Made by a program: the position numbers and the translations under genes. A DNA stretch of 64,000 nucleotides, from positions 1 to 64,000 of the forward strand of contig NZ_CP060296.1 of assembly GCF_014303735.1 (NCBI RefSeq), read 5' to 3'. Shown piece by piece: positions 1 through 64,000 of the stretch. The DNA comes from Variovorax sp. PAMC28562 (lineage in GTDB: Bacteria; Pseudomonadota; Gammaproteobacteria; Burkholderiales; Burkholderiaceae_C). Position 1 is the first letter of the stretch; each line of letters opens with the position of its first letter. The notes beneath the pieces are model-generated. The model was given only the letters and a program-made list of their open reading frames with translations. It did not search any database and was not told the origin of the DNA.

Positions 1-1
1 C

Positions 2-3000
2 CCCGTCACCGACGACCAGCGCGACTACCTCGCCACGCTGGCGCGCGACACGTGGCGCTTCTTCGAGCGCGTGGTCGGCCCCGAAGACAACCACCTGCCG
101 CCGGACAACCTGCAACTCGAACCGCAGCCGACCATCGCCCACCGCACCTCGCCGACCAACATCGGCATGTACCTGCTCGCGACCTGCTGCGCACGCGAGT
201 TCGGCTGGATCGATTCGCAGGCATTGGTGGCACGGCTCGGCGCCACGCTAGACGCCATCGACAAGCTCGACAAACATCAGGGCCATCTCTACAACTGGTA
301 CGACACGCAGACGTTGCGATCGATGCCGCCGACCTATGTGTCGAGCGTCGACAGCGGCAACATGGCGGGGCATTTGCTGGCGGTGGCACAAGCCTGCCGC
401 ACCTTTGCGAACGAGGATGCCGGCGGAGCCGCCGGCAGCGCCGCATCGGCGCACTCGCTGGAAGCGATCGCCCACCGCTGCGAGGCGCTGTGCGCCGCCA
501 TGAATTTTCAAGGCCTGTACGACGCCAAGCGCCACCTGTTCCACATCGGCTTGCGGGTCGACGACAACGCGCTCGACAAGAGCTACTACGACCTGCTGGC
601 TTCCGAGTCGCGTCTGCTCAGCTTCCTGGCCATCGCCAAAGGCGACGTGCCGCGCCGCCACTGGATGGCGCTGGGACGCCCCTTCCTGTCGGTCGGTGCG
701 CGGGCCAGCCTCAAGTCGTGGTCGGGCTCGATGTTCGAGTACCTGATGCCGGCACTCGTCATGCCCGAGCCCGACGACGGTCTACTGCAGGTCGCCAACG
801 CTGCCGCTGTGACGGAGCAACAGGCTTACGGCAAGGCGCAGAAGCTGCCCTGGGGCGTGTCCGAGTCAGCGTACTTCGCGCAGGACCACTCGCTGGCCTA
901 CCAATACTCGCCCTTCGGTGTGCCGCGCCTGGCCTTGCGCCGCACGCCACCGACCGACCGCGTGGTCGCGCCCTATGCGAGCGCGATGGCGGCGTTGATG
1001 GCGCCGGCCGATGCGGTGGCCAACCTGCGCTTGCTCGAATCGCTCGGTGCGCGCGGCGACTGCGGCTTCTTCGACGCGGTCGATTTCACCGTATCGCGGC
1101 AACCTGAAGGCGAGCCGTTGAGCGTCGTGCGCAACTTCATGGCGCACCACCAGGGCATGTCTTTGGTGGCGTTGTGCAACGTGCTGCGCAACGACGCGCC
1201 GCGGCGCTGGTTTGCCAGCGCGCCGCTGGTCGAAGCCCATGTGTCGCTGCTGCACGAGCGCACGCCACGGCAGATCATCGGCAGCGCCGATCCGCGCACG
1301 CCGCCGGAACCTGCCGAAGGCGAAGCGCTGCCGGTGTTCCAGCCACGCGTCGTCGATCCGTCGGCGCCCGGCTTTCAACCGACGCACCTGCTGTCGAACG
1401 GCCGCTACACCGTCGCGCTGCGCGCCAATGGTGCCGGTGTGAGCCGCTGGCGATCGTTCAACGTGACGCGCTGGCGCGACGACCCGCTGCGCGACAGCCA
1501 CGGCACGTTCTTCTACCTGCGCGACGTCGGCGACCGGGTACTCACGTCGGTCACCGCCCTGCCCGCGCCCGGCGAAGGCTGGAACTACCGCGCCCGCTTC
1601 CTGGCCGATCAGGTGCAGTTCGACGCCCGCACCAAAGACCTGCACGTGCGAACCACGGTGCTCATCAGCCCCGAAGACGACACCGAGCTGCGCACCGTCG
1701 CCATCCATAACACCGGCACAGAAAGCCGCACGCTCGAACTGATCTCGTACTTCGAGCCGGTGCTGTCGAACCCGAAGGCCGACGAGACCCATCCGGCCTT
1801 CACCAACCTCTTCGTCGAGACGCGTTGGGAGCCGACCTGGCGCGCCGTGCTGCTGTCGCGCAATCCGCGTCTTCACGGCGACGCCGTGGTGGCTGCCGCG
1901 CACTTCGTAGCGTCGGTCGACGCGCATGTCCTGTCGGTCGATTGCATGGTGGACCGCCGCGCCTTCATCGGCCGCAACCGCACGCTCGCGACGCCCGCGC
2001 TCGACCCGCAACCGATGACGGCCGATGGCAAGCCGACCAACGGGCTCGACGCCATCGCCTGCCTGCGCGTCAAGCTCGAGATCGCCGCCGGTGCGACGGC
2101 CCGCGTGACCTTTGCGACCGCGGCCGACGAGAACGTCGAAGCGCTGCTCCCGAGCATCGACCGCTACCTGCAACCGATGCATGTGGAGCGTGCCACGCGC
2201 ATGGCCGCAACGCTGGCGCAGGTGCGACTGCGCGACCTCAGCATCGACCCCGCACAGAACCTGGCGCTGCAAGACCTCACCACCATCCTCACCTACACGA
2301 CGCCGCGGGTGATGAGCGACCGCGGGCTGATCGACTTGCACCAGATCTGGCGCTTCGGCATCTCGGGCGACAAGCCGATCGTGCTGGTGCACATCCATTC
2401 GGTGACGGGCATGCGGCTGGTGAACGCCCTGCTGCGGGCACAACCCTGGTGGGGATTCGGGGGCGTGGCCTGCGACCTGGTCGTGCTCAACAGCGAACCC
2501 AATTCGTACCTGATGCCGCTGCAGCGCGAGATGGAAGCCTTGCGCGACCGCGTGGCGCAACAGACGCAGAACAGCTTTCCGCGCAACGATGCGGCCGGCT
2601 TCTATCTGCTGCGCGACCATGAAGTGGCGCCTTCGGAAAAGGCGGCGCTGTCGAGCCTGGCGCGCGTGGTCTTCACCGCCGATGGCCGCTCGCTCGAAGT
2701 GCAGGTGGCCGCGTTGCGCGACGCGGCGGTATCGGTGTCGATCGTCGCGCCGCCCGCGCGCGTGGCGCTGTCGGCACTGCCCTCTGCCGCGCAGCTCGCC
2801 GAATCGGTGACGGCGCCGCAGGGTGCGTTCGATGCCGCCACCGGCGAGTTCTGCTTCGAGGTCGACTTGAACCAACGGACGCCGCGGCCGTGGATCAACG
2901 TGATCGCCAACGCGTCGTTCGGCTTCCAGGTGTCGGAGTCGGGCATCGGCTACACGTGGGCGGTCAACAGCAGCATGAACCAGGTCACGCCGTGGTCGAA

Positions 3001-5227
3001 CGACCCGGTGCAAGACCCGGCCTTCGAGCACTACCTGCTGCAGGACGTCGACACGCGCGAGCTGATCCCGCTGACGCCCGCAGGCCGCGGCGCCGGTGCT
3101 TCGCGCCATCGCGTGCGGCACGGCCAGGGCTACACCGTGTTCGAGTGCCTGCATCACAACCTGGTGCTGGAGACGACCTTCTTCGCGGACCGCGACGACG
3201 CCGTCAAGGTCGTGCATGTGAGCGTGCGGCACGAGGGCATCGGACAGCGCCGCCTTCGCGCTCTGGCGATGGTCGAGTGGCAGCTCGGAGCCGCACGCGG
3301 CGCGCGCCGTACCGTTCACACATGGAAGCCGGAGGACCAGGCCGCGGTGTTCGGGCTGCAGCGCGAGTCGAGCGCAGGTTTCGGCGGCAGTGCGGGATTC
3401 GTGCAACTCACCGGACTCGACGGCTTGTCGGCGCCGCTGCAATGGACCTGCGACCGCAGCGAATTCTTCGCCGGCCGCGGCATGGTCGAACTCCCCGACA
3501 TGCTCGGCCAGCGTGCCGGCAGCGGGCTCGACGCCTGTGCCGCCATCGCCGGCGAGTTCACGCTCGCGCCAGGGCAGACGGCGCGCTTCAGCTTCGTGCT
3601 CGGCCATGCGGAGAGCGCCGACGCCGCACAGCAACTGGCAAGGCGCTGGCAAGCCCTGGACGCGATGCAGGCACTGGCGCAAGTGCGCGCTTTCTGGGAC
3701 GACCTGCTCGGCCGCCTGCAGGTGCGCACGCCCGACCCGTTGTTCGATGCGCTGGTCAATCGTTGGCTGGCGTACCAGACGCTGGGGTGCCGCCTGTGGT
3801 CGAAGGCCGGCTTCTACCAGGCCGGAGGCGCCTTCGGCTTCAGGGATCAGCTGCAGGACGCCATGGCCTTTGCCGTGACCGATCCGGCGCGACTGCGCGA
3901 GCAGATCCTCGTCAACGCAGCACGGCAATTCCCCGAAGGCGACGTGCAGCATTGGTGGCACATGCCCGGCGGTGCCGGCGTGCGCACGCATTTCTCCGAC
4001 GACCTGCTGTGGCTGCCTTACGCCGCAGCGCACTACGCCGAAGTCACCGGCGACCTGACGCTGCTCGACGAGACCGTGCCCTTCATCGACGGTCCGGCCA
4101 TTCCGCCTGGCGCCGAAGACGCCTACTACGCACCGCAAATCTCCAGCCAGACGGCCAGCCTGTTCGAGCACGGCGCGCGCGCTATCGACCACAGCCTGGC
4201 GGTCGGCGCGCACGGCCTGCCGCTCATGGGCACCGGCGACTGGAACGACGGCATGAACCGCGTCGGCAATGAAGGGCGCGGCGAATCGGTCTGGCTCGGC
4301 TGGTTTCTCTGCAGTGTGGTCGCAGCCTTCTCGCCGTTGGCTGAAGCGCGCGGCGAGCACGAGCGCGTGGCGCGCTGGGCAGAAGCACGGCGCGGTTGGA
4401 TCGCCGCCCTGCACGATACCGGCTGGGACGGCGCCTGGTTCCGCCGTGCGTTCTTCGACAACGGCGCGCCACTGGGTTCATCGACCAACGACGAGTGCCG
4501 CATCGACTTGATCGCACAGGCGTGGTCGGTGATTTCCGGTGCGTCGAGCGAGCGCTTCACGGCGCCGGCAATGGCCTCCGTGAAGGAACATCTGTTCGAT
4601 GCACCGGCAGGCTTGTTGCGTTTGCTCGCGCCGCCGTTTGCCAAGTCGGAGAACAACCCCGGCTACATCCAGGCCTACCCACCGGGCGTGCGTGAAAACG
4701 GCGGCCAGTACTCGCACGGCGCGGTGTGGGGCCTGATGGCGCAGGCGCTCAGCGGCGACCACGAAGCGGCGTGGCGCAGCTTCGAAGGTCTGAGCCCCGC
4801 CCACCGATCGAAACATGCCGAGCGTGGCCCGGTCTACGAGCTGGAGCCCTACGTGATGCCCGGCGACACCTACGGCGCAGCGCCCTACGTCGGCCGCGGC
4901 GGATGGAGCTGGTACACCGGCTCGGCGGCCTGGCTGCATCGTGCGGCGGTCGAGACCTTGCTCGGCCTCGATGTGCGCGGCGACCGGCTCTCGATGACAC
5001 CACGGATTCCGGCGCATTGGCCGGGCTTCGAGATGACGGTGAAGCTGGGTGGCCGGACTGTCGGGATCCGGTGCACGCGCGCCGGGACTGATCGCAATGC
5101 CGATGCAGAGGGCGGCCCGGTCCAACAGCTAGCGGCTGGCGAGTGGGTCGACTGGAGAGGGCTGCCGGAAGGGACTGTCTTGCAGGTCGAAATGGGGACT
5201 GCGCAAGGCGGTGCTGCGGGACTTTGA
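2..5227 (+). CDS. ndvB: Cyclic beta-(1,2)-glucan synthase, C-terminal part (5' end outside window)
   Basis: The frame is open from base 2 to the TGA at 5225-5227, so about 1,741 C-terminal residues are present and the start lies upstream. Full-length NdvB/ChvB proteins are about 2,800 residues: an N-terminal GT84 membrane domain, a glycoamylase-like region, and C-terminal GH94-type phosphorylase modules. Seen here are the glycoamylase-like motif FMAHHQGMSLVALCNVL (near 1133-1185), two beta-rich carbohydrate-binding blocks, and GTGDWNDGMNRVGNEGRGES near 4228-4287. The last is the GH94 signature with the presumed catalytic Asp. The C-terminus carries GGWSWYTGSAAW, also typical of GH94. The protein would build cyclic or linear beta-1,2-glucans at the inner membrane for export to the periplasm. 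The membrane GT84 domain is not in view, so synthesis rather than phosphorolysis is inferred from the domain order. An OpgC-like glucan modifier lies 8 kb downstream. Confidence 0.88.
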   Translation, partial: PVTDDQRDYLATLARDTWRFFERVVGPEDNHLPPDNLQLEPQPTIAHRTSPTNIGMYLLATCCAREFGWIDSQALVARLGATLDAIDKLDKHQGHLYNWYDTQTLRSMPPTYVSSVDSGNMAGHLLAVAQACRTFANEDAGGAAGSAASAHSLEAIAHRCEALCAAMNFQGLYDAKRHLFHIGLRVDDNALDKSYYDLLASESRLLSFLAIAKGDVPRRHWMALGRPFLSVGARASLKSWSGSMFEYLMPALVMPEPDDGLLQVANAAAVTEQQAYGKAQKLPWGVSESAYFAQDHSLAYQYSPFGVPRLALRRTPPTDRVVAPYASAMAALMAPADAVANLRLLESLGARGDCGFFDAVDFTVSRQPEGEPLSVVRNFMAHHQGMSLVALCNVLRNDAPRRWFASAPLVEAHVSLLHERTPRQIIGSADPRTPPEPAEGEALPVFQPRVVDPSAPGFQPTHLLSNGRYTVALRANGAGVSRWRSFNVTRWRDDPLRDSHGTFFYLRDVGDRVLTSVTALPAPGEGWNYRARFLADQVQFDARTKDLHVRTTVLISPEDDTELRTVAIHNTGTESRTLELISYFEPVLSNPKADETHPAFTNLFVETRWEPTWRAVLLSRNPRLHGDAVVAAAHFVASVDAHVLSVDCMVDRRAFIGRNRTLATPALDPQPMTADGKPTNGLDAIACLRVKLEIAAGATARVTFATAADENVEALLPSIDRYLQPMHVERATRMAATLAQVRLRDLSIDPAQNLALQDLTTILTYTTPRVMSDRGLIDLHQIWRFGISGDKPIVLVHIHSVTGMRLVNALLRAQPWWGFGGVACDLVVLNSEPNSYLMPLQREMEALRDRVAQQTQNSFPRNDAAGFYLLRDHEVAPSEKAALSSLARVVFTADGRSLEVQVAALRDAAVSVSIVAPPARVALSALPSAAQLAESVTAPQGAFDAATGEFCFEVDLNQRTPRPWINVIANASFGFQVSESGIGYTWAVNSSMNQVTPWSNDPVQDPAFEHYLLQDVDTRELIPLTPAGRGAGASRHRVRHGQGYTVFECLHHNLVLETTFFADRDDAVKVVHVSVRHEGIGQRRLRALAMVEWQLGAARGARRTVHTWKPEDQAAVFGLQRESSAGFGGSAGFVQLTGLDGLSAPLQWTCDRSEFFAGRGMVELPDMLGQRAGSGLDACAAIAGEFTLAPGQTARFSFVLGHAESADAAQQLARRWQALDAMQALAQVRAFWDDLLGRLQVRTPDPLFDALVNRWLAYQTLGCRLWSKAGFYQAGGAFGFRDQLQDAMAFAVTDPARLREQILVNAARQFPEGDVQHWWHMPGGAGVRTHFSDDLLWLPYAAAHYAEVTGDLTLLDETVPFIDGPAIPPGAEDAYYAPQISSQTASLFEHGARAIDHSLAVGAHGLPLMGTGDWNDGMNRVGNEGRGESVWLGWFLCSVVAAFSPLAEARGEHERVARWAEARRGWIAALHDTGWDGAWFRRAFFDNGAPLGSSTNDECRIDLIAQAWSVISGASSERFTAPAMASVKEHLFDAPAGLLRLLAPPFAKSENNPGYIQAYPPGVRENGGQYSHGAVWGLMAQALSGDHEAAWRSFEGLSPAHRSKHAERGPVYELEPYVMPGDTYGAAPYVGRGGWSWYTGSAAWLHRAAVETLLGLDVRGDRLSMTPRIPAHWPGFEMTVKLGGRTVGIRCTRAGTDRNADAEGGPVQQLAAGEWVDWRGLPEGTVLQVEMGTAQGGAAGL

Positions 5228-5785
5228 GATGGGTGAGCTGTTGAGGATGCGCCTGCGGTGTCTTTGCCAAGCAGGTCGCTGTGTCCGCTTGACTGGCCAG
5301 AGCCGGGCCTTAAGCCGCAACGCGTCGGCGTTCTCCTTTCTCGTCGCTGCAGAAGTTACGTACTTCGTTTAGATGACGCCAAGATTGCGGGGGAACAGTA
5401 AGGTACCGCGACACCACGGAGAAGAGCTTGAACCACCTATTCGAACGTTGCGCATCGGGCCTCGGCGTCATGGCTGTGTCCTTCACGACCTTCGACTGGG
5501 GCGCGACGGAAACTGAGAGCTGGTGCCGCTTTCTGTATCCCGTTGAGGACCGCTACTTCAGACCCAATCAGTGCTCCGGCATCTGCAACACTGGCATTCC
5601 CAGATGCTCAACAGCCTTGCGCACGCCAAACGATCCACCGGCAATCGCAGCAAAGAGATCAATCCCTGAATACCGGCGCACGAAGGCCCTCGCAGTTACC
5701 GCGTCAACAGGGTTAAGCCTGACCCTTCGGTCGAGACAGAAAGCCGCCGCAGGCGGACACTCCGGCAAAGCTTTCGGAGACTTCC
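5228..5785. other. Intergenic region, possible gene remnant
   Basis: These 558 bases separate the glucan synthase from the next gene. The only suggestive content is a minus-strand open stretch (5568-5768). Its middle reads GIDLFAAIAGGSFGVRKA, which loosely resembles motif I of C5 DNA methyltransferases (DLFAGxGG). It ends at once in QMPEH-stop and has no downstream catalytic motif. A plus-strand open stretch at 5428-5850 looks like chance coding: it is rich in Arg, Ser and Cys and overlaps a better gene. No convincing terminator or RNA gene is visible. Confidence 0.4.
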
Positions 5786-6457
5786 ATGTTGCGCACGATC
5801 ACGGCGTTGGCACTGGCGACTGTTCTTCCACTCAGCGTCGCGGCGGCTGAGACGGCACGCGTAAAACCGCAGGGCAAAGTGCCACGAACGCATGCCGCTG
5901 CAAAAGCCTTTGCGAAGCCTCCCGCCGCCGATCCGAATGCCCTTGCTGCCGCCCTCGGAACCTATCCCGCCAAGGTCGAATATGCATCCAACGATGCACC
6001 TTTCGTGGTGTTCGATGTCTCTCCCCGAAAGCTGGAGCCGACAGCTGGCGCCGCTGACCCCAGGGAGGCGTCGCTGATGTTCGTCGCGACCGACGTGTTG
6101 AGTTACGTGAATGTCTTCATGTATTCGACTTCAGCGCAAAGCGAGCCAAAAGATGTGCCCGGTCGCACGGCCTGTGGCAGCAAGACTCCCGGCCACTACA
6201 GCTGCTCAGTGCCGCTCGGGGCCGCACTGGCGCAACTGAAAGGCGGCGATGGCATGGTCGGCCTCCGCATCGAAACCGAAGGGCTCGATGGCGACCGCAG
6301 CACGGTCAGGGTGACATTGCCGGTGAAGGCGGCATCGCAAACTACGCTGCCCGCACCATCGGCGCCAGGCCAGAACAACACGCCGACTTACCGGCACGCA
6401 CTGCGCTTCATCGTCGACCACGCCAGCGACGTCAATCGCCCAGCAGTTCACCGATAG
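5786..6457 (+). CDS. Secreted hypothetical protein
   Basis: This encodes 223 residues. The N-terminus MLRTITALALATVLPLSVAA followed by A-E is a clear Sec signal peptide, with a cleavage site near residue 21 (AAA-ET). A GGAGA ribosome-binding site lies 7 bases before the ATG. The mature protein is soluble-looking, starts with a Lys/Ala-rich stretch (about 25-50), and has two Cys (CGSKTPGHYSCS) that could form a disulfide in the periplasm. I do not recognise the family. Its 3' end overlaps the convergent AI-2E permease gene by 26 bases. No operon partner is evident. Confidence 0.7.
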   Translation: MLRTITALALATVLPLSVAAAETARVKPQGKVPRTHAAAKAFAKPPAADPNALAAALGTYPAKVEYASNDAPFVVFDVSPRKLEPTAGAADPREASLMFVATDVLSYVNVFMYSTSAQSEPKDVPGRTACGSKTPGHYSCSVPLGAALAQLKGGDGMVGLRIETEGLDGDRSTVRVTLPVKAASQTTLPAPSAPGQNNTPTYRHALRFIVDHASDVNRPAVHR

Positions 6458-7667
6458 GCTGCAGGTCTTCGACGCGGTCGCATACCGCCTTGAAGACCAT
6501 CATGATCGGGATGCCGAGCAGCAGGCCCCACACGCCCCACAGCCAGCCCCAGAAGATCACACCGACGAAGACGGCGAGCGGGTTCATGCGACTGGTGCGG
6601 CTGGTCAAAAACGGCAGCAGCAAATTGCCGACGAGGGTGTGGATCACCAGCGAGACACCGCCGATCACAAGCGCCATCTGGATGCTGTTGAACTGCAAAA
6701 AGGCGACCAGCCCCGCTGCGCCCATGACGATCACCGAGCCGATGTAGGGGATGAGATTGGTCACAGCGGCCAGGATGCCCCACACCGCGGCATTGCCAAG
6801 CCCCAGCGCCCAGAACGACAAGCCGGTCGCCAGGCCGACCAATGCGCTGGTGAAAATCTGGACGAGAAGGTAGCGCTCGATCTGTTTGGACATATCGTCC
6901 AGCACATGCACGGTGATCTTCTTTTTCTCCAGGCTCGGCCCGGTGATCTTCACCAGCTTGCGCCGGAATGTATTGCCCGACCCGAGCGCAAAGAAGGTGA
7001 GGAACACCACCAGTGTGAGTTGCCCGGTTGCCGACAGCAGCCCGACAGTGCCGCTCCACATGTAGTCGCGCACATTGAAGGCCGGGCGCTCGACGACTAC
7101 GCGGGTGGCGCCGGTTCGGCTTGCGACCTTCGCCGAGTTTTCTTCGGCTGCCCGCTCCAGTTGCGACGCCGCCTGCTGCACGCTGTCCAGTGGCGTGCCG
7201 GTGCGCGCGGCAGCGCCCTGCCGTACTTGCGCCCGCAACTTTTGCGCCGCAAGGGGAAGCGAGTCGACAAGCTGTAAGGCGCTACCGGCGAGGGAATAGG
7301 TGGTCCATGCGATCGCACCGCCCAATATCAACAGAATCGCGGCTGCACCGAACCAGCGAGAAATTTTTATCCGCTCGAGTCGCGTGACGAGCGGCGCCAG
7401 CGCATAGGTGAGCAGCAGGCTCACCATCAGCGGAATGAATACCGCGGAAGCCCATTGCAGCGCAAAAACCGTGGCCAGCACGGCCAGGACCACGAGCGAG
7501 GCACTGCGCACATCGACCGGCATGTGAAGCAGCACGCGCTTCCCGTTTTTCTTCGCTCCCTCAGTAGAACTCGGTGCCTCAGGCGGTGGCCCCATCAGCG
7601 GTTCCAGCGCCGCCTCGATGACTGCCGGCAGTTCGACCGGAGACTCGTCTGCGGCGTGCGGTGTCAC
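6432..7667 (-). CDS. AI-2E family transporter (PerM/YdiK-like permease)
   Basis: This 411-residue polytopic membrane protein belongs to the AI-2E/PerM family (PF01594). The N-terminal 45 residues are cytoplasmic and Pro/Glu-rich. Two membrane helices follow (about 55-100), then a soluble periplasmic segment (about 135-210), then five or six C-terminal helices with the family-typical LIPYIGSVIVMGAAGL and WGLLLGIPIMMVFKAVCDR. Family members export AI-2 or act as Na+/H+ antiporters; the substrate here cannot be told from sequence. The start is GTG and shares the four bases GTGA with the stop of the response regulator gene upstream, so the kinase, regulator and permease form one translationally coupled operon. 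Confidence 0.9.
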   Translation of the reverse strand: MTPHAADESPVELPAVIEAALEPLMGPPPEAPSSTEGAKKNGKRVLLHMPVDVRSASLVVLAVLATVFALQWASAVFIPLMVSLLLTYALAPLVTRLERIKISRWFGAAAILLILGGAIAWTTYSLAGSALQLVDSLPLAAQKLRAQVRQGAAARTGTPLDSVQQAASQLERAAEENSAKVASRTGATRVVVERPAFNVRDYMWSGTVGLLSATGQLTLVVFLTFFALGSGNTFRRKLVKITGPSLEKKKITVHVLDDMSKQIERYLLVQIFTSALVGLATGLSFWALGLGNAAVWGILAAVTNLIPYIGSVIVMGAAGLVAFLQFNSIQMALVIGGVSLVIHTLVGNLLLPFLTSRTSRMNPLAVFVGVIFWGWLWGVWGLLLGIPIMMVFKAVCDRVEDLQPIGELLGD

Positions 7668-8410
7668 GGTGCTTCCTTCATCGCCTCGCGCACGGCGCTG
7701 AGTTGCCGTCGAGACACGACGACCGGCTCCGGAATGCCTTCGAGGCGCAAGGCCCAGCCGTCGATGTCTTCACCGTCGTCGTACTTCTCGAGTGCGCGAA
7801 TGGCCGCACGCGACACCAGCGCGTTGCGATGCACGCGCACGAAGCGGTCGGCATAGCGCTCTTCGAACTCGACCAGCGAACCGTCCAGGATATGGCTGCG
7901 GGTGGCGGTGCGCACCGTGAGGTATTTGTACTCCGACTTGAGGTACAGCACCTCCGACAGCGGCACGCGTTCGGCACGGCCGCGGTCCTGGATCAACAGC
8001 GTTTCTTGCGGCACCTCGGGCTGTTGCCCGCGCCGGTCTTTCAGGTAGCGCTCGACTTTTTGCAGCGCTTGCTGGAGGCGCTCGACGCGCACCGGCTTGG
8101 TGAGGTAGTCGACGGCATCGAGCTCGAAGGCGGTTACCGCATGCGCAGCGTGCGCAGTCACGAACACCACGGCTGGCGCGTCGCTGCGCGCCTTCAGGCT
8201 GCGCGCGACTTCGAGTCCGTCGATGCCCGGCATGTGGATGTCGAGCAGCACCAGGTCGAGGGGCGTGTTGGCCAGATGCTGCAGGGCTTCCGCGCCCTGT
8301 GCCGCTTCCGCAACCACTTCGGCGCCCGGCTCAGTGCACTCGCCGAGCAAGGTGCGCAGACGCGATCGTGCGAGCGCTTCATCGTCGACGATGAGAGTCT
8401 TCAAGTTCAT
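7664..8410 (-). CDS. algR: LytTR-family response regulator (AlgR-like)
   Basis: This 248-residue regulator begins at the ATG at 8408-8410, giving MNLKTLIVDDEALARSRLRT. A longer reading frame upstream adds only non-domain sequence. The receiver domain (1-120) has the acidic pair D9/D10, phosphoacceptor D57 in LLDIHMPG, and Lys in YLTKPVRVERL. The C-terminal LytTR DNA-binding domain (about 145-245) contains SEYKYLTVRT and RFVRVHRNALVSRAAI, typical of AlgR/LytR proteins, which bind direct repeats through beta-strands. It lies 49 bases downstream of the kinase gene. In Pseudomonas the same order (algZ, algR diverging from argH) controls alginate, pili and virulence. The name is by family and synteny; targets in this organism are unknown. 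Confidence 0.85.
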   Translation of the reverse strand: MNLKTLIVDDEALARSRLRTLLGECTEPGAEVVAEAAQGAEALQHLANTPLDLVLLDIHMPGIDGLEVARSLKARSDAPAVVFVTAHAAHAVTAFELDAVDYLTKPVRVERLQQALQKVERYLKDRRGQQPEVPQETLLIQDRGRAERVPLSEVLYLKSEYKYLTVRTATRSHILDGSLVEFEERYADRFVRVHRNALVSRAAIRALEKYDDGEDIDGWALRLEGIPEPVVVSRRQLSAVREAMKEAP

Positions 8411-8459
8411 CGGTTCGTCTCGCTTGCGGCGCTCTGGGAGTGGCGCCCGTTCATGAAAA

Positions 8460-9572
8460 TCAGTCGGCTTCCGCCGGAATGGCGATGCGCACGCGGTAAT
8501 TCTGCTGATCGAGCCCGGCGCTGAACTGCGCCTGCATGTCGTGCAGCAGGCGCAACCGGTCGCGCACGTTGTCCAGCGCAATGCCATGGCCGCGAGGCAG
8601 TGGCTGGTCGGCCCAACGCAGCGGTGGCAGGCTGTTGATGACCTCGATCACCACCATGCTGCCGCGCCGTTCCGTGCGAATTCGCAGTTTGGCGCCGTCC
8701 GGACTGGGCTCGACGCCGTGCTTGACCGCGTTCTCCACCAGCGGCTGCAGCAGCAGGGGCGGCAGGCGCGCGCCACTCGCTGCCGCATCCAGATCCCAGC
8801 GAATGCGCAAGCGATTGCCGAAGCGCACCTGCTCGATCGCCAGATAGCGCTCGGCCAGCGCGATCTCGTCGGCCAGCGTGACCGACTCCCGTGGTTCGGC
8901 CAGGGCTTGCCGAAACAACTCGCTCAGGTCTTCCAGCATCGCTTCGGCCTTGGCCGGCTCGTCGCGCACGAGGGCGATCGCGCTGTTCAGCGTGTTGAAC
9001 AGGAAGTGCGGCCGAATGCGCGCTTGGAGTTCTTCGAGCCGTGCCGTGGTGGCGGCCGGCGTGCGACCACGGGCGCGCAGAACCAGCGTCACCATGACCA
9101 CCGCAGCGAACAACCCACCGGCCAGCACGCTGGCGATCCACGGCGCCGACGCCAACACGCCGGTCAGGCGCAGCAGGCCGCAGCCATAGAGCGCCGACAG
9201 CGAACCAAGCAAGCTGCCGACCGCGTACTGCGCGGGCCGTGGCAGGCGTCCGAGCACCTTCTTCAAGGCACAGGCCAACACCAGCCACAGCAACGTGGCC
9301 GGCAACGCGCCCCCCGTGACCGTAGCCGCCAAGGTGAGCCAGTCGGCCGGTGTCGGTGCAACGAAGAGCGTGGCAATCGCCACCACCGCTTCGACGAAAA
9401 GCACTGCCCGCAGCACCACCCCGATCTGGCAGGCGTCGAACAGCGCAGCGCCACCGTTCGGCGCTCTTCCCGCCGACCGCGCTGCAGAGGCTATTGCGGG
9501 CGCGCGCGTCTTCAAGAGCGTTGCCGCTGCGGTTTTGGGAGAGGTGCCCGATAAAATCGACGGGTTGCGCAT
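8460..9572 (-). CDS. algZ: LytS/AlgZ-type sensor histidine kinase
   Basis: This encodes 370 residues. Several membrane helices occupy about residues 45-165 (for example FVEAVVAIATLF and WIASVLAGGLFAAVVMVTLV), with no obvious extracytoplasmic sensor domain. The His_kinase module (PF06580) follows: RIRPHFLFNTLNS with phosphoacceptor H189, then an ATPase domain with the N box PLVENAVKHG and the glycine motif GHGIALDNVRDRL. It should phosphorylate the LytTR regulator just downstream. The first about 40 residues are Ala/Arg-rich and unlike the rest, and a -10-like sequence for argH falls inside them, so the true start may lie further downstream. Divergence from argH matches the algZ-argH arrangement known in Pseudomonas. 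Confidence 0.85.
   Translation of the reverse strand: MRNPSILSGTSPKTAAATLLKTRAPAIASAARSAGRAPNGGAALFDACQIGVVLRAVLFVEAVVAIATLFVAPTPADWLTLAATVTGGALPATLLWLVLACALKKVLGRLPRPAQYAVGSLLGSLSALYGCGLLRLTGVLASAPWIASVLAGGLFAAVVMVTLVLRARGRTPAATTARLEELQARIRPHFLFNTLNSAIALVRDEPAKAEAMLEDLSELFRQALAEPRESVTLADEIALAERYLAIEQVRFGNRLRIRWDLDAAASGARLPPLLLQPLVENAVKHGVEPSPDGAKLRIRTERRGSMVVIEVINSLPPLRWADQPLPRGHGIALDNVRDRLRLLHDMQAQFSAGLDQQNYRVRIAIPAEAD
9552..9557 (+). promoter_or_regulatory. Possible -10 element for argH
   Basis: TAAAAT lies about 77 bases before the argH start codon, in the short divergent space shared with the sensor kinase gene. No -35 hexamer with standard spacing stands out, so this is a weak candidate based only on position and match to the -10 consensus. 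Confidence 0.3.
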
Positions 9573-9633
9573 CGCAGAAACGGTGGGTGACTAACCCATT
9601 ATTGCCTCCCGGCACGCCCCTCGACAGGCCCGT

Positions 9634-11049
<1,416 letters not shown>

Positions 11050-11144
11050 TCACCTTCAAAGCGTCACGTTTGCACGCCTCGGTGCAACATGTGGCACGCT
11101 GAATCCGACACGCAAGCCCGCTCGTACCTTCTACATGACGCCCC

Positions 11145-11738
11145 ATGTTCGACAATTCGCCAATGACAGCACTCAGCCCCGACGCCGAACTGATGGCGTT
11201 GATCGACCGTGTCGGCCAGCGCGACGAAACGGCATTGCGCCTTCTGTATGACCGCACCGCGCCCAAACTCTTCGGGCTCGCACTGCGCGTCGTGCGCCAG
11301 CGCGAGTGGGCCGAAGACGTGGTGCAGGAGGCTTTCATGACGATCTGGCGCATTGCGGGCGACTACCGTGCCACCCTGAGTCCGCCGATGGCGTGGATGG
11401 GCCTGATCGTCCGCAGCCGGGCGCTCGACCTGCTGCGCAAGCGCACCGCCGACCGCGCCCATCTCACGCAGGAGTTCGACGAGATCATGGAGGACACGAT
11501 GCAATCGGATGCGGCGGACCCTTCCGCGACTGCCGATGCAAGTCAGCAGGCGTGGGCCTTGCATCAGTGCCTGAGCCAACTCGAAGGCCGGCAACGCGAG
11601 GTGGTGAGCCTGGCTTACCTGCGCGACTTGAGCCACAGTGAACTGGCCGAGCAGCTCAAGCTGCCGCTCGGCACTGTCAAAACCTGGATTCGCCGCGGCC
11701 TCGAGAAGCTGCGCGTCTGTATGGGCCGCTTCGCCTGA
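11145..11738 (+). CDS. ECF-type RNA polymerase sigma factor
   Basis: This 197-residue group 4 sigma factor carries region 2 (about 20-90), with LRVVRQREWAEDVVQEAFMT for -10 recognition and core binding, and region 4 (about 135-190), with LPLGTVKTWIRRGLEKLR as the helix-turn-helix that reads the -35. It is followed by an anti-sigma gene 31 bases downstream, so its activity is probably held back by that membrane protein and released by an envelope signal. A second ATG at 11163 is an equally plausible start; neither has a strong ribosome-binding site. It resembles SigK-type ECF factors. The regulon is unknown but probably includes its own operon. Confidence 0.9.
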   Translation: MFDNSPMTALSPDAELMALIDRVGQRDETALRLLYDRTAPKLFGLALRVVRQREWAEDVVQEAFMTIWRIAGDYRATLSPPMAWMGLIVRSRALDLLRKRTADRAHLTQEFDEIMEDTMQSDAADPSATADASQQAWALHQCLSQLEGRQREVVSLAYLRDLSHSELAEQLKLPLGTVKTWIRRGLEKLRVCMGRFA

Positions 11739-11769
11739 AGCAAAACATGAGACGCACAGGGACTTATCC

Positions 11770-12528
11770 ATGAACCTTTCTTCGCATCCTGAATTGCTCG
11801 AGCTGCTGGCTGCAAGCCACGCGCTCGGCACGCTGCGTGGCGGCGCCCGGCGCCGTTTCGAATCGATTGCGCGGGAGCAGGCGCCAGTGCGCGCCGCGGC
11901 GCTGGTCTGGCAGAGCCGCCTGTCCAGCATGACCGAGTTGCAGGCATCGGTCACGCCCGACCCGGCTGTGTGGACACGCATTCGCAACATGATCGAGGCC
12001 GAACAAAGCGATCAGGCCATGCAGCGACAGCGTACTGCCCCCGCCGTGACCCCGGTCGCGGTCGGTCCGGTCGGCTGGCTGCGCAGCCTGGCGTTGTGGC
12101 GCGGTGCTGCGGCCGCTGGCGCTTTGGCCACGGTGCTGGCGGTGGTCGTCGGCATCAACCTGCGCGATGAGCTGCGCAATGCGCCGGCCGTGCAGTACGT
12201 GGCCGTGCTGCAAGACGACAAGTCCGCCGCGTCGATGCTCGTCACCTTTGATCCAAAGAGCCGTCAGCTGGTGCTGCAGCGCGTGGGCAGCTACCAAACA
12301 GCCGCCGACCGCTCGCTGCAACTCTGGGCCTTGCCACCGGGCGCTGCGCCGCGGTCACTCGGCGTGCTGGGCGACCAGCCGGCCCTGAAGCTCGCGGCCT
12401 CGGCATCGGAGATGCAGGCCGTGCCGACACTGGCGATCACCCTGGAGCCGCGAGGCGGCGTGCCACCCGGCAGCGGACCGACCGGTCCGGTGCTGTTCAA
12501 GGGTGCGTTGATCGAGAAAATGCTGTGA
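11770..12528 (+). CDS. Anti-sigma factor, RskA (anti-sigma-K) family
   Basis: This encodes 252 residues starting at ATG 11770. The N-terminal about 100 residues are a cytoplasmic anti-sigma domain with the LLAASHALGTLRGGARRRFE segment expected to hold the partner sigma factor. One membrane helix (about 113-135, AAAAGALATVLAVVVGINL) leads to a periplasmic domain of the RskA type (PF10099), including LQLWALPPG and LAITLEPRGGVP. Such proteins are cut in the membrane to release sigma. The gene follows the ECF sigma gene and is followed after 4 bases by a secreted SGNH hydrolase, so the three probably share a transcript. Confidence 0.9.
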   Translation: MNLSSHPELLELLAASHALGTLRGGARRRFESIAREQAPVRAAALVWQSRLSSMTELQASVTPDPAVWTRIRNMIEAEQSDQAMQRQRTAPAVTPVAVGPVGWLRSLALWRGAAAAGALATVLAVVVGINLRDELRNAPAVQYVAVLQDDKSAASMLVTFDPKSRQLVLQRVGSYQTAADRSLQLWALPPGAAPRSLGVLGDQPALKLAASASEMQAVPTLAITLEPRGGVPPGSGPTGPVLFKGALIEKML

Positions 12529-12532
12529 TGCG

Positions 12533-13366
12533 ATGCGCTTGATCGCGCGCGGGCAGCGACTGAAGCTGCAGCTTGCCCTGTCGTTCTCGTGCGCGTTCCT
12601 GCTGGGCGCGACGAATCTCTACGCGCAGCCCGTCACCAAGGCCATCGCGGACGCAGCCGCAGCCGATGCGGCGGTTACTGCCGCCGAGCAGGCCACGGCC
12701 ACGGCCACGCAATCCTTGTCCGCGCACGCACGGTGGCGCCAGGAGCTGGACGCCATCGCCGCCGCCGACCGCGCACAACCGCCGCCGCTCGAGGGTGTGG
12801 TGTTCGTCGGCAGCTCGACCATCCGCCTGTGGCCGCATCTGGCGCAAGACTTTTCTCAGGTTCCCAACGTGATCCAGCGCGGCGTGGGCGGCTCGACACT
12901 GGCCGAGCACAGCGTGCTCGAGCATCAGCTCGTCGGCCAATACAAACCGAGGCAGGTGGTGGTCTACGCTGGCGACAACGACCTCGTCGAAGGCCAAACG
13001 CCGCTGCAGGTGCTGCACAGCTTTGCGCGTTTTGCCAATGCGGTGCGGGCCGACGCCCCGGATGCGCGCATCACCTTCATTTCGGTCAAGCCGAGCCCTT
13101 CGCGCGAGAAGGTATTGCCGCAGGTCCGCGAGACCAACAACATCGTTTCAGCGTATCTGCGTACGCTGAGCAACAGCGATTACGTCGACGTGTTCACTCC
13201 CATGCTGGGTGCCAATGGACGCCCGCGAACCGAGCTCTTTCGCGGCGACCAGTTGCACATGAACGCGACCGGCTATGCGCTGTGGCAGTCGCTCATCGCT
13301 TCGCATCTGGTGCCGCCGGTTTCTGCACTCGCGACATCGCCGACGGCTGCCGCGCCGCCGCGTTGA
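12533..13366 (+). CDS. Secreted SGNH/GDSL-type hydrolase
   Basis: This encodes 277 residues. The N-terminus has a basic stretch then a hydrophobic core ending at LYAQPV, a Sec signal peptide with cleavage near residue 32. The SGNH fold motifs are in order: block I FVGSSTIRLW (catalytic Ser in GSS), block II GVGGST (oxyanion Gly), block III YAGDNDL (oxyanion Asn), and block V DQLHMNATGYALW with the Asp-x-x-His dyad. It should be a periplasmic or secreted esterase acting on acyl or acetyl groups. Its place 4 bases behind the anti-sigma gene suggests envelope-stress control. The 3' end overlaps the convergent opgC-like gene by 74 bases. Confidence 0.85.
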   Translation: MRLIARGQRLKLQLALSFSCAFLLGATNLYAQPVTKAIADAAAADAAVTAAEQATATATQSLSAHARWRQELDAIAAADRAQPPPLEGVVFVGSSTIRLWPHLAQDFSQVPNVIQRGVGGSTLAEHSVLEHQLVGQYKPRQVVVYAGDNDLVEGQTPLQVLHSFARFANAVRADAPDARITFISVKPSPSREKVLPQVRETNNIVSAYLRTLSNSDYVDVFTPMLGANGRPRTELFRGDQLHMNATGYALWQSLIASHLVPPVSALATSPTAAAPPR

Positions 13367-14477
13367 CGGCTGGCTTGCGCCGGTCCCAGCGCAACATCGC
13401 CCACGCCACCGCGTAGAGCCAGCCGAACACCGCGAGCAACAACAAGGCGTCGCCCCACCAGGGCCGGGCGGTCTGGCTGTCGCCATAGAACGCCAGCACC
13501 GTCAGCACCGCGACCAGGTGTGCGCAAAACACCGGCAGCGATGCGGAGCCCATCGCCTCGAGCCATCGAAAGCGCGGCAGTCGTTCGATGATGGCGGGCC
13601 CGAAGCGCACCGCGAGGACGCCCAGCGCAGCAAGATCGAGCAGGCGCAGCGGGCCGAGCTGCCACTTGTCGAACAGCAGGTTGAGTTCGACATCGCCGCC
13701 AAAAGGCGCCTGCCCGTGCGCGCCGAAGTGCCGCCACACCAAGCCGTACAGCGCGACCACCGCCGCGAGCGACACCAGCCATGACGGAAAGCGCAACGGC
13801 CTGGCATCGGGCGCGTTGCGGCTGGCGCCCAGCCACAGCCCGGTGAACCACAGGAACTGCCAGCCGAAGGTGTTGAACGCTCCCATTTCCTGGAACGGCA
13901 CCGGCAAGCCCGTCCAGTGCACGGTGAAGGCATAGATCCATTCGCTCAGCCCTAACTGCGCCAGCACCCAGAGCGCCGTGCTCATCGCCATCACGCCGAG
14001 CCAGCCGTGGCGCAGGCCGAAGGCCATGACCCACGGGCTCAACAGCATGAAAAAGATGTACATCGGCAAGATGTCGAGCAGCGCCGGTTCGTAGATCAGC
14101 AGCAGGCTGTAGATGAAGCCTCGATGCGGCTGCGCGAGGTAGTACGACACCAGGTTCTTCACCGCTTCCTGGTCGATCCGCAGGCTCACCGCGGTGATCA
14201 CGAAGAACAGAAACAGCAGCGTCGCGGCCTGGCTCAGATAAACCTTGAGCGCGCGCTTCCAGAAGGCACGCCGCATCGGCTCCACGCCCTGGCTGTAGCC
14301 GATGCGGCTGTACACCAGGCCCGAGACAAAGGCCGACAGCAACACGAAACCTTCCGCCGCGGAGACAAAACCGAAAGGCTGGCCGAGGGGGTCGGTGAGC
14401 CGTGTCGGCAAGTGGGTGACGGTCATCAGCACGAGCATCAGCCCACGCAGTGCATCGATTTCCCAGAGGCGTTTCAT
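13293..14477 (-). CDS. opgC: OpgC-family membrane protein (glucan succinyl/acyl transfer)
   Basis: This 394-residue polytopic protein has about ten membrane helices and the OpgC family start MKRLWEIDALRGLMLVLM, followed by THLPTRLTDPLGQPFGFVSA and AEGFVLLSAFVSGLVYSR. OpgC transfers succinyl groups to osmoregulated periplasmic glucans at the inner membrane and is related to acyltransferase-3 proteins. The gene diverges from the alpha-2-macroglobulin gene with 58 bases between starts, and converges on the SGNH hydrolase gene. The presence of a cyclic glucan synthase gene 8 kb away supports a role in glucan decoration, but the transferred group cannot be deduced. The C-terminal 25 residues are basic and likely cytoplasmic. 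Confidence 0.85.
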   Translation of the reverse strand: MKRLWEIDALRGLMLVLMTVTHLPTRLTDPLGQPFGFVSAAEGFVLLSAFVSGLVYSRIGYSQGVEPMRRAFWKRALKVYLSQAATLLFLFFVITAVSLRIDQEAVKNLVSYYLAQPHRGFIYSLLLIYEPALLDILPMYIFFMLLSPWVMAFGLRHGWLGVMAMSTALWVLAQLGLSEWIYAFTVHWTGLPVPFQEMGAFNTFGWQFLWFTGLWLGASRNAPDARPLRFPSWLVSLAAVVALYGLVWRHFGAHGQAPFGGDVELNLLFDKWQLGPLRLLDLAALGVLAVRFGPAIIERLPRFRWLEAMGSASLPVFCAHLVAVLTVLAFYGDSQTARPWWGDALLLLAVFGWLYAVAWAMLRWDRRKPAVNAAARQPSAMSRVQKPAAPDAKR

Positions 14478-14535
14478 TGGTCGCGTCGATTGTATGAATC
14501 GGCTACGCTGCGGCCCCTAAAGAGGGAGGAACCCG

Positions 14536-17500
14536 ATGAACCGATTGCTTTCCAAATGGGCGCTGGGCACAGGCGTCTCGCTGGCCATGATGGCGCTGCC
14601 CGCCCACGCGCTGCAGATCACCAGTCTCACGCCCCAAGGCGAAGTGGCGCGTGTGCGCCAGATCGTCGCCAAGTTCGATCAGCCCGCAGTCAAGTTCGGC
14701 GACCCCAAAGCACCCGCGCCGCTCGCGGTGAGTTGCACGGACGCCGCCGCGGGCAAGGGCACCGGTCGGTGGACCGGCGAGAAGCAATGGGTCTACGACT
14801 TCGAGAACGATCTGCCGCCCGGCGTGCGCTGCACGGTCACGCGCATCGCCGATTTCAAGTCGGGCACCGGGGCCGAACTGACCGGCCCGGAGCGCTACCA
14901 GTTCAACAGCGGCGGCCCCTTCGTGCGCAACGTGCAGCCGAGCTACGGAAAGATCGACGAGCAACAACTCTTCGCGCTCGAACTCAGCGGCCCGGCCACG
15001 CTGGCCAGCGTGCGCCAGAACGTCTGGTGCGCGGTCGATGGCGTCGGTGAACGCGTGCCGGTGCGCCTGATCGAAGGGGCAGACCGTACCGGCCTGCTCA
15101 AGTCGTTCGGGCAGGACAAGGCCGCCGAGAAGGAGCCGCTGCGCTTCGTCACGATGCAATGCAACCGCACGTTGACCCCGGCAAGCCGCGTGCAGATCGT
15201 CTACGGCAAAGGCGTGGCGACGCCATCGGGCATTGCCAACGCGATCGAAAAGCGATTCGCTTTCGAAGTGCGCGAACCGTTCGCGGTGTCGTTCACCTGC
15301 GAGCGCGAGAACGCGCAGGCGGCCTGCCTGCCGTTGCGCCCGATGGAGCTGCGCTTCAACGCGCCGGTGTCGCGCAAGCTGGCGATGCAGATCACGATGA
15401 AGGGCGGCGACAAGACCCAGAAGCCAAAAGCCGACGAGGACAACGCCAACGACGATGACGCGGTGGTCGAGTCCGTCAGCTTCGCGCCGCCCTTCGCCGA
15501 GAGCACACCTTTCACCATCGCGCTGCCCGCTAAGTTCGTCGATGCGTCGGGCCGCGCGCTCGCCGCGCCGGGCAGCTTTCCGATGAAGACCGCGACCGGC
15601 CCGATGCCGCCGCTCGCCAAGTTCGCCGCCTCGCCCTTCGGCGTGGTCGAGCGCTTCGCCGAACCCGGCGGCGTGGCGATGATGCCGGTGACGGTGCGGC
15701 GCGTCGAGCCCGCATTGATGGTCAACGCGCTGACACCGGGCAAGGTCAGCGACATCAACCCACAGACCGATGCCGAGATCATCGCGTGGTACCGCAGGGC
15801 CAGGTTCTACGACAACAACTACACGGTCGACCGTAAGCTCGCGCGCACGGACGTCAAGGGTGCGCTGCCCAAGGTGATCGACAAGGACGAAAAAGACAAC
15901 GTGCAGACGCGCATGCTGTCGCTGCTGGGCGGACAGGCGGGCGTCAAGACGCTCGATATGCCGAAGTCGGAGAGCGGTGATCCTCGGCCATTCGAGGTCA
16001 TCGGCATCCCGCTCACGCCGGGCTTCCACGTGCTGGAGATCGCCTCGCAAAAACTCGGTGATTCGCTGCTCGACGAGCGCTACGGCGCGGGCCGCACGAT
16101 GTACGTGCGCACCACCGCGCTGGCCACCAATTTGGCGGTGCACTTCAAGCTCGGTCGTGAGAATGCGCTGGCCTGGGTCACGACGCTCGACAAGGGCCAA
16201 GTCGTCGCCAACGCGAAGGTGCGCGTGTCCGATTGCCGCGGCAAGGAAGTCGCGACCGGCACCACCGATGCGAGCGGCATTGTCACGCTGAAGGGCATCT
16301 CGCCGGACGCGCCGAAGTGCAACGGCGCCGGGGGCAGTGACGGCAACAGCGACGGCGACGGCGACGACTACGGCACCGGTGCCTATTTTGTCAGCGCACG
16401 CGCCGGCGACGACCTCGCCTTCACCTGGACCGACTGGCAACGCGGCATCGAGCCCTATCGCTTCAACGTGCCGACCAGCCTGCAGGCCGAGCCCGATCGC
16501 GTGGCCCACACCATTTTCGACCGCACGCTGTTGCGCGCCGGCGAAACGGTGTCGATGAAGCACCTGATGCGCACGCAGACCAGCGCCGGCTTCGGCGTGA
16601 CGGACGACCTGCCCGACACGCTGGTCATCACCCACGTCGGCAGCGGGCAGGACTACGACCAGCCGATCACCTGGCGCAAGACCGCGACGGGCGGCCGCAG
16701 TGCAGAGAACACCTTCGCCATTCCGCCAGCGGCCAAGCTCGGGCTGTACACGGTGGCGCTTGCGGGTGGAAAAGCAAAAGCCGGAAAGTCCGGCGGCGAG
16801 AGCGACGACGACAGCCGCGCGCTATCGACCGGCTCGTTCCGCGTCGAAGAGTTCCGCCTGCCGGTGCTCGAAGGCCGGGTCACGCCGACCGACAAGAAGC
16901 CGCTGGTCAACGCGACCACGGTGCCGACCGACGTGCAGATCAACTACGTGGCGGGCGGCGGCGCGGCCAACCTGCCGGTGCGCGTGTCGGCGCTGGTGCG
17001 TGGCAAGAACCTGAGCTTCGGCGACTACGACAGCTTTACCTTCACGCCGCCGCAAAAGCAGGACGCCTCGGCCGCCGGTGCCGATGAAGAAGCCGACGCA
17101 ACGCAAGACGCGCGCGTCATCGCCGACAAGCTGCCGGTGACGCTCGACAAGAACGGCGCCGGCAAGGTGACGGTCGACAAGGTGCCGAAGAACATCGCAC
17201 CGCGCGAACTGCTGCTCGAGGCCACTTACGCCGACCCGAACGGCGAGGTGCAGACCATCCGCAGCACGCAGACCCTGTGGCCCGCTGCGGTGATCGCCGG
17301 CGTGAAGACCGAGAGCTGGATTTCGGTCGGCCAGAAGCTCAAGTTCCAGGCACTCGCGCTCGACCTGAGCGGCAAGCCGCAAGCCGACGTCGCGCTCGAT
17401 GTGAAAGCCATCGCGCGCATCACGACCAGCAGTCGGAAGCGCATGGTCGGCGGCTTCTACACCTACGACAACAAGACCGAAACCAAGGACCTGGGCACCG

Positions 17501-20500
17501 TGTGCAGCGGCAAGAGCGACAGCCGCGGCCTGCTGCTGTGCGATGCATCGCTGACCGAGCCGGGACGTGTCGAACTCATCGTCAGCGCAAAGGACATGGA
17601 CGGCAACACCAGCGTCGCCGCCAACTCGGTGTACGTGACCAAGCAAGGAGAAATCTGGTTCGGCGGCGAAGACAACGACCGCATCGACGTGCTGCCCGAA
17701 AAGAAGAATTACCAGCCGGGCGAGGTCGCCAAGTTCCAGGTGCGCATGCCGTTCCGTTTCGCGACCGCGCTGGTGTCCGTCGAGCGCGAAGGGATCATCG
17801 AAACGCACGTGGTTCAACTCAATGGGCAAGATCCGACGGTGAGCCTCACGGTGAAGTCCGAGTGGGGACCGAACGCCTATGTGAGCGTGCTCGCCCTGCG
17901 CGGCCGTCTGCGGGAAGTGCCGTGGTACAGCTTCTTCACCTGGGGCTTCAAGGCGCCGCGCGAGTGGTGGACCGCCTTTTGGTACGAGGGCAAGGAGTAC
18001 GTCGCGCCGACGGCGATGGTCGACCTGAGCAAGCCGGCCTATCGACTGGGCCTGGCCGAGATTCGCGTCGGCACGCGTGCGCACCAGATCGACGTGAAGG
18101 TGACGAGCGACAAGCCGAGCTACCCCGTGCGTGGCAAGGCGCAAGTGACCATCACAGGCAAGCTGCCCGATGGCAAACCGGCCGCAGGCGCCGAAGTGGC
18201 ACTGGCCGCGGTCGACCAGGCGCTCCTCGAACTGATGCCCAACGACAGCTGGAACTTGCTCGAAGCGATGCTGCAACGGCGCAGCTGGGGCGTGAGCACC
18301 TCGACGGCGCAAATGGAAATCGTCGGGCGCCGGCATTACGGGCGCAAGGCCGTGCCGGCCGGCGGAGGTGGTGGCAAGGGCGCGGCGCGCGAGTTGCTCG
18401 ACACGCTGCTGTTGTGGAACCCGCGCGTGGTCCTCGACGCCAATGGACAGGCCGTGGTGACGGTGCCGCTCAACGATGCGCTGACGACCTTCCGCATCGT
18501 CGCGGTGGCCGATGCAGGCACCGGGCTTTTCGGCACGGGCCAGACCACGGTCCAGGCCACGCAAGACCTGCAGATCATCAGTGGCCTGCCACCACTGGTG
18601 CGCGAAGACGATCAGTTCCGCGCGCAGTTCACCCTGCGCAACACCACGCAGAAGCCGATGAAGGTCGAGGCAGCACCGCGTGCGACGTTGCTCACGATGG
18701 CGCCGCAAACGGTCGACATCCCCGCCGGCGAATCGCGTGAAGTCGCGTGGATGGTGACCGCACCGGCGCAACTCGCGCAAACGCGGGCCGAGGCGATCCT
18801 GTGGGAGATCGAGGCCAGGGACATCACCGCCGGCAGTACCGGCAGTACCGGCAACAGCGCCGCGCGCGATGCGTTGAAGGTCCGGCAGCGCATCATCCCA
18901 GCGGTGCCGTTGACGGTGCAACAAGCGACGCTGGTCCAGCTCGAGGGGCCGTTCACGCTCGACGTGGCGATGCCCGCCGACGCCTTGCCCGGCCGCGGCG
19001 GGTTGAAGATGTCGTTGCAACCCAAGCTGGCCGAAGGCCTGCCCGGCGTACGCGACTACTTCGCCAACTATCCTTTCAGCTGCCTCGAACAGAAGACCAG
19101 TAAATCGGTCGGACTGCGCGACGGCCAGTTGTGGAAAGGCGTGGTCGCGCAGATCCCGAGCTACCTCGATGGCGACGGCTTGGCCAACTACTTTCCGCCA
19201 CGCGATGGCGAGGCCAATCGCGGCAGCGACATCCTGACCTCGTACCTGCTGGCAGCGACGCAGGAAGCCGCGGCGCTCGACCCTGCCTTCGCGTTACCCG
19301 ACGACGTGGCGGCACCGATGCAGGCCGGCCTGATCGCTTTCGTCGAAGGCAAGATCCAGCGCGAGTTCTGGAGCCCGCGCAAGGACCTGGACGTGCGCAA
19401 GCTCGCGGCGCTCGAGGCGCTGTCGCGCTACGGCAAAGCGCAGGGCCGCATGACGACCAGCATCACCATCGCGCCCAACCAATGGCCGACCAGCGCGGTC
19501 ATCGACTGGATGAACATCCTGAAGCGCGTAACCGACGTGCCGCAGCGCAAGCAACGACTCGACGAAGCGAACAACGTGCTGAAGGCGCGCCTCAGTTACC
19601 AGGGCACCAAGCTCATCTTCAGCACCGAGCAGGACGACTACTGGTGGTGGTTGATGACCAACGGTGACGTCAACACCGCGCGCCTGTTGCTCAGCGTGAT
19701 GGACGACCCGGCATGGAAAGACGACATCGGCAAGCTGGCCAACGGCTTCATCGGCCGGCAGCAGAACGGTGCCTGGCACACGACCACCGCCAACCTGTGG
19801 GGCGGCCTCGCGCTGGAGAAATTCTCGAAGGCCTTCGAGAGCACGCCGGTCACCGGCATCACTGCGGCGACGCTGGGCACCATCAAGGCACAGGTCGACT
19901 GGAGCAAGGTCGAGCGTGTGAAGGCGAGCGATGCGGCCGGCGTACCGAATCAAAGGACGTTCTTCGGCGCGCCCGCCTCGCCTGGCAACCTGCGCAACAA
20001 CAGCATGTTCCTGCCGTGGCCGGCGGCGACACCAGCAGTCGCCGGCGCAGCCGCAGCGGCAGTCACGCCTGGTTCGCACGACACGCTTCTGGTGACGCAG
20101 CAAGGCACCGGCAAGCCGTGGCTCACACTGCAGTCGATCGCCGCGGTACAGCTCAAGGCACCGTTCGCGGCCGGCTACCAGATCAAGAAGACCATCACGC
20201 CGGTCGAGCAGGCCACGCCGGGCGTCTACACCCGCGGCGACATCCTGCGCATCGCCCTGGAAGTGAACGCCAGTGCCGACATGACCTGGGTCGTCATCAG
20301 CGACCCGATTCCCGGTGGCGCGACCATCCTCGGCGGTGGCCTCGGCCGCGATTCGCAGATCGCCACGCAAGGCGAGAAGAAGAGCGGCGCGGGTTGGGCG
20401 GCTTTTGAAGAACGCAGCTTCGAAGCCTTCCGCAGCTACTACGAGTACATGCCGAAGGGCGTGGTCAAGAGGGAGTACACCGTGCGCCTCAACAACGTCG

Positions 20501-20601
20501 GCGACTTCGCGCTGCCGCCAAGCCGCGTCGAGGCGATGTATGCGCCCGAGATGTTCGGCGAAATGCCGAATGCGCGGGTGAAGGTGGAACAAGCGAAGTA
20601 G
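14536..20601 (+). CDS. Bacterial alpha-2-macroglobulin (YfhM-like), thioester type
   Basis: This encodes 2,021 residues starting at ATG 14536, with AGGAGG-like sequence 9 bases before it. The signal peptide MNRLLSKWALGTGVSLAMMA ends at AHA and has no lipobox Cys, unlike the lipoprotein YfhM of E. coli, so this one is probably free in the periplasm. Macroglobulin domains fill the first about 1,150 residues. A Gly-rich stretch (GGGGGKGAARELLDTLLLWN, from about 18361) is the likely bait region. The thioester motif CLEQ (Cys1516) lies at 19081-19092, inside the alpha-helical TED domain. Such proteins trap attacking proteases through the reactive thioester and work with PBP1c, whose gene follows 0.9 kb downstream. 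Confidence 0.93.
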   Translation: MNRLLSKWALGTGVSLAMMALPAHALQITSLTPQGEVARVRQIVAKFDQPAVKFGDPKAPAPLAVSCTDAAAGKGTGRWTGEKQWVYDFENDLPPGVRCTVTRIADFKSGTGAELTGPERYQFNSGGPFVRNVQPSYGKIDEQQLFALELSGPATLASVRQNVWCAVDGVGERVPVRLIEGADRTGLLKSFGQDKAAEKEPLRFVTMQCNRTLTPASRVQIVYGKGVATPSGIANAIEKRFAFEVREPFAVSFTCERENAQAACLPLRPMELRFNAPVSRKLAMQITMKGGDKTQKPKADEDNANDDDAVVESVSFAPPFAESTPFTIALPAKFVDASGRALAAPGSFPMKTATGPMPPLAKFAASPFGVVERFAEPGGVAMMPVTVRRVEPALMVNALTPGKVSDINPQTDAEIIAWYRRARFYDNNYTVDRKLARTDVKGALPKVIDKDEKDNVQTRMLSLLGGQAGVKTLDMPKSESGDPRPFEVIGIPLTPGFHVLEIASQKLGDSLLDERYGAGRTMYVRTTALATNLAVHFKLGRENALAWVTTLDKGQVVANAKVRVSDCRGKEVATGTTDASGIVTLKGISPDAPKCNGAGGSDGNSDGDGDDYGTGAYFVSARAGDDLAFTWTDWQRGIEPYRFNVPTSLQAEPDRVAHTIFDRTLLRAGETVSMKHLMRTQTSAGFGVTDDLPDTLVITHVGSGQDYDQPITWRKTATGGRSAENTFAIPPAAKLGLYTVALAGGKAKAGKSGGESDDDSRALSTGSFRVEEFRLPVLEGRVTPTDKKPLVNATTVPTDVQINYVAGGGAANLPVRVSALVRGKNLSFGDYDSFTFTPPQKQDASAAGADEEADATQDARVIADKLPVTLDKNGAGKVTVDKVPKNIAPRELLLEATYADPNGEVQTIRSTQTLWPAAVIAGVKTESWISVGQKLKFQALALDLSGKPQADVALDVKAIARITTSSRKRMVGGFYTYDNKTETKDLGTVCSGKSDSRGLLLCDASLTEPGRVELIVSAKDMDGNTSVAANSVYVTKQGEIWFGGEDNDRIDVLPEKKNYQPGEVAKFQVRMPFRFATALVSVEREGIIETHVVQLNGQDPTVSLTVKSEWGPNAYVSVLALRGRLREVPWYSFFTWGFKAPREWWTAFWYEGKEYVAPTAMVDLSKPAYRLGLAEIRVGTRAHQIDVKVTSDKPSYPVRGKAQVTITGKLPDGKPAAGAEVALAAVDQALLELMPNDSWNLLEAMLQRRSWGVSTSTAQMEIVGRRHYGRKAVPAGGGGGKGAARELLDTLLLWNPRVVLDANGQAVVTVPLNDALTTFRIVAVADAGTGLFGTGQTTVQATQDLQIISGLPPLVREDDQFRAQFTLRNTTQKPMKVEAAPRATLLTMAPQTVDIPAGESREVAWMVTAPAQLAQTRAEAILWEIEARDITAGSTGSTGNSAARDALKVRQRIIPAVPLTVQQATLVQLEGPFTLDVAMPADALPGRGGLKMSLQPKLAEGLPGVRDYFANYPFSCLEQKTSKSVGLRDGQLWKGVVAQIPSYLDGDGLANYFPPRDGEANRGSDILTSYLLAATQEAAALDPAFALPDDVAAPMQAGLIAFVEGKIQREFWSPRKDLDVRKLAALEALSRYGKAQGRMTTSITIAPNQWPTSAVIDWMNILKRVTDVPQRKQRLDEANNVLKARLSYQGTKLIFSTEQDDYWWWLMTNGDVNTARLLLSVMDDPAWKDDIGKLANGFIGRQQNGAWHTTTANLWGGLALEKFSKAFESTPVTGITAATLGTIKAQVDWSKVERVKASDAAGVPNQRTFFGAPASPGNLRNNSMFLPWPAATPAVAGAAAAAVTPGSHDTLLVTQQGTGKPWLTLQSIAAVQLKAPFAAGYQIKKTITPVEQATPGVYTRGDILRIALEVNASADMTWVVISDPIPGGATILGGGLGRDSQIATQGEKKSGAGWAAFEERSFEAFRSYYEYMPKGVVKREYTVRLNNVGDFALPPSRVEAMYAPEMFGEMPNARVKVEQAK

Positions 20602-20731
20602 AAGATTTACATCCGGCGCGCCGCTGCAGGGGCGGCGACACAGGCAACCAAGCGGTGCAGCGTCCAGCGATGCCCGCTTGCGTTCGGCAAGCCGGTGAAC
20701 TAAAACGGCTGGCCCTTCGAAAGACTGCCCC

Positions 20732-21121
20732 ATGACTGCCAGCGACCCGCTACTTGCCAGCCAACTCGTGGTTCGGGTTTGCCTCTTTCTCGTCGCGGCG
20801 ATCGCCCTGTTTGGCGGTACGCTGCAAATGTTTCTAGGCCAGCCCGACACGTCACCGCGGCTGGACAACGTTCACCGATTCATGGCGGGTGTGTACTTCT
20901 CCACTGGCGTCATCAGCCTGTGGGCCGCCATCACCATTCGGCAACAACACACACTCGTGTACCTGCTCGCGCTCGGCGTGCTGCTGGCTGGCGTGGGTCG
21001 ACTGGTCTCCATCAGCAAGGTCGGCCTGCCGAAGCCAACGGCCGTCTGGCTGGGCTATCTCATCCCCGAGTTGGCCCTGCCTTTCATCATCGCGATCGCA
21101 CACTACATCGGCTCCAAATGA
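20732..21121 (+). CDS. DUF4345-family small membrane protein
   Basis: This 129-residue protein has four predicted membrane helices (about 10-30, 48-65, 72-92, 103-125) and matches the DUF4345 pattern, with LFGGTLQMFLG near the start and VHRFMAGVYFSTGVISLWAA in helix 2. Function is unknown. It starts 130 bases after the alpha-2-macroglobulin gene. Its stop overlaps the start of the next gene in ATGA, so the two are translated together. It sits between the alpha-2-macroglobulin and pbpC genes, which are usually direct neighbours. Confidence 0.75.
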   Translation: MTASDPLLASQLVVRVCLFLVAAIALFGGTLQMFLGQPDTSPRLDNVHRFMAGVYFSTGVISLWAAITIRQQHTLVYLLALGVLLAGVGRLVSISKVGLPKPTAVWLGYLIPELALPFIIAIAHYIGSK

Positions 21122-21507
21122 CACATGCAACGCTCACCACTTGGCACGAGTTGGTCAAGACTCGCAACACCAAAGGGCTGAAGGATCTGCTGGCAGACGA
21201 CGTCGTTTTCTACTCGCCCGTGGTGCACACGCCGCAAGCCGGCAAGGCGGTCACGGCGCAGTACCTGTCCGCCGCCTTTCACGTGTTCTTCAACGAAACG
21301 TTCCGCTACGTCCGCGAACTTGTCGGACCGAGCGATGCAGTGCTGGAGTTCGAGGTGAACATCGATGGCATCGCGGTCAACGGCGTCGACATGATCAAGT
21401 GGAACAACGAAGGAAAGATCGTCGAGTTCAAAGTGATGCTGCGACCACTCAAGGCGATCAACTTGATCCACCAGAAGATGGGCGTCCTGCTGCAGGCGAA
21501 GCAATAG
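21118..21507 (+). CDS. NTF2-like / SnoaL-type protein
   Basis: This encodes 129 residues starting at ATG 21118, which overlaps the previous stop by four bases. The pattern WHELVKTRNTKGLKDLLADD, then VVFYSPVVHTPQAGKAV, then beta strands ending in GKIVEFKVMLRPLKAI, is the cone-shaped NTF2/SnoaL fold. Such proteins are small-molecule isomerases, hydrolases or binding proteins; no catalytic set can be assigned here. There is no signal peptide, so it is cytoplasmic. It is coupled to the DUF4345 gene and ends 25 bases before pbpC. Confidence 0.8.
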   Translation: MTHATLTTWHELVKTRNTKGLKDLLADDVVFYSPVVHTPQAGKAVTAQYLSAAFHVFFNETFRYVRELVGPSDAVLEFEVNIDGIAVNGVDMIKWNNEGKIVEFKVMLRPLKAINLIHQKMGVLLQAKQ

Positions 21508-21532
21508 CCACCAAATACCCGTCCGGCTTCAC

Positions 21533-23758
21533 ATGCGCGCCACCATCGCCAGACCGCTCGCTGCGCTGCTGTGCATGTTGGCGGCAGTCACAACGGCCGC
21601 TGCGGTCCCCACCTTCGATGCAGTGAAGCGCGACTTCCGCTCATCCGACGTCGCCGTGCTCGATCGCCATGGCGAACTGCTGCAACGGGTGCGCATCGAT
21701 CCGACCGTGCGGCGCGGGCAATGGATCGACCTGGACGCCGTATCGCCCGCCCTTCGTACCGCGATGGTGCTGAGCGAAGACAAGCGCTTCTACGAACACA
21801 GCGGTGTCGACTGGCGCGCGGCATCGTCGGCCGCATGGGGCAATCTGTGGAACACGAAAACGCGCGGCGCCTCGACGATCACCATGCAACTGGCCGGCTT
21901 GCTCGACGACGACTTGCGGCGCGCGAGCGGCGGCCGCAGCTTCTCTCAGAAGGTCGGGCAGACGGTGGCTGCGGCGCAGTTGGAACGCAGTTGGCGCAAA
22001 GACCAGGTGCTGGAGGCGTACCTCAACACCGTGCCATTCCGCGGCGAAATCGTCGGGATCGATGCGCTCTCGCGCACGCTGTTCGGCAAGGCGCCGCACG
22101 GGCTCGATGCGCGCGAGGCGGCAGTGGCGGCGGCTTTGGTGCGAGCACCCAATGCGAAGCCGGCGGTGGTCGCGCAGCGGGCTTGCGAGGTACTGCGCGT
22201 GATGGAGCCGGAGCGAAGCAAGTCGGATTGCGAAGCGATGGACATGTTCGCGAGCGCGGCGTTGCAGAAGCGGGCGTTCGATTCGAACGAGGGGATTGCG
22301 CCGCATCTGGCGCGGCGGGTTTTGAGGGAGCGGGAGAAAGACGAAATTTCCACCACCTTGCGGGCGCCGTTGCAGCGCTTTGCGCTCGCCTCGCTACAAC
22401 GCCACCTGCGCGAACTGCGCGGACGCCATGTCGAAGACGGCGCACTCGTCGTGCTCGACAACGCGAACGGTGATGTGCTCGCATGGGTCGGCTCGTCGGG
22501 TGTATTGAGCCAGGCAGCGGAGGTCGATGGCGTGACAGCGCAGCGGCAGCCGGGTTCGACCTTGAAGCCGCTGCTCTATGCCGAAGCGTTGGCCGAGCGG
22601 CGGCTCACCGCAGCATCGCTGCTCGATGATTCATCGGCACAGATCAACACGGCCGGCGGGCTCTACATCCCGCAGAACTACGACCGGCAATTCAAGGGGC
22701 CGGTGTCGGTGCGCACCGCGCTGGCTGCATCGCTCAACGTGCCGGCAGTGCGCACGCTGGTCATGGTGTCGCCGGCAGCCTTCGCTCGGCAACTGCGTGC
22801 CGCGGGCGTGCCGTTGAAGCAGAGCGGCGACTATTACGGGTACAGCCTGGCGTTGGGGAGTGCGGAGGTGTCGTTGCTGGCGTTGACCAATGGGTATCGG
22901 ACGTTGGCGAACGGGGGGCGGTTCGGGGAGACGCGAGTCGTTGCGGGGCTGTCGCCATCCCTGCCTTCCCCCAGCGGGGGAAGGAGCAAAACAGAAGAGA
23001 TGCAAGTCGTGCGCGCGGTCGATGCGGGTGCGGCCTTTATCGTGGGGGACATCCTTTCCGACGCCAATGCGCGGGCGCGCACCTTCGGGCTCGACAGCAT
23101 CCTGTCGACGCGCTTCTGGACCGCCGTCAAGACCGGCACCAGCAAGGACATGCGAGACAACTGGGCACTAGGCTGGTCCGAGCGCTACACCGTCGGCGTA
23201 TGGGTCGGCAACGCGAGCGGCGCGCCGATGTGGGACGTGAGCGGCACCAGCGGCGCGGCGCCGGTGTGGGCCGAGGTGATGCGCTTCCTCCATGCCAACG
23301 AACCGAGTCGCGCGCCGACGCCACCGACCGGGCTCGTTCGCACGCATGTGACTTTTGGCAGCGGCAACGACGGCGGGCTGCTCGAAGCGGCACGCGACGA
23401 GTGGTTTCTGCAAGGCACCGAGCAGGCCGAATTCGCGCTCGACTCGGTCCCCGGAAAGTCGCAACGCGACGGCGCTTCGGCGCGCATCACGTCACCGTCG
23501 AACGGCACCATCATCGCGCTCGACCCGGACATCCCACCGAACCGCCAGCGCGTGCGCTTCGAGAGCGGCGCGGGCGACCGCGCGGGACTGCGCTGGCAGA
23601 TCGACGGCAACCCTTTTGCGCGCGGCGCCAGCGCGCAATGGTTGCCTTGGCCGGGACGACACGCCATTCAATTGGTCGATGCGGCCGGCGCGATACAAGA
23701 CGAAATCAAGCTCGAAGTACGCGGCGCCGGCGTCGTTTCACCCGCACCCAAACGCTGA
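21533..23758 (+). CDS. pbpC: Penicillin-binding protein 1C
   Basis: This 741-residue bifunctional wall synthase starts with a hydrophobic N-terminal segment. The GT51 transglycosylase domain has EDKRFYEHSGVDWRA (first catalytic Glu near residue 82), STITMQLAG and LNTVPFRGEIVGID. The transpeptidase domain has the SxxK motif S342-T-L-K345, SLNVPAVRTL, and KTGTS at K533. A BiPBP_C domain (PF06832) ends the protein, from about residue 640. PBP1c is linked in many bacteria to alpha-2-macroglobulin, supporting wall repair after protease attack; here that gene lies upstream. The linker between SxN and KTG motifs contains an unusual Pro/Ser/Gly stretch encoded by a perfect palindrome (22964-22984). 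Confidence 0.95.
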   Translation: MRATIARPLAALLCMLAAVTTAAAVPTFDAVKRDFRSSDVAVLDRHGELLQRVRIDPTVRRGQWIDLDAVSPALRTAMVLSEDKRFYEHSGVDWRAASSAAWGNLWNTKTRGASTITMQLAGLLDDDLRRASGGRSFSQKVGQTVAAAQLERSWRKDQVLEAYLNTVPFRGEIVGIDALSRTLFGKAPHGLDAREAAVAAALVRAPNAKPAVVAQRACEVLRVMEPERSKSDCEAMDMFASAALQKRAFDSNEGIAPHLARRVLREREKDEISTTLRAPLQRFALASLQRHLRELRGRHVEDGALVVLDNANGDVLAWVGSSGVLSQAAEVDGVTAQRQPGSTLKPLLYAEALAERRLTAASLLDDSSAQINTAGGLYIPQNYDRQFKGPVSVRTALAASLNVPAVRTLVMVSPAAFARQLRAAGVPLKQSGDYYGYSLALGSAEVSLLALTNGYRTLANGGRFGETRVVAGLSPSLPSPSGGRSKTEEMQVVRAVDAGAAFIVGDILSDANARARTFGLDSILSTRFWTAVKTGTSKDMRDNWALGWSERYTVGVWVGNASGAPMWDVSGTSGAAPVWAEVMRFLHANEPSRAPTPPTGLVRTHVTFGSGNDGGLLEAARDEWFLQGTEQAEFALDSVPGKSQRDGASARITSPSNGTIIALDPDIPPNRQRVRFESGAGDRAGLRWQIDGNPFARGASAQWLPWPGRHAIQLVDAAGAIQDEIKLEVRGAGVVSPAPKR
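22964..22984. repeat. Perfect 9-bp inverted repeat inside pbpC
   Basis: CCTTCCCCC and GGGGGAAGG flank the three bases AGC. The element lies within the reading frame and encodes part of the non-conserved linker LSPSLPSPSGGRSKTEE. It looks like a dispersed intergenic palindromic repeat that has landed in a gene without breaking the frame. That origin is inference. Confidence 0.7.
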
Positions 23759-23820
23759 GCCGCTGCAGTGCCCGGGCCACCGTCCGGACGGACTTCGTCG
23801 CGTGCGCTTTAATCGAAGCA

Positions 23821-25086
23821 ATGAGTTCCGTCGACCTGCTGATCGATGCCGAGTGCGACAACGCACCGGCACCATCCCCCACCCCTGCCATCACCCGCTC
23901 CAGTCGCTTGCTGCTCGGCCTCAGCGTCGTGCTGATCGCGTTCAACCTGCGACCGGTGTTCGCGAGCCTCTCGGTGGTGCTGCCCGAGATCATCGCTGCC
24001 ACCGGCTTGTCGTCCACCGCAGCGAGCTTGCTGACGACCTTGCCCGTGGTCTGCCTCGGCGTCTTCGCGCCGTTGGCGCCATCGCTGGGCCGCCGCTTCG
24101 GCACCGAGCGAACGCTGCTCGGCTGCATGGCGCTGATCTTTGTCGGCACCTTGCTGCGCGGCAGCGGCAGTGTCGGGCTGCTGTTCGTCGCATCGGCCAT
24201 CGCGGCCGCCGGCATTGCAGTGTCGAACGTGCTGCTGTCGGGCCTGGTCAAGCGCGACTTCGCAAAGCAGGCCGCGCTGATGATGGGCCTTTACACCATG
24301 GCGGTCTGTGGCGGTGCCGCTGCCGCGGCCGGCTTCACCGTGCCGCTCGAACATGCCATGGGCGGCGGATGGACCTGGGCGCTGGCGATGTGGGCCGTGC
24401 CGGCCGGCGTGGTCACCCTGCTGTGGGCGCCGCAAGCATGGTCGCTGGCTCCAGTCGCCAGCGAAGCTGCCTACACCGTGCGTGGCCTGTGGCGCGACAA
24501 GCTGGCGTGGCAGGTCACTTTCTTCATGGGACTGCAATCGGCTCTCGCGTACATCGTCATGAGCTGGCTCGCGCCAATCCTGAGGGAGCGTGGCCTTGGC
24601 GATGCGGCAGCAGGCTACGTTCTGTCGCTGTCGATCATCACGCAGGTGATCACCTGCCTCGTCGTGCCGGCCATCGCAGTCAAGTTCCGCAATCAGGTCG
24701 GCGTGGCCGTGGTGCTGGCCGTGCTCATCGTCGCGGCCATGCTGGGCTGCCTGCTGGCGCCGCTGTCGGGCATCTGGGTCTGGGCCGTGCTGCTCGGCAT
24801 TGCGCAAGGCGGCTCATTTGCACTGGCGTTGACCTTCATCGTGCTGCGCTCGCCCGATGCACATGTGGCGGCGCACCTGTCGGGCATGGCGCAAGGCGTG
24901 GGCTATGTGGTCGCGGCCCTCGGCCCGCTGCTGGTGGGTCTGCTGCGCGGGTGGACCGGTGGGTTCGCGGCGGCGGCGTGGCTGTTCGTGGGGCTCGGCG
25001 TGGCGCTGGTGGTGGCCGGGCTGGGTGCGGGTCGCACGCTGCATGTGGGGGCGGTGACGGTGCCCGCGCTGGGCGGCAGTCGCTAG
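23821..25086 (+). CDS. MFS transporter, CynX/NimT-like
   Basis: This 421-residue permease starts at ATG 23821; the frame upstream overlaps pbpC and is not coding. After a 30-residue soluble N-terminus come twelve predicted membrane helices. The start of helix 1, LLLGLSVVLIAFNLRPVFAS, with NLRP, is the hallmark of the CynX/NimT (cyanate or nitroimidazole permease) branch of the major facilitator superfamily. The helix 2-3 loop has GRRFGTERTLL. Substrate is unknown; family members export or import small organic ions. A cyanase gene is 23 kb away, too far to argue for cyanate. A hairpin lies downstream (25179-25217). Confidence 0.82.
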   Translation: MSSVDLLIDAECDNAPAPSPTPAITRSSRLLLGLSVVLIAFNLRPVFASLSVVLPEIIAATGLSSTAASLLTTLPVVCLGVFAPLAPSLGRRFGTERTLLGCMALIFVGTLLRGSGSVGLLFVASAIAAAGIAVSNVLLSGLVKRDFAKQAALMMGLYTMAVCGGAAAAAGFTVPLEHAMGGGWTWALAMWAVPAGVVTLLWAPQAWSLAPVASEAAYTVRGLWRDKLAWQVTFFMGLQSALAYIVMSWLAPILRERGLGDAAAGYVLSLSIITQVITCLVVPAIAVKFRNQVGVAVVLAVLIVAAMLGCLLAPLSGIWVWAVLLGIAQGGSFALALTFIVLRSPDAHVAAHLSGMAQGVGYVVAALGPLLVGLLRGWTGGFAAAAWLFVGLGVALVVAGLGAGRTLHVGAVTVPALGGSR

Positions 25087-25178
25087 AGCGCGGTGTGGGT
25101 GTCGATACCGGCGATTTTTTAAGAATCGGCTGGGCGTTGCTTTGAAGCGTATGGCCGCTATGGGCATTGCACTGAAGT

Positions 25179-25217
25179 CGGCCCGCATGCGCTATGGCGC
25201 GCTGCAGGTGCGGGCCG
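25179..25217 (+). terminator. Strong hairpin after the MFS gene
   Basis: CGGCCCGCA (25179-25187) and TGCGGGCCG (25209-25217) form a perfect 9-bp stem with a 21-base loop, followed by TTTGGG. It lies about 93 bases after the MFS stop and just before the cobalamin promoter. The T tract is poor, so termination is plausible but not certain. Confidence 0.4.
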
Positions 25218-25247
25218 TTTGGGTGAGGTCACCAAGGCAGGCTCCCC

Positions 25248-25253
25248 TATAAT
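25248..25253 (+). promoter_or_regulatory. Candidate -10 box of the cobalamin operon
   Basis: A perfect TATAAT sits directly before the 5' edge of the riboswitch, so transcription would start near 25260, where the aptamer begins. A -35 match at standard spacing is weak (AGGTCA, 17 bases upstream). Confidence 0.55.
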
Positions 25254-25257
25254 TTAA

Positions 25258-25492
25258 CGGTTGGTGCTCGCTTTGGTTTTCAGGTCAAAGCAGTTCAACG
25301 GGAATCAGGATGGGATGCTGTGTATGTCTGAGTGGACACGCTTCGGCGCCCGAACCTGAGCTGCCCCCGCAACGGTAAGCGGACGCAAGCCCAGTGCTTG
25401 CAGCTCGTATTAAGTGCCCACTAGGTGAACGCCGCGCAAGCGACGGCCCGGGAAGGGAATACGGGTCGTCTTCGCCAGCCCGGATACCGGCC
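25258..25492 (+). promoter_or_regulatory. Cobalamin (AdoCbl) riboswitch
   Basis: The region begins with GGTTGGTGC, carries the strongly conserved core GCTGCCCCCGCAACGGTAAG (25360-25379), then a GCCCACTAGG box near 25418, and ends with GGAAGG ... CCAGCCCGGATACCGGCC (to 25492). This order is that of the cobalamin riboswitch. It precedes a 17-kb cobalamin synthesis operon, so binding of adenosylcobalamin should lower its expression. The 5' edge is set by the first conserved bases and the nearby TATAAT. Confidence 0.92.
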
Positions 25493-25500
25493 AATGAGGT

Positions 25501-25524
25501 GGCGCGTCATGCGAATGATGCGCC
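25501..25524 (+). promoter_or_regulatory. Hairpin with GNRA loop directly after the riboswitch
   Basis: GGCGCGTCAT and ATGATGCGCC pair over 10 bases with one G-T wobble around the loop GCGA, a GNRA tetraloop. It starts 8 bases after the aptamer. No U tract follows, so it may be part of the expression platform or a stabilising stem rather than a terminator. From here to the cobB start (25703) I see no gene. Confidence 0.5.
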
Positions 25525-25702
25525 TTGCGGTGCATGCCTGCGGGGAAGCGGGCGAGCATGTCCAGTGCGGTGTTTCCATCATCATTCATTTCCCTTTCAG
25601 GTCGCTTGAGGTGACGCTGCTCCGCCAGTTTGTGGGCGATGGCGACGCCATGCATCTACGCAGGGTCCGAAACGCTGTCCCCGTCCAAACGGAGGTCACG
25701 GG

Positions 25703-27016
25703 ATGAGCGCAGCCACTGCCGTGTCCTGCCGCGCACTGATGATCACTGCCCCGGCTTCGGGCCAAGGCAAGACCACGGTCACCGCCGCGCTGGCGCACTG
25801 GCACCGCAGCCGAGGCCGCCGCGTGCGGGTGTTTAAAACCGGCCCAGACTTTCTCGACCCCATGGTGCTGGAGTGCGCCAGCGGCGCGCCAGTGCAGCAG
25901 CTCGACCTGTGGATGGGTGGCGAAGCGCACTGCGCTGAATTGCTCTACGACGCCGCCATTCAGGCCGATCTAATTCTGGTCGAAGGCGTGATGGGTTTGC
26001 ATGACGGGACGCCGTCGAGTGCCGATCTCGCATTGCGTTTCGGCCTGCCGCTGTTGGCCGTGATCGATGCCTCGGCGATGGCGCAAACCTTCGGTGCCGT
26101 GGCGCACGGGCTCGCCACTTACAGAGCCGGCCTGCAACTGACCGGCGTGCTGGCCAACCGAGTCGGCAGCTCGAGCCATGCGCAGATGTTGCGGGAAAGC
26201 TTGCCTGCCGGCATGACTTGGTATGGCACGCTGCCGCGTGGCGGAAACTACGGTTTGCCCGCGCGTCACTTAGGGCTGGTGCAGGCTGCAGAAGTCGGTG
26301 ACATGGCCGAGCGGATTGCAGCTGCCGCACGGGCGCTCGGCGAGAACGGGGAGTTGCCCATCCCGCCGGTTGTTCAATTCGAGGCACCGCTCGCCTCGGA
26401 CAATCTAGCGCTGCCGGCACTGCTGAGCGGCACCACCATTGCCATTGCGCGAGACGCTGCCTTTTCATTTCTATACCCCGCTAATCTCGATACCCTGCGT
26501 GCCTTGGGCGCACGGCTGTGCTTCTTCTCGCCGTTAGCCAACGAGCCGGTGCCGACTGCAGCTCAAGCGCTGTACCTGCCCGGCGGTTATCCGGAATTGC
26601 ACTTGCAGGCATTGGCGAACAACACCGTCACGCGCCAATCCGTCCATGCACACCACGCTGCTGGCCGGCCCCTGGTCGCAGAGTGCGGCGGCATGCTGGC
26701 ACTGCTGGAGACGCTCAGCGACAAGGCAGGCCACAGCTCGCCGATGATGGGCCTGCTGCCCGGCCAGGGCGTCATGACCGATAGGCTCGTCAACCTCGGC
26801 ATGCACAGCCTGATGCTGCCTCAAGGCCAGGTGCGTGGCCATACCTTCCACCATGGACGCATTGCGACAACGTTGCCGGCCACGCTGCACACCGTGGCTC
26901 AGCGCCAGCAGGGTCGGGCCGAAGCCGTGTTCCACCAAGGCCGCTTGTTCGCTTCGTTCATGCACCTGTACTTTCCGAGCAACCCACTGGCCATCGCCGC
27001 GATGTTCAAGCCATGA
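25703..27016 (+). CDS. cobB: Hydrogenobyrinic/cobyrinic acid a,c-diamide synthase
   Basis: This 437-residue enzyme amidates the a and c side chains of hydrogenobyrinate using glutamine and ATP. The N-terminal synthetase domain has the P-loop ITAPASGQGKTTVTAAL and DLILVEGVMGLHDG. The C-terminal glutamine amidotransferase domain has LPGGYPELHLQALANN and VAECGGMLALLE with the nucleophilic Cys. A GGAGG ribosome-binding site lies 7 bases before the ATG. It is the first gene after the cobalamin riboswitch and its stop overlaps cobO in ATGA. In the aerobic pathway its product is the substrate of the CobN-containing chelatase encoded next. Confidence 0.95.
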   Translation: MSAATAVSCRALMITAPASGQGKTTVTAALAHWHRSRGRRVRVFKTGPDFLDPMVLECASGAPVQQLDLWMGGEAHCAELLYDAAIQADLILVEGVMGLHDGTPSSADLALRFGLPLLAVIDASAMAQTFGAVAHGLATYRAGLQLTGVLANRVGSSSHAQMLRESLPAGMTWYGTLPRGGNYGLPARHLGLVQAAEVGDMAERIAAAARALGENGELPIPPVVQFEAPLASDNLALPALLSGTTIAIARDAAFSFLYPANLDTLRALGARLCFFSPLANEPVPTAAQALYLPGGYPELHLQALANNTVTRQSVHAHHAAGRPLVAECGGMLALLETLSDKAGHSSPMMGLLPGQGVMTDRLVNLGMHSLMLPQGQVRGHTFHHGRIATTLPATLHTVAQRQQGRAEAVFHQGRLFASFMHLYFPSNPLAIAAMFKP

Positions 27017-27600
27017 CCTTGTCCGCAATGTCCACCGAGCGAGCACTGCAGCCCTTGCCCGACACCCAACCACCACAGGGTGCGTCGCACGGCCGCGTCA
27101 CCGTGCACACCGGCCCCGGCAAAGGCAAGAGCACAGCCGCGTTCGGGCTCGCGCTGCGCGCTGCCGGCCAAGGCGAAACAGTCAAGATCTACCAGTTCAT
27201 GAAAGTGCCCACGGCGCGCTTTGGCGAGCACCGCTTATTCGAGCAACTGGGCATGCCTATCGAAGGTCTGGGCGACGGCTTTAGCTGGAAGAGCCGCGAC
27301 TTGGAACATTCGGCCGAACTCGCGCGCGCGGGTTGGGCCCGTGCCGAGGCCACAGTGCGAGCCGGCGCGCACTCCCTGGTGGTGCTCGACGAAATCATGT
27401 ATCCGCTGCGCTATGGCTGGATGTCGCTCGACCCGGTACTGGCCTGCCTGCGTGAGCGCCCATCGCATGTGCATGTGGTGCTCACTGGCCGCAATGCGCC
27501 GCAGGAAATGATCGATATCGCCGATTCAGTGACCGAAATGGCATTGATCAAACACCACTTCAAGGCAGGTGTGCCGGCACAACGCGGCATCGAGGACTAG
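27013..27600 (+). CDS. cobO: Cob(I)yrinic acid a,c-diamide adenosyltransferase
   Basis: This 195-residue protein of the BtuR/CobO/CobP type transfers the adenosyl group from ATP to the cobalt of cob(I)yrinate diamide. The P-loop is HTGPGKGKSTAAFGLALRA (about residues 32-50), followed by KIYQFMK and LVVLDEIMYPLRYGW, and the C-terminal HHFKAGVPAQRGIED is the family ending. The ATG overlaps the cobB stop by four bases. A second ATG at 27028 is possible, since the first 30 residues lie outside the conserved domain. Confidence 0.95.
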   Translation: MTLSAMSTERALQPLPDTQPPQGASHGRVTVHTGPGKGKSTAAFGLALRAAGQGETVKIYQFMKVPTARFGEHRLFEQLGMPIEGLGDGFSWKSRDLEHSAELARAGWARAEATVRAGAHSLVVLDEIMYPLRYGWMSLDPVLACLRERPSHVHVVLTGRNAPQEMIDIADSVTEMALIKHHFKAGVPAQRGIED

Positions 27601-27657
27601 TCACTTCGTCGCTTGCCTGACTTCTCTACGCTCACTCAGCCCATCCAGGAATCGACC

Positions 27658-28719
27658 ATGCAATCCCGCAAGATCCCCGCCACCATCGTCACGGGTTTTC
27701 TCGGCAGTGGCAAGACCACTCTGCTGCGTCACCTGCTGCAAAACGCCCAAGGCCTGCGCATCGCAGTGATCGTCAACGAGTTCGGCGAGCTAGGCATCGA
27801 CGGCGAATTGCTGAAAGGCTGCGGCATCGGTTGCGACGAGACCGGCGCGCCCAACGGCCAGTTGTTCGAATTGGCCAACGGGTGCTTGTGCTGCACCGTG
27901 CAGGAAGAGTTTGCCCCGGTGATGGAGCAGCTTGCAGCGCGCCGCGACCAGATCGACTACCTGGTGATCGAGACCTCGGGCCTGGCGTTGCCCAAGCCGC
28001 TGGTACAGGCCTTCCAGTGGCCCGCGTTGCGCAACGCCTTCACCGTCGATGCCGTGATCGCGGTGGTGGATGCGCCTGCCGTGGCGGCCGGCCGCTTCGC
28101 CGACGATCCGGTGGCGGTCGATGCCCAGCGCCGCGCCGACGACAACCTGGACCACGACTCGCCATTGCACGAGTTGTTCGAAGACCAGCTTGCCACCGCC
28201 GACCTGGTGATCGTGCACAAGACCGACGGCATGGACACTGCCGCGCTGGCCGGCGTCGAAGCTGCCATCCGCCTGGAAACCGCACCGGGCGTGAAGCTGC
28301 TGCATGCGCAGCATGGCCGCATCGACCTGGGCGTGTTGCTGGGCCTGGAGCGTGCGGTCGAAGACGTGATCGACCAGCGCAAGACGCACCATGACGCGGA
28401 AGAAGACCATGACCACGATGCCTTCGATTCCGTCTCGGTGAGTTTGCAGGTGCTCGATCGGGCGCGGCTGCTGACGGTGCTGCAAGACCTGGTCGAACGC
28501 CACGAGATCTACCGCGTCAAGGGATTTGTCTCGCTGCCCGGTGCGGCCATGCGACTGGTGATTCAGGGCGTGGGCACGCGCTTCGACAGTTACTTCGACC
28601 GGGCGTGGCGCGGCGACGAGATGCGCCAGTCGCGCCTGGTGCTGATCGGCGCCGGTCTGGACGCTGCAGTGCTGCAGGCCGAACTGGACCGCGACCTGTC
28701 GGCCAGCGTTCATTCCTGA
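27658..28719 (+). CDS. cobW: CobW-family GTPase / metallochaperone
   Basis: This encodes 353 residues from ATG 27658, which has AGGA 10 bases upstream; a TTG further up (27613) is less likely. The G3E GTPase domain has Walker A TGFLGSGKTTLLRH, the metal-binding CxCC motif in ANGCLCCTVQEEF, and VIVHKTDGMD for guanine recognition. A His/Asp-rich linker (HHDAEEDHDHD) precedes the C-terminal CobW_C domain. CobW proteins are thought to deliver cobalt to the chelatase, and the gene sits directly before cobN. An exact role is inferred from family and context. Confidence 0.93.
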   Translation: MQSRKIPATIVTGFLGSGKTTLLRHLLQNAQGLRIAVIVNEFGELGIDGELLKGCGIGCDETGAPNGQLFELANGCLCCTVQEEFAPVMEQLAARRDQIDYLVIETSGLALPKPLVQAFQWPALRNAFTVDAVIAVVDAPAVAAGRFADDPVAVDAQRRADDNLDHDSPLHELFEDQLATADLVIVHKTDGMDTAALAGVEAAIRLETAPGVKLLHAQHGRIDLGVLLGLERAVEDVIDQRKTHHDAEEDHDHDAFDSVSVSLQVLDRARLLTVLQDLVERHEIYRVKGFVSLPGAAMRLVIQGVGTRFDSYFDRAWRGDEMRQSRLVLIGAGLDAAVLQAELDRDLSASVHS

Positions 28720-28737
28720 AATCACCCAAGGACTCTC

Positions 28738-31700
28738 ATGCACCTGATGTCCACACGCCCGGGCGGCCACGTTGAAGACGGTGGCCAGGGCGTCGTGCGC
28801 GTCGAGCAGACGCCCGCCTCGATCGTGGTGCTGAGCGCGGCGGACACCACGCTCTCGCTGCTCGCCGATGTGGCCGCCCAGCTCGGCCCCGACTACCCCA
28901 GCGTTCGCCTGGCCAACCTGATGTGGCTGCGCCAGCCAGCCTCCGTCGACATGTACGTCGACGACGTGCTGCGCCATGCCCGCGTGATCGTGATCGACCA
29001 TCTCGGCAGCCCCAGCGACTGGGCTTACGTGGTGGAACGTGCGATGTCGCTTGCGCGCGAGCGGGGCCAGTGGCTGGCGATGTTCTCGGGTGATGCCTTC
29101 GAGGACGCGCAACTACTGATCCGCAGCACCGCACCGCAAGACGATTGCCGCCACCTGTGGCGCTGCCTGCGCGAAGGCGGGCGCGACAACGCAAAGGCCT
29201 TTTTTTCGCTGATCGGCCATGCCGCATTCGGCCTGGGCGAGCGGCCGCCGGTGCCGGTGCCGTTGCCCAGCGCCGTGCGGTACGAGCCCCAGGCCATCAC
29301 CTGCCGCACACCGTGGAAATCGGGCGCACCCGTGGCCCTGCTGCTGTTCTACCGCGCCCATTTGCTCGCCGGCAACACGGCGGTTTTCGATGTGATGTTG
29401 GAGGCGCTGGCCACCGCCGGCCTTAACGCAGTGGCTCTTGCCGTCGATTCCCTCAAGAACCCTGAAAGCCATGCCGCGGTGCAAGCGCTGGTCGCGGAAC
29501 ACGCCGTGGCGATCGTGCTGAACGCGACCAACTTTGCCACCGCGTCGATCGACGGCAGCGATCTGGGCGATGCAAGAGATGCGGATACAGCGCCCGCGAC
29601 CCTGGCCGGCGATGCCCCTGTGTTGCAACTTATCACCGCCGGCTGCTCGCATGAGCAGTGGCTGGCGGACGCACACGGTCTGGCGCCGCGCGACCTGGCC
29701 ATGCAGGTGGTTCTGCCCGAGGTCGACGGCCGCATCCTTACGCGCGCCATCAGCTTCAAGGGCATGGCCTGGCGTTGCGAACGCACCGAACTCGACGTGG
29801 TGCGCTACGAAGCCGAACCCGAGCGCATGGCCTTCGTGGCCGAACTGGCGCGCCGCTGGTGCGTGCTGCGCGAGAAGCCCAATGCCGACAAGCGCATAGC
29901 GCTGATCTTGGCGAATTACCCGATCGACGATTCACGCATTGCCAACGGCGTGGGGCTCGACACACCCGCCTCGACCGTGGCTGCGCTGCATGCGCTGCAA
30001 GCGGCAGGCTACGCCACCGGAGAATTGCCGGCCAGCGGTGACGCGCTGATCGCTTCGCTGTTGCGCGGCATCACCAACGACCGTGTTGCCAACGACGCCC
30101 GGCCCGCCGCTCAGAGTTTCGCCATGGCTGATTACCTGGAAGACTTCCTTTTGCTGCCAGCCGACAGCCGCGCTGCCGTCAACGCCCTTTGGGGCGCGCC
30201 GGAACAGGACCCCACGCTGCGCAGCGGTCGTTTCACCATCGCCGGTCTGCGCTTCGGCCATGTCTTCGTCGGCATCCAGCCGGCGCGCGGACGCGACATG
30301 GATTTGTCGGCCAGCTATCACGACGCCGAGCTGGTGCCACCGCACCATTACCTGGCGTTTTATTTTTGGTTGCGTCGCGCCTTCGCGGTGGATGCGATGG
30401 TGCATGTCGGCACGCACGGCAACCTCGAATGGTTGCCCGGCAAGAGCGTGGCGCTGAGCGCAGCCTGCTGGCCCGATGCCATCCTCGGCCCGCTGCCGCA
30501 CCTGTACCCCTTCATCGTCAACGACCCCGGCGAAGGCAGCCAGGCCAAGCGACGCACCCAGGCCGTGATCATCGACCACCTGATGCCTGCCATGACGCGC
30601 GCCGAGACCTACGGCCCGCTGCAGCAGATCGAGCGCCAGATGGACGAGTACTACGAGGCCTTGTCGCTCGACCCGCGGCGCGCGCGGCGGCTGCGTGAGG
30701 ACATCCTCGAACGCACGCTGCGGGAAGGCTTGCACGAGGAGCTGGGCTTTGCCCGACCGGCAGACGACACCGCACGCGACAGCCTGTTGAAGGGGCTGGA
30801 CGCTTATCTTTGCGAGATCAAGGAATCGCAAATTCGCGACGGCCTGCACACCCTCGGCAGCTCTCCACAGGGCCGGCAACGCATCGACACGCTGGTCGCG
30901 CTAGCGCGCTTTTCAGCAGGCACGGTGGCGGGTCAGAAAAGTCTGCTGCTGGCACTGGCACAAGACTTGGCACTCGACGGGGTGGACGGGTTCAACGTGC
31001 TCGGCCCGGACTGGGCCGCGCCGTGGCAGGGACCGCGCCCGCCGGCGCTGCAGCAGCTCAGCGACGATGTCTGGCGTCACGCCGGACACACACGCGAACG
31101 GTTGGAAAGGTTGGCCTCGCGTCTGGTGGCCGAACAGGTGATGTCCGATCAAGCTACACCAAAGGCCGATCCGGAGGCATTCGATGCGACAGCCTGGCCA
31201 CACACCGCCCCGGTGCTGCAACGCCTGCGCCAAGTACTGCTCCCCCGGCTCGACGCTTGCGGCCCGCAAGAGATGACGCAGTTGCTACGCGGACTCTCCG
31301 GTCGCTTCGTGCCGCCCGGTCCGAGCGGTGCGCCATCGCGTGGCCGGCCCGACGTGCTGCCGACGGGGCGTAATTTCTACAGCGTCGATACCCGCGCCGT
31401 ACCGACACCCACGGCCTACGCCATGGGTGCGGCCGCCGCCGAACGGCTCATCGAACGCCATCTGCAGGACCACGGCACGATGCCCGGCGAGGTCGGGCTG
31501 TCGGTATGGGGCACCAGCACCATGCGCACGGGCGGTGAAGACGTGGCGCAGGCTTTCGCGTTGTTGGGTGTGCGGCCCAAGTGGGCCGATGGCAGTGCAC
31601 GGGTGGTCGACGTAGAAGTGCTGCCAATGGCCATCCGTCACCGGCCCCGCGTCGACGTGACCTTGCGTGTATCGGGCTTCTTTCGTGATGCCTTCCCCAA

Positions 31701-32592
31701 CGTGATCGATCTGTTCGACACGGCAGTGCGTGCCGTCGCCGCCATCAGCGAAGACGACGAACCAGATGACGTGAATCCGATTCGTGCCCGCGTCCAGCGT
31801 GAAGCGGCGGCTGCCCTGGCGGCCGGCCAGGCGGCGGACGAAGCGGAACGTCAGGCCACCTGGCGCGTGTTCGGCCCGCGCCCCGGCGGCTACGGCGTCG
31901 GTGTGCAGGAGGTGTTGGACAGTTGCGACTGGAAAGATGGCGCCGATATTGCCCAGGCCTACGTTCAGGCTGGTTCCTTTGCCTATGGCCAGGGCGACCA
32001 TGGCGTCGCGGCCCGCGCGCCGTTCGAGCGGCGACTGGCGCAACTCGATGCGGTGCTGCACAACCAGGACAACCGCGAGCACGATGTGCTCGACGCTGCC
32101 GACCATGCCCAGTTCCAGGGTGGCATGGCGGCCGCCGTGCAGCATCTGTCGGGCGTCCCGGCGGCGCTGTACCACGGCGACTTCAGCGTGCCGGGTTCGC
32201 CGCGCATTCGCACGCTGCGCGAAGAGGTGGCACGCGTGGTCCGTTCGCGCGCCGTCAACCCGAAGTGGCTGGAAGGCGTGCGTCGCCACGGCTACAAGGG
32301 TGCTTCGGAGATCGCCGTCACGGTGGACAACCTGTTCGCCTACAGCGCGACCACCGGTGTGGTCGCTGACCACCAATTCGCGTTGGTGGCCGATGCCTAC
32401 CTGCACGACGACACGACGCGCGAATTTCTGCAGCAACACAACCCGCTAGCGCTGCGCGGCATCGGCGAGCGGCTGCTCGACGCAATGCGGCGTGGCCTGT
32501 GGGCCGAGCCTGGCGACCAGCGCGAGCGGATCGAACACCACCTGCTGGCGCTGGAGCGCCGGCTTGAAGAACACGGCGAAGGGCCGCTCTGA
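28738..32592 (+). CDS. cobN: Cobaltochelatase subunit CobN
   Basis: This encodes 1,284 residues, the normal length for CobN. It is the large, tetrapyrrole-binding subunit of the ATP-dependent chelatase that inserts cobalt into hydrogenobyrinate a,c-diamide. Family segments seen include DAMVHVGTHGNLEWLPGKSV, the presumed active-site His/Glu region, GRNFYSVDTRAVPTPTAYAM and LSVWGTSTMRTGGEDVAQAF. It lies 18 bases after cobW and its final base overlaps the start of the ChlI-like gene, which should supply the AAA+ motor together with the ChlD-like protein. Confidence 0.97.
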   Translation: MHLMSTRPGGHVEDGGQGVVRVEQTPASIVVLSAADTTLSLLADVAAQLGPDYPSVRLANLMWLRQPASVDMYVDDVLRHARVIVIDHLGSPSDWAYVVERAMSLARERGQWLAMFSGDAFEDAQLLIRSTAPQDDCRHLWRCLREGGRDNAKAFFSLIGHAAFGLGERPPVPVPLPSAVRYEPQAITCRTPWKSGAPVALLLFYRAHLLAGNTAVFDVMLEALATAGLNAVALAVDSLKNPESHAAVQALVAEHAVAIVLNATNFATASIDGSDLGDARDADTAPATLAGDAPVLQLITAGCSHEQWLADAHGLAPRDLAMQVVLPEVDGRILTRAISFKGMAWRCERTELDVVRYEAEPERMAFVAELARRWCVLREKPNADKRIALILANYPIDDSRIANGVGLDTPASTVAALHALQAAGYATGELPASGDALIASLLRGITNDRVANDARPAAQSFAMADYLEDFLLLPADSRAAVNALWGAPEQDPTLRSGRFTIAGLRFGHVFVGIQPARGRDMDLSASYHDAELVPPHHYLAFYFWLRRAFAVDAMVHVGTHGNLEWLPGKSVALSAACWPDAILGPLPHLYPFIVNDPGEGSQAKRRTQAVIIDHLMPAMTRAETYGPLQQIERQMDEYYEALSLDPRRARRLREDILERTLREGLHEELGFARPADDTARDSLLKGLDAYLCEIKESQIRDGLHTLGSSPQGRQRIDTLVALARFSAGTVAGQKSLLLALAQDLALDGVDGFNVLGPDWAAPWQGPRPPALQQLSDDVWRHAGHTRERLERLASRLVAEQVMSDQATPKADPEAFDATAWPHTAPVLQRLRQVLLPRLDACGPQEMTQLLRGLSGRFVPPGPSGAPSRGRPDVLPTGRNFYSVDTRAVPTPTAYAMGAAAAERLIERHLQDHGTMPGEVGLSVWGTSTMRTGGEDVAQAFALLGVRPKWADGSARVVDVEVLPMAIRHRPRVDVTLRVSGFFRDAFPNVIDLFDTAVRAVAAISEDDEPDDVNPIRARVQREAAAALAAGQAADEAERQATWRVFGPRPGGYGVGVQEVLDSCDWKDGADIAQAYVQAGSFAYGQGDHGVAARAPFERRLAQLDAVLHNQDNREHDVLDAADHAQFQGGMAAAVQHLSGVPAALYHGDFSVPGSPRIRTLREEVARVVRSRAVNPKWLEGVRRHGYKGASEIAVTVDNLFAYSATTGVVADHQFALVADAYLHDDTTREFLQQHNPLALRGIGERLLDAMRRGLWAEPGDQRERIEHHLLALERRLEEHGEGPL

Positions 32593-33749
32593 TGACATCG
32601 AACTCTGCTGAACCGATTGCCGGGCCAACTGCCGACTCGAATGCCTGCCTCGTCGAACCCGCCACCCGCGCGACCTTCCCCTTCAGCGCGTTGGTCGGCC
32701 AGCCGTTGTTGCAGCGCGCTTTGCTGCTCGCAGCGATCGACCCCGGTATCGGCGGGGTGCTGATCAGCGGTCCGCGTGGCACCGCCAAGTCCACGGCAGC
32801 GCGTGCGTTGGCGGCCCTGGTGCCTCCGACGCCGGCGGCGTTACCTGCGCCTTTCATCACCTTGCCGTTGTCGGCCACGGTCGAGCAACTCGTCGGCACG
32901 CTCAACGTCGAAGACGTGCTGCGCGACGGTCGTCTGCGTCTGGCGCCGGGCCTGCTGGCGCGTGCCCACCACGGCGTGCTGTATGTCGATGAAGTCAACT
33001 TGCTGCCCGATGCGTTGATCGATGCTTTGCTCGATGTCGCGGCCAGTGGTGTCAACACCGTCGAGCGTGACGGCATCTCACGTCAGCATGCCGCGCGCTT
33101 CGTGCTGGTCGGCACCATGAACCCGGAAGAGGGCGAGTTGCGCCCTCAACTGCTGGACCGGTTTGGTTTGTCCGTTTCGCTGGCCAATCCAACCGATGCT
33201 GCGCTGCGCACGGCGATCGTGCGGGCGCGCCTGGGCTTTGACGAGAATCCGCACGGTCTGGTCGAACAACATGCTGGTGAGCAGGCCCGTCTGGTCGATG
33301 CTGTCGCCACGGCACGTGCTGCGTTGCCGCGCTTGGCGTGGTCGGATGCGGTACTGCACCACGCTGCGGCCTGCGCGCTGGCGGCCGGGGTCGATGGCAT
33401 GCGGGCCGACCTGGTGATGCTGCGGGCGGCGCGTGCACTGGCGGCCTTTGAAAGCCGTGACGAGGTGACGACGCTCGATGTCGACGCGGTGGCTGAACTG
33501 GCACTGGCGCACCGTCGTGGTGACAAGGCACACGCCCTCCCCCCGCCCCCGGCGTCTCGCGCCCCGTCCGAGCAGAAAGCACAAGATCGCCACGCCGCGT
33601 CCACGGCACCCGGTCCCGACCCCGAACGCGCATCACCCGACGCCCTGGCCGCAGAGGCTCCGATCGGCGACTGGGGTGCCCTGCCGCCACGACCTGAAAC
33701 CACCACACGCGTAACCGGCGTAGGAGGATGGCCATCAAAAAAAGCCTGA
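32592..33749 (+). CDS. AAA+ ATPase, magnesium-chelatase ChlI/BchI type (probable cobalt chelatase motor)
   Basis: This 385-residue protein is of the BchI/ChlI type. Walker A is SGPRGTAKSTAARALAAL (about residues 56-74), Walker B is GVLYVDEVNLLPDALIDALL, and sensor 1 is FVLVGTMNPEEGELRPQLLD. The C-terminal 70 residues are Pro/Ala-rich and look disordered, possibly the linker to the integrin-like partner. It starts on the last base of the cobN stop codon and overlaps the VWA gene by 22 bases. With CobN and the VWA protein it probably forms the three-part cobaltochelatase, replacing the CobS/CobT pair of the alphaproteobacterial pathway. Confidence 0.9.
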   Translation: MTSNSAEPIAGPTADSNACLVEPATRATFPFSALVGQPLLQRALLLAAIDPGIGGVLISGPRGTAKSTAARALAALVPPTPAALPAPFITLPLSATVEQLVGTLNVEDVLRDGRLRLAPGLLARAHHGVLYVDEVNLLPDALIDALLDVAASGVNTVERDGISRQHAARFVLVGTMNPEEGELRPQLLDRFGLSVSLANPTDAALRTAIVRARLGFDENPHGLVEQHAGEQARLVDAVATARAALPRLAWSDAVLHHAAACALAAGVDGMRADLVMLRAARALAAFESRDEVTTLDVDAVAELALAHRRGDKAHALPPPPASRAPSEQKAQDRHAASTAPGPDPERASPDALAAEAPIGDWGALPPRPETTTRVTGVGGWPSKKA

Positions 33750-34429
33750 GCCCCCGTAGCCGTCTCGTGCGCCCCGGGCGCGCCGGTCTGCGGGGGCCGA
33801 AACCCCATCCCTCATCGACGCTCCATGCGCCAAGGCAACCCGCCGAGGGCTTGGCGCGTGGCCCTGTCGCGTGGTTGCCTACGTTGCTGGCCAAAGGCCC
33901 ACAGCCGCTCCAGAGTGTCCACCTGCGCTATGCCGAGCGGCTGGTGAAGCACGCCAGGTTGCACCTCATCGTGCTCGACACCTCTGGCTCGATGCGCCAG
34001 CGTGGGCGCCTTGCGCTGGCCAAAGGACATGCGCAGTGGCTGATCGAGCAGGCCGCCCGCGTTGGCGACCACGTGGCACTGCTGTGCTTCGGCGGTCAGG
34101 GCGTGGTGTTGCAGCTGCCACCCGGACCGGCCCGCGCCTCCGGCCGCGCCAAGCTTCGACCGCTGGGCGGTGGCGGAGGCACTCCGCTGACGCATGCGCT
34201 GGCCGAGTCCGACGAGCTGCTGCGTCTCGCGCAGCGTCGCAATGGCCCGTCCGAAACCTGGCTGTGGCTGCTGACCGATGGCCGCACGCTGGAACAGCCG
34301 GTCGCACCGCAACTCGCCGGGCATGTCGTGATCGTTGACTTCGACGAACCTGCGAGCTCCATCGGCCGCTGTACCGCATGGGCGTTGCGCTGGGGCGCTG
34401 AACATCGTCTTGCCAGCCGGCCTACCTGA
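33728..34429 (+). CDS. VWA-domain chelatase subunit (ChlD/BchD C-terminal type)
   Basis: This encodes 233 residues. A basic N-terminal 35 residues precede a von Willebrand A domain with the MIDAS motif DTSGSM (about residue 82), GGGGTPLTHAL and the third MIDAS site LLTDGRT. It corresponds to only the C-terminal part of ChlD/BchD; the AAA-like N-terminal half of a full ChlD is missing, and the preceding gene supplies the AAA+ domain. It overlaps that gene by 22 bases. Together they look like a ChlD split into two proteins or a ChlI plus a short integrin-I partner for CobN. Confidence 0.88.
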   Translation: MAIKKSLSPRSRLVRPGRAGLRGPKPHPSSTLHAPRQPAEGLARGPVAWLPTLLAKGPQPLQSVHLRYAERLVKHARLHLIVLDTSGSMRQRGRLALAKGHAQWLIEQAARVGDHVALLCFGGQGVVLQLPPGPARASGRAKLRPLGGGGGTPLTHALAESDELLRLAQRRNGPSETWLWLLTDGRTLEQPVAPQLAGHVVIVDFDEPASSIGRCTAWALRWGAEHRLASRPT

Positions 34430-34442
34430 ATCCTGAATACCG

Positions 34443-34889
34443 ATGACCATGTCCCTTGAAGTTCCCCCTGCGCAGGTTACTGAAATCGTTATCTGCACGA
34501 CCTGCCGACCTGCCGGCGCTTCACGCGAGTTGCCCGCTGCCGGAACGATACTGTTCGACGCCGTGCTGGCGCTGCAACACGAGGCACGACGGGCCGGCAT
34601 CCATGTGCGCGGCATTGCCTGCATGAGCGGGTGCGAAAGGGCCTGCACCATCGCATTCCAGGCAGCAGGCAAACCCACCTACTATTTCGGAGACCTCGTC
34701 GCCGATATCGAAACTGCCGCGCAAGTCTTGGCTTGCGGACAGCTGCACGCAGACAACGCCGACGGCGCCTTGCTGCGCAGCCAGCGCCCGGAGCGGCTAC
34801 GCGGTGGCATCCTGGGCAAGTTGCCGCCGATGATGACGTCGTTGCCGACCGCAGTGGAAGTCGTTGCAACAACGGCGGCGGTGGCCTGA
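34443..34889 (+). CDS. DUF1636 Cys-rich metal-binding-like protein
   Basis: This 148-residue protein has the DUF1636 pattern: a CTTC pair near the start (EIVICTTCRPAG) and a second Cys set in GIACMSGCERACTIAFQ, a spacing like thioredoxin-fold [2Fe-2S] proteins. GKPTYYFGDL follows. Members of this family are repeatedly found beside cobalamin genes but no biochemical role is established that I know of; a redox or cobalt-handling role for the chelatase or for CobG is possible. A second ATG three codons in is also a plausible start. The stop is 5 bases before cobG. Confidence 0.8.
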   Translation: MTMSLEVPPAQVTEIVICTTCRPAGASRELPAAGTILFDAVLALQHEARRAGIHVRGIACMSGCERACTIAFQAAGKPTYYFGDLVADIETAAQVLACGQLHADNADGALLRSQRPERLRGGILGKLPPMMTSLPTAVEVVATTAAVA

Positions 34890-34894
34890 CGCTG

Positions 34895-36139
34895 ATGGCC
34901 TCGATCCGCGTCATGCTCCCGATGCCGACGCCTCCGGAACCGGCCAGCGTTCCGGGGTCATCTGGTGTGCGTCCTCAAGCCAAAGGCTGGTGCCCTGGTG
35001 CGCATCGCGCCATGGCCTCGGGCGATGGGCTGTTGCTGCGGGTGCGGCCGCCACTGGCAAGAATGACGCGCGCTCAGGCGCTGGGGCTGTGCGAGCTTGC
35101 GCAAAGCCTGGGCTCGGGAATGATCGACCTGACTCACCGTGCCAATCTGCAACTTCGCGGTGTCCGGGCAGAAGACCACGACGCCGTGGTGGAGGCGCTT
35201 TGCAGGTTGGGTCTGGTCGATGTCGACGCCACACACGAAGCCTGGCCCGCCGTTCTGGTCGCGCCCTGCTGGCAGGCCGGCGATGACACGCAACGCATCG
35301 CCAGTGCACTGCTGGCGCGTCTGGGTGAGTTGCCGGCCTTGCCCTCCAAATTCGGTTTTGCCGTGGATGCGGGGCCGGCACCGGTGTTGACGGAGGCCTC
35401 GGCTGACGTCCGCATCGAGCGTGCCCGCTCGGGTGGTCTCATCGTGCGCGCCGATGGTGCTGCGGCCGGACATCTGGTACCGCGAGGCGACTTAGCGGAA
35501 GCCGTTGCAATGGCACTCGCGATGGCCGTTTGGTTTGCGGCAACTGCTGGGTCCGTGGCGCCGCCATCGAGACGCATGCGCGGGCTTCAGCAGGTGTGCG
35601 CAGTGCCCGGTGGAGATGCGCCGCTCGACACCGCGGCCCCTTCGGCCGCGCTGCCGAGGCCTGGCATGTCGCAGCTCGGACCGGTCTACGGCGTGGCCTT
35701 TGGTCAAATTGCGGCGACTGCGCTGGGCCACTTGCTGCAAGACAGCGGCGCCGTGGCCCTGCGCTTGACGTCGCAACGCGGCCTGATTCTGGAAGGAGGC
35801 GAGTGGCGGGAATCGACCGCATTCATCACGGTGGCTGACGATCCCCTGCTGCGCGTGGACGCCTGTCCCGGTGCTCCGGCGTGCGCGTCGGCCACGGTGG
35901 CGACGCGCGCCCTCGGCCTTTCACTCGCTCGGCAACTGCTCACTGACAGCCCTGGCGCACCACGCAGCCTGCACGTGTCCGGCTGCGCCAAAGGGTGCGC
36001 TCGTTCGGGTACCGCGGACTTGACGCTGGTCGGCCGCAACGGGACCTTCGACCTGGTGCGCAATGGCCGCCCCGGGGACGCGCCTGCGCAAACTGGGCTG
36101 TCTCCTGAAAACTTGCGCGTGTGCATTGGAGCCCCTTGA
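34895..36139 (+). CDS. cobG: Precorrin-3B synthase
   Basis: This 414-residue oxygenase hydroxylates C20 of precorrin-3A and forms the gamma-lactone, the O2-dependent step that marks the aerobic route. It is related to sulfite and nitrite reductases: the N-terminal half-domain has GMIDLTHRANLQLRG, and the C-terminal Fe-S cluster Cys are seen in VDACPGAPACASATV and LHVSGCAKGCARSG. ATG 34895 is chosen because the conserved domain starts soon after; the frame is open further upstream inside the DUF1636 gene. The stop overlaps the start of cobH. Confidence 0.93.
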   Translation: MASIRVMLPMPTPPEPASVPGSSGVRPQAKGWCPGAHRAMASGDGLLLRVRPPLARMTRAQALGLCELAQSLGSGMIDLTHRANLQLRGVRAEDHDAVVEALCRLGLVDVDATHEAWPAVLVAPCWQAGDDTQRIASALLARLGELPALPSKFGFAVDAGPAPVLTEASADVRIERARSGGLIVRADGAAAGHLVPRGDLAEAVAMALAMAVWFAATAGSVAPPSRRMRGLQQVCAVPGGDAPLDTAAPSAALPRPGMSQLGPVYGVAFGQIAATALGHLLQDSGAVALRLTSQRGLILEGGEWRESTAFITVADDPLLRVDACPGAPACASATVATRALGLSLARQLLTDSPGAPRSLHVSGCAKGCARSGTADLTLVGRNGTFDLVRNGRPGDAPAQTGLSPENLRVCIGAP

Positions 36140-36765
36140 ACCACAGCTTTGAAACCAACGGCGCCGAGATCTATCGCCGTTCCTTTGCCATGATCCGCGC
36201 CGAGGCCGACCTTGCCCGCTTCGACGCCGACGACGAGCCGATAGCGGTGCGCATGATTCACGCAGCGGGCCTGATCGGGCTTGAAGCGATGCTGCGCTTC
36301 TCGTCTGGCTTCGTGCACGCGGCGCGGTCGGCGCTGGCGGCCGGCGCGCCGGTCCTGTGCGATGCGCGCATGGTCAGCGAGGGCGTCACCCGCTCGCGCC
36401 TGCCCGCCGGCACCGAGGTGCTATGTACCTTGCACGACCCGGCCGTGCCCGGGATCGCGCAAGCCATGTCGACCACCCGTTCCGCTGCGGCACTGGAACT
36501 CTGGCGGCCGCATCTGAAGGGCGCCGTGGTGGCCATCGGCAACGCGCCGACGGCCTTGTTCCATCTGCTCAATATGCTGCAGGACCCGGCCTGCCCGCGG
36601 CCGGCGGCCATCATCGGGTGCCCGGTCGGCTTCATCGGCGCAGCCGAATCGAAGGACGCACTCTGGGCCGAACAGCCCGTGCCCTGCTGCATCGTGGCCG
36701 GCCGCCTGGGCGGCAGCGCCGTCACGGTGGCGGCGATCAACGCGCTCGGAAGCCGTCTGGAATGA
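36136..36765 (+). CDS. cobH: Precorrin-8X methylmutase
   Basis: This encodes about 209 residues. It moves a methyl group from C11 to C12, giving hydrogenobyrinic acid. Conserved segments are IYRRSFAMIRAEADLARF, RMIHAAG with the catalytic His, MVSEGVTRSRLPAG, and GNAPTALFHLLNML, PVGFIGAAESKDAL. No ATG lies at the right place. TTG at 36136 has GGAG 4-5 bases upstream, overlaps the cobG stop as TTGA, and gives an N-terminus of the usual length; GTG at 36121 is the alternative but lacks a ribosome-binding site. The stop overlaps cobI in ATGA. Confidence 0.92.
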   Translation: MNHSFETNGAEIYRRSFAMIRAEADLARFDADDEPIAVRMIHAAGLIGLEAMLRFSSGFVHAARSALAAGAPVLCDARMVSEGVTRSRLPAGTEVLCTLHDPAVPGIAQAMSTTRSAAALELWRPHLKGAVVAIGNAPTALFHLLNMLQDPACPRPAAIIGCPVGFIGAAESKDALWAEQPVPCCIVAGRLGGSAVTVAAINALGSRLE

Positions 36766-37493
36766 GCGCACGCGGCACCCTCTACGGACTGGGGCTCGGC
36801 CCGGGCGAGCCGGACCTGATGACCGTGCGCGCCCACCGTCTGCTGTGCAGCGCGACCCACGTGGCATTCTTTCGCAAGGCCGGCCGGCCCGGACAGGCGC
36901 GGCGCATCGTCGATGGCCTGCTGCCCGAAGGCGTGGTGGAGCACGCGATGGAGTACCCGGTCACCACCGAAATTGCGGTGGAAGACCCGGCCTACAACCA
37001 GGCCCTGTCCGCCTTCTATGCCGACTGCGCAACGCACCTGCGCGCGCTGTCGGACGCCGGTCATGACGTTGTGGTGCTGTGCGAAGGCGATCCGTTTTTC
37101 TACGGCTCCTTCATGCACCTCTACACCCGATTGATCGACACGCACCCGGTGCAGGTGGTGCCTGCCATCACCGGCATGTCGGGCGCATGGACCGCCACTG
37201 GTCAGCCGATCACTTGGGGCGACGATGTGCTGACTGTCCTGATGGGCACGCTGCCCGAGGCCAGGCTGGCACGCCACATGGCCGATAGCGATGCGCTGGT
37301 GGTGATGAAGATCGGGCGCCACATCGACAAGGTGCGCCGCGCGCTCGCCACTGCCGGCCGATTGGACGATGCCTGGCTGGTCGAATACGCCACCATGCCG
37401 GGCCAGAAGGTGGTGCGGCTGGTCGAGGTCGAAGGTCGCATCACGCCTTACTTTTCGATCGTGCTGGTGCATGGGCAGGGGCGGCGGCCATGA
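36762..37493 (+). CDS. cobI: Precorrin-2 C20-methyltransferase
   Basis: This encodes 243 residues from ATG 36762, which overlaps the cobH stop. It is a SAM-dependent tetrapyrrole methyltransferase giving precorrin-3A. Motifs are GLGLGPGEPDLMTVRAHRLL at the start, CEGDPFFYGSFMHLY (the GDP/F loop), VPAITGMSGAWTATGQPI and VVMKIGRHIDKVRRAL. The tail ends with the usual YFSIVLVHG. The last four bases overlap cobJ (ATGA). Confidence 0.95.
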   Translation: MSARGTLYGLGLGPGEPDLMTVRAHRLLCSATHVAFFRKAGRPGQARRIVDGLLPEGVVEHAMEYPVTTEIAVEDPAYNQALSAFYADCATHLRALSDAGHDVVVLCEGDPFFYGSFMHLYTRLIDTHPVQVVPAITGMSGAWTATGQPITWGDDVLTVLMGTLPEARLARHMADSDALVVMKIGRHIDKVRRALATAGRLDDAWLVEYATMPGQKVVRLVEVEGRITPYFSIVLVHGQGRRP

Positions 37494-38308
37494 ATGACAC
37501 GACCACGAGCGTCAATGCAACGACGGCGAATGCGGCGGGCCGGCTGGTCGTCGCCGGGCTCGGCCCGGGTGCTGAAGATTGGGTGACACCGGAGGTGACA
37601 GCTGCCCTGGCCGACGCCACCGACGTGGTGGGCTACATCCCTTACGTGGCTCGGGTGGCACCGCGCGCCGGCCTGACACTGCACGCCAGCGACAACCGGG
37701 TCGAGCTGGACCGGGCCGCTCATGCCTTGCAGATGGCCGCGTCAGGCCGGCGCGTGGTCGTGGTGTCCTCAGGCGACCCGGGCGTGTTCGCCATGGCATC
37801 GGCTGTGTTCGAGGCTGTCGAAGCGGGTCCGGCCGAGTGGCGCCGACTGGACGTGCGGGTGCTGCCCGGCATCACGGCGATGCTGGCGGCCGCGGCACGT
37901 GCCGGCGCGCCGCTGGGGCACGACTTCTGCGCCATCAACCTGTCCGACAACCTGAAACCTTGGGCGCTGGTGGAGCGCCGATTGCGACTGGCGGTGCAGG
38001 CCGACTTTGCGATGGCCTTCTACAACCCGCGCTCGGTATCGCGCCCCGAGGGCTTTGCCCGAACGCTGGTGGTGCTGCGCGAGGCTTGCGCTGCGGCAGG
38101 AAGCCCGGACCGCCCGGTGATTTTTGCCCGCGCCGTGTCGCTGCCCGAGGAGACGATTCGCGTGGTCGCGCTGGGCGATGCACAGCCCGAGATGGCCGAC
38201 ATGCGCACGGTCGTCATCGTCGGCTCCAGCTTGACGCGCGTGATCGCGCGCGACGGCCAGTCGTGGGTCTACACGCCGCGTTCGGTAGCACGCGAGGGGA
38301 CGGCATGA
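37490..38308 (+). CDS. cobJ: Precorrin-3B C17-methyltransferase
   Basis: This 272-residue SAM-dependent enzyme carries out methylation at C17 with ring contraction, giving precorrin-4. The first about 18 residues are Thr/Asn/Ala-rich and precede the conserved VVAGLGPGAEDWVTPEV. Other motifs are VVVVSSGDPGVFAMASAVFE, LPGITAMLAAAARAGAPLGH, LSDNLKPWALVERRL and FYNPRSVSRPEGFARTL. The C-terminal MADMRTVVIVGSSLTR is typical. The 3' end overlaps the convergent cobK gene by 40 bases. Confidence 0.95.
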   Translation: MNDTTTSVNATTANAAGRLVVAGLGPGAEDWVTPEVTAALADATDVVGYIPYVARVAPRAGLTLHASDNRVELDRAAHALQMAASGRRVVVVSSGDPGVFAMASAVFEAVEAGPAEWRRLDVRVLPGITAMLAAAARAGAPLGHDFCAINLSDNLKPWALVERRLRLAVQADFAMAFYNPRSVSRPEGFARTLVVLREACAAAGSPDRPVIFARAVSLPEETIRVVALGDAQPEMADMRTVVIVGSSLTRVIARDGQSWVYTPRSVAREGTA

Positions 38309-39087
38309 GCGGGTTCAACGCTGTTGTCGTGCACCGTGATGTCTCCCTGGTCGAGCCACGCCAGCACCTCGGCCACGCGCCTGACCTCTTGCCGTGCCGG
38401 CAACGGCGGCCGCGCCACCATCAGCACCGGCAAGCCCAACGCGCGTGCCGCATGCAGCTTGGCCTGCGCGCCGCTGCCTCCAGCGTTCTTGCAGACGATG
38501 AGTTCGACCTGGTGTTCACGCATCAAGGCGATGTCGCCCGCCAAGTCGAAGGGGCCGCGCGCGACGATGGTGGTGTGCTGCGGCAGCGGCGGCAACTCGT
38601 CCGGTTGATCGACCAGCCGCAGGACGTAGTGATGCTGTGGCTGCGACGCGAAGACGGCCAAGTGCATGCGGCCCAAGGCCAGCATCACGCGCTGCGGCGG
38701 GCCACCCAGCGCCGCAACGGCCGCCGGCAGATCGGCCACCGGCTGCCAGCGGTCGCCGGCACCGGGCTGCCAGGCGTCGCGTGTCAGCGCCAGCAACGGA
38801 ACGCCGGCCTGCGCGCAGGCCGCGACCGCATTGGCGCTCATGCGCGCAGCGAAGGGGTGCGTGGCATCCACCAAGTGAGTCACTTGCATGTCCTGCAGAT
38901 GGCGCGCGAGGCCGGCGACGCCGCCGAAGCCGCCGACGCGCACCGCAATCGGCTGTGCCCTGGGCTGGGCCACCCGGCCGGCATACGACAACACGGCGCG
39001 CTCGCCACGTTCGGCCAGCGCCGACGCCATTGCGCTCGCTTCCAGCGTACCGCCGAGGATGAGGATATTGCGCGTGGTTGAAGTCAT
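38269..39087 (-). CDS. cobK: Precorrin-6A reductase, on the opposite strand of the operon
   Basis: This 272-residue NADPH-dependent enzyme reduces precorrin-6A to precorrin-6B. The start MTSTTRNILILGGTLEASAM carries the dinucleotide-binding GGTxE motif; then VDATHPFAARMSANAV and LVCKN-like IVCKNAGGSGAQAKLHAA identify CobK/CbiJ. ATG at 39087 is used because the longer upstream frame overlaps cobL. It is the only cob gene here on the minus strand. It overlaps the end of cobJ by 40 bases and the start of cobL by up to 29 bases, so its transcript is antisense to the operon mRNA and it needs its own promoter. Confidence 0.92.
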   Translation of the reverse strand: MTSTTRNILILGGTLEASAMASALAERGERAVLSYAGRVAQPRAQPIAVRVGGFGGVAGLARHLQDMQVTHLVDATHPFAARMSANAVAACAQAGVPLLALTRDAWQPGAGDRWQPVADLPAAVAALGGPPQRVMLALGRMHLAVFASQPQHHYVLRLVDQPDELPPLPQHTTIVARGPFDLAGDIALMREHQVELIVCKNAGGSGAQAKLHAARALGLPVLMVARPPLPARQEVRRVAEVLAWLDQGDITVHDNSVEPAHAVPSRATERGV

Positions 39088-40285
39088 CAAAAAAGCACCG
39101 TGGCTGACAATTATCGGGTTGGGCGAAGACGGCTGGCAGGGCCTACCGCCGACCAGCCGTGCGGCCCTCGACGAGGCTGAACTGGTGGCCGGCAGCGCGC
39201 GCCATCTGGCGTTGTTGCCCAAGCTGCGAGCCGAGCGGCTCGAGTGGCCGGTGCCCTTTGCCGACGGCATTCCGATGCTGCTGGCACAGCGCGGGCGCCG
39301 CGTGGTGATGCTGGCCTCCGGTGATCCGTTCTGGTTCGGCGCAGGCAGCTCGGTGACGCGCCATCTTGGCGCGCACGAATGGCATGCCTTGCCGGTCGTA
39401 TCGACCTTCGGTCTGGTTGCCTCGCGCCTGGGCTGGGCGCTGGAACTCGTGACCTGCCTTGGCCTGCACGCGGCGCCGCTGACCCGCCTGCGCCCTCATC
39501 TCTGCCCGGGCGCACGGTTGGTGCTGCTGTTGCGCGACGGTGCGGCCGTCGCAGACCTGGCGCGCTACCTGGTCGATAACGATTTTGGTGACAGTCTCAT
39601 GAGCGTGCTGGAAGCCTTGGGTGGCCCGCGTGAGCAGCGGCGCGACGTGATCGCCTCCGAATTCAATCTGACCGATGTGAGCCATCCGGTGGCCGTGGCG
39701 CTGCAGGTGGCGGGCACCGGCCTGGCCCTGCCGCGCAGTGCCGGCCTGCCCGACAGTGTGTTTGCGCACGATGGCCAGATCACCAAGCAACGGGTGCGCG
39801 CCCTGGCCCTGTGCGCGCTGGCACCGCGCCCGGGTGAGCGGCTGTGGGACATCGGTGCCGGGTCGGGTTCCATCGCCATCGAATGGCTGCTGGCGCATCC
39901 TCGGTGCGAAGCTGTGGCCGTCGAGGCAGACGCCGAGCGCGCCGCCCGACTGCGCGGCAACGCCGACCGCTTGGGCGTCGACCGATTGGTGCTGGTAACG
40001 GGACGCGCACCCGACGTCATGACGGACCTGGCGTCGCCCGATGCGGTGTTCATCGGCGGTGGTCTGAGCGACGAGTTGCTGACGGCGCTGTGGAACCTGT
40101 TGCCTGCAGGCTGCCGTGTGGTGGCCCATGCCGTGACACTTGAATCCGAAGCACTGCTGGGTCATTGGCACGCCCGCGCCGGCGGCAGCCTGCTGCGCAT
40201 CGAACTGGCCGAGGCCGCGCCACTGGGCACGCGGCGCGGATGGCGTGCCTCGTACCCGGTCGTGCAGTGGAGTGCCACGCGATGA
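39059..40285 (+). CDS. cobL: Precorrin-6Y C5,15-methyltransferase (decarboxylating), CbiE-CbiT fusion
   Basis: This 408-residue bifunctional enzyme methylates C5 and C15 and decarboxylates the C12 acetate. The N-terminal CbiE half has LTIIGLGEDGWQGLPPTSRA and VVMLASGDPFWFGAGSSVTR. The C-terminal CbiT half has the SAM-binding LWDIGAGSGSIAIEWLL and DAVFIGGGLSDEL. ATG 39059 is the first start; GTG 39074 is an alternative. Either way the start lies head-to-head inside the 5' end of cobK. The stop overlaps cobE in ATGA. Confidence 0.93.
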   Translation: MRILRVVEVIKKAPWLTIIGLGEDGWQGLPPTSRAALDEAELVAGSARHLALLPKLRAERLEWPVPFADGIPMLLAQRGRRVVMLASGDPFWFGAGSSVTRHLGAHEWHALPVVSTFGLVASRLGWALELVTCLGLHAAPLTRLRPHLCPGARLVLLLRDGAAVADLARYLVDNDFGDSLMSVLEALGGPREQRRDVIASEFNLTDVSHPVAVALQVAGTGLALPRSAGLPDSVFAHDGQITKQRVRALALCALAPRPGERLWDIGAGSGSIAIEWLLAHPRCEAVAVEADAERAARLRGNADRLGVDRLVLVTGRAPDVMTDLASPDAVFIGGGLSDELLTALWNLLPAGCRVVAHAVTLESEALLGHWHARAGGSLLRIELAEAAPLGTRRGWRASYPVVQWSATR

Positions 40286-40692
40286 CGGTGGCAGGATTTG
40301 GATTTCGACGCGGCGCAACGCTGGCGTCGCTGCGAGATGCGCTGGCACAAGCGCTTTCAGCCATGCCACTTGTGATGCCGGTGCGCGCGATCGCGCTGAT
40401 CGCCGTAGCGCATGACAAGGCTGAAGCACTGAGCCTGCGCGCATTGGCCGCCGAACTGGGCCTGCCCGTGCATGCAGTCGGTGCGGCGCAACTGAATGCC
40501 ACCCCGACCTTGACCAACAGCGCCACAGTCCGCGCGCTGCGCGGCAGCGGCAGCACCGCCGAGGCCGCGGCATTGGCCGCTGCCCTGGTGCACGGCGGTC
40601 CGGGCGCCATGTTGTTGCACCCGCGCGTCGTGTCTACCGATCGCCTCGCCACCTGCGCTATCGCTGCGCTGGCCCCACAACGGAAAACCTGA
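40282..40692 (+). CDS. cobE: CobE / CbiG C-terminal domain protein
   Basis: This 136-residue protein matches the CobE/CbiG_C family (PF01890). It begins TVAGFGFRRGATLASLRDAL, has LIAVAHDKAEALSLRALAAE, and ends with the GGPGAMLLHPRVVSTDRLATCAI region. CobE is found in aerobic cobalamin operons; its exact role is not settled. It is suggested to assist around precorrin-4/5 steps, where CbiG opens the lactone in the anaerobic route. It overlaps cobL by four bases and ends 3 bases before cobM. Confidence 0.9.
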   Translation: MTVAGFGFRRGATLASLRDALAQALSAMPLVMPVRAIALIAVAHDKAEALSLRALAAELGLPVHAVGAAQLNATPTLTNSATVRALRGSGSTAEAAALAAALVHGGPGAMLLHPRVVSTDRLATCAIAALAPQRKT

Positions 40693-40695
40693 CTC

Positions 40696-41463
40696 ATGAC
40701 CATCCACTTCATCGGCGCCGGCCCCGGTGCCCCCGACCTGCTGACCCTGCGCGGACGCGACCTGATCGCCAGTTGCCCGGTCTGTCTTTACGCCGGCTCG
40801 CTGGTGCCCGAAGAAATCCTGGCGCACTGCCCACCCGGTGCGCGCATCGTCAATACAGCGCCGCTCGACCTCGATGCGATCGTCGCCGAGTGCGCTGCCG
40901 CCCATGCCGCAGGCCACGACGTGGCGCGGCTGCATTCAGGCGACCTGTCGGTGTGGTCGGCCATGGGCGAGCAACTGCGCCGGTTGCGCGCGGCTGGCAT
41001 CCCGTACACCGTCACACCCGGCGTGCCATCGTTTGCGACCGCCGCCGCCGCACTGGGTGCCGAACTCACGCTGCCAGGGCTGGCGCAATCGGTGGTGCTG
41101 ACGCGCACATCGGGCCGGGCCTCACCGATGCCGGCGGGCGAAAGCCTGGCCAACTTTGCCGCTACCGGCGCCACGCTGGCCTTGCACCTGTCGATCCACA
41201 AGCTGGCCGAAGTGGTCGCCGAACTGACACCGTTCTACGGCGCTGCCTGCCCGGTTGCCGTGGTCTACCGCGCCAGTTGGCCCGATGAAAAAATCTTCCG
41301 CGCGACGCTGGCCACCATCGAGGCCGCCATGGCCGAGGGGGTCGAACGCACCGCGCTGATCCTGGTCGGCCCAGCGCTGGCGGCCGAAGGCTTCAGTGAC
41401 AGCCGTCTTTATGCCAAGGACTACGACCGAAGATTCCGGCCATCAGTGGCCGGATCGGACTGA
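40696..41463 (+). CDS. cobM: Precorrin-4 C11-methyltransferase
   Basis: This 255-residue SAM-dependent enzyme converts precorrin-4 to precorrin-5. It begins [20 protein letters not shown], then [35 protein letters not shown] and [20 protein letters not shown], with [17 protein letters not shown]; all are standard CobM/CbiF blocks. It lies 3 bases behind cobE. A gap of 95 bases follows before the permease gene. Confidence 0.95.
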
Positions 41464-41558
41464 GCACGCACAGCCTTGCCGAGCCGTCTCCAGATCAACA
41501 TTTCCCATTTCATCAACCCTCGCGGCACACGCCGCATTCAACCTCACGGAGCCCCGCC

Positions 41559-42245
41559 ATGCACATGGAACCCGGAATTGTCGACAGCACCAAGATCGTG
41601 CTGTCCTATGCCACAGCGAGCGCCTGCGCGCTCTATGCCGCCAAGCTGTCCCTCGACCACGTTCGCCAGGAAGGGGCGTTGTCGCTGCTGCTGCGCAGTG
41701 CGCTCGCCGCGTTGCTGGTCTTCGTTTTCTTCGAGGTGTTCCCGCATGCGCCCGTGGGCGTGTCCGAGGTCCATCTGATCCTCGGCTCGTCCCTGTTTCT
41801 GATTCTGGGCGCTGCCCCCACGGCCATCGGTCTGGCCGCCGGGCTGGCACTGCAAAGCCTGTTCTTCGAGCCGCAAGATCTGGCGCAATACGGCATGAAC
41901 GTGACCACGTTGCTGGCCGCGCTCTTCGCCATGCAGGCAGTGGCCAAGCGGGTGTTGCCGGCCAAGCTGGCCTATGTCGATCTTGGCTACGCGCACGTGC
42001 TCAAGATGTCGGTGGTGTTCCAGGGCGGCATCGTCGCGTGGGTGGCCTTCTGGACCCTCTATGGTCGCGGCATCGGCGCTGAAACCTTGCAAAGCGTGGG
42101 CAGCTTCGGCGCCGCGTACATGAGCGTCGTGCTGCTGGAGCCGCTGATCGACCTCGGCGTGCTGGCCGCCGCCAAATGGCTGCGCGCTCGCTCCGGCGCG
42201 CGTGGCTCGGTGCTGCTGACGCATCGTCTGCACCACGCTGCTTGA
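41559..42245 (+). CDS. CbiM-like energy-coupling-factor permease component (probable cobalt uptake)
   Basis: This 228-residue membrane protein has six or seven predicted helices. It starts MHMEPGIVDSTKIVLSYATA: in CbiM/NikM the N-terminal Met-His coordinates the metal, and Met-His is kept here. VGVSEVHLILGSSLFLILGA corresponds to the CbiM segment with the second metal His. No cbiN, cbiQ or cbiO gene is nearby, so it either uses a shared ECF module encoded elsewhere or works alone. Its position between cobM and cobF, probably under the riboswitch, argues for Co2+ uptake. The gene ends 16 bases before cobF. Confidence 0.8.
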   Translation: MHMEPGIVDSTKIVLSYATASACALYAAKLSLDHVRQEGALSLLLRSALAALLVFVFFEVFPHAPVGVSEVHLILGSSLFLILGAAPTAIGLAAGLALQSLFFEPQDLAQYGMNVTTLLAALFAMQAVAKRVLPAKLAYVDLGYAHVLKMSVVFQGGIVAWVAFWTLYGRGIGAETLQSVGSFGAAYMSVVLLEPLIDLGVLAAAKWLRARSGARGSVLLTHRLHHAA

Positions 42246-42261
42246 GCCACGCAAGGTGCCG

Positions 42262-43029
42262 ATGCATGCCGCGCCGCTGATCGAGCTGATGTTGATCGGC
42301 ATCGGCACCGGCAATCCCGAGCACCTGACGCTCCAGGCCATCGGCGCCCTCAACCGGGCCGACCTGATCCTGATTCCTCACAAGGGCGTCGACAAGGCCG
42401 ATCTGGCTGAACTTCGCCGCACGATCTGTGCGACGCATCTCGATGGCCCGGCCCGGCTGGTGGAATTCGATCTGCCGGTGCGCGACAGCGCAACGCCACG
42501 TTACCTCGACGGCGTACACGACTGGCACGCGGCCATTGCCGCGACGTGGGCGCGCGAGATTGCCGCCCACCGGCCACAGGGCGGCCGTGTCGCCCTACTG
42601 GTCTGGGGCGACCCGTCGCTGTACGACTCCAGCCTGCGCATCGCCGCGCAATTGCAGGCCGCCGGCATGGCGTTGCGCATCGAAGTGGTCCCCGGCCTGA
42701 GCAGCGTGCAATTGCTGACCGCCGCGCATGCCATCCCGCTCAACACGCTGGGCGGCCCGGTGCTGATCACGACCGGGCGTCAACTGCGGGAAGGCGGCTG
42801 GCCGGTCGGCCTGGAGACTGTCGTGGTGATGCTCGACGGCGCCTGCGCCTTCCAGACCTTGGCGCCGGAGCGTCTGCACATCTACTGGGCCGCCTATCTC
42901 GGCATGCCGCACGAGTTGCTGCTGGCCGGTCCGCTGGCCAGTACCGGGCCGCGCATTTTGTCGATCCGTGCCGAGGCGCGCGAAGCGCATGGCTGGATCA
43001 TGGACATCTACCTGCTGCGTCGCGAGTGA
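42262..43029 (+). CDS. cobF: Precorrin-6A synthase (deacetylating)
   Basis: This encodes 255 residues. It methylates C1 of precorrin-5 and removes the acetyl group, a step specific to the aerobic pathway. ATG 42262 has AAGG 6 bases upstream; GTG 42256 is in frame but less likely. Motifs are LIGIGTGNPEHLTLQAIGAL, ADLILIPHKGVDKADLAELR, RVALLVWGDPSLYDSSLRIA and VVPGLSSVQLLTAAHAIPLN, followed by GGPVLITTGRQL. It is the last gene of the cobalamin operon. Confidence 0.95.
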   Translation: MHAAPLIELMLIGIGTGNPEHLTLQAIGALNRADLILIPHKGVDKADLAELRRTICATHLDGPARLVEFDLPVRDSATPRYLDGVHDWHAAIAATWAREIAAHRPQGGRVALLVWGDPSLYDSSLRIAAQLQAAGMALRIEVVPGLSSVQLLTAAHAIPLNTLGGPVLITTGRQLREGGWPVGLETVVVMLDGACAFQTLAPERLHIYWAAYLGMPHELLLAGPLASTGPRILSIRAEAREAHGWIMDIYLLRRE

Positions 43030-43324
43030 GATGTCTGCAGCAGACAGTGGCTGGACTTTGCGGGTGGCGGACACCAGCGCACGTTCTCTCGAGGGTTAAG
43101 CGCGCGGCCCGAAAGCAGGTCTGCGCTGGCAACTTCTGCAACATCAACAGCGGTTGCAGCGGTTGTGATGCGATCAGCAGAGCTGAGTTCAAAGTTGGTG
43201 AGCTGTTCCTATTGCATAGGCCAACCAAGTGGGATTTTTCTCCCCAGACGGACGTCTGCTTGGGGCCCAAAGCCGAAGTTCGTTGTGCTCCATAGCGGAC
43301 GTTCGCCGGCCGCCTCGGGTCTTG
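43030..43324. other. Spacer between cobF and the accessory island
   Basis: There is no supported gene in this 295-base stretch. From about 43190 the base composition shifts to lower GC. It contains a copy of the island's leader element (43251-43281) and, beyond it, CATAGCGGACGTTCG. The left border of the island is therefore somewhere between 43030 and 43250. Confidence 0.5.
43251..43281 (-). repeat. Island leader element, copy 1
   Basis: On the plus strand it reads GACGTCTGCTTGGGGCCCAA then AGCCGAAGTTC, related to the other copies at their GTCTGCTT, GGCC and GCCGAAGT blocks. It lies beyond the stop of the last minus-strand gene of the island and is not attached to a recognised start codon. 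Confidence 0.45.
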
Positions 43325-43618
43325 TCAGCGTTCTTTGCCATCGAGGATTCGCACTACCTCGTCAAGCCACGCGCGGGTTGTGAGGCGGTCTGCGGTTGGA
43401 AGGTAATAGCAACCCAGATCGGCAACAGTCGCGGCAAGCTCGGCTTCCGAACCAGTCCTGGAGATCAGGTCGCGAAGTTCCTGTGCAGCGGCTCTCACCT
43501 CGTCATTCGGCGACTCGCTCACGTATAACTCCACAACAGCGGTCGCTGTCGGCGAATCATCGAAACAGTCCTGATGAAAGTACGCGCCGAATAGATCGTG
43601 GAGGTTGGGATACTGCAT
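43325..43618 (-). CDS. CdiI-like contact-dependent inhibition immunity protein
   Basis: This 97-residue acidic protein begins MQYPNLHDLFGAYFHQDC, has a middle helix set (EVRAAAQELRDLISR) and ends ADLGCYYLPTADRLTTRAWL followed by DEVVRILDGKER. The LHDLFGAYFHQD start and GCYY..ADG/R.T.R.WL end match a family of CdiI-type immunity proteins that neutralise CdiA toxins. No cdiA, cdiB or toxin gene is near, so it is an orphan. A copy of the island leader element abuts the start codon directly. The partner toxin, if any, is unknown. Confidence 0.75.
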   Translation of the reverse strand: MQYPNLHDLFGAYFHQDCFDDSPTATAVVELYVSESPNDEVRAAAQELRDLISRTGSEAELAATVADLGCYYLPTADRLTTRAWLDEVVRILDGKER

Positions 43619-43638
43619 CGAAGGTCCGTTAGTGGCCG
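43619..43638 (-). repeat. Island leader element, copy 2
   Basis: The plus-strand sequence CGAAGGTCCGTTAGTGGCCG touches the start codon of the CdiI-like gene. It matches the shared pattern GAAGGTCCGGTTCTGGCCG with few changes. Confidence 0.6.
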
Positions 43639-43641
43639 TTT

Positions 43642-44103
43642 TCAGGCTTCGGTGACATCTGCTGGAAGGACCCACTTGCTGAGCCAATGTTCGAAGTCCT
43701 GGGCGACTTCGCTCGCACTCTTTGTGTTGAGCTGGAAGCACACGACTGCCATCTCGCCCGACGAATCGGCCGATGACAAATCAAGGCAGTGCGGGGCGTC
43801 GCCGTCCGGCTGGATGACCAGGAGCGTGGGAGGTAGCGCGAAGTCATCCCGAGCCCGGATGGTTTCGCCGTACGTCGAGCCACCCGAAAGGTCCAGGGCG
43901 TTTCCGTCGATGATGCCGGCGACCTCGATGCCGCCTAGATTCAGTGCGCCCGTCAGGGCCAGGAACCGTCGGTAGCTTGGCGGCAGCCGGACTCCAAGCG
44001 AACGTTCGAGCGCTTGAATTTGCGCTTCATCCGCGCCGCCGGCTATCCAAGCATCCGTCCCGGCCGCCGTAGCAGCTTGGAGCCTCTCACGCACAGTTTT
44101 CAT
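43642..44103 (-). CDS. SMI1/KNR4 (SUKH) family immunity-like protein
   Basis: This encodes 153 residues. The SUKH-1 core is seen in IQALERSLGVRLPPSYRRFL (about 28-47), GGIEVAGI, and the C-terminal SEVAQDFEHWLSKWVL. In bacteria these proteins protect against polymorphic nuclease toxins, often as orphans. It lies 23 bases upstream of the CdiI-like gene on the same strand and has a leader-element copy 7 bases before its ATG. No toxin gene is in the window. Confidence 0.82.
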   Translation of the reverse strand: MKTVRERLQAATAAGTDAWIAGGADEAQIQALERSLGVRLPPSYRRFLALTGALNLGGIEVAGIIDGNALDLSGGSTYGETIRARDDFALPPTLLVIQPDGDAPHCLDLSSADSSGEMAVVCFQLNTKSASEVAQDFEHWLSKWVLPADVTEA

Positions 44104-44110
44104 GGTCCCC

Positions 44111-44137
44111 TCGAATGTCTGGTTCTGGCCGAATGGC
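44111..44137 (-). repeat. Island leader element, copy 3
   Basis: The plus-strand sequence TCGAATGTCTGGTTCTGGCC followed by GAATGGC lies 7 bases upstream of the SMI1/KNR4 gene start. It is one of the closest matches to the shared pattern. Confidence 0.6.
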
Positions 44138-44146
44138 AAAGTTCGT

Positions 44147-44563
44147 TCAATGGCCGCCGACAAGTGCGCCGATAGCCGCGGCCACAAGCGGCGTAAGCCA
44201 GTCCGCTTCGGAGAGCGCACCTGCCTTTTTTCTAAAGTGCTCGGTCACTGGCGTCCCCAAAAGTCGATCGACTTCATCGCCGTCAAGCCAAGCTGCGCTG
44301 CATTTCAGGCAGCAGTTGATAGCACCCGCACCGACTACCACCTTCCGCATCGGCACTGCATCGCGAGGGCAGATCACTTCGCGATCCCATTCTTCCCGAG
44401 GGCCGAGCGCGAGGTTGCGGGTGGCAACCTCATTCCTGACGAGGTCCGTGAAGAACGCTCCGGAGCAGATGTTGCAGTGCCACGCTGCGCCAACTTCCGG
44501 CGGTTGCTGAACAAGCTGGTGAGAATCGCGTGGACAGTTGTATTGCATGCAGTACCCGATCAT
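44147..44563 (-). CDS. Double zinc-ribbon (zf-TFIIB-like) protein
   Basis: This 138-residue protein has two Cys-pair modules: CPRDSHQ ... WHCNICSGAFF (about 11-37) and CPRDAVPMRKVVVGAGAINC with CLKCSAAWLDGDEVDRLL (about 65-105). The second is the classic zf-TFIIB pattern with C-x2-3-C and WLDxGE-like ending. The C-terminus LVAAAIGALVGG is hydrophobic and may attach to the membrane. ATG 44563 has GGAAG 4 bases upstream; ATG 44548 is an alternative. Function is unknown. A leader-element copy touches the start codon and supplies that ribosome-binding site. Confidence 0.7.
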   Translation of the reverse strand: MIGYCMQYNCPRDSHQLVQQPPEVGAAWHCNICSGAFFTDLVRNEVATRNLALGPREEWDREVICPRDAVPMRKVVVGAGAINCCLKCSAAWLDGDEVDRLLGTPVTEHFRKKAGALSEADWLTPLVAAAIGALVGGH

Positions 44564-44594
44564 CGAACTTCCGCTTTTGGCCGACTGTAGCCGG
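44564..44594 (-). repeat. Island leader element, copy 4
   Basis: The plus-strand sequence CGAACTTCCGCTTTTGGCCG followed by ACTGTAGCCGG touches the start codon of the zinc-ribbon gene. In coding direction it provides GGAAG as ribosome-binding site. Confidence 0.6.
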
Positions 44595-44605
44595 TCGTGG
44601 GATGG

Positions 44606-44623
44606 TGCTTCGGGCCCGAAGCA
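44606..44623. terminator. 18-bp perfect palindrome, possible terminator
   Basis: TGCTTCGGGCCCGAAGCA is a perfect palindrome followed on the plus strand by GTCATTTTT. It lies 26 bases beyond the stop of the small secreted protein gene. The T run favours plus-strand termination, while the nearby genes are on the minus strand, so its role is unclear. Confidence 0.35.
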
Positions 44624-44649
44624 GTCATTTTTCAACTCATGACTACGCC

Positions 44650-44961
44650 TCAATAAGCAGAGTGGCAAGGGAACGTTTTAGCGGCGTACTTAGTCATCAG
44701 CCGCGCTTCGTCTTCTCGTCTTCCATGCATAGCAAATTCGGTGACCTGCTTCCACTCAGTTCCTGAGAGTTCGCTGTCAAGAACTTTCGAAATGCATGAG
44801 CAAATCTGATCTGCTCGCATTGGCAACGTCTGCTGCTTGACTGCTTGTGCCCTGCAGCCTGCACCCACGGCACTCTTGTACTGCCGGATTAGGTCCGGTG
44901 TTGCTTCTTGAGAGAACACCAATAAGGGCAAAAAGGCGAGCGTCAGGAGAAAAGACTTCAT
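44650..44961 (-). CDS. Small secreted Cys-containing hypothetical protein
   Basis: This encodes 103 residues from the ATG at 44961. MKSFLLTLAFLPLLVFSQEA is a clear signal peptide with cleavage after FSQ or nearby. The mature part is helical, with Cys in GAGCRAQ, ICSC and FPC, which could form disulfides in the periplasm. I do not recognise the family. Its start overlaps the stop of the upstream membrane-protein gene in ATGA, so the two are a coupled pair and may work together. Confidence 0.65.
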   Translation of the reverse strand: MKSFLLTLAFLPLLVFSQEATPDLIRQYKSAVGAGCRAQAVKQQTLPMRADQICSCISKVLDSELSGTEWKQVTEFAMHGRREDEARLMTKYAAKTFPCHSAY

Positions 44962-45263
44962 GAGGTTTGTGACTCGTCTTGATTGTGAATAGAGCGACTT
45001 TTTGCCAGCAATCGACGGTAGTGGCGAACCGCGCCGAATGCGTACCAAGCTCCCAAAGAAAGTGCCAGTGTGGTGCCAAAAAAGCCCGGGACAGAAGGCG
45101 TAGTCAAAAGTAGAGCAAAGCCGCAGAACGCCACCACTAGGAAGCCACCGATGAACGTACAGCGAGGTATTAGCTTTAAGAGCGGAATGATGTGCGGCAC
45201 AACAAAGACAATCGCGAAGAGTGCCCCGATTGCGAAGAATGGGGTAAGGAACTGTTGATACAT
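44958..45263 (-). CDS. Small membrane hypothetical protein
   Basis: This 101-residue protein has three predicted membrane helices (about 8-30, 36-55, 58-78), with a basic C-terminal tail (YRRLLAKSRSIHNQDESQ). There are no recognised motifs. It is the first gene of a coupled pair with the small secreted protein gene. A leader-element copy lies 11 bases before its start. Orphan immunity proteins against pore-forming or lipid II toxins are often small membrane proteins like this, but nothing here proves that role. Confidence 0.6.
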   Translation of the reverse strand: MYQQFLTPFFAIGALFAIVFVVPHIIPLLKLIPRCTFIGGFLVVAFCGFALLLTTPSVPGFFGTTLALSLGAWYAFGAVRHYRRLLAKSRSIHNQDESQTS

Positions 45264-45274
45264 GGGCTTATGGG

Positions 45275-45305
45275 TCGAACGTCTGCTTGTGGCCGGTTGC
45301 CGACT
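45275..45305 (-). repeat. Island leader element, copy 5
   Basis: The plus-strand sequence TCGAACGTCTGCTTGTGGCC followed by GGTTGCCGACT lies 11 bases upstream of the small membrane-protein gene and just beyond the stop (45304) of the interrupted secreted-protein gene. Confidence 0.55.
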
Positions 45306-45843
45306 AACGAGGTGCGCGTTGATAGTCCGTAAGTATTTGGCTCAAAGCTCTCTGGAAGTTAAGGTATCCGGGCGAGGCAGCATTCAGCCGCTGGCCCATC
45401 CGACGCTGAACATTTTCATTTGCCCTTTTGTAGGCTTTGCGAAAACTTGCGCCGGCTGCGGATTGGAGAAAGTTAACAGAGGCCGCGAGTTCGGCATCAG
45501 TCATTTGAGCCTCCAGTTCTTCTGCTACCAAAGGCTGAAAGTCATCCGACTTTAAGACGCCGCACACGCTTTGTTCATAGGTGCGATAGGCCTCTTGCAA
45601 GCGCGCCCAATAGGCGGAGCGAGGACCAATCCCGCCGAATGTTTTTGGATTGGCGAGGTAGATGGCCTCTGGATCTCAACCCGAGTTCGTCGTCTGCGCG
45701 CACTTCCCCTCGGAATCGCTCCGTTGGGTATCAAAGTCAAGCACCCGGGCAAGGCGAACGGCAAGCTCCGATTTTTGGGAGTCCTGAGCCTGTGCAAGTG
45801 CGCAGGAAGCTGCCAGAAGAAGGAAGACGATGTTGCGGAGCAT
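45304..45843 (-). pseudogene. Secreted DUF2059-like protein broken by an in-frame stop
   Basis: Reading from the ATG at 45843, the frame gives a signal peptide (MLRNIVFLLLAASCALAQAQ), continues to residue 55 (CAQTTNSG), then meets TGA at 45678-45676. It stays open in the same frame for another 123 codons (DPEAIYLANPKTFGG onward) to the TGA at 45304. Past the stop, FQPLVAEELEAQMTDAELAA and SVNFLQSAAGASFRKAYKRA resemble the DUF2059 type. Because the frame and coding character continue across the stop, a single nonsense change is the simplest reading. A sequencing error is possible. No selenocysteine signal is visible. Confidence 0.7.
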
Positions 45844-45970
45844 GGTGACGAGCGAGCGATGAAGATGCAGGGTTGCCCATGCCGACCCCGCAAATGCTTG
45901 TTTGTATGCGCAAACGGTAGTCTGCTTGTGAGTTCGGCCTGCTGACTCTATATCCCGCTCTTGTAAAACG

Positions 45971-46028
45971 CCAACGAGTCGCTCGGAGCCAAATTGACCA
46001 ACCGTGTCGAAGGACCGCTCCTGGCCAG
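45971..46028. repeat. Long island repeat, copy A
   Basis: This 58-base block matches 46574-46630 at about 48 positions by eye. Both contain GCTCGGAGC, AAATTGA, CAACCGTGT and GACCGCTC then TGGCC. The right-hand part is a version of the leader element (GTCGAAGGACCGCTCCTGGCC). It lies between two decayed genes. Confidence 0.6.
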
Positions 46029-46036
46029 ATCCTGCC

Positions 46037-46377
46037 TTAGCTCGCACTACTCTCGGCGGTGTTGGCGTTTGCCCCAGATTGCGCCTTGAGCGCCCGCAGG
46101 GCCTCGCTACACGCGCCCCATGCTGCATTGAAGGCTGGCTCATCTTTCGCGAACACGTCGCTGAGGCTTCCGGGGCCAGTCATGGCCGTCGCCGAATTCA
46201 GATGCAAAGCCTCCGCCACATCACCTTGCTCAAGTGCAGTTCCGATTGCCTCGAACCGGCTGGCCCACCGCTCAAGCCCCTCACTGCGCAGCGCAACAAC
46301 GAAGTCGCGAACGAGCGCCGCCGCCTTTTTCTGTTCGACTTCGGGGATGTGTTCATCGTTGATTTAGAGGGCTGCAT
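46037..46377 (-). pseudogene. Small hypothetical gene with a 1-base frameshift near its start
   Basis: A coherent frame runs INDEHIPEVEQKKAAALVRD ... FVVALRSEGLERWASRFEAI ... AMTGPGSLSDVFAKDEPAFN ... AWGACSEALRALKAQ to the stop at 46037, but has no ATG and is preceded by TAA. The ATG at 46377, touching a leader-element copy as in the neighbouring genes, opens MQPSK in another frame. Adding one A in the AAATC run (about 46361-46365) would give MQPSKINDEHIPEVEQ as one gene. So a one-base deletion, or a sequencing error, is likely. A short product from GTG 46219 is the only intact alternative. Function is unknown. Confidence 0.6.
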
Positions 46378-46407
46378 TGAAGGTCCGGTTCTGGCCGAAA
46401 GCCGAAG
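46378..46407 (-). repeat. Island leader element, copy 6
   Basis: The plus-strand sequence TGAAGGTCCGGTTCTGGCCG followed by AAAGCCGAAG touches the start codon at 46377. It is close to the consensus of the family. Confidence 0.65.
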
Positions 46408-46551
46408 TCACTGCGCCGTTTGATACAGGATCTCACCCGTGATGGCGACAGCGAGTTCCTCGTCGTCCCATTCGGAGTCATCTGAAAATCCCGTTTGATG
46501 CCGGCGCTTGGCCTCAGCCAAAACAAGATCGAGCGCGACGCAGTGCCGAGT
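46408..46551 (-). pseudogene. C-terminal gene remnant
   Basis: An open stretch of 47 codons with strong coding character reads TRHCVALDLVLAEAKRRHQT, GFSDDSEWDDEELAVAITGE, ILYQTAQ-stop. It has no start codon, and a TAG lies directly upstream. Its acidic helix-rich tail looks like the end of a small protein whose 5' part has been lost. The upstream sequence is instead copy B of the long repeat, suggesting that a recombination between repeats removed the start. Confidence 0.5.
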
Positions 46552-46573
46552 CTATCGGCCACCCTTGTAGATA

Positions 46574-46630
46574 CCAGCGCGTTGCTCGGAGCGAAATTGA
46601 ACAACCGTGTTGTACGACCGCTCTGGCCGG
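46574..46630. repeat. Long island repeat, copy B
   Basis: This 57-base block pairs with 45971-46028 (about 83 percent identical by eye, one gap). It lies where the missing 5' part of the adjacent gene remnant would be expected. Confidence 0.6.
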
Positions 46631-46645
46631 TCATTGCCGCTACTT

Positions 46646-46927
46646 CTACGGCTCGACTGTCGCCGAAAACTTTAGCCAACTAGGGTGGACGAAGGAAAGA
46701 TCTACAAAATCGTCGAAGTAAATAAGACTTAAGGCCTCCAGGCGCTTGATCAAGCCGTCGCACGCTTCTTGGCCAAAGGAAGCACCGGTGGATAGTAGGT
46801 CCGGGTCCTCGCCAAGCCAGGCCCCGATTTCCAAGGCGGTGAGAACAGCTTCGAGGGCAACGCTCCTGCGCGACAAGGCAGCGCGGCGGATGACGATCCC
46901 GTACTCGAATGTGATGGCGACGGTCAT
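46646..46927 (-). CDS. Small hypothetical protein
   Basis: This encodes 93 residues from the ATG at 46927. The sequence MTVAITFEYGIVIRRAALSR, ALEAVLTALEIGAWLGEDPD, LIKRLEALSLIYFDDFVDLS suggests a mixed alpha/beta fold with an acidic, aromatic end. No family is recognised. A leader-element copy lies 3 bases upstream of its start. Given its neighbours, an orphan immunity role is possible but not shown. Confidence 0.6.
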   Translation of the reverse strand: MTVAITFEYGIVIRRAALSRRSVALEAVLTALEIGAWLGEDPDLLSTGASFGQEACDGLIKRLEALSLIYFDDFVDLSFVHPSWLKFSATVEP

Positions 46928-46930
46928 GAT

Positions 46931-46960
46931 TGAAGGTCTGGTTTTGGCCCGATAGCGGCC
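46931..46960 (-). repeat. Island leader element, copy 7
   Basis: The plus-strand sequence TGAAGGTCTGGTTTTGGCCC followed by GATAGCGGCC lies 3 bases before the start of the 93-residue protein gene and 9 bases beyond the stop of the next gene. GGCCAAAAC/GGCCGCTATC give it partial inverted symmetry around GGCC. Confidence 0.6.
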
Positions 46961-46969
46961 ATTCTTCCC

Positions 46970-47425
46970 TTAGTCCGAACTAGAGCCAATCAGCATCTCC
47001 GCCTCATTTGCCCCTGTGATGAGAAGCCCGAAATCCCAGAACACTGGATAGGCGGGATGTCCGCTTGCCAGCCGAAACGTTTCAACAGAAATCGCCCTGT
47101 GGGCCGCACTCTCGATTTGACTCGCCAAGGCAGCCAGGGCATTCGTGAACTGCGCCGAATGCAAAGAAGCCGGATCGTTACCGTCGGCCTGAGAGCCGAT
47201 GTATGTGAGGCACGAGCGAGTTTCTGAGATTGCTTCGATGGCTGAGACGGCACGAATCTCCTCGACCACGACGTCAGCGCGCGCCAATGCATCCGCAATG
47301 AGCTGGCTCGAGACGCTTCTTGCGCGACGTGGTGTGGTGTACGCACGCAAGAACACCGAATAGTTGCAGCCGTTTTCGTTGAGGCATGTCGAAATGTCGT
47401 TCAAGGTCTGCTGGCGAATGTGCAT
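46970..47425 (-). CDS. Hypothetical protein of the accessory island
   Basis: This encodes 151 residues from ATG 47425 (a TTG one codon earlier is possible). The N-terminus MHIRQQTLNDISTCLNENGC is polar; the middle is helical with AALASQIESAAHRAISVETF; the end is GHPAYPVFWDFGLLITGANE and AEMLIGSSSD. I recall this ending from uncharacterised proteins in similar islands but cannot name a family. No leader-element copy is clear upstream, so this gene may mark the right edge of the island. Confidence 0.65.
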   Translation of the reverse strand: MHIRQQTLNDISTCLNENGCNYSVFLRAYTTPRRARSVSSQLIADALARADVVVEEIRAVSAIEAISETRSCLTYIGSQADGNDPASLHSAQFTNALAALASQIESAAHRAISVETFRLASGHPAYPVFWDFGLLITGANEAEMLIGSSSD

Positions 47426-47599
47426 CAAATGCCGACGAGCTCTGCAGATCGTCCGATTGTGATTAAGCGACTCTAGTCCCTGTCCACAGCGCTTTGATGT
47501 CGCTGCGATGAGACCAGTTCAAAAATTCCAAAGCCCGTTGCACCGCTGGAGCGACCTTCGTTCTTGTACGCCGGTTGGCTACTGAAAGCTAACTGCGCA

Positions 47600-47962
47600 C
47601 TACCGCCAACTCGGCGGGATCAGAGCGAGTGCGTCCGGGTCGGAGAGCGAGTACTGCCGCACATAGGGCTCGCGGTCGAAAAGCTTGGCGTCGATCGTCG
47701 GGTCGATCCTGGGCTTGCGCAAGTCCTGCTTGCCAAGGAATGCCTTGACGCTGTCCATCGAGTCCCACAACGCCATGATGACCACTTCGACCGTCCCGTC
47801 CTCCTGATCGCGAAACAGCGCCACCGACCGTAGGTTACCCGGACTCCCGATCAATTCCTTCAGTGTCGTTGCTTCGAGGAACTCGCGGCACTCATCGCGC
47901 AGCGACGACAGGATCCAGAAGCCGTAGGTACGCAGGATCTTTTCGGTGTTGCGCTTGGTCAT
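47600..47962 (-). CDS. Antibiotic-biosynthesis-monooxygenase-like (ABM) domain protein
   Basis: This 120-residue protein starts at ATG 47962; a longer frame upstream is not conserved-looking. The pattern is that of a small dimeric alpha/beta barrel of the ABM type: FWILSSLRDECREFLEATTL, SVALFRDQEDGTVEVVIMAL, WDSMDSVKAFLGKQDLRKPR, and DAKLFDREPYVRQYSLSD. Such domains oxidise quinols or degrade heme, or serve as scaffolds. It lies 99 bases downstream of cynS on the same strand and is probably unrelated to the island to its left. Confidence 0.6.
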   Translation of the reverse strand: MTKRNTEKILRTYGFWILSSLRDECREFLEATTLKELIGSPGNLRSVALFRDQEDGTVEVVIMALWDSMDSVKAFLGKQDLRKPRIDPTIDAKLFDREPYVRQYSLSDPDALALIPPSWR

Positions 47963-48061
47963 GTTGGCTTTGAGGGGATGCGGCGATCCTATCGACTCAA
48001 GCATGAATCCAAGTCTGCCGAGCGCGGCCATCCGGTCTCAGGCAATGATCCCTCGAGGCTT

Positions 48062-48505
48062 CTAATACGTCTTGTAAGGCAAGAACTTGCCCGACAACAC
48101 CACGTTCACCCGGTCGCCCTTCGGGTCGCCCTGGCGCTGGATGTTCATGCTGAAGTCGATCGCGCTCATGATGCCGTCGCCGAACTCTTCGTGGATGAGT
48201 TCCTTGATGGTGGTGCCGTACACGTTGACCATTTCATACCAGCGGTAGATGAGCGGATCGGTAGGCACAGCGGTTGGCAGCGAGCCCTTGTACGGCACGA
48301 CCTGCAACCACTTCTGCTCTTCCTCCGTGAGCCCGAAGATTTCGCCGACCGTCGCGGCTTGTTGTGCGTCGAGCGTCATTTGGCCGAGGCAGGCGGCAGT
48401 GGTCCATTCTTTCGACAGGCCGACCTTCTGGGCCACATCGGCCCACTGAATGCCCTTGGACACTTTGACGGTGATGATCTTCTCAGTGATGTCGTTGCGG
48501 TTCAT
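48062..48505 (-). CDS. cynS: Cyanate hydratase (cyanase)
   Basis: This 147-residue enzyme is slightly shorter than the E. coli one (156). It converts cyanate and bicarbonate to ammonia and CO2 in a decameric complex. The catalytic triad residues are R88 and E91 in YRWYEMVNVYGTTIKELIHE, and S114 in GDGIMSAIDF. The N-terminal helical domain includes KVGLSKEWTTAACLGQM. The ATG at 48505 is used; the frame stays open upstream without domain content. No cynR or cynT gene is adjacent. Confidence 0.95.
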   Translation of the reverse strand: MNRNDITEKIITVKVSKGIQWADVAQKVGLSKEWTTAACLGQMTLDAQQAATVGEIFGLTEEEQKWLQVVPYKGSLPTAVPTDPLIYRWYEMVNVYGTTIKELIHEEFGDGIMSAIDFSMNIQRQGDPKGDRVNVVLSGKFLPYKTY

Positions 48506-48585
48506 ACAGGTTACTTTTGGGATGGGTTGAGATACAGATGCAGACAGAGGTTCGCGCAAGCAACTGCCGTGCCGATCGACGCTTG

Positions 48586-49014
48586 CTAGCGAGCCCAGAG
48601 AAACTTGCGGTCTTCGGCCGTGATCGGCTGGTCGTTGATGCTGGCGAAGCGCCGGTGCATCAATCCGTTCTCCGCGAACTCCCAGTTTTCGTTGCCGTGA
48701 CTGCGAAACCAGGCGCCGCTGTCGTCGTGCCACTCGTATTCGAAGCGGACCGCGATGCGGTTGTCGGCAAAGGCCCAAAGCTCTTTCTTCAGGCGGTAGT
48801 CGAGTTCGCGTGCCCACTTGCGCGTCAGAAACTCGACGACCTTCTCGCGCCCGGTGAGGAAGTCGGCGCGGTTGCGCCACTCGGTGTCGGGCGTGTAGGC
48901 GAGGCTCACGCGGACGGGGTCGCGCGTGTTCCATCCGTCTTCGGCGGCTTGCACTTTCTGGCGGGCCGATTCAAGAGTGAACGGCGGCAGCGGCGGGCGG
49001 GAGGTGGCTTCCAT
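48586..49014 (-). CDS. DUF1348 / NTF2-like protein
   Basis: This encodes 142 residues that match DUF1348 (PF07080): [60 protein letters not shown], and [18 protein letters not shown]. It has the NTF2-like fold, and the high content of Trp and charged residues is typical. Function is unknown. The gene diverges from the alpha-hydroxy acid dehydrogenase gene, with only 47 bases between the start codons, so the two promoters overlap. Confidence 0.88.
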
Positions 49015-49061
49015 GAGGGGCTTTCAATCGGGGTGTTGCAAGGCGGGACAACGGCCGAACC

Positions 49062-50270
49062 ATGATAATGAATGACTGCGAAAAAGAGACAAACGCCGAA
49101 GGAAACCCACACGTGCTCGACCTTTCCAAGATCACCACCATCGAAGATCTGCGAGTGATCGCCAAGCGGCGCGTGCCGCGCATGTTCTACGACTACGCCG
49201 ACTCGGGCTCATGGACCGAAGGCACCTACCGCGCCAATGAAAGCGACTTCCAGAAGATCAAGCTGCGCCAGCGCGTGGCCGTCAACATGGAAGGCCGCTC
49301 GACCGCCACCACCATGATCGGCCAGCCGGTGTCGATGCCTGTCGCCATCGCCCCCACGGGCATGACCGGCATGCAGCACGCCGACGGCGAGATCCTCGGC
49401 GCCAAGGCGGCCAAGGCTTTCGGTATTCCGTTCACGCTGTCGACCATGAGCATCTGCTCGCTCGAAGACATCGCCGAGAGCACCGACCGGCACCCGTTCT
49501 GGTTCCAGCTCTACGTCATGAAAGACCGCGACTTCATCGAGCGGCTGATCGAACGCGCCAGGGCGGCCAACTGCTCCGCCCTGCAACTGACGCTCGACCT
49601 GCAGGTGCTGGGCCAGCGCCACAAGGACATCAAGAACGGCCTGACCGCGCCGCCCAAGCCGACCCTCGCCAACCTCATCAACCTGGCGACCAAGCCGGGC
49701 TGGTGTATGGGCATGCTGGGCACCAAGCGCCGCAGCTTCGGCAACATCGTCGGCCACGCGAAGAATGTCGGCGATCTGTCGTCGCTGTCGTCATGGACGG
49801 CCGAGCAGTTCGACCCGACGCTCAGCTGGGCCGATGTCGAGTGGATCAAGAAGCTGTGGGGCGGCAAGCTGATCCTGAAAGGGATCATGGATGTCGAAGA
49901 CGCGCGGCTGGCGGCGTCGAGCGGCGCCGACGCGCTGATCGTCAGCAACCATGGCGGCCGTCAGCTCGACGGCGCACAGTCGTCCATCGAGGCGCTGCCG
50001 GCCATCGCGGAAGCGGTCGGCACCGAGATCGAGGTGTGGATGGACGGCGGCATTCGCAGCGGCCAGGACGTGCTCAAGGCGCGTGCGCTGGGCGCTCGCG
50101 GCACCATGATCGGGCGGAGTTTTTTGTACGCGCTCGGTGCTTACGGTGAAGCCGGCGTGACCCGCGCGCTCGAAATCCTGCACCGCGAGCTCGACATCAC
50201 GATGGCGTTTTGCGGGCGAACCCAGATCGACCAGGTCGATTCGAGCATCCTGCTGCCCGGCACTTTCTGA
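49062..50270 (+). CDS. FMN-dependent alpha-hydroxy acid dehydrogenase (L-lactate dehydrogenase-like)
   Basis: This encodes 402 residues. It is a TIM-barrel flavoenzyme of the LldD/glycolate oxidase family that oxidises L-2-hydroxy acids to keto acids. The N-terminus has RVPRMFYDYADSGSWTEGTY; the FMN-binding region is PVAIAPTGMTGMQHADGEIL. The active-site His is in SNHGGRQLDGAQSS and EVWMDGGIRSGQDVLKARAL binds phosphate. A GTG at 49113 with AAGGA upstream is an equally good start that would drop 17 non-conserved residues. The stop overlaps an in-frame ATG of the cupin gene. Confidence 0.9.
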   Translation: MIMNDCEKETNAEGNPHVLDLSKITTIEDLRVIAKRRVPRMFYDYADSGSWTEGTYRANESDFQKIKLRQRVAVNMEGRSTATTMIGQPVSMPVAIAPTGMTGMQHADGEILGAKAAKAFGIPFTLSTMSICSLEDIAESTDRHPFWFQLYVMKDRDFIERLIERARAANCSALQLTLDLQVLGQRHKDIKNGLTAPPKPTLANLINLATKPGWCMGMLGTKRRSFGNIVGHAKNVGDLSSLSSWTAEQFDPTLSWADVEWIKKLWGGKLILKGIMDVEDARLAASSGADALIVSNHGGRQLDGAQSSIEALPAIAEAVGTEIEVWMDGGIRSGQDVLKARALGARGTMIGRSFLYALGAYGEAGVTRALEILHRELDITMAFCGRTQIDQVDSSILLPGTF

Positions 50271-50281
50271 TGGAGAACACC

Positions 50282-50569
50282 ATGAGCCTTCCTACGTTTC
50301 AGCAATTCGAAGTCGATGCCCTCGCCAAGGGCTTCGACGAGGTCGCGCCGCGGGTCTGGGACGCCGCCCAGACGGTCGACCTGCACACACATCCGTTCAG
50401 CGTCGAAGCGCTGGTGGTGCAAGGCGAGATGTGGCTGAAGGTCGGCGACGACACGCGCCATCTGTTGGCCGGCGACACCTTTGCGCTGGAATACGGAACG
50501 CCGCACTCGGAGCGCTACGGCATCGAAGGCGCGACCTACTGGGCCGCACGCCGTCACGCTGTCGCTTAA
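50282..50569 (+). CDS. Small cupin-domain protein
   Basis: This encodes 95 residues from ATG 50282, which has GGAGA 5-6 bases upstream; ATG 50270 overlapping the previous stop is an alternative. It has a single cupin barrel with motif 1 HTHPFSVEALVVQGEMWL (two His and Glu for metal) and motif 2 GDTFALEYGTPHSERYG. Metal-dependent sensing or isomerase activity is possible; the substrate is unknown. It is probably cotranscribed with the hydroxy-acid dehydrogenase gene. Its end overlaps the convergent thioredoxin gene by four bases. Confidence 0.85.
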   Translation: MSLPTFQQFEVDALAKGFDEVAPRVWDAAQTVDLHTHPFSVEALVVQGEMWLKVGDDTRHLLAGDTFALEYGTPHSERYGIEGATYWAARRHAVA

Positions 50570-51024
50570 GTAGCCGACGCAGGCGCTGCAGGTGTATTCG
50601 CCTGCACCCATCGCACGATATCGGCCGCGCCCATCGCGCCGGCCTGCCGCGCCACCTCGCGTCCACCGACGAACAGTGCCAGCGTCGGGATACTGCGAAT
50701 GTTGAAGCGCGATCCCAGAGCGGGCACCGCTTCCGTATCGACCTTGGCCAGCCGCACCCGCGGCTCCAGCTGCGCTGCGGCCTGCTCGTAAGCAGGCGCC
50801 ATCTGACGGCACGGCCCGCACCACGGCGCCCAAAAATCAACGAGCACCGGCAGGTCGTTGCGCGCGACATGCCGGTCGAAGGCGGACTCGTTCAGCGCTG
50901 TCGAGTGCGCCGTGAACAGCGCCTTGTGGCAGCTCCCGCAATCGGGCGCGCTCGCAAGTTGCTCGCTGCGCACCCGGTTGGTGGTGTGGCAGTGCGGGCA
51001 AACGATGTGAAGCGACTCGCTCAT
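50566..51024 (-). CDS. trxC: Thioredoxin 2 (zinc-binding)
   Basis: This 152-residue protein has the TrxC layout: an N-terminal zinc ribbon with C9-x2-C12 and C29-x2-C32 (VCPHCHTTN, DCGSCHKAL), then a thioredoxin fold with active site FWAPWCGPCRQM (C69, C72) and the cis-Pro segment IRSIPTLALFVGG. It reduces protein disulfides in the cytoplasm and is often induced by oxidative stress. The gene sits 5 bases before a hypothetical protein gene on the same strand lying beyond its stop... in transcription order the hypothetical gene (51030-51389) comes first. Confidence 0.95.
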   Translation of the reverse strand: MSESLHIVCPHCHTTNRVRSEQLASAPDCGSCHKALFTAHSTALNESAFDRHVARNDLPVLVDFWAPWCGPCRQMAPAYEQAAAQLEPRVRLAKVDTEAVPALGSRFNIRSIPTLALFVGGREVARQAGAMGAADIVRWVQANTPAAPASAT

Positions 51025-51029
51025 GGAAA

Positions 51030-51389
51030 TCAGCCCTCGCTTGAAGTCCCGCCTTCGGCCGGGCCGTGTGTCGAGCCAGCCGTCGTCGGCTTCATCGCGC
51101 GGGCAATCGCCTCACGCGCTTTCAATTCCGCAGCCACCGATGCATCCAGCCGCGAGCGCGACAGGCCGGCATGCTGGTAATTCATGTTCTCGTAAACCTC
51201 CGCAGCCGACGGATGGGCTTCGAGCACGGCGTTGAGCGCGTCGATATCGGCAATACGCGAAAGCTCCTGGCCGAGCCGCTCGGCGACGAGGCGATATTGC
51301 CCGGCATCGGGATGTCCACCGTGCTCCAGTCGCTCCAGCAGCTGGGCAACGAGCACGGCATTGGTGGTGAGGGTCTGGGTGGTTTTCAT
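51030..51389 (-). CDS. Conserved hypothetical protein upstream of trxC
   Basis: This encodes 119 residues starting at ATG 51389; the frame upstream is not domain-like. The sequence is helical: TTNAVLVAQLLERLEHGGHP, DAGQYRLVAERLGQELSRIA, EVYENMNYQHAGLSRSRLDA, SVAAELKAREAIARAMKP. There is no signal peptide or membrane segment. No family is recognised. It is cotranscribed with trxC, which follows 5 bases after its stop. Confidence 0.7.
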   Translation of the reverse strand: MKTTQTLTTNAVLVAQLLERLEHGGHPDAGQYRLVAERLGQELSRIADIDALNAVLEAHPSAAEVYENMNYQHAGLSRSRLDASVAAELKAREAIARAMKPTTAGSTHGPAEGGTSSEG

Positions 51390-51620
51390 GATTCGAAACT
51401 GGGGTCGCGGCAAGCGAATACAAGGCCCGCCAGCGCCGACAAAAAGAAGTGTGCCGGGGCGATGGCCGACACGGTTTCGAGGTTGGCGACGCTCAACGGC
51501 CCCGCCGACCACCGCCACCGCCCTGCCAGCGTCCGCCGAACGTCCCACCTCTGCTGACGGCAAGAGGAATGCGCTTCGCGCCGACAGCGCCGCACGCATG
51601 ATCGGCACAGAATAAGGCGA

Positions 51621-52961
51621 ATGAGCACCGCCATTCCGCCGGCTTCCAAGGGGTCCACCGAGCCCGTCGCATACACCGAACCCCACTACACCGCCGCCGA
51701 AAAGCGCCACCGCATCTTCGCGATCATGGCGGCCTCGTCCGGCAACCTGGTCGAGTGGTTCGACTTCTATGTCTACGCTTTCAGCGCGCTCTATTTCGCG
51801 CCATCGTTCTTTCCCAAGGCGGACCCGACCGCACAGTTGCTGAACACTGCGGGCGTGTTCGCGGCGGGCTTCTTGATGCGGCCCATCGGCGGCTGGCTAT
51901 TTGGCCGCGTCGCAGATCGCTACGGTCGCAAGAATTCGATGGTGATCTCGGTCACGATGATGTGCGCCGGCTCGCTCGCCATCGCATGCTTGCCGACATA
52001 CGCGCAGATCGGCGCTTGGGCTCCCTTTCTTTTGCTCGTGGCGCGACTGTTCCAGGGACTGTCGGTCGGTGGCGAGTACGGCACCACAGCGACCTACATG
52101 AGCGAGATCGCGCTCAAGGGCCAGCGCGGCTTCTTCTCTTCGTTTCAGTACGTGACGCTCATCGGCGGGCAGTTACTGGCAGTGTTGGTGGTGGTCATCC
52201 TGGAGCAGTTGCTGAGCGAGGCCGAACTCAAGGCGTGGGGCTGGCGCATTCCCTTCGTGATCGGCGCCATCACCGCGGTCATCGCACTGCTGCTGCGTCG
52301 TACGCTGAAAGAAACGCAAAGCGCCGAGGCACGTGCCAATAAAGACGCGGGCTCGCTGGCCGGCCTTTTCCGCAACCACAAGGCTGCGTTTTTTACCGTG
52401 CTCGGCTACACGGCCGGCGGCTCGCTGATCTTCTACACATTCACCACCTACATGCAGAAGTACCTGGTGAACACAGTGCACCTGCCGATCAAGACGACCA
52501 GCTACATCATGACGTGCGCGCTGTTCGTCTACATGTGCATGCAGCCACTGTTCGGCATGCTGAGCGACCGCATCGGACGACGCAACAACATGCTGCTTTT
52601 CGGCGCGCTCGGTGCGCTCGCCACCGTGCCCATCCTCACCGGCCTGCAGCATGTGACAAGCCCGGTGATGGCCTTCGTGCTCATCATCCTGGCACTGGCG
52701 ATCGTCAGCTTCTACACGTCCATCAGCGGCATCGTGAAGGCCGAGATGTTCCCGCCTGAAGTGCGTGCGCTGGGTGTCGGCTTGGCTTACGCCGTAGCCA
52801 ATGCGATCTTCGGCGGTTCGGCCGAATACGTGGCGCTGGGCCTCAAGTCACTGGGTCACGAGTCGGCGTTTTACTGGTACGTGACGGCGATGATGGTCAT
52901 CGCGTTCTTCGTGAGCCTGCGCCTGCCGCGCACCGCGAGCTACCTGCACCACGATCACTAG
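51621..52961 (+). CDS. MFS transporter, metabolite:H+ symporter family (KgtP-like)
   Basis: This 446-residue protein has twelve predicted helices and the family signatures [19 protein letters not shown] in helix 1, [20 protein letters not shown] between helices 2 and 3, and [20 protein letters not shown] in helix 4. This is the MHS branch that includes alpha-ketoglutarate permease KgtP and citrate or shikimate carriers; a dicarboxylate or keto acid is the likely substrate. The gene diverges from the hypothetical protein/trxC pair, with 231 bases of non-coding sequence between the starts that must hold both promoters. Confidence 0.9.
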
Positions 52962-52971
52962 CGCCCATACC

Positions 52972-53739
52972 TCAGCCACGGGTGAGCCGCAGCCCGGCGT
53001 CGAGCAAGAGCACTTCGCCTGTCGTCTTGGCCGCGCCGGCGCCCAGCCACCATGCGGCGTCTGCGACATCCTCCGGCGACATCACCGCATCGAGTGCAGA
53101 GCGCGCCTTGTAGCCCTGCACCGTCTGCGCATAGCGTTCGGCGCCAAGCCCGTTCTGCAGCCACGGCGTTTCGACCAGCCCCGGCGCGATCGCGTTGACG
53201 CGGATATCGGGGCCGAGCGCACGCGCCAGCCCCACGGTCATCGCATTCAGTGCGCCCTTGCTCGCCATGTAGGCGATCGATGATCCCGTGCCCATCAGGC
53301 CCGCGATCGACGAGACGTTGACGATGCCGGTCACCGGGTTGCGCTTCAACAGCGGCACCAGTGCGCGGCTCATCTGGTATGGGCCGATCACGTTGACCGC
53401 GTAGATCCGCTGGAAGTCTTCTGCATCGAGTCCGTCGAGGTCTTTCAGCGCGACGAACTTGGTGGTGCCGGCGTTGTTGACCAGCACGTCGGCGCGGCCA
53501 AGGCGGGCATCGACCTCGCTGGCCAGCCGCCGGCAATCGGCGTCGGACGAGACATCGGCCTTGACGACCAGCGCATCGACGCCGAGTCCCCGGCATTCGT
53601 CTGCGACCGCCTCGGCTGGGGCCGGGTCGCGCGAGTAGTTGACGACCACGTCCCAGCCGTGCCCGGCGTAGAGCCGCACAGTGGCAGCCCCGATGCCCGA
53701 CGACGAGCCAGTAACGACGCAGACTTTTCGATTGCCCAT
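52972..53739 (-). CDS. SDR-family NAD(P)-dependent oxidoreductase
   Basis: This 255-residue classical short-chain dehydrogenase has the cofactor motif VVTGSSSGIGAAT at the N-terminus, NNAG (VLVNNAGTTKFV), the catalytic Ser in VNVSSIAGLMGTGS, and YMASKGAL with Tyr and Lys. The C-terminal AIAPGLVETPWLQN is typical of the FabG/3-ketoacyl reductase-like branch. The substrate is not predictable. It converges with the KgtP-like gene (10 bases between stops) and lies downstream of the secreted hydrolase gene on the same strand. Confidence 0.92.
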   Translation of the reverse strand: MGNRKVCVVTGSSSGIGAATVRLYAGHGWDVVVNYSRDPAPAEAVADECRGLGVDALVVKADVSSDADCRRLASEVDARLGRADVLVNNAGTTKFVALKDLDGLDAEDFQRIYAVNVIGPYQMSRALVPLLKRNPVTGIVNVSSIAGLMGTGSSIAYMASKGALNAMTVGLARALGPDIRVNAIAPGLVETPWLQNGLGAERYAQTVQGYKARSALDAVMSPEDVADAAWWLGAGAAKTTGEVLLLDAGLRLTRG

Positions 53740-53781
53740 GAAATATGCCTTTCTGTGTGGCTCAATTTTCGATCGGCGAAT

Positions 53782-55152
53782 TCAGCGACCCAGCGCCGGC
53801 ACCCGCCAAGACAGCGGCGGCGGTCGGTAGTCCGGCTGCAGATGGCAGCCTGTGCCGAAGCCTGCTTCGTACTGAGAGCACAGCGCCGCCACCTTTTGCG
53901 GCGACGGCTTGTCGCCCTTGTCGATCCAGTCGAGCAAGGCCGTCATCAGCGCCGGGTATTCGGCATCGCTCAGATAGCTGTGCTCGGCCTCGTCGGCAAA
54001 AGTCTGTACCAGCCACTGCGAGGCACCGGCGCTTGCCACGATGTCGCGGTACGTGCTTTCAAGCTCGACGAAGGCGGTCGGGTCGTGAATGGCGTGGAGC
54101 GTCAGAACCGGCAAGCGGAGACGCCCGGTGGGCCGGCTGTCTTCAGCCAGTGCGCCGACGGCTTGCGGATCGGCCTCGTAGCGAAGCACGCCGGCGTTGA
54201 GCGCCGCATCGTCGTCGGAACCGCTGTAGACCACCTTCGCGTTGCCGAAAGGATTGCGTCCGCCGAGACGCTTTTGCGTCAGGTCCTGGAAGAGCGAAGT
54301 ACCCCATTGCAGGTGCGACAGCAGCGTGCGCTCCGGCACTTTCACCACCGACAGAATCGTCTTCAGATGCGCGGCTTGCTCGGGGCTGCGTTGCGCGGCT
54401 GGCAAGCCGACGCCGGTGCATTCCTTGACCCGCGCAGCCAGGTCGGCGCGATGCATTTTCGAGTCGAGCGGCAGTCCCATCCAGAGCGGGTATTGCGTCT
54501 CGTCGGGCCGTGGATGGTTGCGGCATACGTACTGGTAAACCACGCGCAGATCGAGCCGGAACTCATAGGCGTTGCCGCCACCGCCCAGCACGCCGCTGGT
54601 GAGCAGCACACCGTCGTAGGCCGGCTGCAGTTCAGATGGCGCGCCGGGTGTTGCGCCAGCTACCGGTCCATAAAGTTCGGCACCTTTTGCCGCAACGCCG
54701 CCGCCGTAGCTCTGTCCATGCAGGATGGTGCGTCGCGGCTGGCCGAAACGCGCGATGAAAATCTTGCGCAGCCGCTCCGTGTCTTCTGCCGCCATCGTCA
54801 CGCCGTAGCCCCCGCGCCGGTAGGTCGAGCCGGCCCATGCATAGCCGGCCTTGACCATGACCGACCAGCGTTTCAGGTCTTCGGCACCGCGCTCCAGCGT
54901 GGGGGCGCCGGTCTCCGGGCCGCCGTGCGAATGCATGACCAGCACGCGATTCCATTGCGCGGGGATGGCGATCCAGTAGAGCGCGCCTTCGGTGTCGCGC
55001 CCGGTGTAGCACTGCGCATCGGTTGGCACGCTGGCGGGGCAGCCGGCGGATCGGGGCGGCACCGGCTCGGCGGCGTGCGCGATGCCGACCGCGGCAAAGA
55101 GCGCAGTGGTCGCGATCAGGGCGGGAACGCAACGCGCAACGATCGTGCGCAT
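53782..55152 (-). CDS. Secreted alpha/beta-hydrolase
   Basis: This encodes 456 residues from ATG 55152, where MRTIVARCVPALIATTALFA followed by AVGIAHA-AEP is a clean signal peptide. A longer upstream frame exists but adds nothing conserved. The catalytic Ser is in LHGQSYGGGVAAKG; MHSHGGPETGAP supplies the oxyanion loop. A His near the end (EAEHSYLSDAEY) may complete the triad, with Asp in HAIHDPTAF. Two Cys near each end suggest disulfides. The substrate is unknown; an esterase or peptidase of the periplasm is likely. Confidence 0.8.
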   Translation of the reverse strand: MRTIVARCVPALIATTALFAAVGIAHAAEPVPPRSAGCPASVPTDAQCYTGRDTEGALYWIAIPAQWNRVLVMHSHGGPETGAPTLERGAEDLKRWSVMVKAGYAWAGSTYRRGGYGVTMAAEDTERLRKIFIARFGQPRRTILHGQSYGGGVAAKGAELYGPVAGATPGAPSELQPAYDGVLLTSGVLGGGGNAYEFRLDLRVVYQYVCRNHPRPDETQYPLWMGLPLDSKMHRADLAARVKECTGVGLPAAQRSPEQAAHLKTILSVVKVPERTLLSHLQWGTSLFQDLTQKRLGGRNPFGNAKVVYSGSDDDAALNAGVLRYEADPQAVGALAEDSRPTGRLRLPVLTLHAIHDPTAFVELESTYRDIVASAGASQWLVQTFADEAEHSYLSDAEYPALMTALLDWIDKGDKPSPQKVAALCSQYEAGFGTGCHLQPDYRPPPLSWRVPALGR

Positions 55153-55253
55153 CAGCGGTCGAAAGGAAAAATTCAAAGTCTCACTCCAGAGGATCGCGGT
55201 CGCTACCGCGAGCCACTGTAACGTCGACCGCGCCCGGCCGGTTCGATGCAGCG

Positions 55254-55304
55254 TCAGCGCCACATCAGCGCCGCATCAGCGCCGTCTCAGCGCCGCGTTA
55301 GCAC
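55254..55304. repeat. Short tandem repeat, 11-bp unit
   Basis: Four units of TCAGCGCCGCA (with one to three changes) plus part of a fifth run across the 3' end of the methyltransferase gene; the second base triplet of the fourth unit forms its stop codon on the minus strand. Such repeats change copy number easily and could shift the protein end. Confidence 0.75.
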
Positions 55305-56099
55305 CACTTCGAGGTATTCGCTCGGCACCACGAGCGAGCGCGGCCCGGCGACGTTGAGCCGCATCAGCAACTCCGTCAGGTCTGTCTCCAGCGCCGCCGC
55401 ACTCTCCGCGGGCAGCGCGCCGAAAGCCTTGTGCACCGGCCCATACCAGGTACGAAACACCTCGATGAAATGCGCAGCCGAACGGTAGCGAAAGTTGAAC
55501 ATCCGCTTCGTCGCCACGATGCCCGCGGCACGTTCGCCGAACAGCGAGTTCAGATGCGACTCGACACCCCACAGCGATGGCGGCTGCAGCCCGGATGGCG
55601 GCGGCACGTGGCGGCCCAGCACCTTGAAGAGTTGGCCGATGAAACCTTCGGGCGTCCAGTTGGCCAGCCCGATGCGACCACCGGGCCGACACACACGCGC
55701 CATTTCCGAAGCACTCTGCGCATGGTTGGGCGCGAACATCACGCCGAAGGTCGAGACCACCGCGTCGAAGCTCGCGTCTTCGAAAGGCAGCGCCTCGGCG
55801 TCGGCGGTCTGAAACGCAACGTCGAGCCGCTCGGCCTGCGCACGCTCGGCACCACGGTCGAGCAACGAGGCGACGTAGTCGGTAGACGTCACCTTGCAGC
55901 CGCGGCGCGCCGCGGCCAGCGTGGCGTTGCCGTTGCCGGCGGCCACATCGAGCACCCGCTCGTCAGTGCACAGGTCGCAGGCTTCGGCCAATTGCTCTCC
56001 AACAATCTGCAGGGTGGTGCCGATGACGGCGTAATCGCCGCTGGCCCACGCAGTTTTTTGGCGGCTCTTCAGGGCATCGAAGTCGATGGGGGTGTTCAT
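55287..56099 (-). CDS. Class I SAM-dependent methyltransferase
   Basis: This 270-residue protein has the Rossmann motif I VLDVAAGNGNATLAAARRG, motif II region TADAEALPFEDASFDAVVST, and the post-motif GVMFAPNHAQSASEMARVCR. This is the UbiE/COQ5-like small-molecule branch (Methyltransf_11/25). The C-terminal half (VKRMFNFRYRSAAHFIEVFR type) is family-specific and probably binds substrate, which is unknown. The stop codon lies in an 11-bp tandem repeat. The gene diverges from the OsmC-like gene with 175 bases between. Confidence 0.88.
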   Translation of the reverse strand: MNTPIDFDALKSRQKTAWASGDYAVIGTTLQIVGEQLAEACDLCTDERVLDVAAGNGNATLAAARRGCKVTSTDYVASLLDRGAERAQAERLDVAFQTADAEALPFEDASFDAVVSTFGVMFAPNHAQSASEMARVCRPGGRIGLANWTPEGFIGQLFKVLGRHVPPPSGLQPPSLWGVESHLNSLFGERAAGIVATKRMFNFRYRSAAHFIEVFRTWYGPVHKAFGALPAESAAALETDLTELLMRLNVAGPRSLVVPSEYLEVVLTRR

Positions 56100-56274
56100 A
56101 TCGGTTCTCCTTTAAGGAGGCCCACTGTCGCGCCGCGAGCACCGTCGAGTCCTGCCCCGGCGTCGCTCGCGACTGTCCGATCGTCCGCGCAACGGCATAG
56201 GCCGAGGGGCCGATGGTCAGAGCCGGCTGCCATCGACAAAATCAAAAGTCCCGCTCGAAGCGGAAGGAACGACC

Positions 56275-56832
56275 ATGGGCGCAGACACCGTCTCCGACAA
56301 CATTGCCGACTCGATCGCAGCCGCGCTTGAACGCGTCGAAACCGTGTTGCGGCGCCGACCCGACAAAGGCCTTGCCGACGACGCTCCCGCGACCGCCGAG
56401 TGGCAAGGCCGCACCCGCGTCGTCGCGCGCCATGCCAACGGCAAGGAGATGGCGACCGACATGCCGAAAGAGCTGGGCGGTACCGGCGACGAGGTCAGCC
56501 CGGGATGGCTGTTCCGTGCGGCCATAGCATCGTGCGCGGTCACATCCGTCGCCCTGCTCGCGGCGCGCGAAGGCGTCGCACTCGACCAGCTCGAAGCCCG
56601 GGTCGACAGCACGTCCGATGCGCGCGGCATGTTCGGCATGGTCGAGCTCGACGGCACGCCCGTGAGCGCGGCGCCGTGCGACATGCGATTGCACATCCGC
56701 ATCGCCGCGCGCGGTGTGTCGACCGCGCGTTTGCGCGCGCTGGTCGAGACCGGCTGCGGGCAATCGCCGATCCCTTGCGCCGTGCAGATCGCATCGCCGA
56801 TGTCGCTGCACGTCCAGGTGGACGATGCGTGA
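56275..56832 (+). CDS. OsmC-family protein
   Basis: This encodes 185 residues with AAGGA 7 bases before the ATG. The OsmC fold is seen in EWQGRTRVVARHANGKEMAT, GGTGDEVSPGWLFRAAIASC (the first redox Cys at the start of the central helix) and ASCAVTSVALLAAREGVALD. OsmC/Ohr proteins reduce organic hydroperoxides by a Cys pair. The second Cys is less clear here (VETGCGQSPIPCAVQIA), so peroxidase function is likely but not certain. It is followed by an AraC regulator that may control it. Confidence 0.85.
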   Translation: MGADTVSDNIADSIAAALERVETVLRRRPDKGLADDAPATAEWQGRTRVVARHANGKEMATDMPKELGGTGDEVSPGWLFRAAIASCAVTSVALLAAREGVALDQLEARVDSTSDARGMFGMVELDGTPVSAAPCDMRLHIRIAARGVSTARLRALVETGCGQSPIPCAVQIASPMSLHVQVDDA

Positions 56833-56842
56833 TGGCCGACGA

Positions 56843-57865
56843 ATGATGGATGCGCTATCGGAAACCCTGCGCGTGGTGCGGCTGGTAGGCGCCATCTTCA
56901 TCAACGCGCGCTTTACCGCGCCGTGGTGCTATCAATCACCGCGTGCCGACACGGTGGCGCCGCTGCTCGAACCAGGCGCCGAGCGAGTGGTCATCTTTCA
57001 TCTCATCACCGAGGGCGAGTGCTTCGTCGAAATGAACGGCCAGCCGCCGGTGCGCCTGGTCGCCGGCGACGCGGTGCTGTTCCCGCATGGCGACGCCCAC
57101 CTCATGACGTCGCAGCCCGGGCTGCCACCGGCCACTGGCGGCGGGCGGCTGGCCGAAGTGCTTTCGCGACGTCCGGGGCAACTCGCCTATGGCGGCGGCG
57201 GTGCGCGCACGCGGTTGGTTTGCGGCTATCTGGCGTGCGATGCGCGTCTCGCCGCGATGCTGTTGCAAGGCCTGCCGTCGCTGGTCAAAGTGAACGTGCG
57301 CGGCTCCAGTGCCGGCACCTGGCTGGAGGCCTCGGTGCGTTACGCGCTGGCGGAGGCTCGGTCGCCGCGGCCCGGCGGCGCCGGCGTGCTCGCCAAGCTG
57401 GCCGAAGTGCTGTTCATCGAAGTGCTGCGGCTCTATGTGAACCAGCAGGCCGAAGGCCGCACCGGCTGGCTCGCCGGCGTCGGCGACCGCATCGTCGGCG
57501 CTGCACTCAATGCGCTGCACGCTAACCCGGCGGAGGCCTGGACGCTCGACGAACTGGCGCGCGTCGCGACCACTTCACGGTCGGTGCTGGCCGAGCGCTT
57601 TCAGCAACTCGTGGGCACCTCGCCGATGCAATACCTGACGCAATGGCGCATGCTGCTCGCGGCCAATCTGTTGTCGCGCAGCAATGCGCCGTTGGCGAGC
57701 ATCGCGCAAGACGTCGGCTACCAGACCGACACCGCTTTCAGCCGCGCGTTCCGTCGCGAGTACGGCGCGCCGCCGGCCGCCTGGCGGCGCAGACAGTCGG
57801 CCCGCGCGCTGCCCATTCGGAGCCAAGCCAAGGCTCAACTCGCCGCCCTCCACAGCGCCGGCTAG
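56843..57865 (+). CDS. AraC-family regulator with cupin_6 domain
   Basis: This encodes 340 residues. The N-terminal cupin_6 (PF12852) domain has FINARFTAPWCYQSPRADTV and HLITEGECFVEMNGQPPVRL with GDAVLFPHGDAHLM. The C-terminal AraC DNA-binding domain has two helix-turn-helix units: WTLDELARVATTSRSVLAER and PLASIAQDVGYQTDTAFSRA, ending FRREYGAPPAAWRR. ATGs at 56825, 56843 and 56846 are all possible; the middle one is used. It lies 10 bases behind the OsmC gene, so the two are an operon; a role in peroxide or aldehyde response is inference. Confidence 0.9.
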   Translation: MMDALSETLRVVRLVGAIFINARFTAPWCYQSPRADTVAPLLEPGAERVVIFHLITEGECFVEMNGQPPVRLVAGDAVLFPHGDAHLMTSQPGLPPATGGGRLAEVLSRRPGQLAYGGGGARTRLVCGYLACDARLAAMLLQGLPSLVKVNVRGSSAGTWLEASVRYALAEARSPRPGGAGVLAKLAEVLFIEVLRLYVNQQAEGRTGWLAGVGDRIVGAALNALHANPAEAWTLDELARVATTSRSVLAERFQQLVGTSPMQYLTQWRMLLAANLLSRSNAPLASIAQDVGYQTDTAFSRAFRREYGAPPAAWRRRQSARALPIRSQAKAQLAALHSAG

Positions 57866-57943
57866 TTGCGCACGAAGCCGTCGGCGGTCACGTCGAGCAG
57901 CGCGTCGACAGCATGTCGTCACTGCAGCGAAAATCGATGCACT

Positions 57944-59215
57944 GTGACTCCCGCGACTTCATCCAATTCACCGACACCGACACCGTCGCCATCGCCGATT
58001 CGCCGCATCGCGCATCTCGACATGGACGCCTTCTTCGCGTCCGTCGAACTGCTGCGCTACCCACAGTTGAAGGGCTTGCCGATGGTGATCGGTGGCGGCC
58101 GGCGGCGTGTCGACGAAGCGCTGCGACAGGCGCAGGGTGAAGGCGAACACAGGCGAGAACTGGCGCTGGACGAGATCCCGGTCGCCGCGTTTCCATTGCT
58201 CAAGGACTATGTCGGCCGCGGCGTCATCACCACCGCCACCTACGCGGCGCGGCAGTTCGGTGTCGGCTCTGCCATGGGCATGATGAAGGCCGCCAAGCTG
58301 TGCCCGCAGGCCATCGTGCTGCCGGTCGATTTCGACGAAGTGCGACGCTTGTCGCGGCTGTTCAAGAACACGATCCGCGAGATCGCCCCGCTGGTCGAAG
58401 ACCGCGGCGTCGACGAGGTGTATGTCGACTTCACCGACGTGCCCGGTGGCCAGCGCGAAGGCGGCCGGGTGCTGGCACGGCTCATCCAGAAGACGATTTT
58501 CCAGGCGACCGGCCTGACCTGCTCGATCGGCGTCGCGCCCAACAAACTGATCGCCAAGATGGCGAGCGAGTTCGACAAGCCCAACGGCATCTCGATCGTC
58601 TACGAAGAAGACGTCCAGACCAGAATCTGGCCGCTGGCCGCACGCAAGGTCAACGGCATCGGGCCCAAGGCGGATGCCAAGCTGGAGAGCCTCGGCATTC
58701 GCACCGTGGGCGAGATCGCCGCCAAAGACCGCGACTGGCTCATCGCCAATTTCGGCAAAGCGAGCGGCGCCTGGATGCACGAGGTGTCGTGGGGCCGTGA
58801 CGACCGGCCCGTCGTGACCGAGAGCGAGCCGGTGTCGATGAGCCGCGAGACCACTTTCGAGCGCGACCTGCACGCGGTGCGCGATCGCGCACAGCTCGGC
58901 GTCATCTTCACGCAGTTGTGCGAGAAGCTGGCCGACGACCTGCAGCGCAAGGGCTATGTCGGCAAGACGATCGGCATCAAGTTGCGCTACGACGACTTCA
59001 AAATCGCCACGCGCGACCAGACGATGGTCGCCTTCACCGCCGACGGAAAGACCATTCGCCAGATCGCCGGCCAATGCTTGAAAAGGGTGTCGCTGGAGCG
59101 CCCGCTCCGGCTGCTGGGCGTGCGCGTAGGAACTCTGGCTCTCGCCGCCTCAGCGACAGCGAACCGACCGCGCACCGAAGACGACCTCGCCGCCCGTACG
59201 CCCTCACTGTTTTGA
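57944..59215 (+). CDS. dinB: DNA polymerase IV (Y family)
   Basis: This encodes 423 residues from GTG 57944; the frame extends further up but the domain starts at IRRIAHLDMDAFFASVELLR. Catalytic acidic residues are D in LDMDAFF and DE in VDEVYVDFTD. The palm/fingers motif GRGVITTATYAARQFGVGSA is kept, and the little-finger domain ends near RLLGVRVGTLAL. Between MVIGGG and GRGVIT lies an extra block of about 38 residues, compared with about five in E. coli DinB. It has no beta-clamp motif of the usual C-terminal type that I can point to. It performs error-prone lesion bypass. Confidence 0.93.
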   Translation: MTPATSSNSPTPTPSPSPIRRIAHLDMDAFFASVELLRYPQLKGLPMVIGGGRRRVDEALRQAQGEGEHRRELALDEIPVAAFPLLKDYVGRGVITTATYAARQFGVGSAMGMMKAAKLCPQAIVLPVDFDEVRRLSRLFKNTIREIAPLVEDRGVDEVYVDFTDVPGGQREGGRVLARLIQKTIFQATGLTCSIGVAPNKLIAKMASEFDKPNGISIVYEEDVQTRIWPLAARKVNGIGPKADAKLESLGIRTVGEIAAKDRDWLIANFGKASGAWMHEVSWGRDDRPVVTESEPVSMSRETTFERDLHAVRDRAQLGVIFTQLCEKLADDLQRKGYVGKTIGIKLRYDDFKIATRDQTMVAFTADGKTIRQIAGQCLKRVSLERPLRLLGVRVGTLALAASATANRPRTEDDLAARTPSLF

Positions 59216-59216
59216 C

Positions 59217-60305
59217 TCACCGTGATATCGGATTTCCGGCAATCCGGACCGGCTTTGCCGGCGACAGCGCTCTGAGCGTCGGCCGCTCGATCCAGAGATG
59301 AAAGAGCACCGAACTCGCAATGCAGGCGGCAAAGATGCCGACGAATGACAGCACCATGCCGGAGCCACCGCGCAACCCGCCGGCCACGGCGAGCTTGCAG
59401 AGCACCGCGATCAGCGGGAAGTGGATCAGGTAGAGCGCATAAGAGGCATCGCCGAGCAACGACACGAAACGATTGCGAAATCGCTCGGGCCAGCGCTGCT
59501 CTGCCTGGACCAGGGCCACGATCAGGATTGCGCCGCACAGCCCATAGCAGAGGTCGAGTGCAGGCTTTGGCCAGGCGTCCCTGAACACCACTTCCATGGC
59601 GCCCACCGTGAAAAACGCGCCAGCTGCCAGCACCGCCGCGAGCATCGGGTGCGGCATGCGCCAGCCGCTCTGGACCACCCACGCCGTTGCGCCACCGATG
59701 CCGAACAGCAGCATCAAATCGTTGGCGAAAAACGCGCCCGGAAAGGCTTGGCTGCCCGACAAAACGTGCCAGATGAAGTTTGCTGCGAACAACACGATGA
59801 CACCAGCGAAGAACAAGCGATGAACGATGGCCAGCCCGACAACGGCATAGAAAATCAACTCGTATTGCAACGACCAAGCCACGATGATCACCGGCGCACC
59901 GGTGCCGCCCACCACCGCCGGGTCTTGCGGCAATAGGAGAAGTGCTTTAACGAGCACCCCAGCGTCCGTCGGCATCGCATCGCGCAAAGCCGGAACCGTC
60001 AACGCCAGCAAATACACCCCGGCAAAGACGAAAAGATAGGTGGGGTAGATGCGAACAGCGCGCTTGCGCAAGTAGGAGACCAGGCGTTCGGGCACACCGA
60101 AATCCTTGCGGTGCATCAACACGATGATGAAGCCGCTCAGCACGAAGAAAAACGCAACGCCAGCGGTGCCGCCGAAGGAGCAGATACGCTCGATGGACGC
60201 AGCGTCAGCGCCGAAGTACTTGTCCTTGGCAAGGTTGGCTGCCAAGTGAAAACAAACGACAAGAATCGCTGCAACCGCCCGGCAGGCCTGGATGGATTGA
60301 TACAT
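59217..60305 (-). CDS. Acyltransferase-3 family membrane protein
   Basis: This encodes 362 residues with about ten membrane helices. The start MYQSIQACRAVAAILVVCFH carries the family R and H (CRA..VVCFH). The active-site-like segment GVAFFFVLSGFIIVLMHRKD and KRAVRIYPTYLFVF follow, and WSLQYELIFYAVVGLAI is the WSL.xE motif. These enzymes add acetyl or other acyl groups to sugars of lipopolysaccharide, exopolysaccharide or Nod factors. It converges on dinB with one base between the stops. The target glycan is unknown; no glycan cluster is adjacent. Confidence 0.9.
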   Translation of the reverse strand: MYQSIQACRAVAAILVVCFHLAANLAKDKYFGADAASIERICSFGGTAGVAFFFVLSGFIIVLMHRKDFGVPERLVSYLRKRAVRIYPTYLFVFAGVYLLALTVPALRDAMPTDAGVLVKALLLLPQDPAVVGGTGAPVIIVAWSLQYELIFYAVVGLAIVHRLFFAGVIVLFAANFIWHVLSGSQAFPGAFFANDLMLLFGIGGATAWVVQSGWRMPHPMLAAVLAAGAFFTVGAMEVVFRDAWPKPALDLCYGLCGAILIVALVQAEQRWPERFRNRFVSLLGDASYALYLIHFPLIAVLCKLAVAGGLRGGSGMVLSFVGIFAACIASSVLFHLWIERPTLRALSPAKPVRIAGNPISR

Positions 60306-60400
60306 CTTGTAAGGCTAACCGGGTTCAGCCTGGAACGGCACGCCAAACTCACGGGACTGGCCTGCGGTCAGAACAGGAAGTCGCTTGCGTCGGCGCCGGC

Positions 60401-61087
60401 TCAGCCGGGTGCGAGCACCAGCCGCACAGAGTCTGGCGCGACGGTGACCGCATAGCCGAGATCATCGGCGAGCGATTGCATTGCTATCGCATCGATGGCC
60501 AGCGCCCGTGGTGCGCGGTGCGCATCGGCCACCCGATCGGCGATCTCGGCGGAGCGCACGGAGGCTGTGAGCTGCAAGGCGTTCGCACCGTCGGCGCTCA
60601 CGGCGATGCTGCCGACCTCGTCCACGCTGTCGTGCAGGTGCGCCATCGCGCCCAGAAAAAGGTAGCGCAACGCTGCACCGTTCGGCCAACGTGGCTCGTC
60701 GGCCGGTGCTGTCGCAGCCTCGAGTGACGGATCGATCTCGATGCGCACGCCATTCAAATCGAACGCGGCGCGCATCAGCCCGATGCACTCGGCGACCAGC
60801 ACGCTGCGCGTGATGCCGTCGTCGTCGATGGCGAGTTCCCAGTCGCGCAAGGAGCGCACGCCGATGACCAATTCGCCGATCTGGTTGTCGATGAGAGACA
60901 CACGCTGCTCCACTGCCGCAGCGTCGATCTGCGGCGCGGCCACTTGGCGCTTGAGCATCAGCAGCGCCATGCGTATGACCGACACCGGCGCGGCCATGTC
61001 GTGCCGCAGGGCGGGCAACGCGCGCGTCAACAGTTCGTGCCGCACCCCGGCCGCGATCCAGCTGCGGGCGCCCGGCGAAGCTTTCAT
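60401..61087 (-). CDS. Histidine-kinase-like phosphotransfer protein without a clear ATPase site
   Basis: This encodes 228 residues. The N-terminal helical hairpin has an H box: LPALRHDMAAPVSVIRMALL (His near 30), as in the dimerisation domains of sensor kinases. The C-terminal part has the length of an ATPase domain, but I cannot find an N box (NAxxH/N), a DxGxG or a GxGL motif. There is no membrane segment or signal peptide. This is the layout of ChpT-type phosphotransferases or pseudo-kinases. Its start overlaps the stop of the receiver-domain gene in ATGA, so the two proteins should interact. Confidence 0.65.
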   Translation of the reverse strand: MKASPGARSWIAAGVRHELLTRALPALRHDMAAPVSVIRMALLMLKRQVAAPQIDAAAVEQRVSLIDNQIGELVIGVRSLRDWELAIDDDGITRSVLVAECIGLMRAAFDLNGVRIEIDPSLEAATAPADEPRWPNGAALRYLFLGAMAHLHDSVDEVGSIAVSADGANALQLTASVRSAEIADRVADAHRAPRALAIDAIAMQSLADDLGYAVTVAPDSVRLVLAPG

Positions 61088-61473
61088 CGAGCGGACGCGG
61101 GGCGCGCAACCGCCGCCGCGAGGATGCGGTCGAGCGCGTCGAAGTCGATAGGCTTTTGCAAGTAATGGTCGAACAGGCCGGCCGCACCTGTCGCATCAGT
61201 GGCCGCAAAGCCCGAGATGGCGACCAGCATCAGAGGCCGGTTGCCAGCCTCGACGCGCAGACGCCGTGCTACCTCGGTGCCAGGCTGGTCCGGCAAGGTG
61301 AGATCGATCAGCGCCGCATCGAACACTTCGGCGGCCGAAGCATCGAAGGCCTGCTGCGCGGTGTAGGTACACCGCGCCGTATGGTCCTGCAGCGAGAGCA
61401 ACTCCTGCAAGAGGTCGGCAGCGGGTTCGTTGTCGTCGACGATCAGCACGTTCACTGGGGCAATTCCTGACAC
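61084..61473 (-). CDS. Single-domain response regulator (receiver only)
   Basis: This encodes 129 residues from GTG 61473. A complete receiver fold has D13/D14 acidic pair in VLIVDDNEPAADLLQELLSL, phosphoacceptor D57 in ALIDLTLPDQPG, Ser/Thr switch in AISGFAATD, and Lys in HYLQKPIDFDALDRIL. There is no output domain. It is translated just before, and coupled to, the kinase-like protein, so a phosphorelay between the two is likely; where the phosphate comes from and goes is unknown. Confidence 0.88.
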   Translation of the reverse strand: MSGIAPVNVLIVDDNEPAADLLQELLSLQDHTARCTYTAQQAFDASAAEVFDAALIDLTLPDQPGTEVARRLRVEAGNRPLMLVAISGFAATDATGAAGLFDHYLQKPIDFDALDRILAAAVARPASAR

Positions 61474-61525
61474 ACAAAGCTCAAGAGTATCGACGCCCCG
61501 GCGGACCGGTGATGTAGGAGCGTGC

Positions 61526-62383
61526 CTACTGCCGCGCAGTGCGCGCGTTGGCCGGCAAGGCCTGCGGCCAGCTGGTGCGAAACGGGTTGATGTCGAGCCC
61601 GCCGCGCCGCGTGTAGCGCGCGTACACCGCGAGCTTGGTCGGGCGGCACTGCCGCAAGATGTCGGTGAACATGCGCTCGACGCATGGCTCGTGGAATTCG
61701 TTGTGATTGCGAAAACTCACGATGTACGCCAGCAGCCCTGCCTGTTCGATCGGCGGCCCGCTGTACCGGATCTGCACGCTGCCCCAGTCGGGCTGGCCGG
61801 TGACCAGGCAGTTGCTTTTGAGCAAGCGGCTGGTGAGCGTTTCGGTCACCGCCATCTGCGTGACGTCGCTGGTGAGCAGCTCCGGCGCAGGCTGGTAGTG
61901 CGTGCACTCGATGTCGAGCCGGTCGAGGTTGAGGCCGTCGAGTTCATGCACCGGCTCGGTGTCGAACTGGTCGGGCGCGATGAGCTTGACGCCGATGCCC
62001 TCGACGCGATCGCTGCCGCGCCACAACGCCTCGGCGACGTCGGCACGCAGGCGCTCGCGCACCGCGTCGGCCGTCGCGAACGTGCTGCCGTTGAAGCTGT
62101 TGAGGTAGAGCTTGAACGACTTGCTCTCGATGATGTTGGGCGTTTCGCAGGGCACCGTGAAATGCACGATGGCGAGCTGCGGCTTGCCGCGTGGGTTGAG
62201 CCAGCTCAGCTCGAAGGCGGTCCACAGGTCGGCGCCGAAGAACGGGAGTGCGCCGGGCTTGATCCCCATGGCTTCGCGCTGCGTGGCGCGCGAGATCGGG
62301 AACAGCTGCGTCGGGTCGTACTGGTCGACGTAGGCCGACGATTTGCCAAGTTGCGATTGAGCGGCGGTGTTGTCGATCGTCAT
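61526..62383 (-). CDS. queF: NADPH-dependent 7-cyano-7-deazaguanine reductase
   Basis: This 285-residue enzyme is of the long (E. coli-type, two-domain) form. It reduces preQ0 to preQ1 in queuosine synthesis. The QueF motif is in [20 protein letters not shown], and the catalytic Cys in [20 protein letters not shown]. The C-terminal [20 protein letters not shown] and [14 protein letters not shown] are also family blocks. The start overlaps the stop of the alpha/beta-hydrolase gene upstream in ATGA. No other que gene is in the window. Confidence 0.96.
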
Positions 62384-63291
62384 GCTGCAGCCCTGCTGGT
62401 CTCGTTTGACTTCATGAACGGCACCATATGGTTCAGCAGGATCTGCTGAACCTCTGGCGGCAGGTCGTGGCCCATGCCCGGAACGGCCACGAACTTCGCG
62501 CCCGGGATGCGCCGCGCGGTGTCGACGCCGCAGGGCATCGGTACCAGCGCATCGGCATCGCCGTGCAGCACGAGGGTCGGCGACTTGATGTTCGGCAGCA
62601 GCTTCTCGCGGCCAGCATCGGCGCCGATTGCCAGCATCTGCCGCACCACGCCTTGCGGCCGGTAGGCGCGCCGGATGCCGGTCGCGATGCGATCGGCCAA
62701 CACGGCATCGGGTTGCGGATAGGCGGGACTCGCAATGAGCTTGACGAGGCGCAGGCTGTAGCCGACCAGATCCGCCTCGGTCTTGCCGAGCGGCCGACGC
62801 AGCAGGGCTGCACCGACATCGCGCCGCGGACCCGGTAACCCGCGCGCGCCGCTGGAGCTCATGATGCTGACCAGGCTCAGCGTGCGCGAGGGCGCGATCG
62901 ACGCCACGTGCTGCGCGATCATCCCGCCCATCGACGCGCCGACGATGTGCGCCCTGGCGATGCCGAGTGCGTCGAGCACGCCGATGGAATCGGCGGCCAT
63001 GTCCTGCAGCTTGTATGCGGATTGGACCGGCAGGCCGAGGCGCTGCCGGATGGTTTGCCAGACCAGGTTACCGTTGCCGGCCGACTCGAACCCTTGGCTC
63101 AGCCCGATGTCGCGGTTGTCGTGCCGCACCACGCGAAAGCCGGCATCCACCAGCCCCTGCACGAAAGGCTCCGGCCAGCCGATCAATTGCATGCCGAGGC
63201 CCATGATGAGCAAGACGACGGGACGATCGACATCGCCCTGGTTGCCGGTGTCGTCGACTTCGATGTTCAGTCCGTTGGCTGTCAGTGTCAT
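62380..63291 (-). CDS. Alpha/beta-fold hydrolase
   Basis: This 303-residue cytoplasmic protein has the lipase/epoxide hydrolase-like motifs: [16 protein letters not shown] (oxyanion loop), [16 protein letters not shown], nucleophile elbow [16 protein letters not shown], an Asp in [13 protein letters not shown], and the His in [16 protein letters not shown]-like cap lies between. The substrate is unknown; similar proteins act on esters or as aclacinomycin methylesterase-like enzymes. It is translationally coupled with queF and lies 9 bases downstream of the dioxygenase gene. Confidence 0.9.
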
Positions 63292-63300
63292 TGGATGGTT

Positions 63301-64000
63301 TCAGGTGAATTCGCGTTCGCGCAACCATTTGGTTGCGACCCACTTTTCGCCCATCAACACCGGCGCGCCGCCGTGTAGCGTGCGGGTGGCGGGATCGGGA
63401 CTGTCGTAGCTGAAGAAGACGCCGGTGCCGGGCAGCGGGGCCACTTCGAGGCCGACATCGGGAAAGGTGGTGGCGCCGCCCTGCTCCGGCGCCTGCAGAT
63501 ACATCAGCAGGGTGCCGACGCGCTGGCCGCCGCGCCGAAGAATGGTCGGCGTGCCGGGCTCGGACGGATCGAAATAATCGTAGTGCGGCCGGTACTGCGC
63601 GCCTGGCGAATAGCGCAACACCTGCAGCCCTTCGCCGAATTCGAGCGGCCACTGCAGCAACCTGGCGATGCGCTTTTCGAGCCGCGACACGATCTCGTTT
63701 TCGCCGCGCTCGAAGAACATGCCGTCGCTGGTGCGATCGACGTTCATCACTTCGCCGCCCGTCTGCGTCTCGACCGTGAGAGAGCGCACCAGCCGCACGC
63801 GAGCGATGGCGATGAGCGCATCGCACTCTTCGTGCGACAGCAGATTGCCGAAGACGATCACGCGCGGATGGCGCATCGTCTGCATGATCTGCACTTGCCG
63901 GTCGCCGGCATCGACGTGGAGCGGCGAGCCTTCCAGATTCGGGCCGGGCAATGCTTTGGGTCCGTCTCCAGTTGGGCCGCCCTCGACGGGCGCGGCGCCG
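63301..64000 (-). CDS. 2OG-Fe(II) oxygenase, prolyl 4-hydroxylase-like (5' end outside window)
   Basis: The frame is open to the window edge (about 233 residues visible), and the first conserved block (MRHPRVIVFGNLLSHEECDA) is preceded by at least 35 residues with no clear start. The gene therefore probably begins beyond 64000; an internal TTG at 63951 is a weak alternative. The catalytic domain has iron ligands His and Asp in QYRPHYDYFDP and a distal His in TRTLHGGAPVLMGEKWVATK, where Lys should bind 2-oxoglutarate. Such enzymes hydroxylate prolyl residues or other substrates in the cytoplasm. It is the first gene of a run with the hydrolase and queF genes. Confidence 0.85.
   Translation of the reverse strand, partial: GAAPVEGGPTGDGPKALPGPNLEGSPLHVDAGDRQVQIMQTMRHPRVIVFGNLLSHEECDALIAIARVRLVRSLTVETQTGGEVMNVDRTSDGMFFERGENEIVSRLEKRIARLLQWPLEFGEGLQVLRYSPGAQYRPHYDYFDPSEPGTPTILRRGGQRVGTLLMYLQAPEQGGATTFPDVGLEVAPLPGTGVFFSYDSPDPATRTLHGGAPVLMGEKWVATKWLREREFT

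Follow-up and report, generated by a model that had tools for sequence, protein, structure and literature searches.

The window analysed here is a 64,000-nt stretch of the Variovorax sp. PAMC28562 genome, in which an island of small minus-strand genes stands out by its composition: the GC content is 0.572 for 43240–47500, against at least 0.632 in each of 1025 windows of equal size outside it. A first-pass annotation had already located these ORFs, noted the drop in GC relative to the flanks and named CdiI-like, SMI1/KNR4 and zinc-ribbon proteins, all of which was confirmed, with the Pfam matches listed below and the zinc-ribbon protein being of the TFIIB type. Its remark that no toxin, secretion gene or integrase lies nearby also held: a scan of nine neighbouring or large window proteins retrieved no toxin or secretion family, and the three PF00589 genes of the genome lie elsewhere, the closest 564 kb from the window. 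An intergenic repeat of about 30 nt had been overlooked. Since units of homology stop at this repeat, the description "cassette-like in layout" proved literally true. The island comprises the following features.

43249..43277, minus strand: near-palindromic site at the array end
43265..43635, minus strand: cassette with CdiI_2 gene 43325–43618 (PF18593, E 1.9e-22), a site at each end
43619..43647, minus strand: putative recombination-site copy, matrix score 30.7, genome-wide E 0.002
43635..44128, minus strand: cassette with SUKH/SMI1_KNR4 gene 43642–44103 (PF14567, E 4.9e-20; PF09346, E 1.2e-16)
44112..44140, minus strand: putative recombination-site copy, matrix score 34.8, E 2.1e-4
44128..44580, minus strand: cassette with TFIIB-type zinc-ribbon protein, ORF 44147–44563 (PF13453, E 4.3e-7)
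44564..44592, minus strand: putative recombination-site copy, matrix score 28.4, E 0.0066
44603..44631, plus strand: second palindrome, GCTTCGGGCCCGAAGC, resembling array-end sites (93% match over 29 nt to locus L038)
44580..45292, minus strand: two-ORF cassette with, as judged by eye, a membrane-like protein (44958–45263) and a signal-peptide-like protein (44650–44961)
45276..45304, minus strand: putative recombination-site copy, matrix score 31.8, E 1.6e-4
45292..46024, minus strand: cassette with a broken DUF2059 gene, two parts in different frames (PF09832, E 2.3e-5)
46008..46036, minus strand: putative recombination-site copy, matrix score 31.0, E 4.3e-4
46024..46394, minus strand: decayed cassette, remnant ORF 46037–46219, no Pfam family
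46378..46406, minus strand: putative recombination-site copy, matrix score 34.2, E 2.1e-4
46394..46947, minus strand: cassette with a 93-residue protein (46646–46927), no Pfam or NCBIfam family
46931..46959, minus strand: putative recombination-site copy, the best of the island, matrix score 37.6, E 2.8e-5
46947..47440, minus strand: first cassette of the array, encoding a 152-residue protein (46970–47428), no Pfam family

Judged from its sequence, the island appears to be an array that runs from site copy to site copy and holds about eight cassettes, most of them with a single gene. The CdiI_2 and SUKH genes occupy two cassettes amid unrelated ones. Neither ORF of the cassette at 44580..45292 matched a Pfam or NCBIfam family, and the matrix scan gave nothing above threshold upstream of the first cassette. 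A palindrome like that at the array end also follows the last directional site at loci L037, L038, L039 and L032, and a relative of the DUF2059 gene in an array of genome G409 (57% identical) is one intact ORF. A scan for sigma-70 promoters and terminators gave no signal above chance, and an Rfam scan of the window returned a cobalamin riboswitch (25257–25509) alone.

The site is about 30 bp long and degenerate, with the consensus GNCNNNANNCGGCCARRANCNGNCNTTCG covering positions -12 to +17 around GG|CC and a core of CGGCCA. A pattern search of the window allowing up to three mismatches gave seven matches against 0.04 expected, six of them within the island. The two halves of the site do not covary (43.5% paired versus 43.0% in shuffles), as is expected if halves are re-joined at the core; a hairpin site with covarying arms, which was also considered, is unsupported by the same figures. 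The conservation counts for 156 sites are partly circular, because an earlier pattern had supplied the training sites of the matrix. Site counts also depend on the threshold: in the Variovorax genome G402 the matrix gave 50 hits in 40 kb (score >10), versus 29 genome-wide with the covariance model (E ≤ 0.1).

Using that covariance model (E ≤ 0.1), sites were found in 13 of 13 Variovorax genomes, the present one included, with 2–32 in each. The present genome carries 23, mostly clustered, and has further arrays besides the island; the array of G402 spans about 40 kb (3848–3888 kb). Under stricter filters and at E ≤ 0.01, 23 of 120 genomes of the family had sites, in most cases one or two, and dense arrays with exactly this site type are mostly those of Variovorax. 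Direction is single within most arrays, and the longest ORF follows the direction of the site in 101 of 125 intervals, which have a median length of 554 bp, with 43 nt from site to start and 27 nt from end to site. A DNA search with the whole island in 399 genomes of the family (two candidates scored in each) matched, beyond the genome itself, only the flanking ABM-like/cyn genes and the palindrome region.

Comparison between arrays indicated that the cassettes are exchanged as units. The SUKH cassette shares 93% DNA identity with Variovorax ginsengisoli, confined to 43624–44134, and its relatives in Acidovorax (82%) and in G403 (85%) have nearly the same ends. Where homologous cassettes occur in other arrays, species or genera, the similarity often extends from core to core and is lost beyond. 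Among 61 BLAST segments, 50 of the 122 ends are 25 nt or less from a site, compared with a mean of 10.2 and a maximum of 19 in 500 random shifts; the other 72 lie farther than 25 nt from any site. The average over 36 boundaries, 15 of them five-prime and 21 three-prime, has its switch of identity at -3 to +4, inside CGGCCA; the segments used were 180 bp or longer, at least 72% identical and had a site in each of the two sequences. These boundary pairs are not independent (6 of the 15 five-prime ones represent one SUKH family) and were selected for ends near a site, and it is only the sharpness and the place of the switch that are informative in them.

Within the present genome, two arrays separated by 1.7 Mb share one cassette (97% identity); three of the four ends lie no more than 20 nt from a site, the fourth 69 nt away. 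The Pantoea plasmid NZ_CP022517.1 has a GNAT unit next to a chemotaxis-receptor unit, with one site in common, and on NZ_CP045721.1 the two lie 10 kb apart; the chemotaxis-receptor unit has near-identical ends in 19 records among the matches listed (H73–H91). Neither an excised circle nor a clean empty site was found; among the Sinorhizobium and Pantoea plasmids compared at strain level for an empty site, the contexts are too different.

A candidate catalyst is a small tyrosine recombinase of about 205 residues that consists essentially of the catalytic domain (PF00589). The full active-site set R-K-H-R-H-Y is present and invariant in all 13 aligned members, which come from several classes and show a mean column identity of 72%. 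A search at a strict threshold found the protein in 70 of 398 Pseudomonadota genomes sampled and in 434 of 72,556 plasmids. The G402 array contains one copy at its end and one inside, and remnants are present in the G406 array. The G402 protein scores 18.9 bits against the integron-integrase model TIGR02249 (cut-off 265), and the small recombinase matches NF007371 weakly (27.3 bits); its AlphaFold model is too poor for use (mean pLDDT 53.7).

The association of this gene with the site was assessed at 35 of 42 loci (L118–L159, excluding the broken or partial L120, L123 and L125–L129), using a matrix trained on arrays only and a single-letter shuffle as control. An outward site lies within 180 nt downstream of the gene at 25 of the 35 loci, including 22 of the 30 outside the genus, which are the best-scoring relatives and not a random draw; the other ten have no downstream site above threshold. 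Outward sites also occur upstream at 14 of the 35, and inward sites are rarer (6 downstream, 1 upstream). Two Acidovorax plasmids (L160 and L161) had no sites across 20.6 kb. An Acidovorax plasmid carries the recombinase at a junction with cobalamin genes; the idea that the island sits at the corresponding junction was rejected, since the two loci adjoin different ends of the cob cluster. In Variovorax, the recombinase was found in 6 of 13 genomes, some with only broken copies, and gave no match in the present genome, whose three PF00589 genes all lie away from its arrays. Its presence bears no relation to site number in these 13 genomes (15, 29, 9, 9, 7 and 17 sites with it; 23, 8, 9, 32, 4, 12 and 2 without).

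We therefore favour, at a probability of roughly 80%, the reading of the island as a mobile-cassette array whose sites recombine within CGGCCA, with the small recombinase as catalyst. The sites and their direction, the layout of one gene per interval, the units of homology ending at the core and the homologous cassettes across arrays, species and genera are all visible in the sequences compared; site-specific recombination catalysed by the conserved ~205-residue enzyme or a close relative is what we infer from them. Each cassette would begin with a right half-site and end with a left half-site, and recombination of two sites within the 6-bp core would excise or insert a whole gene with its leader, which would then be read along the direction of the array. 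The presumed catalyst is the enzyme that occurs in large Variovorax arrays and that, in other classes, adjoins a copy of this site. It may have been lost from the genome of the window or may never have been there, so that the island would be a static or slowly decaying array, resembling in this respect an integrase-less integron array (CALIN), and would move only through a recombinase acting in trans or through ordinary recombination. Such arrays may serve as a shared store of small accessory genes, in which immunity genes against the toxins of rivals are included and do not predominate.

The content of the arrays bears on this role. For each interval of this and related arrays the longest ORF was taken, provided that it reached 70 residues; together with the island's own genes, these give a set of 116 cassette proteins, of which some may be non-genes owing to this way of selection. 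GNAT acetyltransferases form the largest group (9 match PF00583), and at most 5 of the 116 match in PADLOC. Immunity-named families account for 7 or 8 of the 116 among the matches listed: four SUKH proteins of one ortholog group, one CdiI_2, one Imm33 and two Imm33-like proteins, which may include the Imm33 protein already counted. Within the island they make up two of about nine genes or remnants. Considering this mixed content, the reading as a polyimmunity locus suggested in the first-pass annotation is only partly right: the CdiI_2 and SUKH genes are present, and the arrays as a whole are not devoted to immunity. The SUKH gene, the one gene whose core status was assessed, is accessory, occurring in 3 of 61 Variovorax genomes (the present one included), and thus is not the stable core gene that would have spoken against that annotation.

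A polyimmunity island in the strict sense, where selection gathered immunity genes one by one, the repeat is REP-like or terminator-like and movement occurs by ordinary homologous recombination only, is accordingly very improbable. The immunity genes of the island, Imm33 in related arrays and an array of the present genome that adjoins a type VI secretion gene (TssK family, PF05936) agree with it, but immunity families are a small minority, most arrays are unidirectional, and ordinary homologous recombination would seem to need a longer and more uniform sequence than this degenerate site, the halves of which are re-joined within about 6 bp in surroundings that are unrelated. An ordinary CALIN with unusual attC sites would explain the size and content of the cassettes, which are like those of integron cassettes. 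It is already contradicted and hardly credible, because the attC R' box GTTRRRY accompanies 3 of the 156 sites (at up to 30 nt) versus 5 of 156 random windows, the site arms do not covary, and the associated recombinase falls far below the integron-integrase cut-off.

The cassettes could also be genuine site-specific units moved by the host XerC/XerD or another enzyme, with the small recombinase a frequent passenger. This fits the presence of sites in the present and six further Variovorax genomes (some incomplete) that gave no match to the small recombinase, and the recombinase itself sits as a cassette in G402. We regard it as unlikely, since other families and classes keep the same site, facing outward, at a near-constant short distance from the recombinase gene, and about 10 kb around the arrays of five genomes contained no other PF00589 gene except a phage-type integrase just outside the G402 array.

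Several known systems are comparable. Integrons carry the integrase IntI and attC sites, and their cassette arrays occur with or without the integrase. The arrays described here seem to work in the same manner, single-gene cassettes bounded by sites being exchanged as units, and are also alike in holding mostly one small gene per cassette of about 0.5 kb, in one direction, with mixed content. Unlike integrons, they have no attC motif, their recombinase fails the IntI model, crossover falls in the middle of a ~30-bp site that leaves a half-site at each cassette end, the recombinase gene sometimes lies inside the array, and some lineages have outward sites on both sides of it. The FimB/FimE DNA invertases are likewise catalytic-domain-only tyrosine recombinases of about 200 residues with no core-binding domain; the small recombinase shares this size and lack, and differs in being tied to cassette arrays instead of one invertible promoter. 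In the pdif modules of Acinetobacter, which are associated with XerC/XerD, genes are bounded by tyrosine-recombinase sites of about 28 bp with a 6-bp centre. The short bounding sites with a 6-bp centre are similar; the island site appears to depart from the dif consensus, and the co-oriented arrays of dozens and the small recombinase found with them are further differences. The rAID (recombinase-associated acquired interbacterial defence) arrays were reportedly described by Ross in 2019. A later source (PMC12247911) places them in Bacteroidales, with short genes in a common orientation, conserved motifs between them, SUKH immunity genes and a tyrosine recombinase. The island shares the intergenic motif, the co-oriented short genes, a SUKH gene and, in relatives, a recombinase of the tyrosine type; it differs in belonging to Pseudomonadota, in its mostly non-immunity content and in having no recombinase beside the array of the window, the gene being found in relatives (G402 and, broken, G406).

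The literature searched contained no description of this site or recombinase system. It is fairly probable that Pseudomonadota chromosomes and plasmids host a second, independent gene-cassette platform with no integron part. Its catalytic-domain-only tyrosine recombinase, at times itself a cassette, would exchange genes singly at a double-stranded site of ~30 bp, of which 6 bp form the core, and build arrays of up to some 50 sites. Bacteria are considered to collect cassettes mainly through integrons, and a parallel platform with another enzyme and site should escape attC-based tools. If the proposal is true, many small "hypothetical" genes preceded by a short palindromic repeat would be the cargo of this platform. 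It would account for the one-by-one movement of small accessory genes, immunity genes included, and a single short site would make it possible to test what becomes of such "orphan" genes.

The small minus-strand genes that the first-pass annotation had placed in the island (window 43325-47425) are present there, and Pfam confirmed the identities of the CdiI-like (CdiI_2) and SMI1/KNR4 (SUKH) genes. The lower GC content was also upheld, with 0.572 in the island versus at least 0.632 in every equal-size window elsewhere. Of the remaining genes, Pfam identifies one as a zinc ribbon and one as a disrupted DUF2059 gene, and places the others in no family; an NCBIfam scan of nine proteins assigned none. 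The island genes are separated by an overlooked degenerate repeat (the site) of about 30 nt with the core CGGCCA, present in seven co-directional and two palindromic copies, whose right arm extends into the leader of the following gene. The site pattern matched seven times in the window versus 0.04 expected, and six of the seven matches lie inside the island. Across this genome (4.69 Mb, one contig), 23 copies were found at E ≤ 0.1, some of them isolated and others clustered as follows.

Site clusters in the Variovorax sp. PAMC28562 genome
43-47 kb, the island
656-662 kb, next to a TssK-family gene of type VI secretion (PF05936, E 6.9e-150)
2377 kb
3554 kb
4254 kb

The second array (L035:4993-13300; 654-662 kb), with about nine sites, adjoins the TssK-family gene, and the products of its cassettes are GNAT, MAPEG, nucleotidyltransferase, af470-like monooxygenase and glutathione-transferase proteins. 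In several arrays the last directional site is followed by a near-perfect palindrome of the GCTTCGGGCCCGAAGC type; in two arrays of this genome (L037 and L039) this palindrome opens a 214-bp stretch that is 88% alike.

Palindrome copies (extracted loci by L-number)
Window 43249-43277
Window 44603-44631
L037, 10475
L039, 7420
L038, 5672
L032, 13820

Translations across the palindromic site (window 43229-43300) are reminiscent of hypothetical proteins annotated over alphaproteobacterial repeats, and many such repeat-spanning ORFs may in fact belong to this family of sites.

Sequence comparison shows that the gene units are cassettes, each running from site core to site core. The SUKH gene shares 93% DNA identity with Variovorax ginsengisoli, confined to 43624-44134 from site to site; the same unit matches an Acidovorax relative at 82% with nearly the same ends, and is carried by 3 of the 61 Variovorax genomes compared, this one included. 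BLAST comparison of 23 array loci gave 61 segments with a minimum length of 120 bp; of their 122 ends, 50 lay within 25 nt of a site and the other 72 farther away. In 500 random shifts, 10.2 ends on average, and never more than 19, came that close. Another cassette occurs in two arrays of this genome (658 and 2377 kb) with 97% identity over 535 bp, one of the four ends lying 69 nt from its site. When boundaries were aligned on the site and averaged, identity at the gene starts (n = 15) stayed at background up to -3 and was high from +4, and the gene ends (n = 21) displayed the reverse switch. Because averaged identity switches there at both boundary types, the exchange falls within CGGCCA, and each cassette starts with the right half-site and ends with the left one. 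The site halves did not covary (43.5% standard pairs versus 43.0% in shuffles), which agrees with half-sites belonging to different cassettes. Between neighbouring sites of the same direction (125 intervals, median 554 bp), the longest ORF followed the site direction in 101 cases and opposed it in 24.

Sites were present in all 13 Variovorax genomes searched (this one included), at 2 to 32 per genome, and dense arrays of exactly this type are found chiefly in Variovorax. The array of one relative, G402, spans about 40 kb with 50 site-matrix hits at a permissive threshold, and large arrays also occur in the relatives G406 and G407. Among the PF00589 (integrase-type) genes of five Variovorax genomes, one of phage type borders the G402 array on the outside, one small gene stands at the end of that array and another inside it, and remnants of a small one lie in the G406 array. 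The small recombinases have about 205 residues, and in the single full-length member examined (207 residues) the PF00589 match begins at residue 40, leaving scarcely any space for a core-binding domain; simple tyrosine recombinases usually combine core-binding and catalytic domains, according to a survey (PMC8138268) whose consulted passages do not describe this group. The integron-integrase model gave that full-length member 18.9 bits (cut-off 265). Thirteen aligned members from several classes share 72% mean column identity and invariant active-site arginine, lysine, HxxR, histidine and tyrosine. The G402 enzyme is 97% identical to a V. paradoxus protein, and that of another relative, G403, occupies the same place as in a Variovorax sp. 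RA8 plasmid.

The group numbers 8000 database proteins or more; it was detected in 434 of 72,556 plasmids, 70 of 398 Pseudomonadota genomes (E ≤ 1e-25) and 6 of 21 relatives, all six Variovorax and some with broken copies. PF00589 and homologue searches found no small recombinase gene in the PAMC28562 genome, and within the genus site number is unrelated to its presence. The gene is often broken or partial in Variovorax (L104:14126-14572 and loci L120 and L125-L129), for instance by an internal deletion in G406 and a stop codon in G403, as if arrays regularly lose it.

With a site matrix built from arrays only and a threshold at the 99% quantile of 1400 letter shuffles, an outward site was found within 180 nt downstream of the recombinase gene at 25 of 35 loci, among them 22 of the 30 that lie outside Variovorax; upstream, 14 of the 35 loci had one. 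Inward sites reached the threshold at six loci downstream and one upstream, and 10 loci had no recognisable downstream site. In G442, a genome of another class, five palindromic versions of the site trail the gene at 369-930 bp spacing. This co-occurrence argues that the small recombinase probably moves the cassettes (probability about 0.75-0.8).

In Pantoea plasmids the core reads TGTGCCA or TGAGCGA. A GNAT unit there recurs in six further records (H42-H47), one of which is shorter, and 19 listed records (H73-H91) share a chemotaxis-receptor unit, each unit keeping nearly the same ends; the two units are adjacent and have one common site in NZ_CP022517.1 and lie 10 kb apart in NZ_CP045721.1. 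Three plasmids of Sinorhizobium meliloti have the recombinase gene itself in common, as a segment of about 670-770 bp, and otherwise differ in context. On some plasmids (L160 and L162) it adjoins larger cargo (cobalamin and phosphonate/phosphite genes), and therefore the moved unit may not be confined to single small genes. Three unrelated plasmids (L165, L164 and L168) carry metallophosphoesterase genes no farther than about 6 kb from it, and one such gene in Pantoea seems to be a site-bounded unit itself.

The closest known systems are integrons, rAID (PMC12247911) and pdif modules. The open-access literature searched yielded no description of the site or system among the hits listed and contains none of six literal site words; an earlier description, for instance in a subscription paper, is possible.

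The 116 cassette proteins, some mutually homologous and some perhaps not genes, matched 59 families, three of them weak with a single match each. PF00583 acetyltransferases account for nine proteins and anti-phage families for at most five. SUKH contributes four (a single ortholog group), CdiI_2 one, Imm33 one and Imm33-like two, one possibly identical with the Imm33 protein. The locus had been proposed as an orphan-immunity island; its CdiI_2 and SUKH genes are real, but only 7 or 8 of the 116 array proteins, among the matches listed, are of immunity type, and immunity genes are therefore a minority cargo of these arrays.
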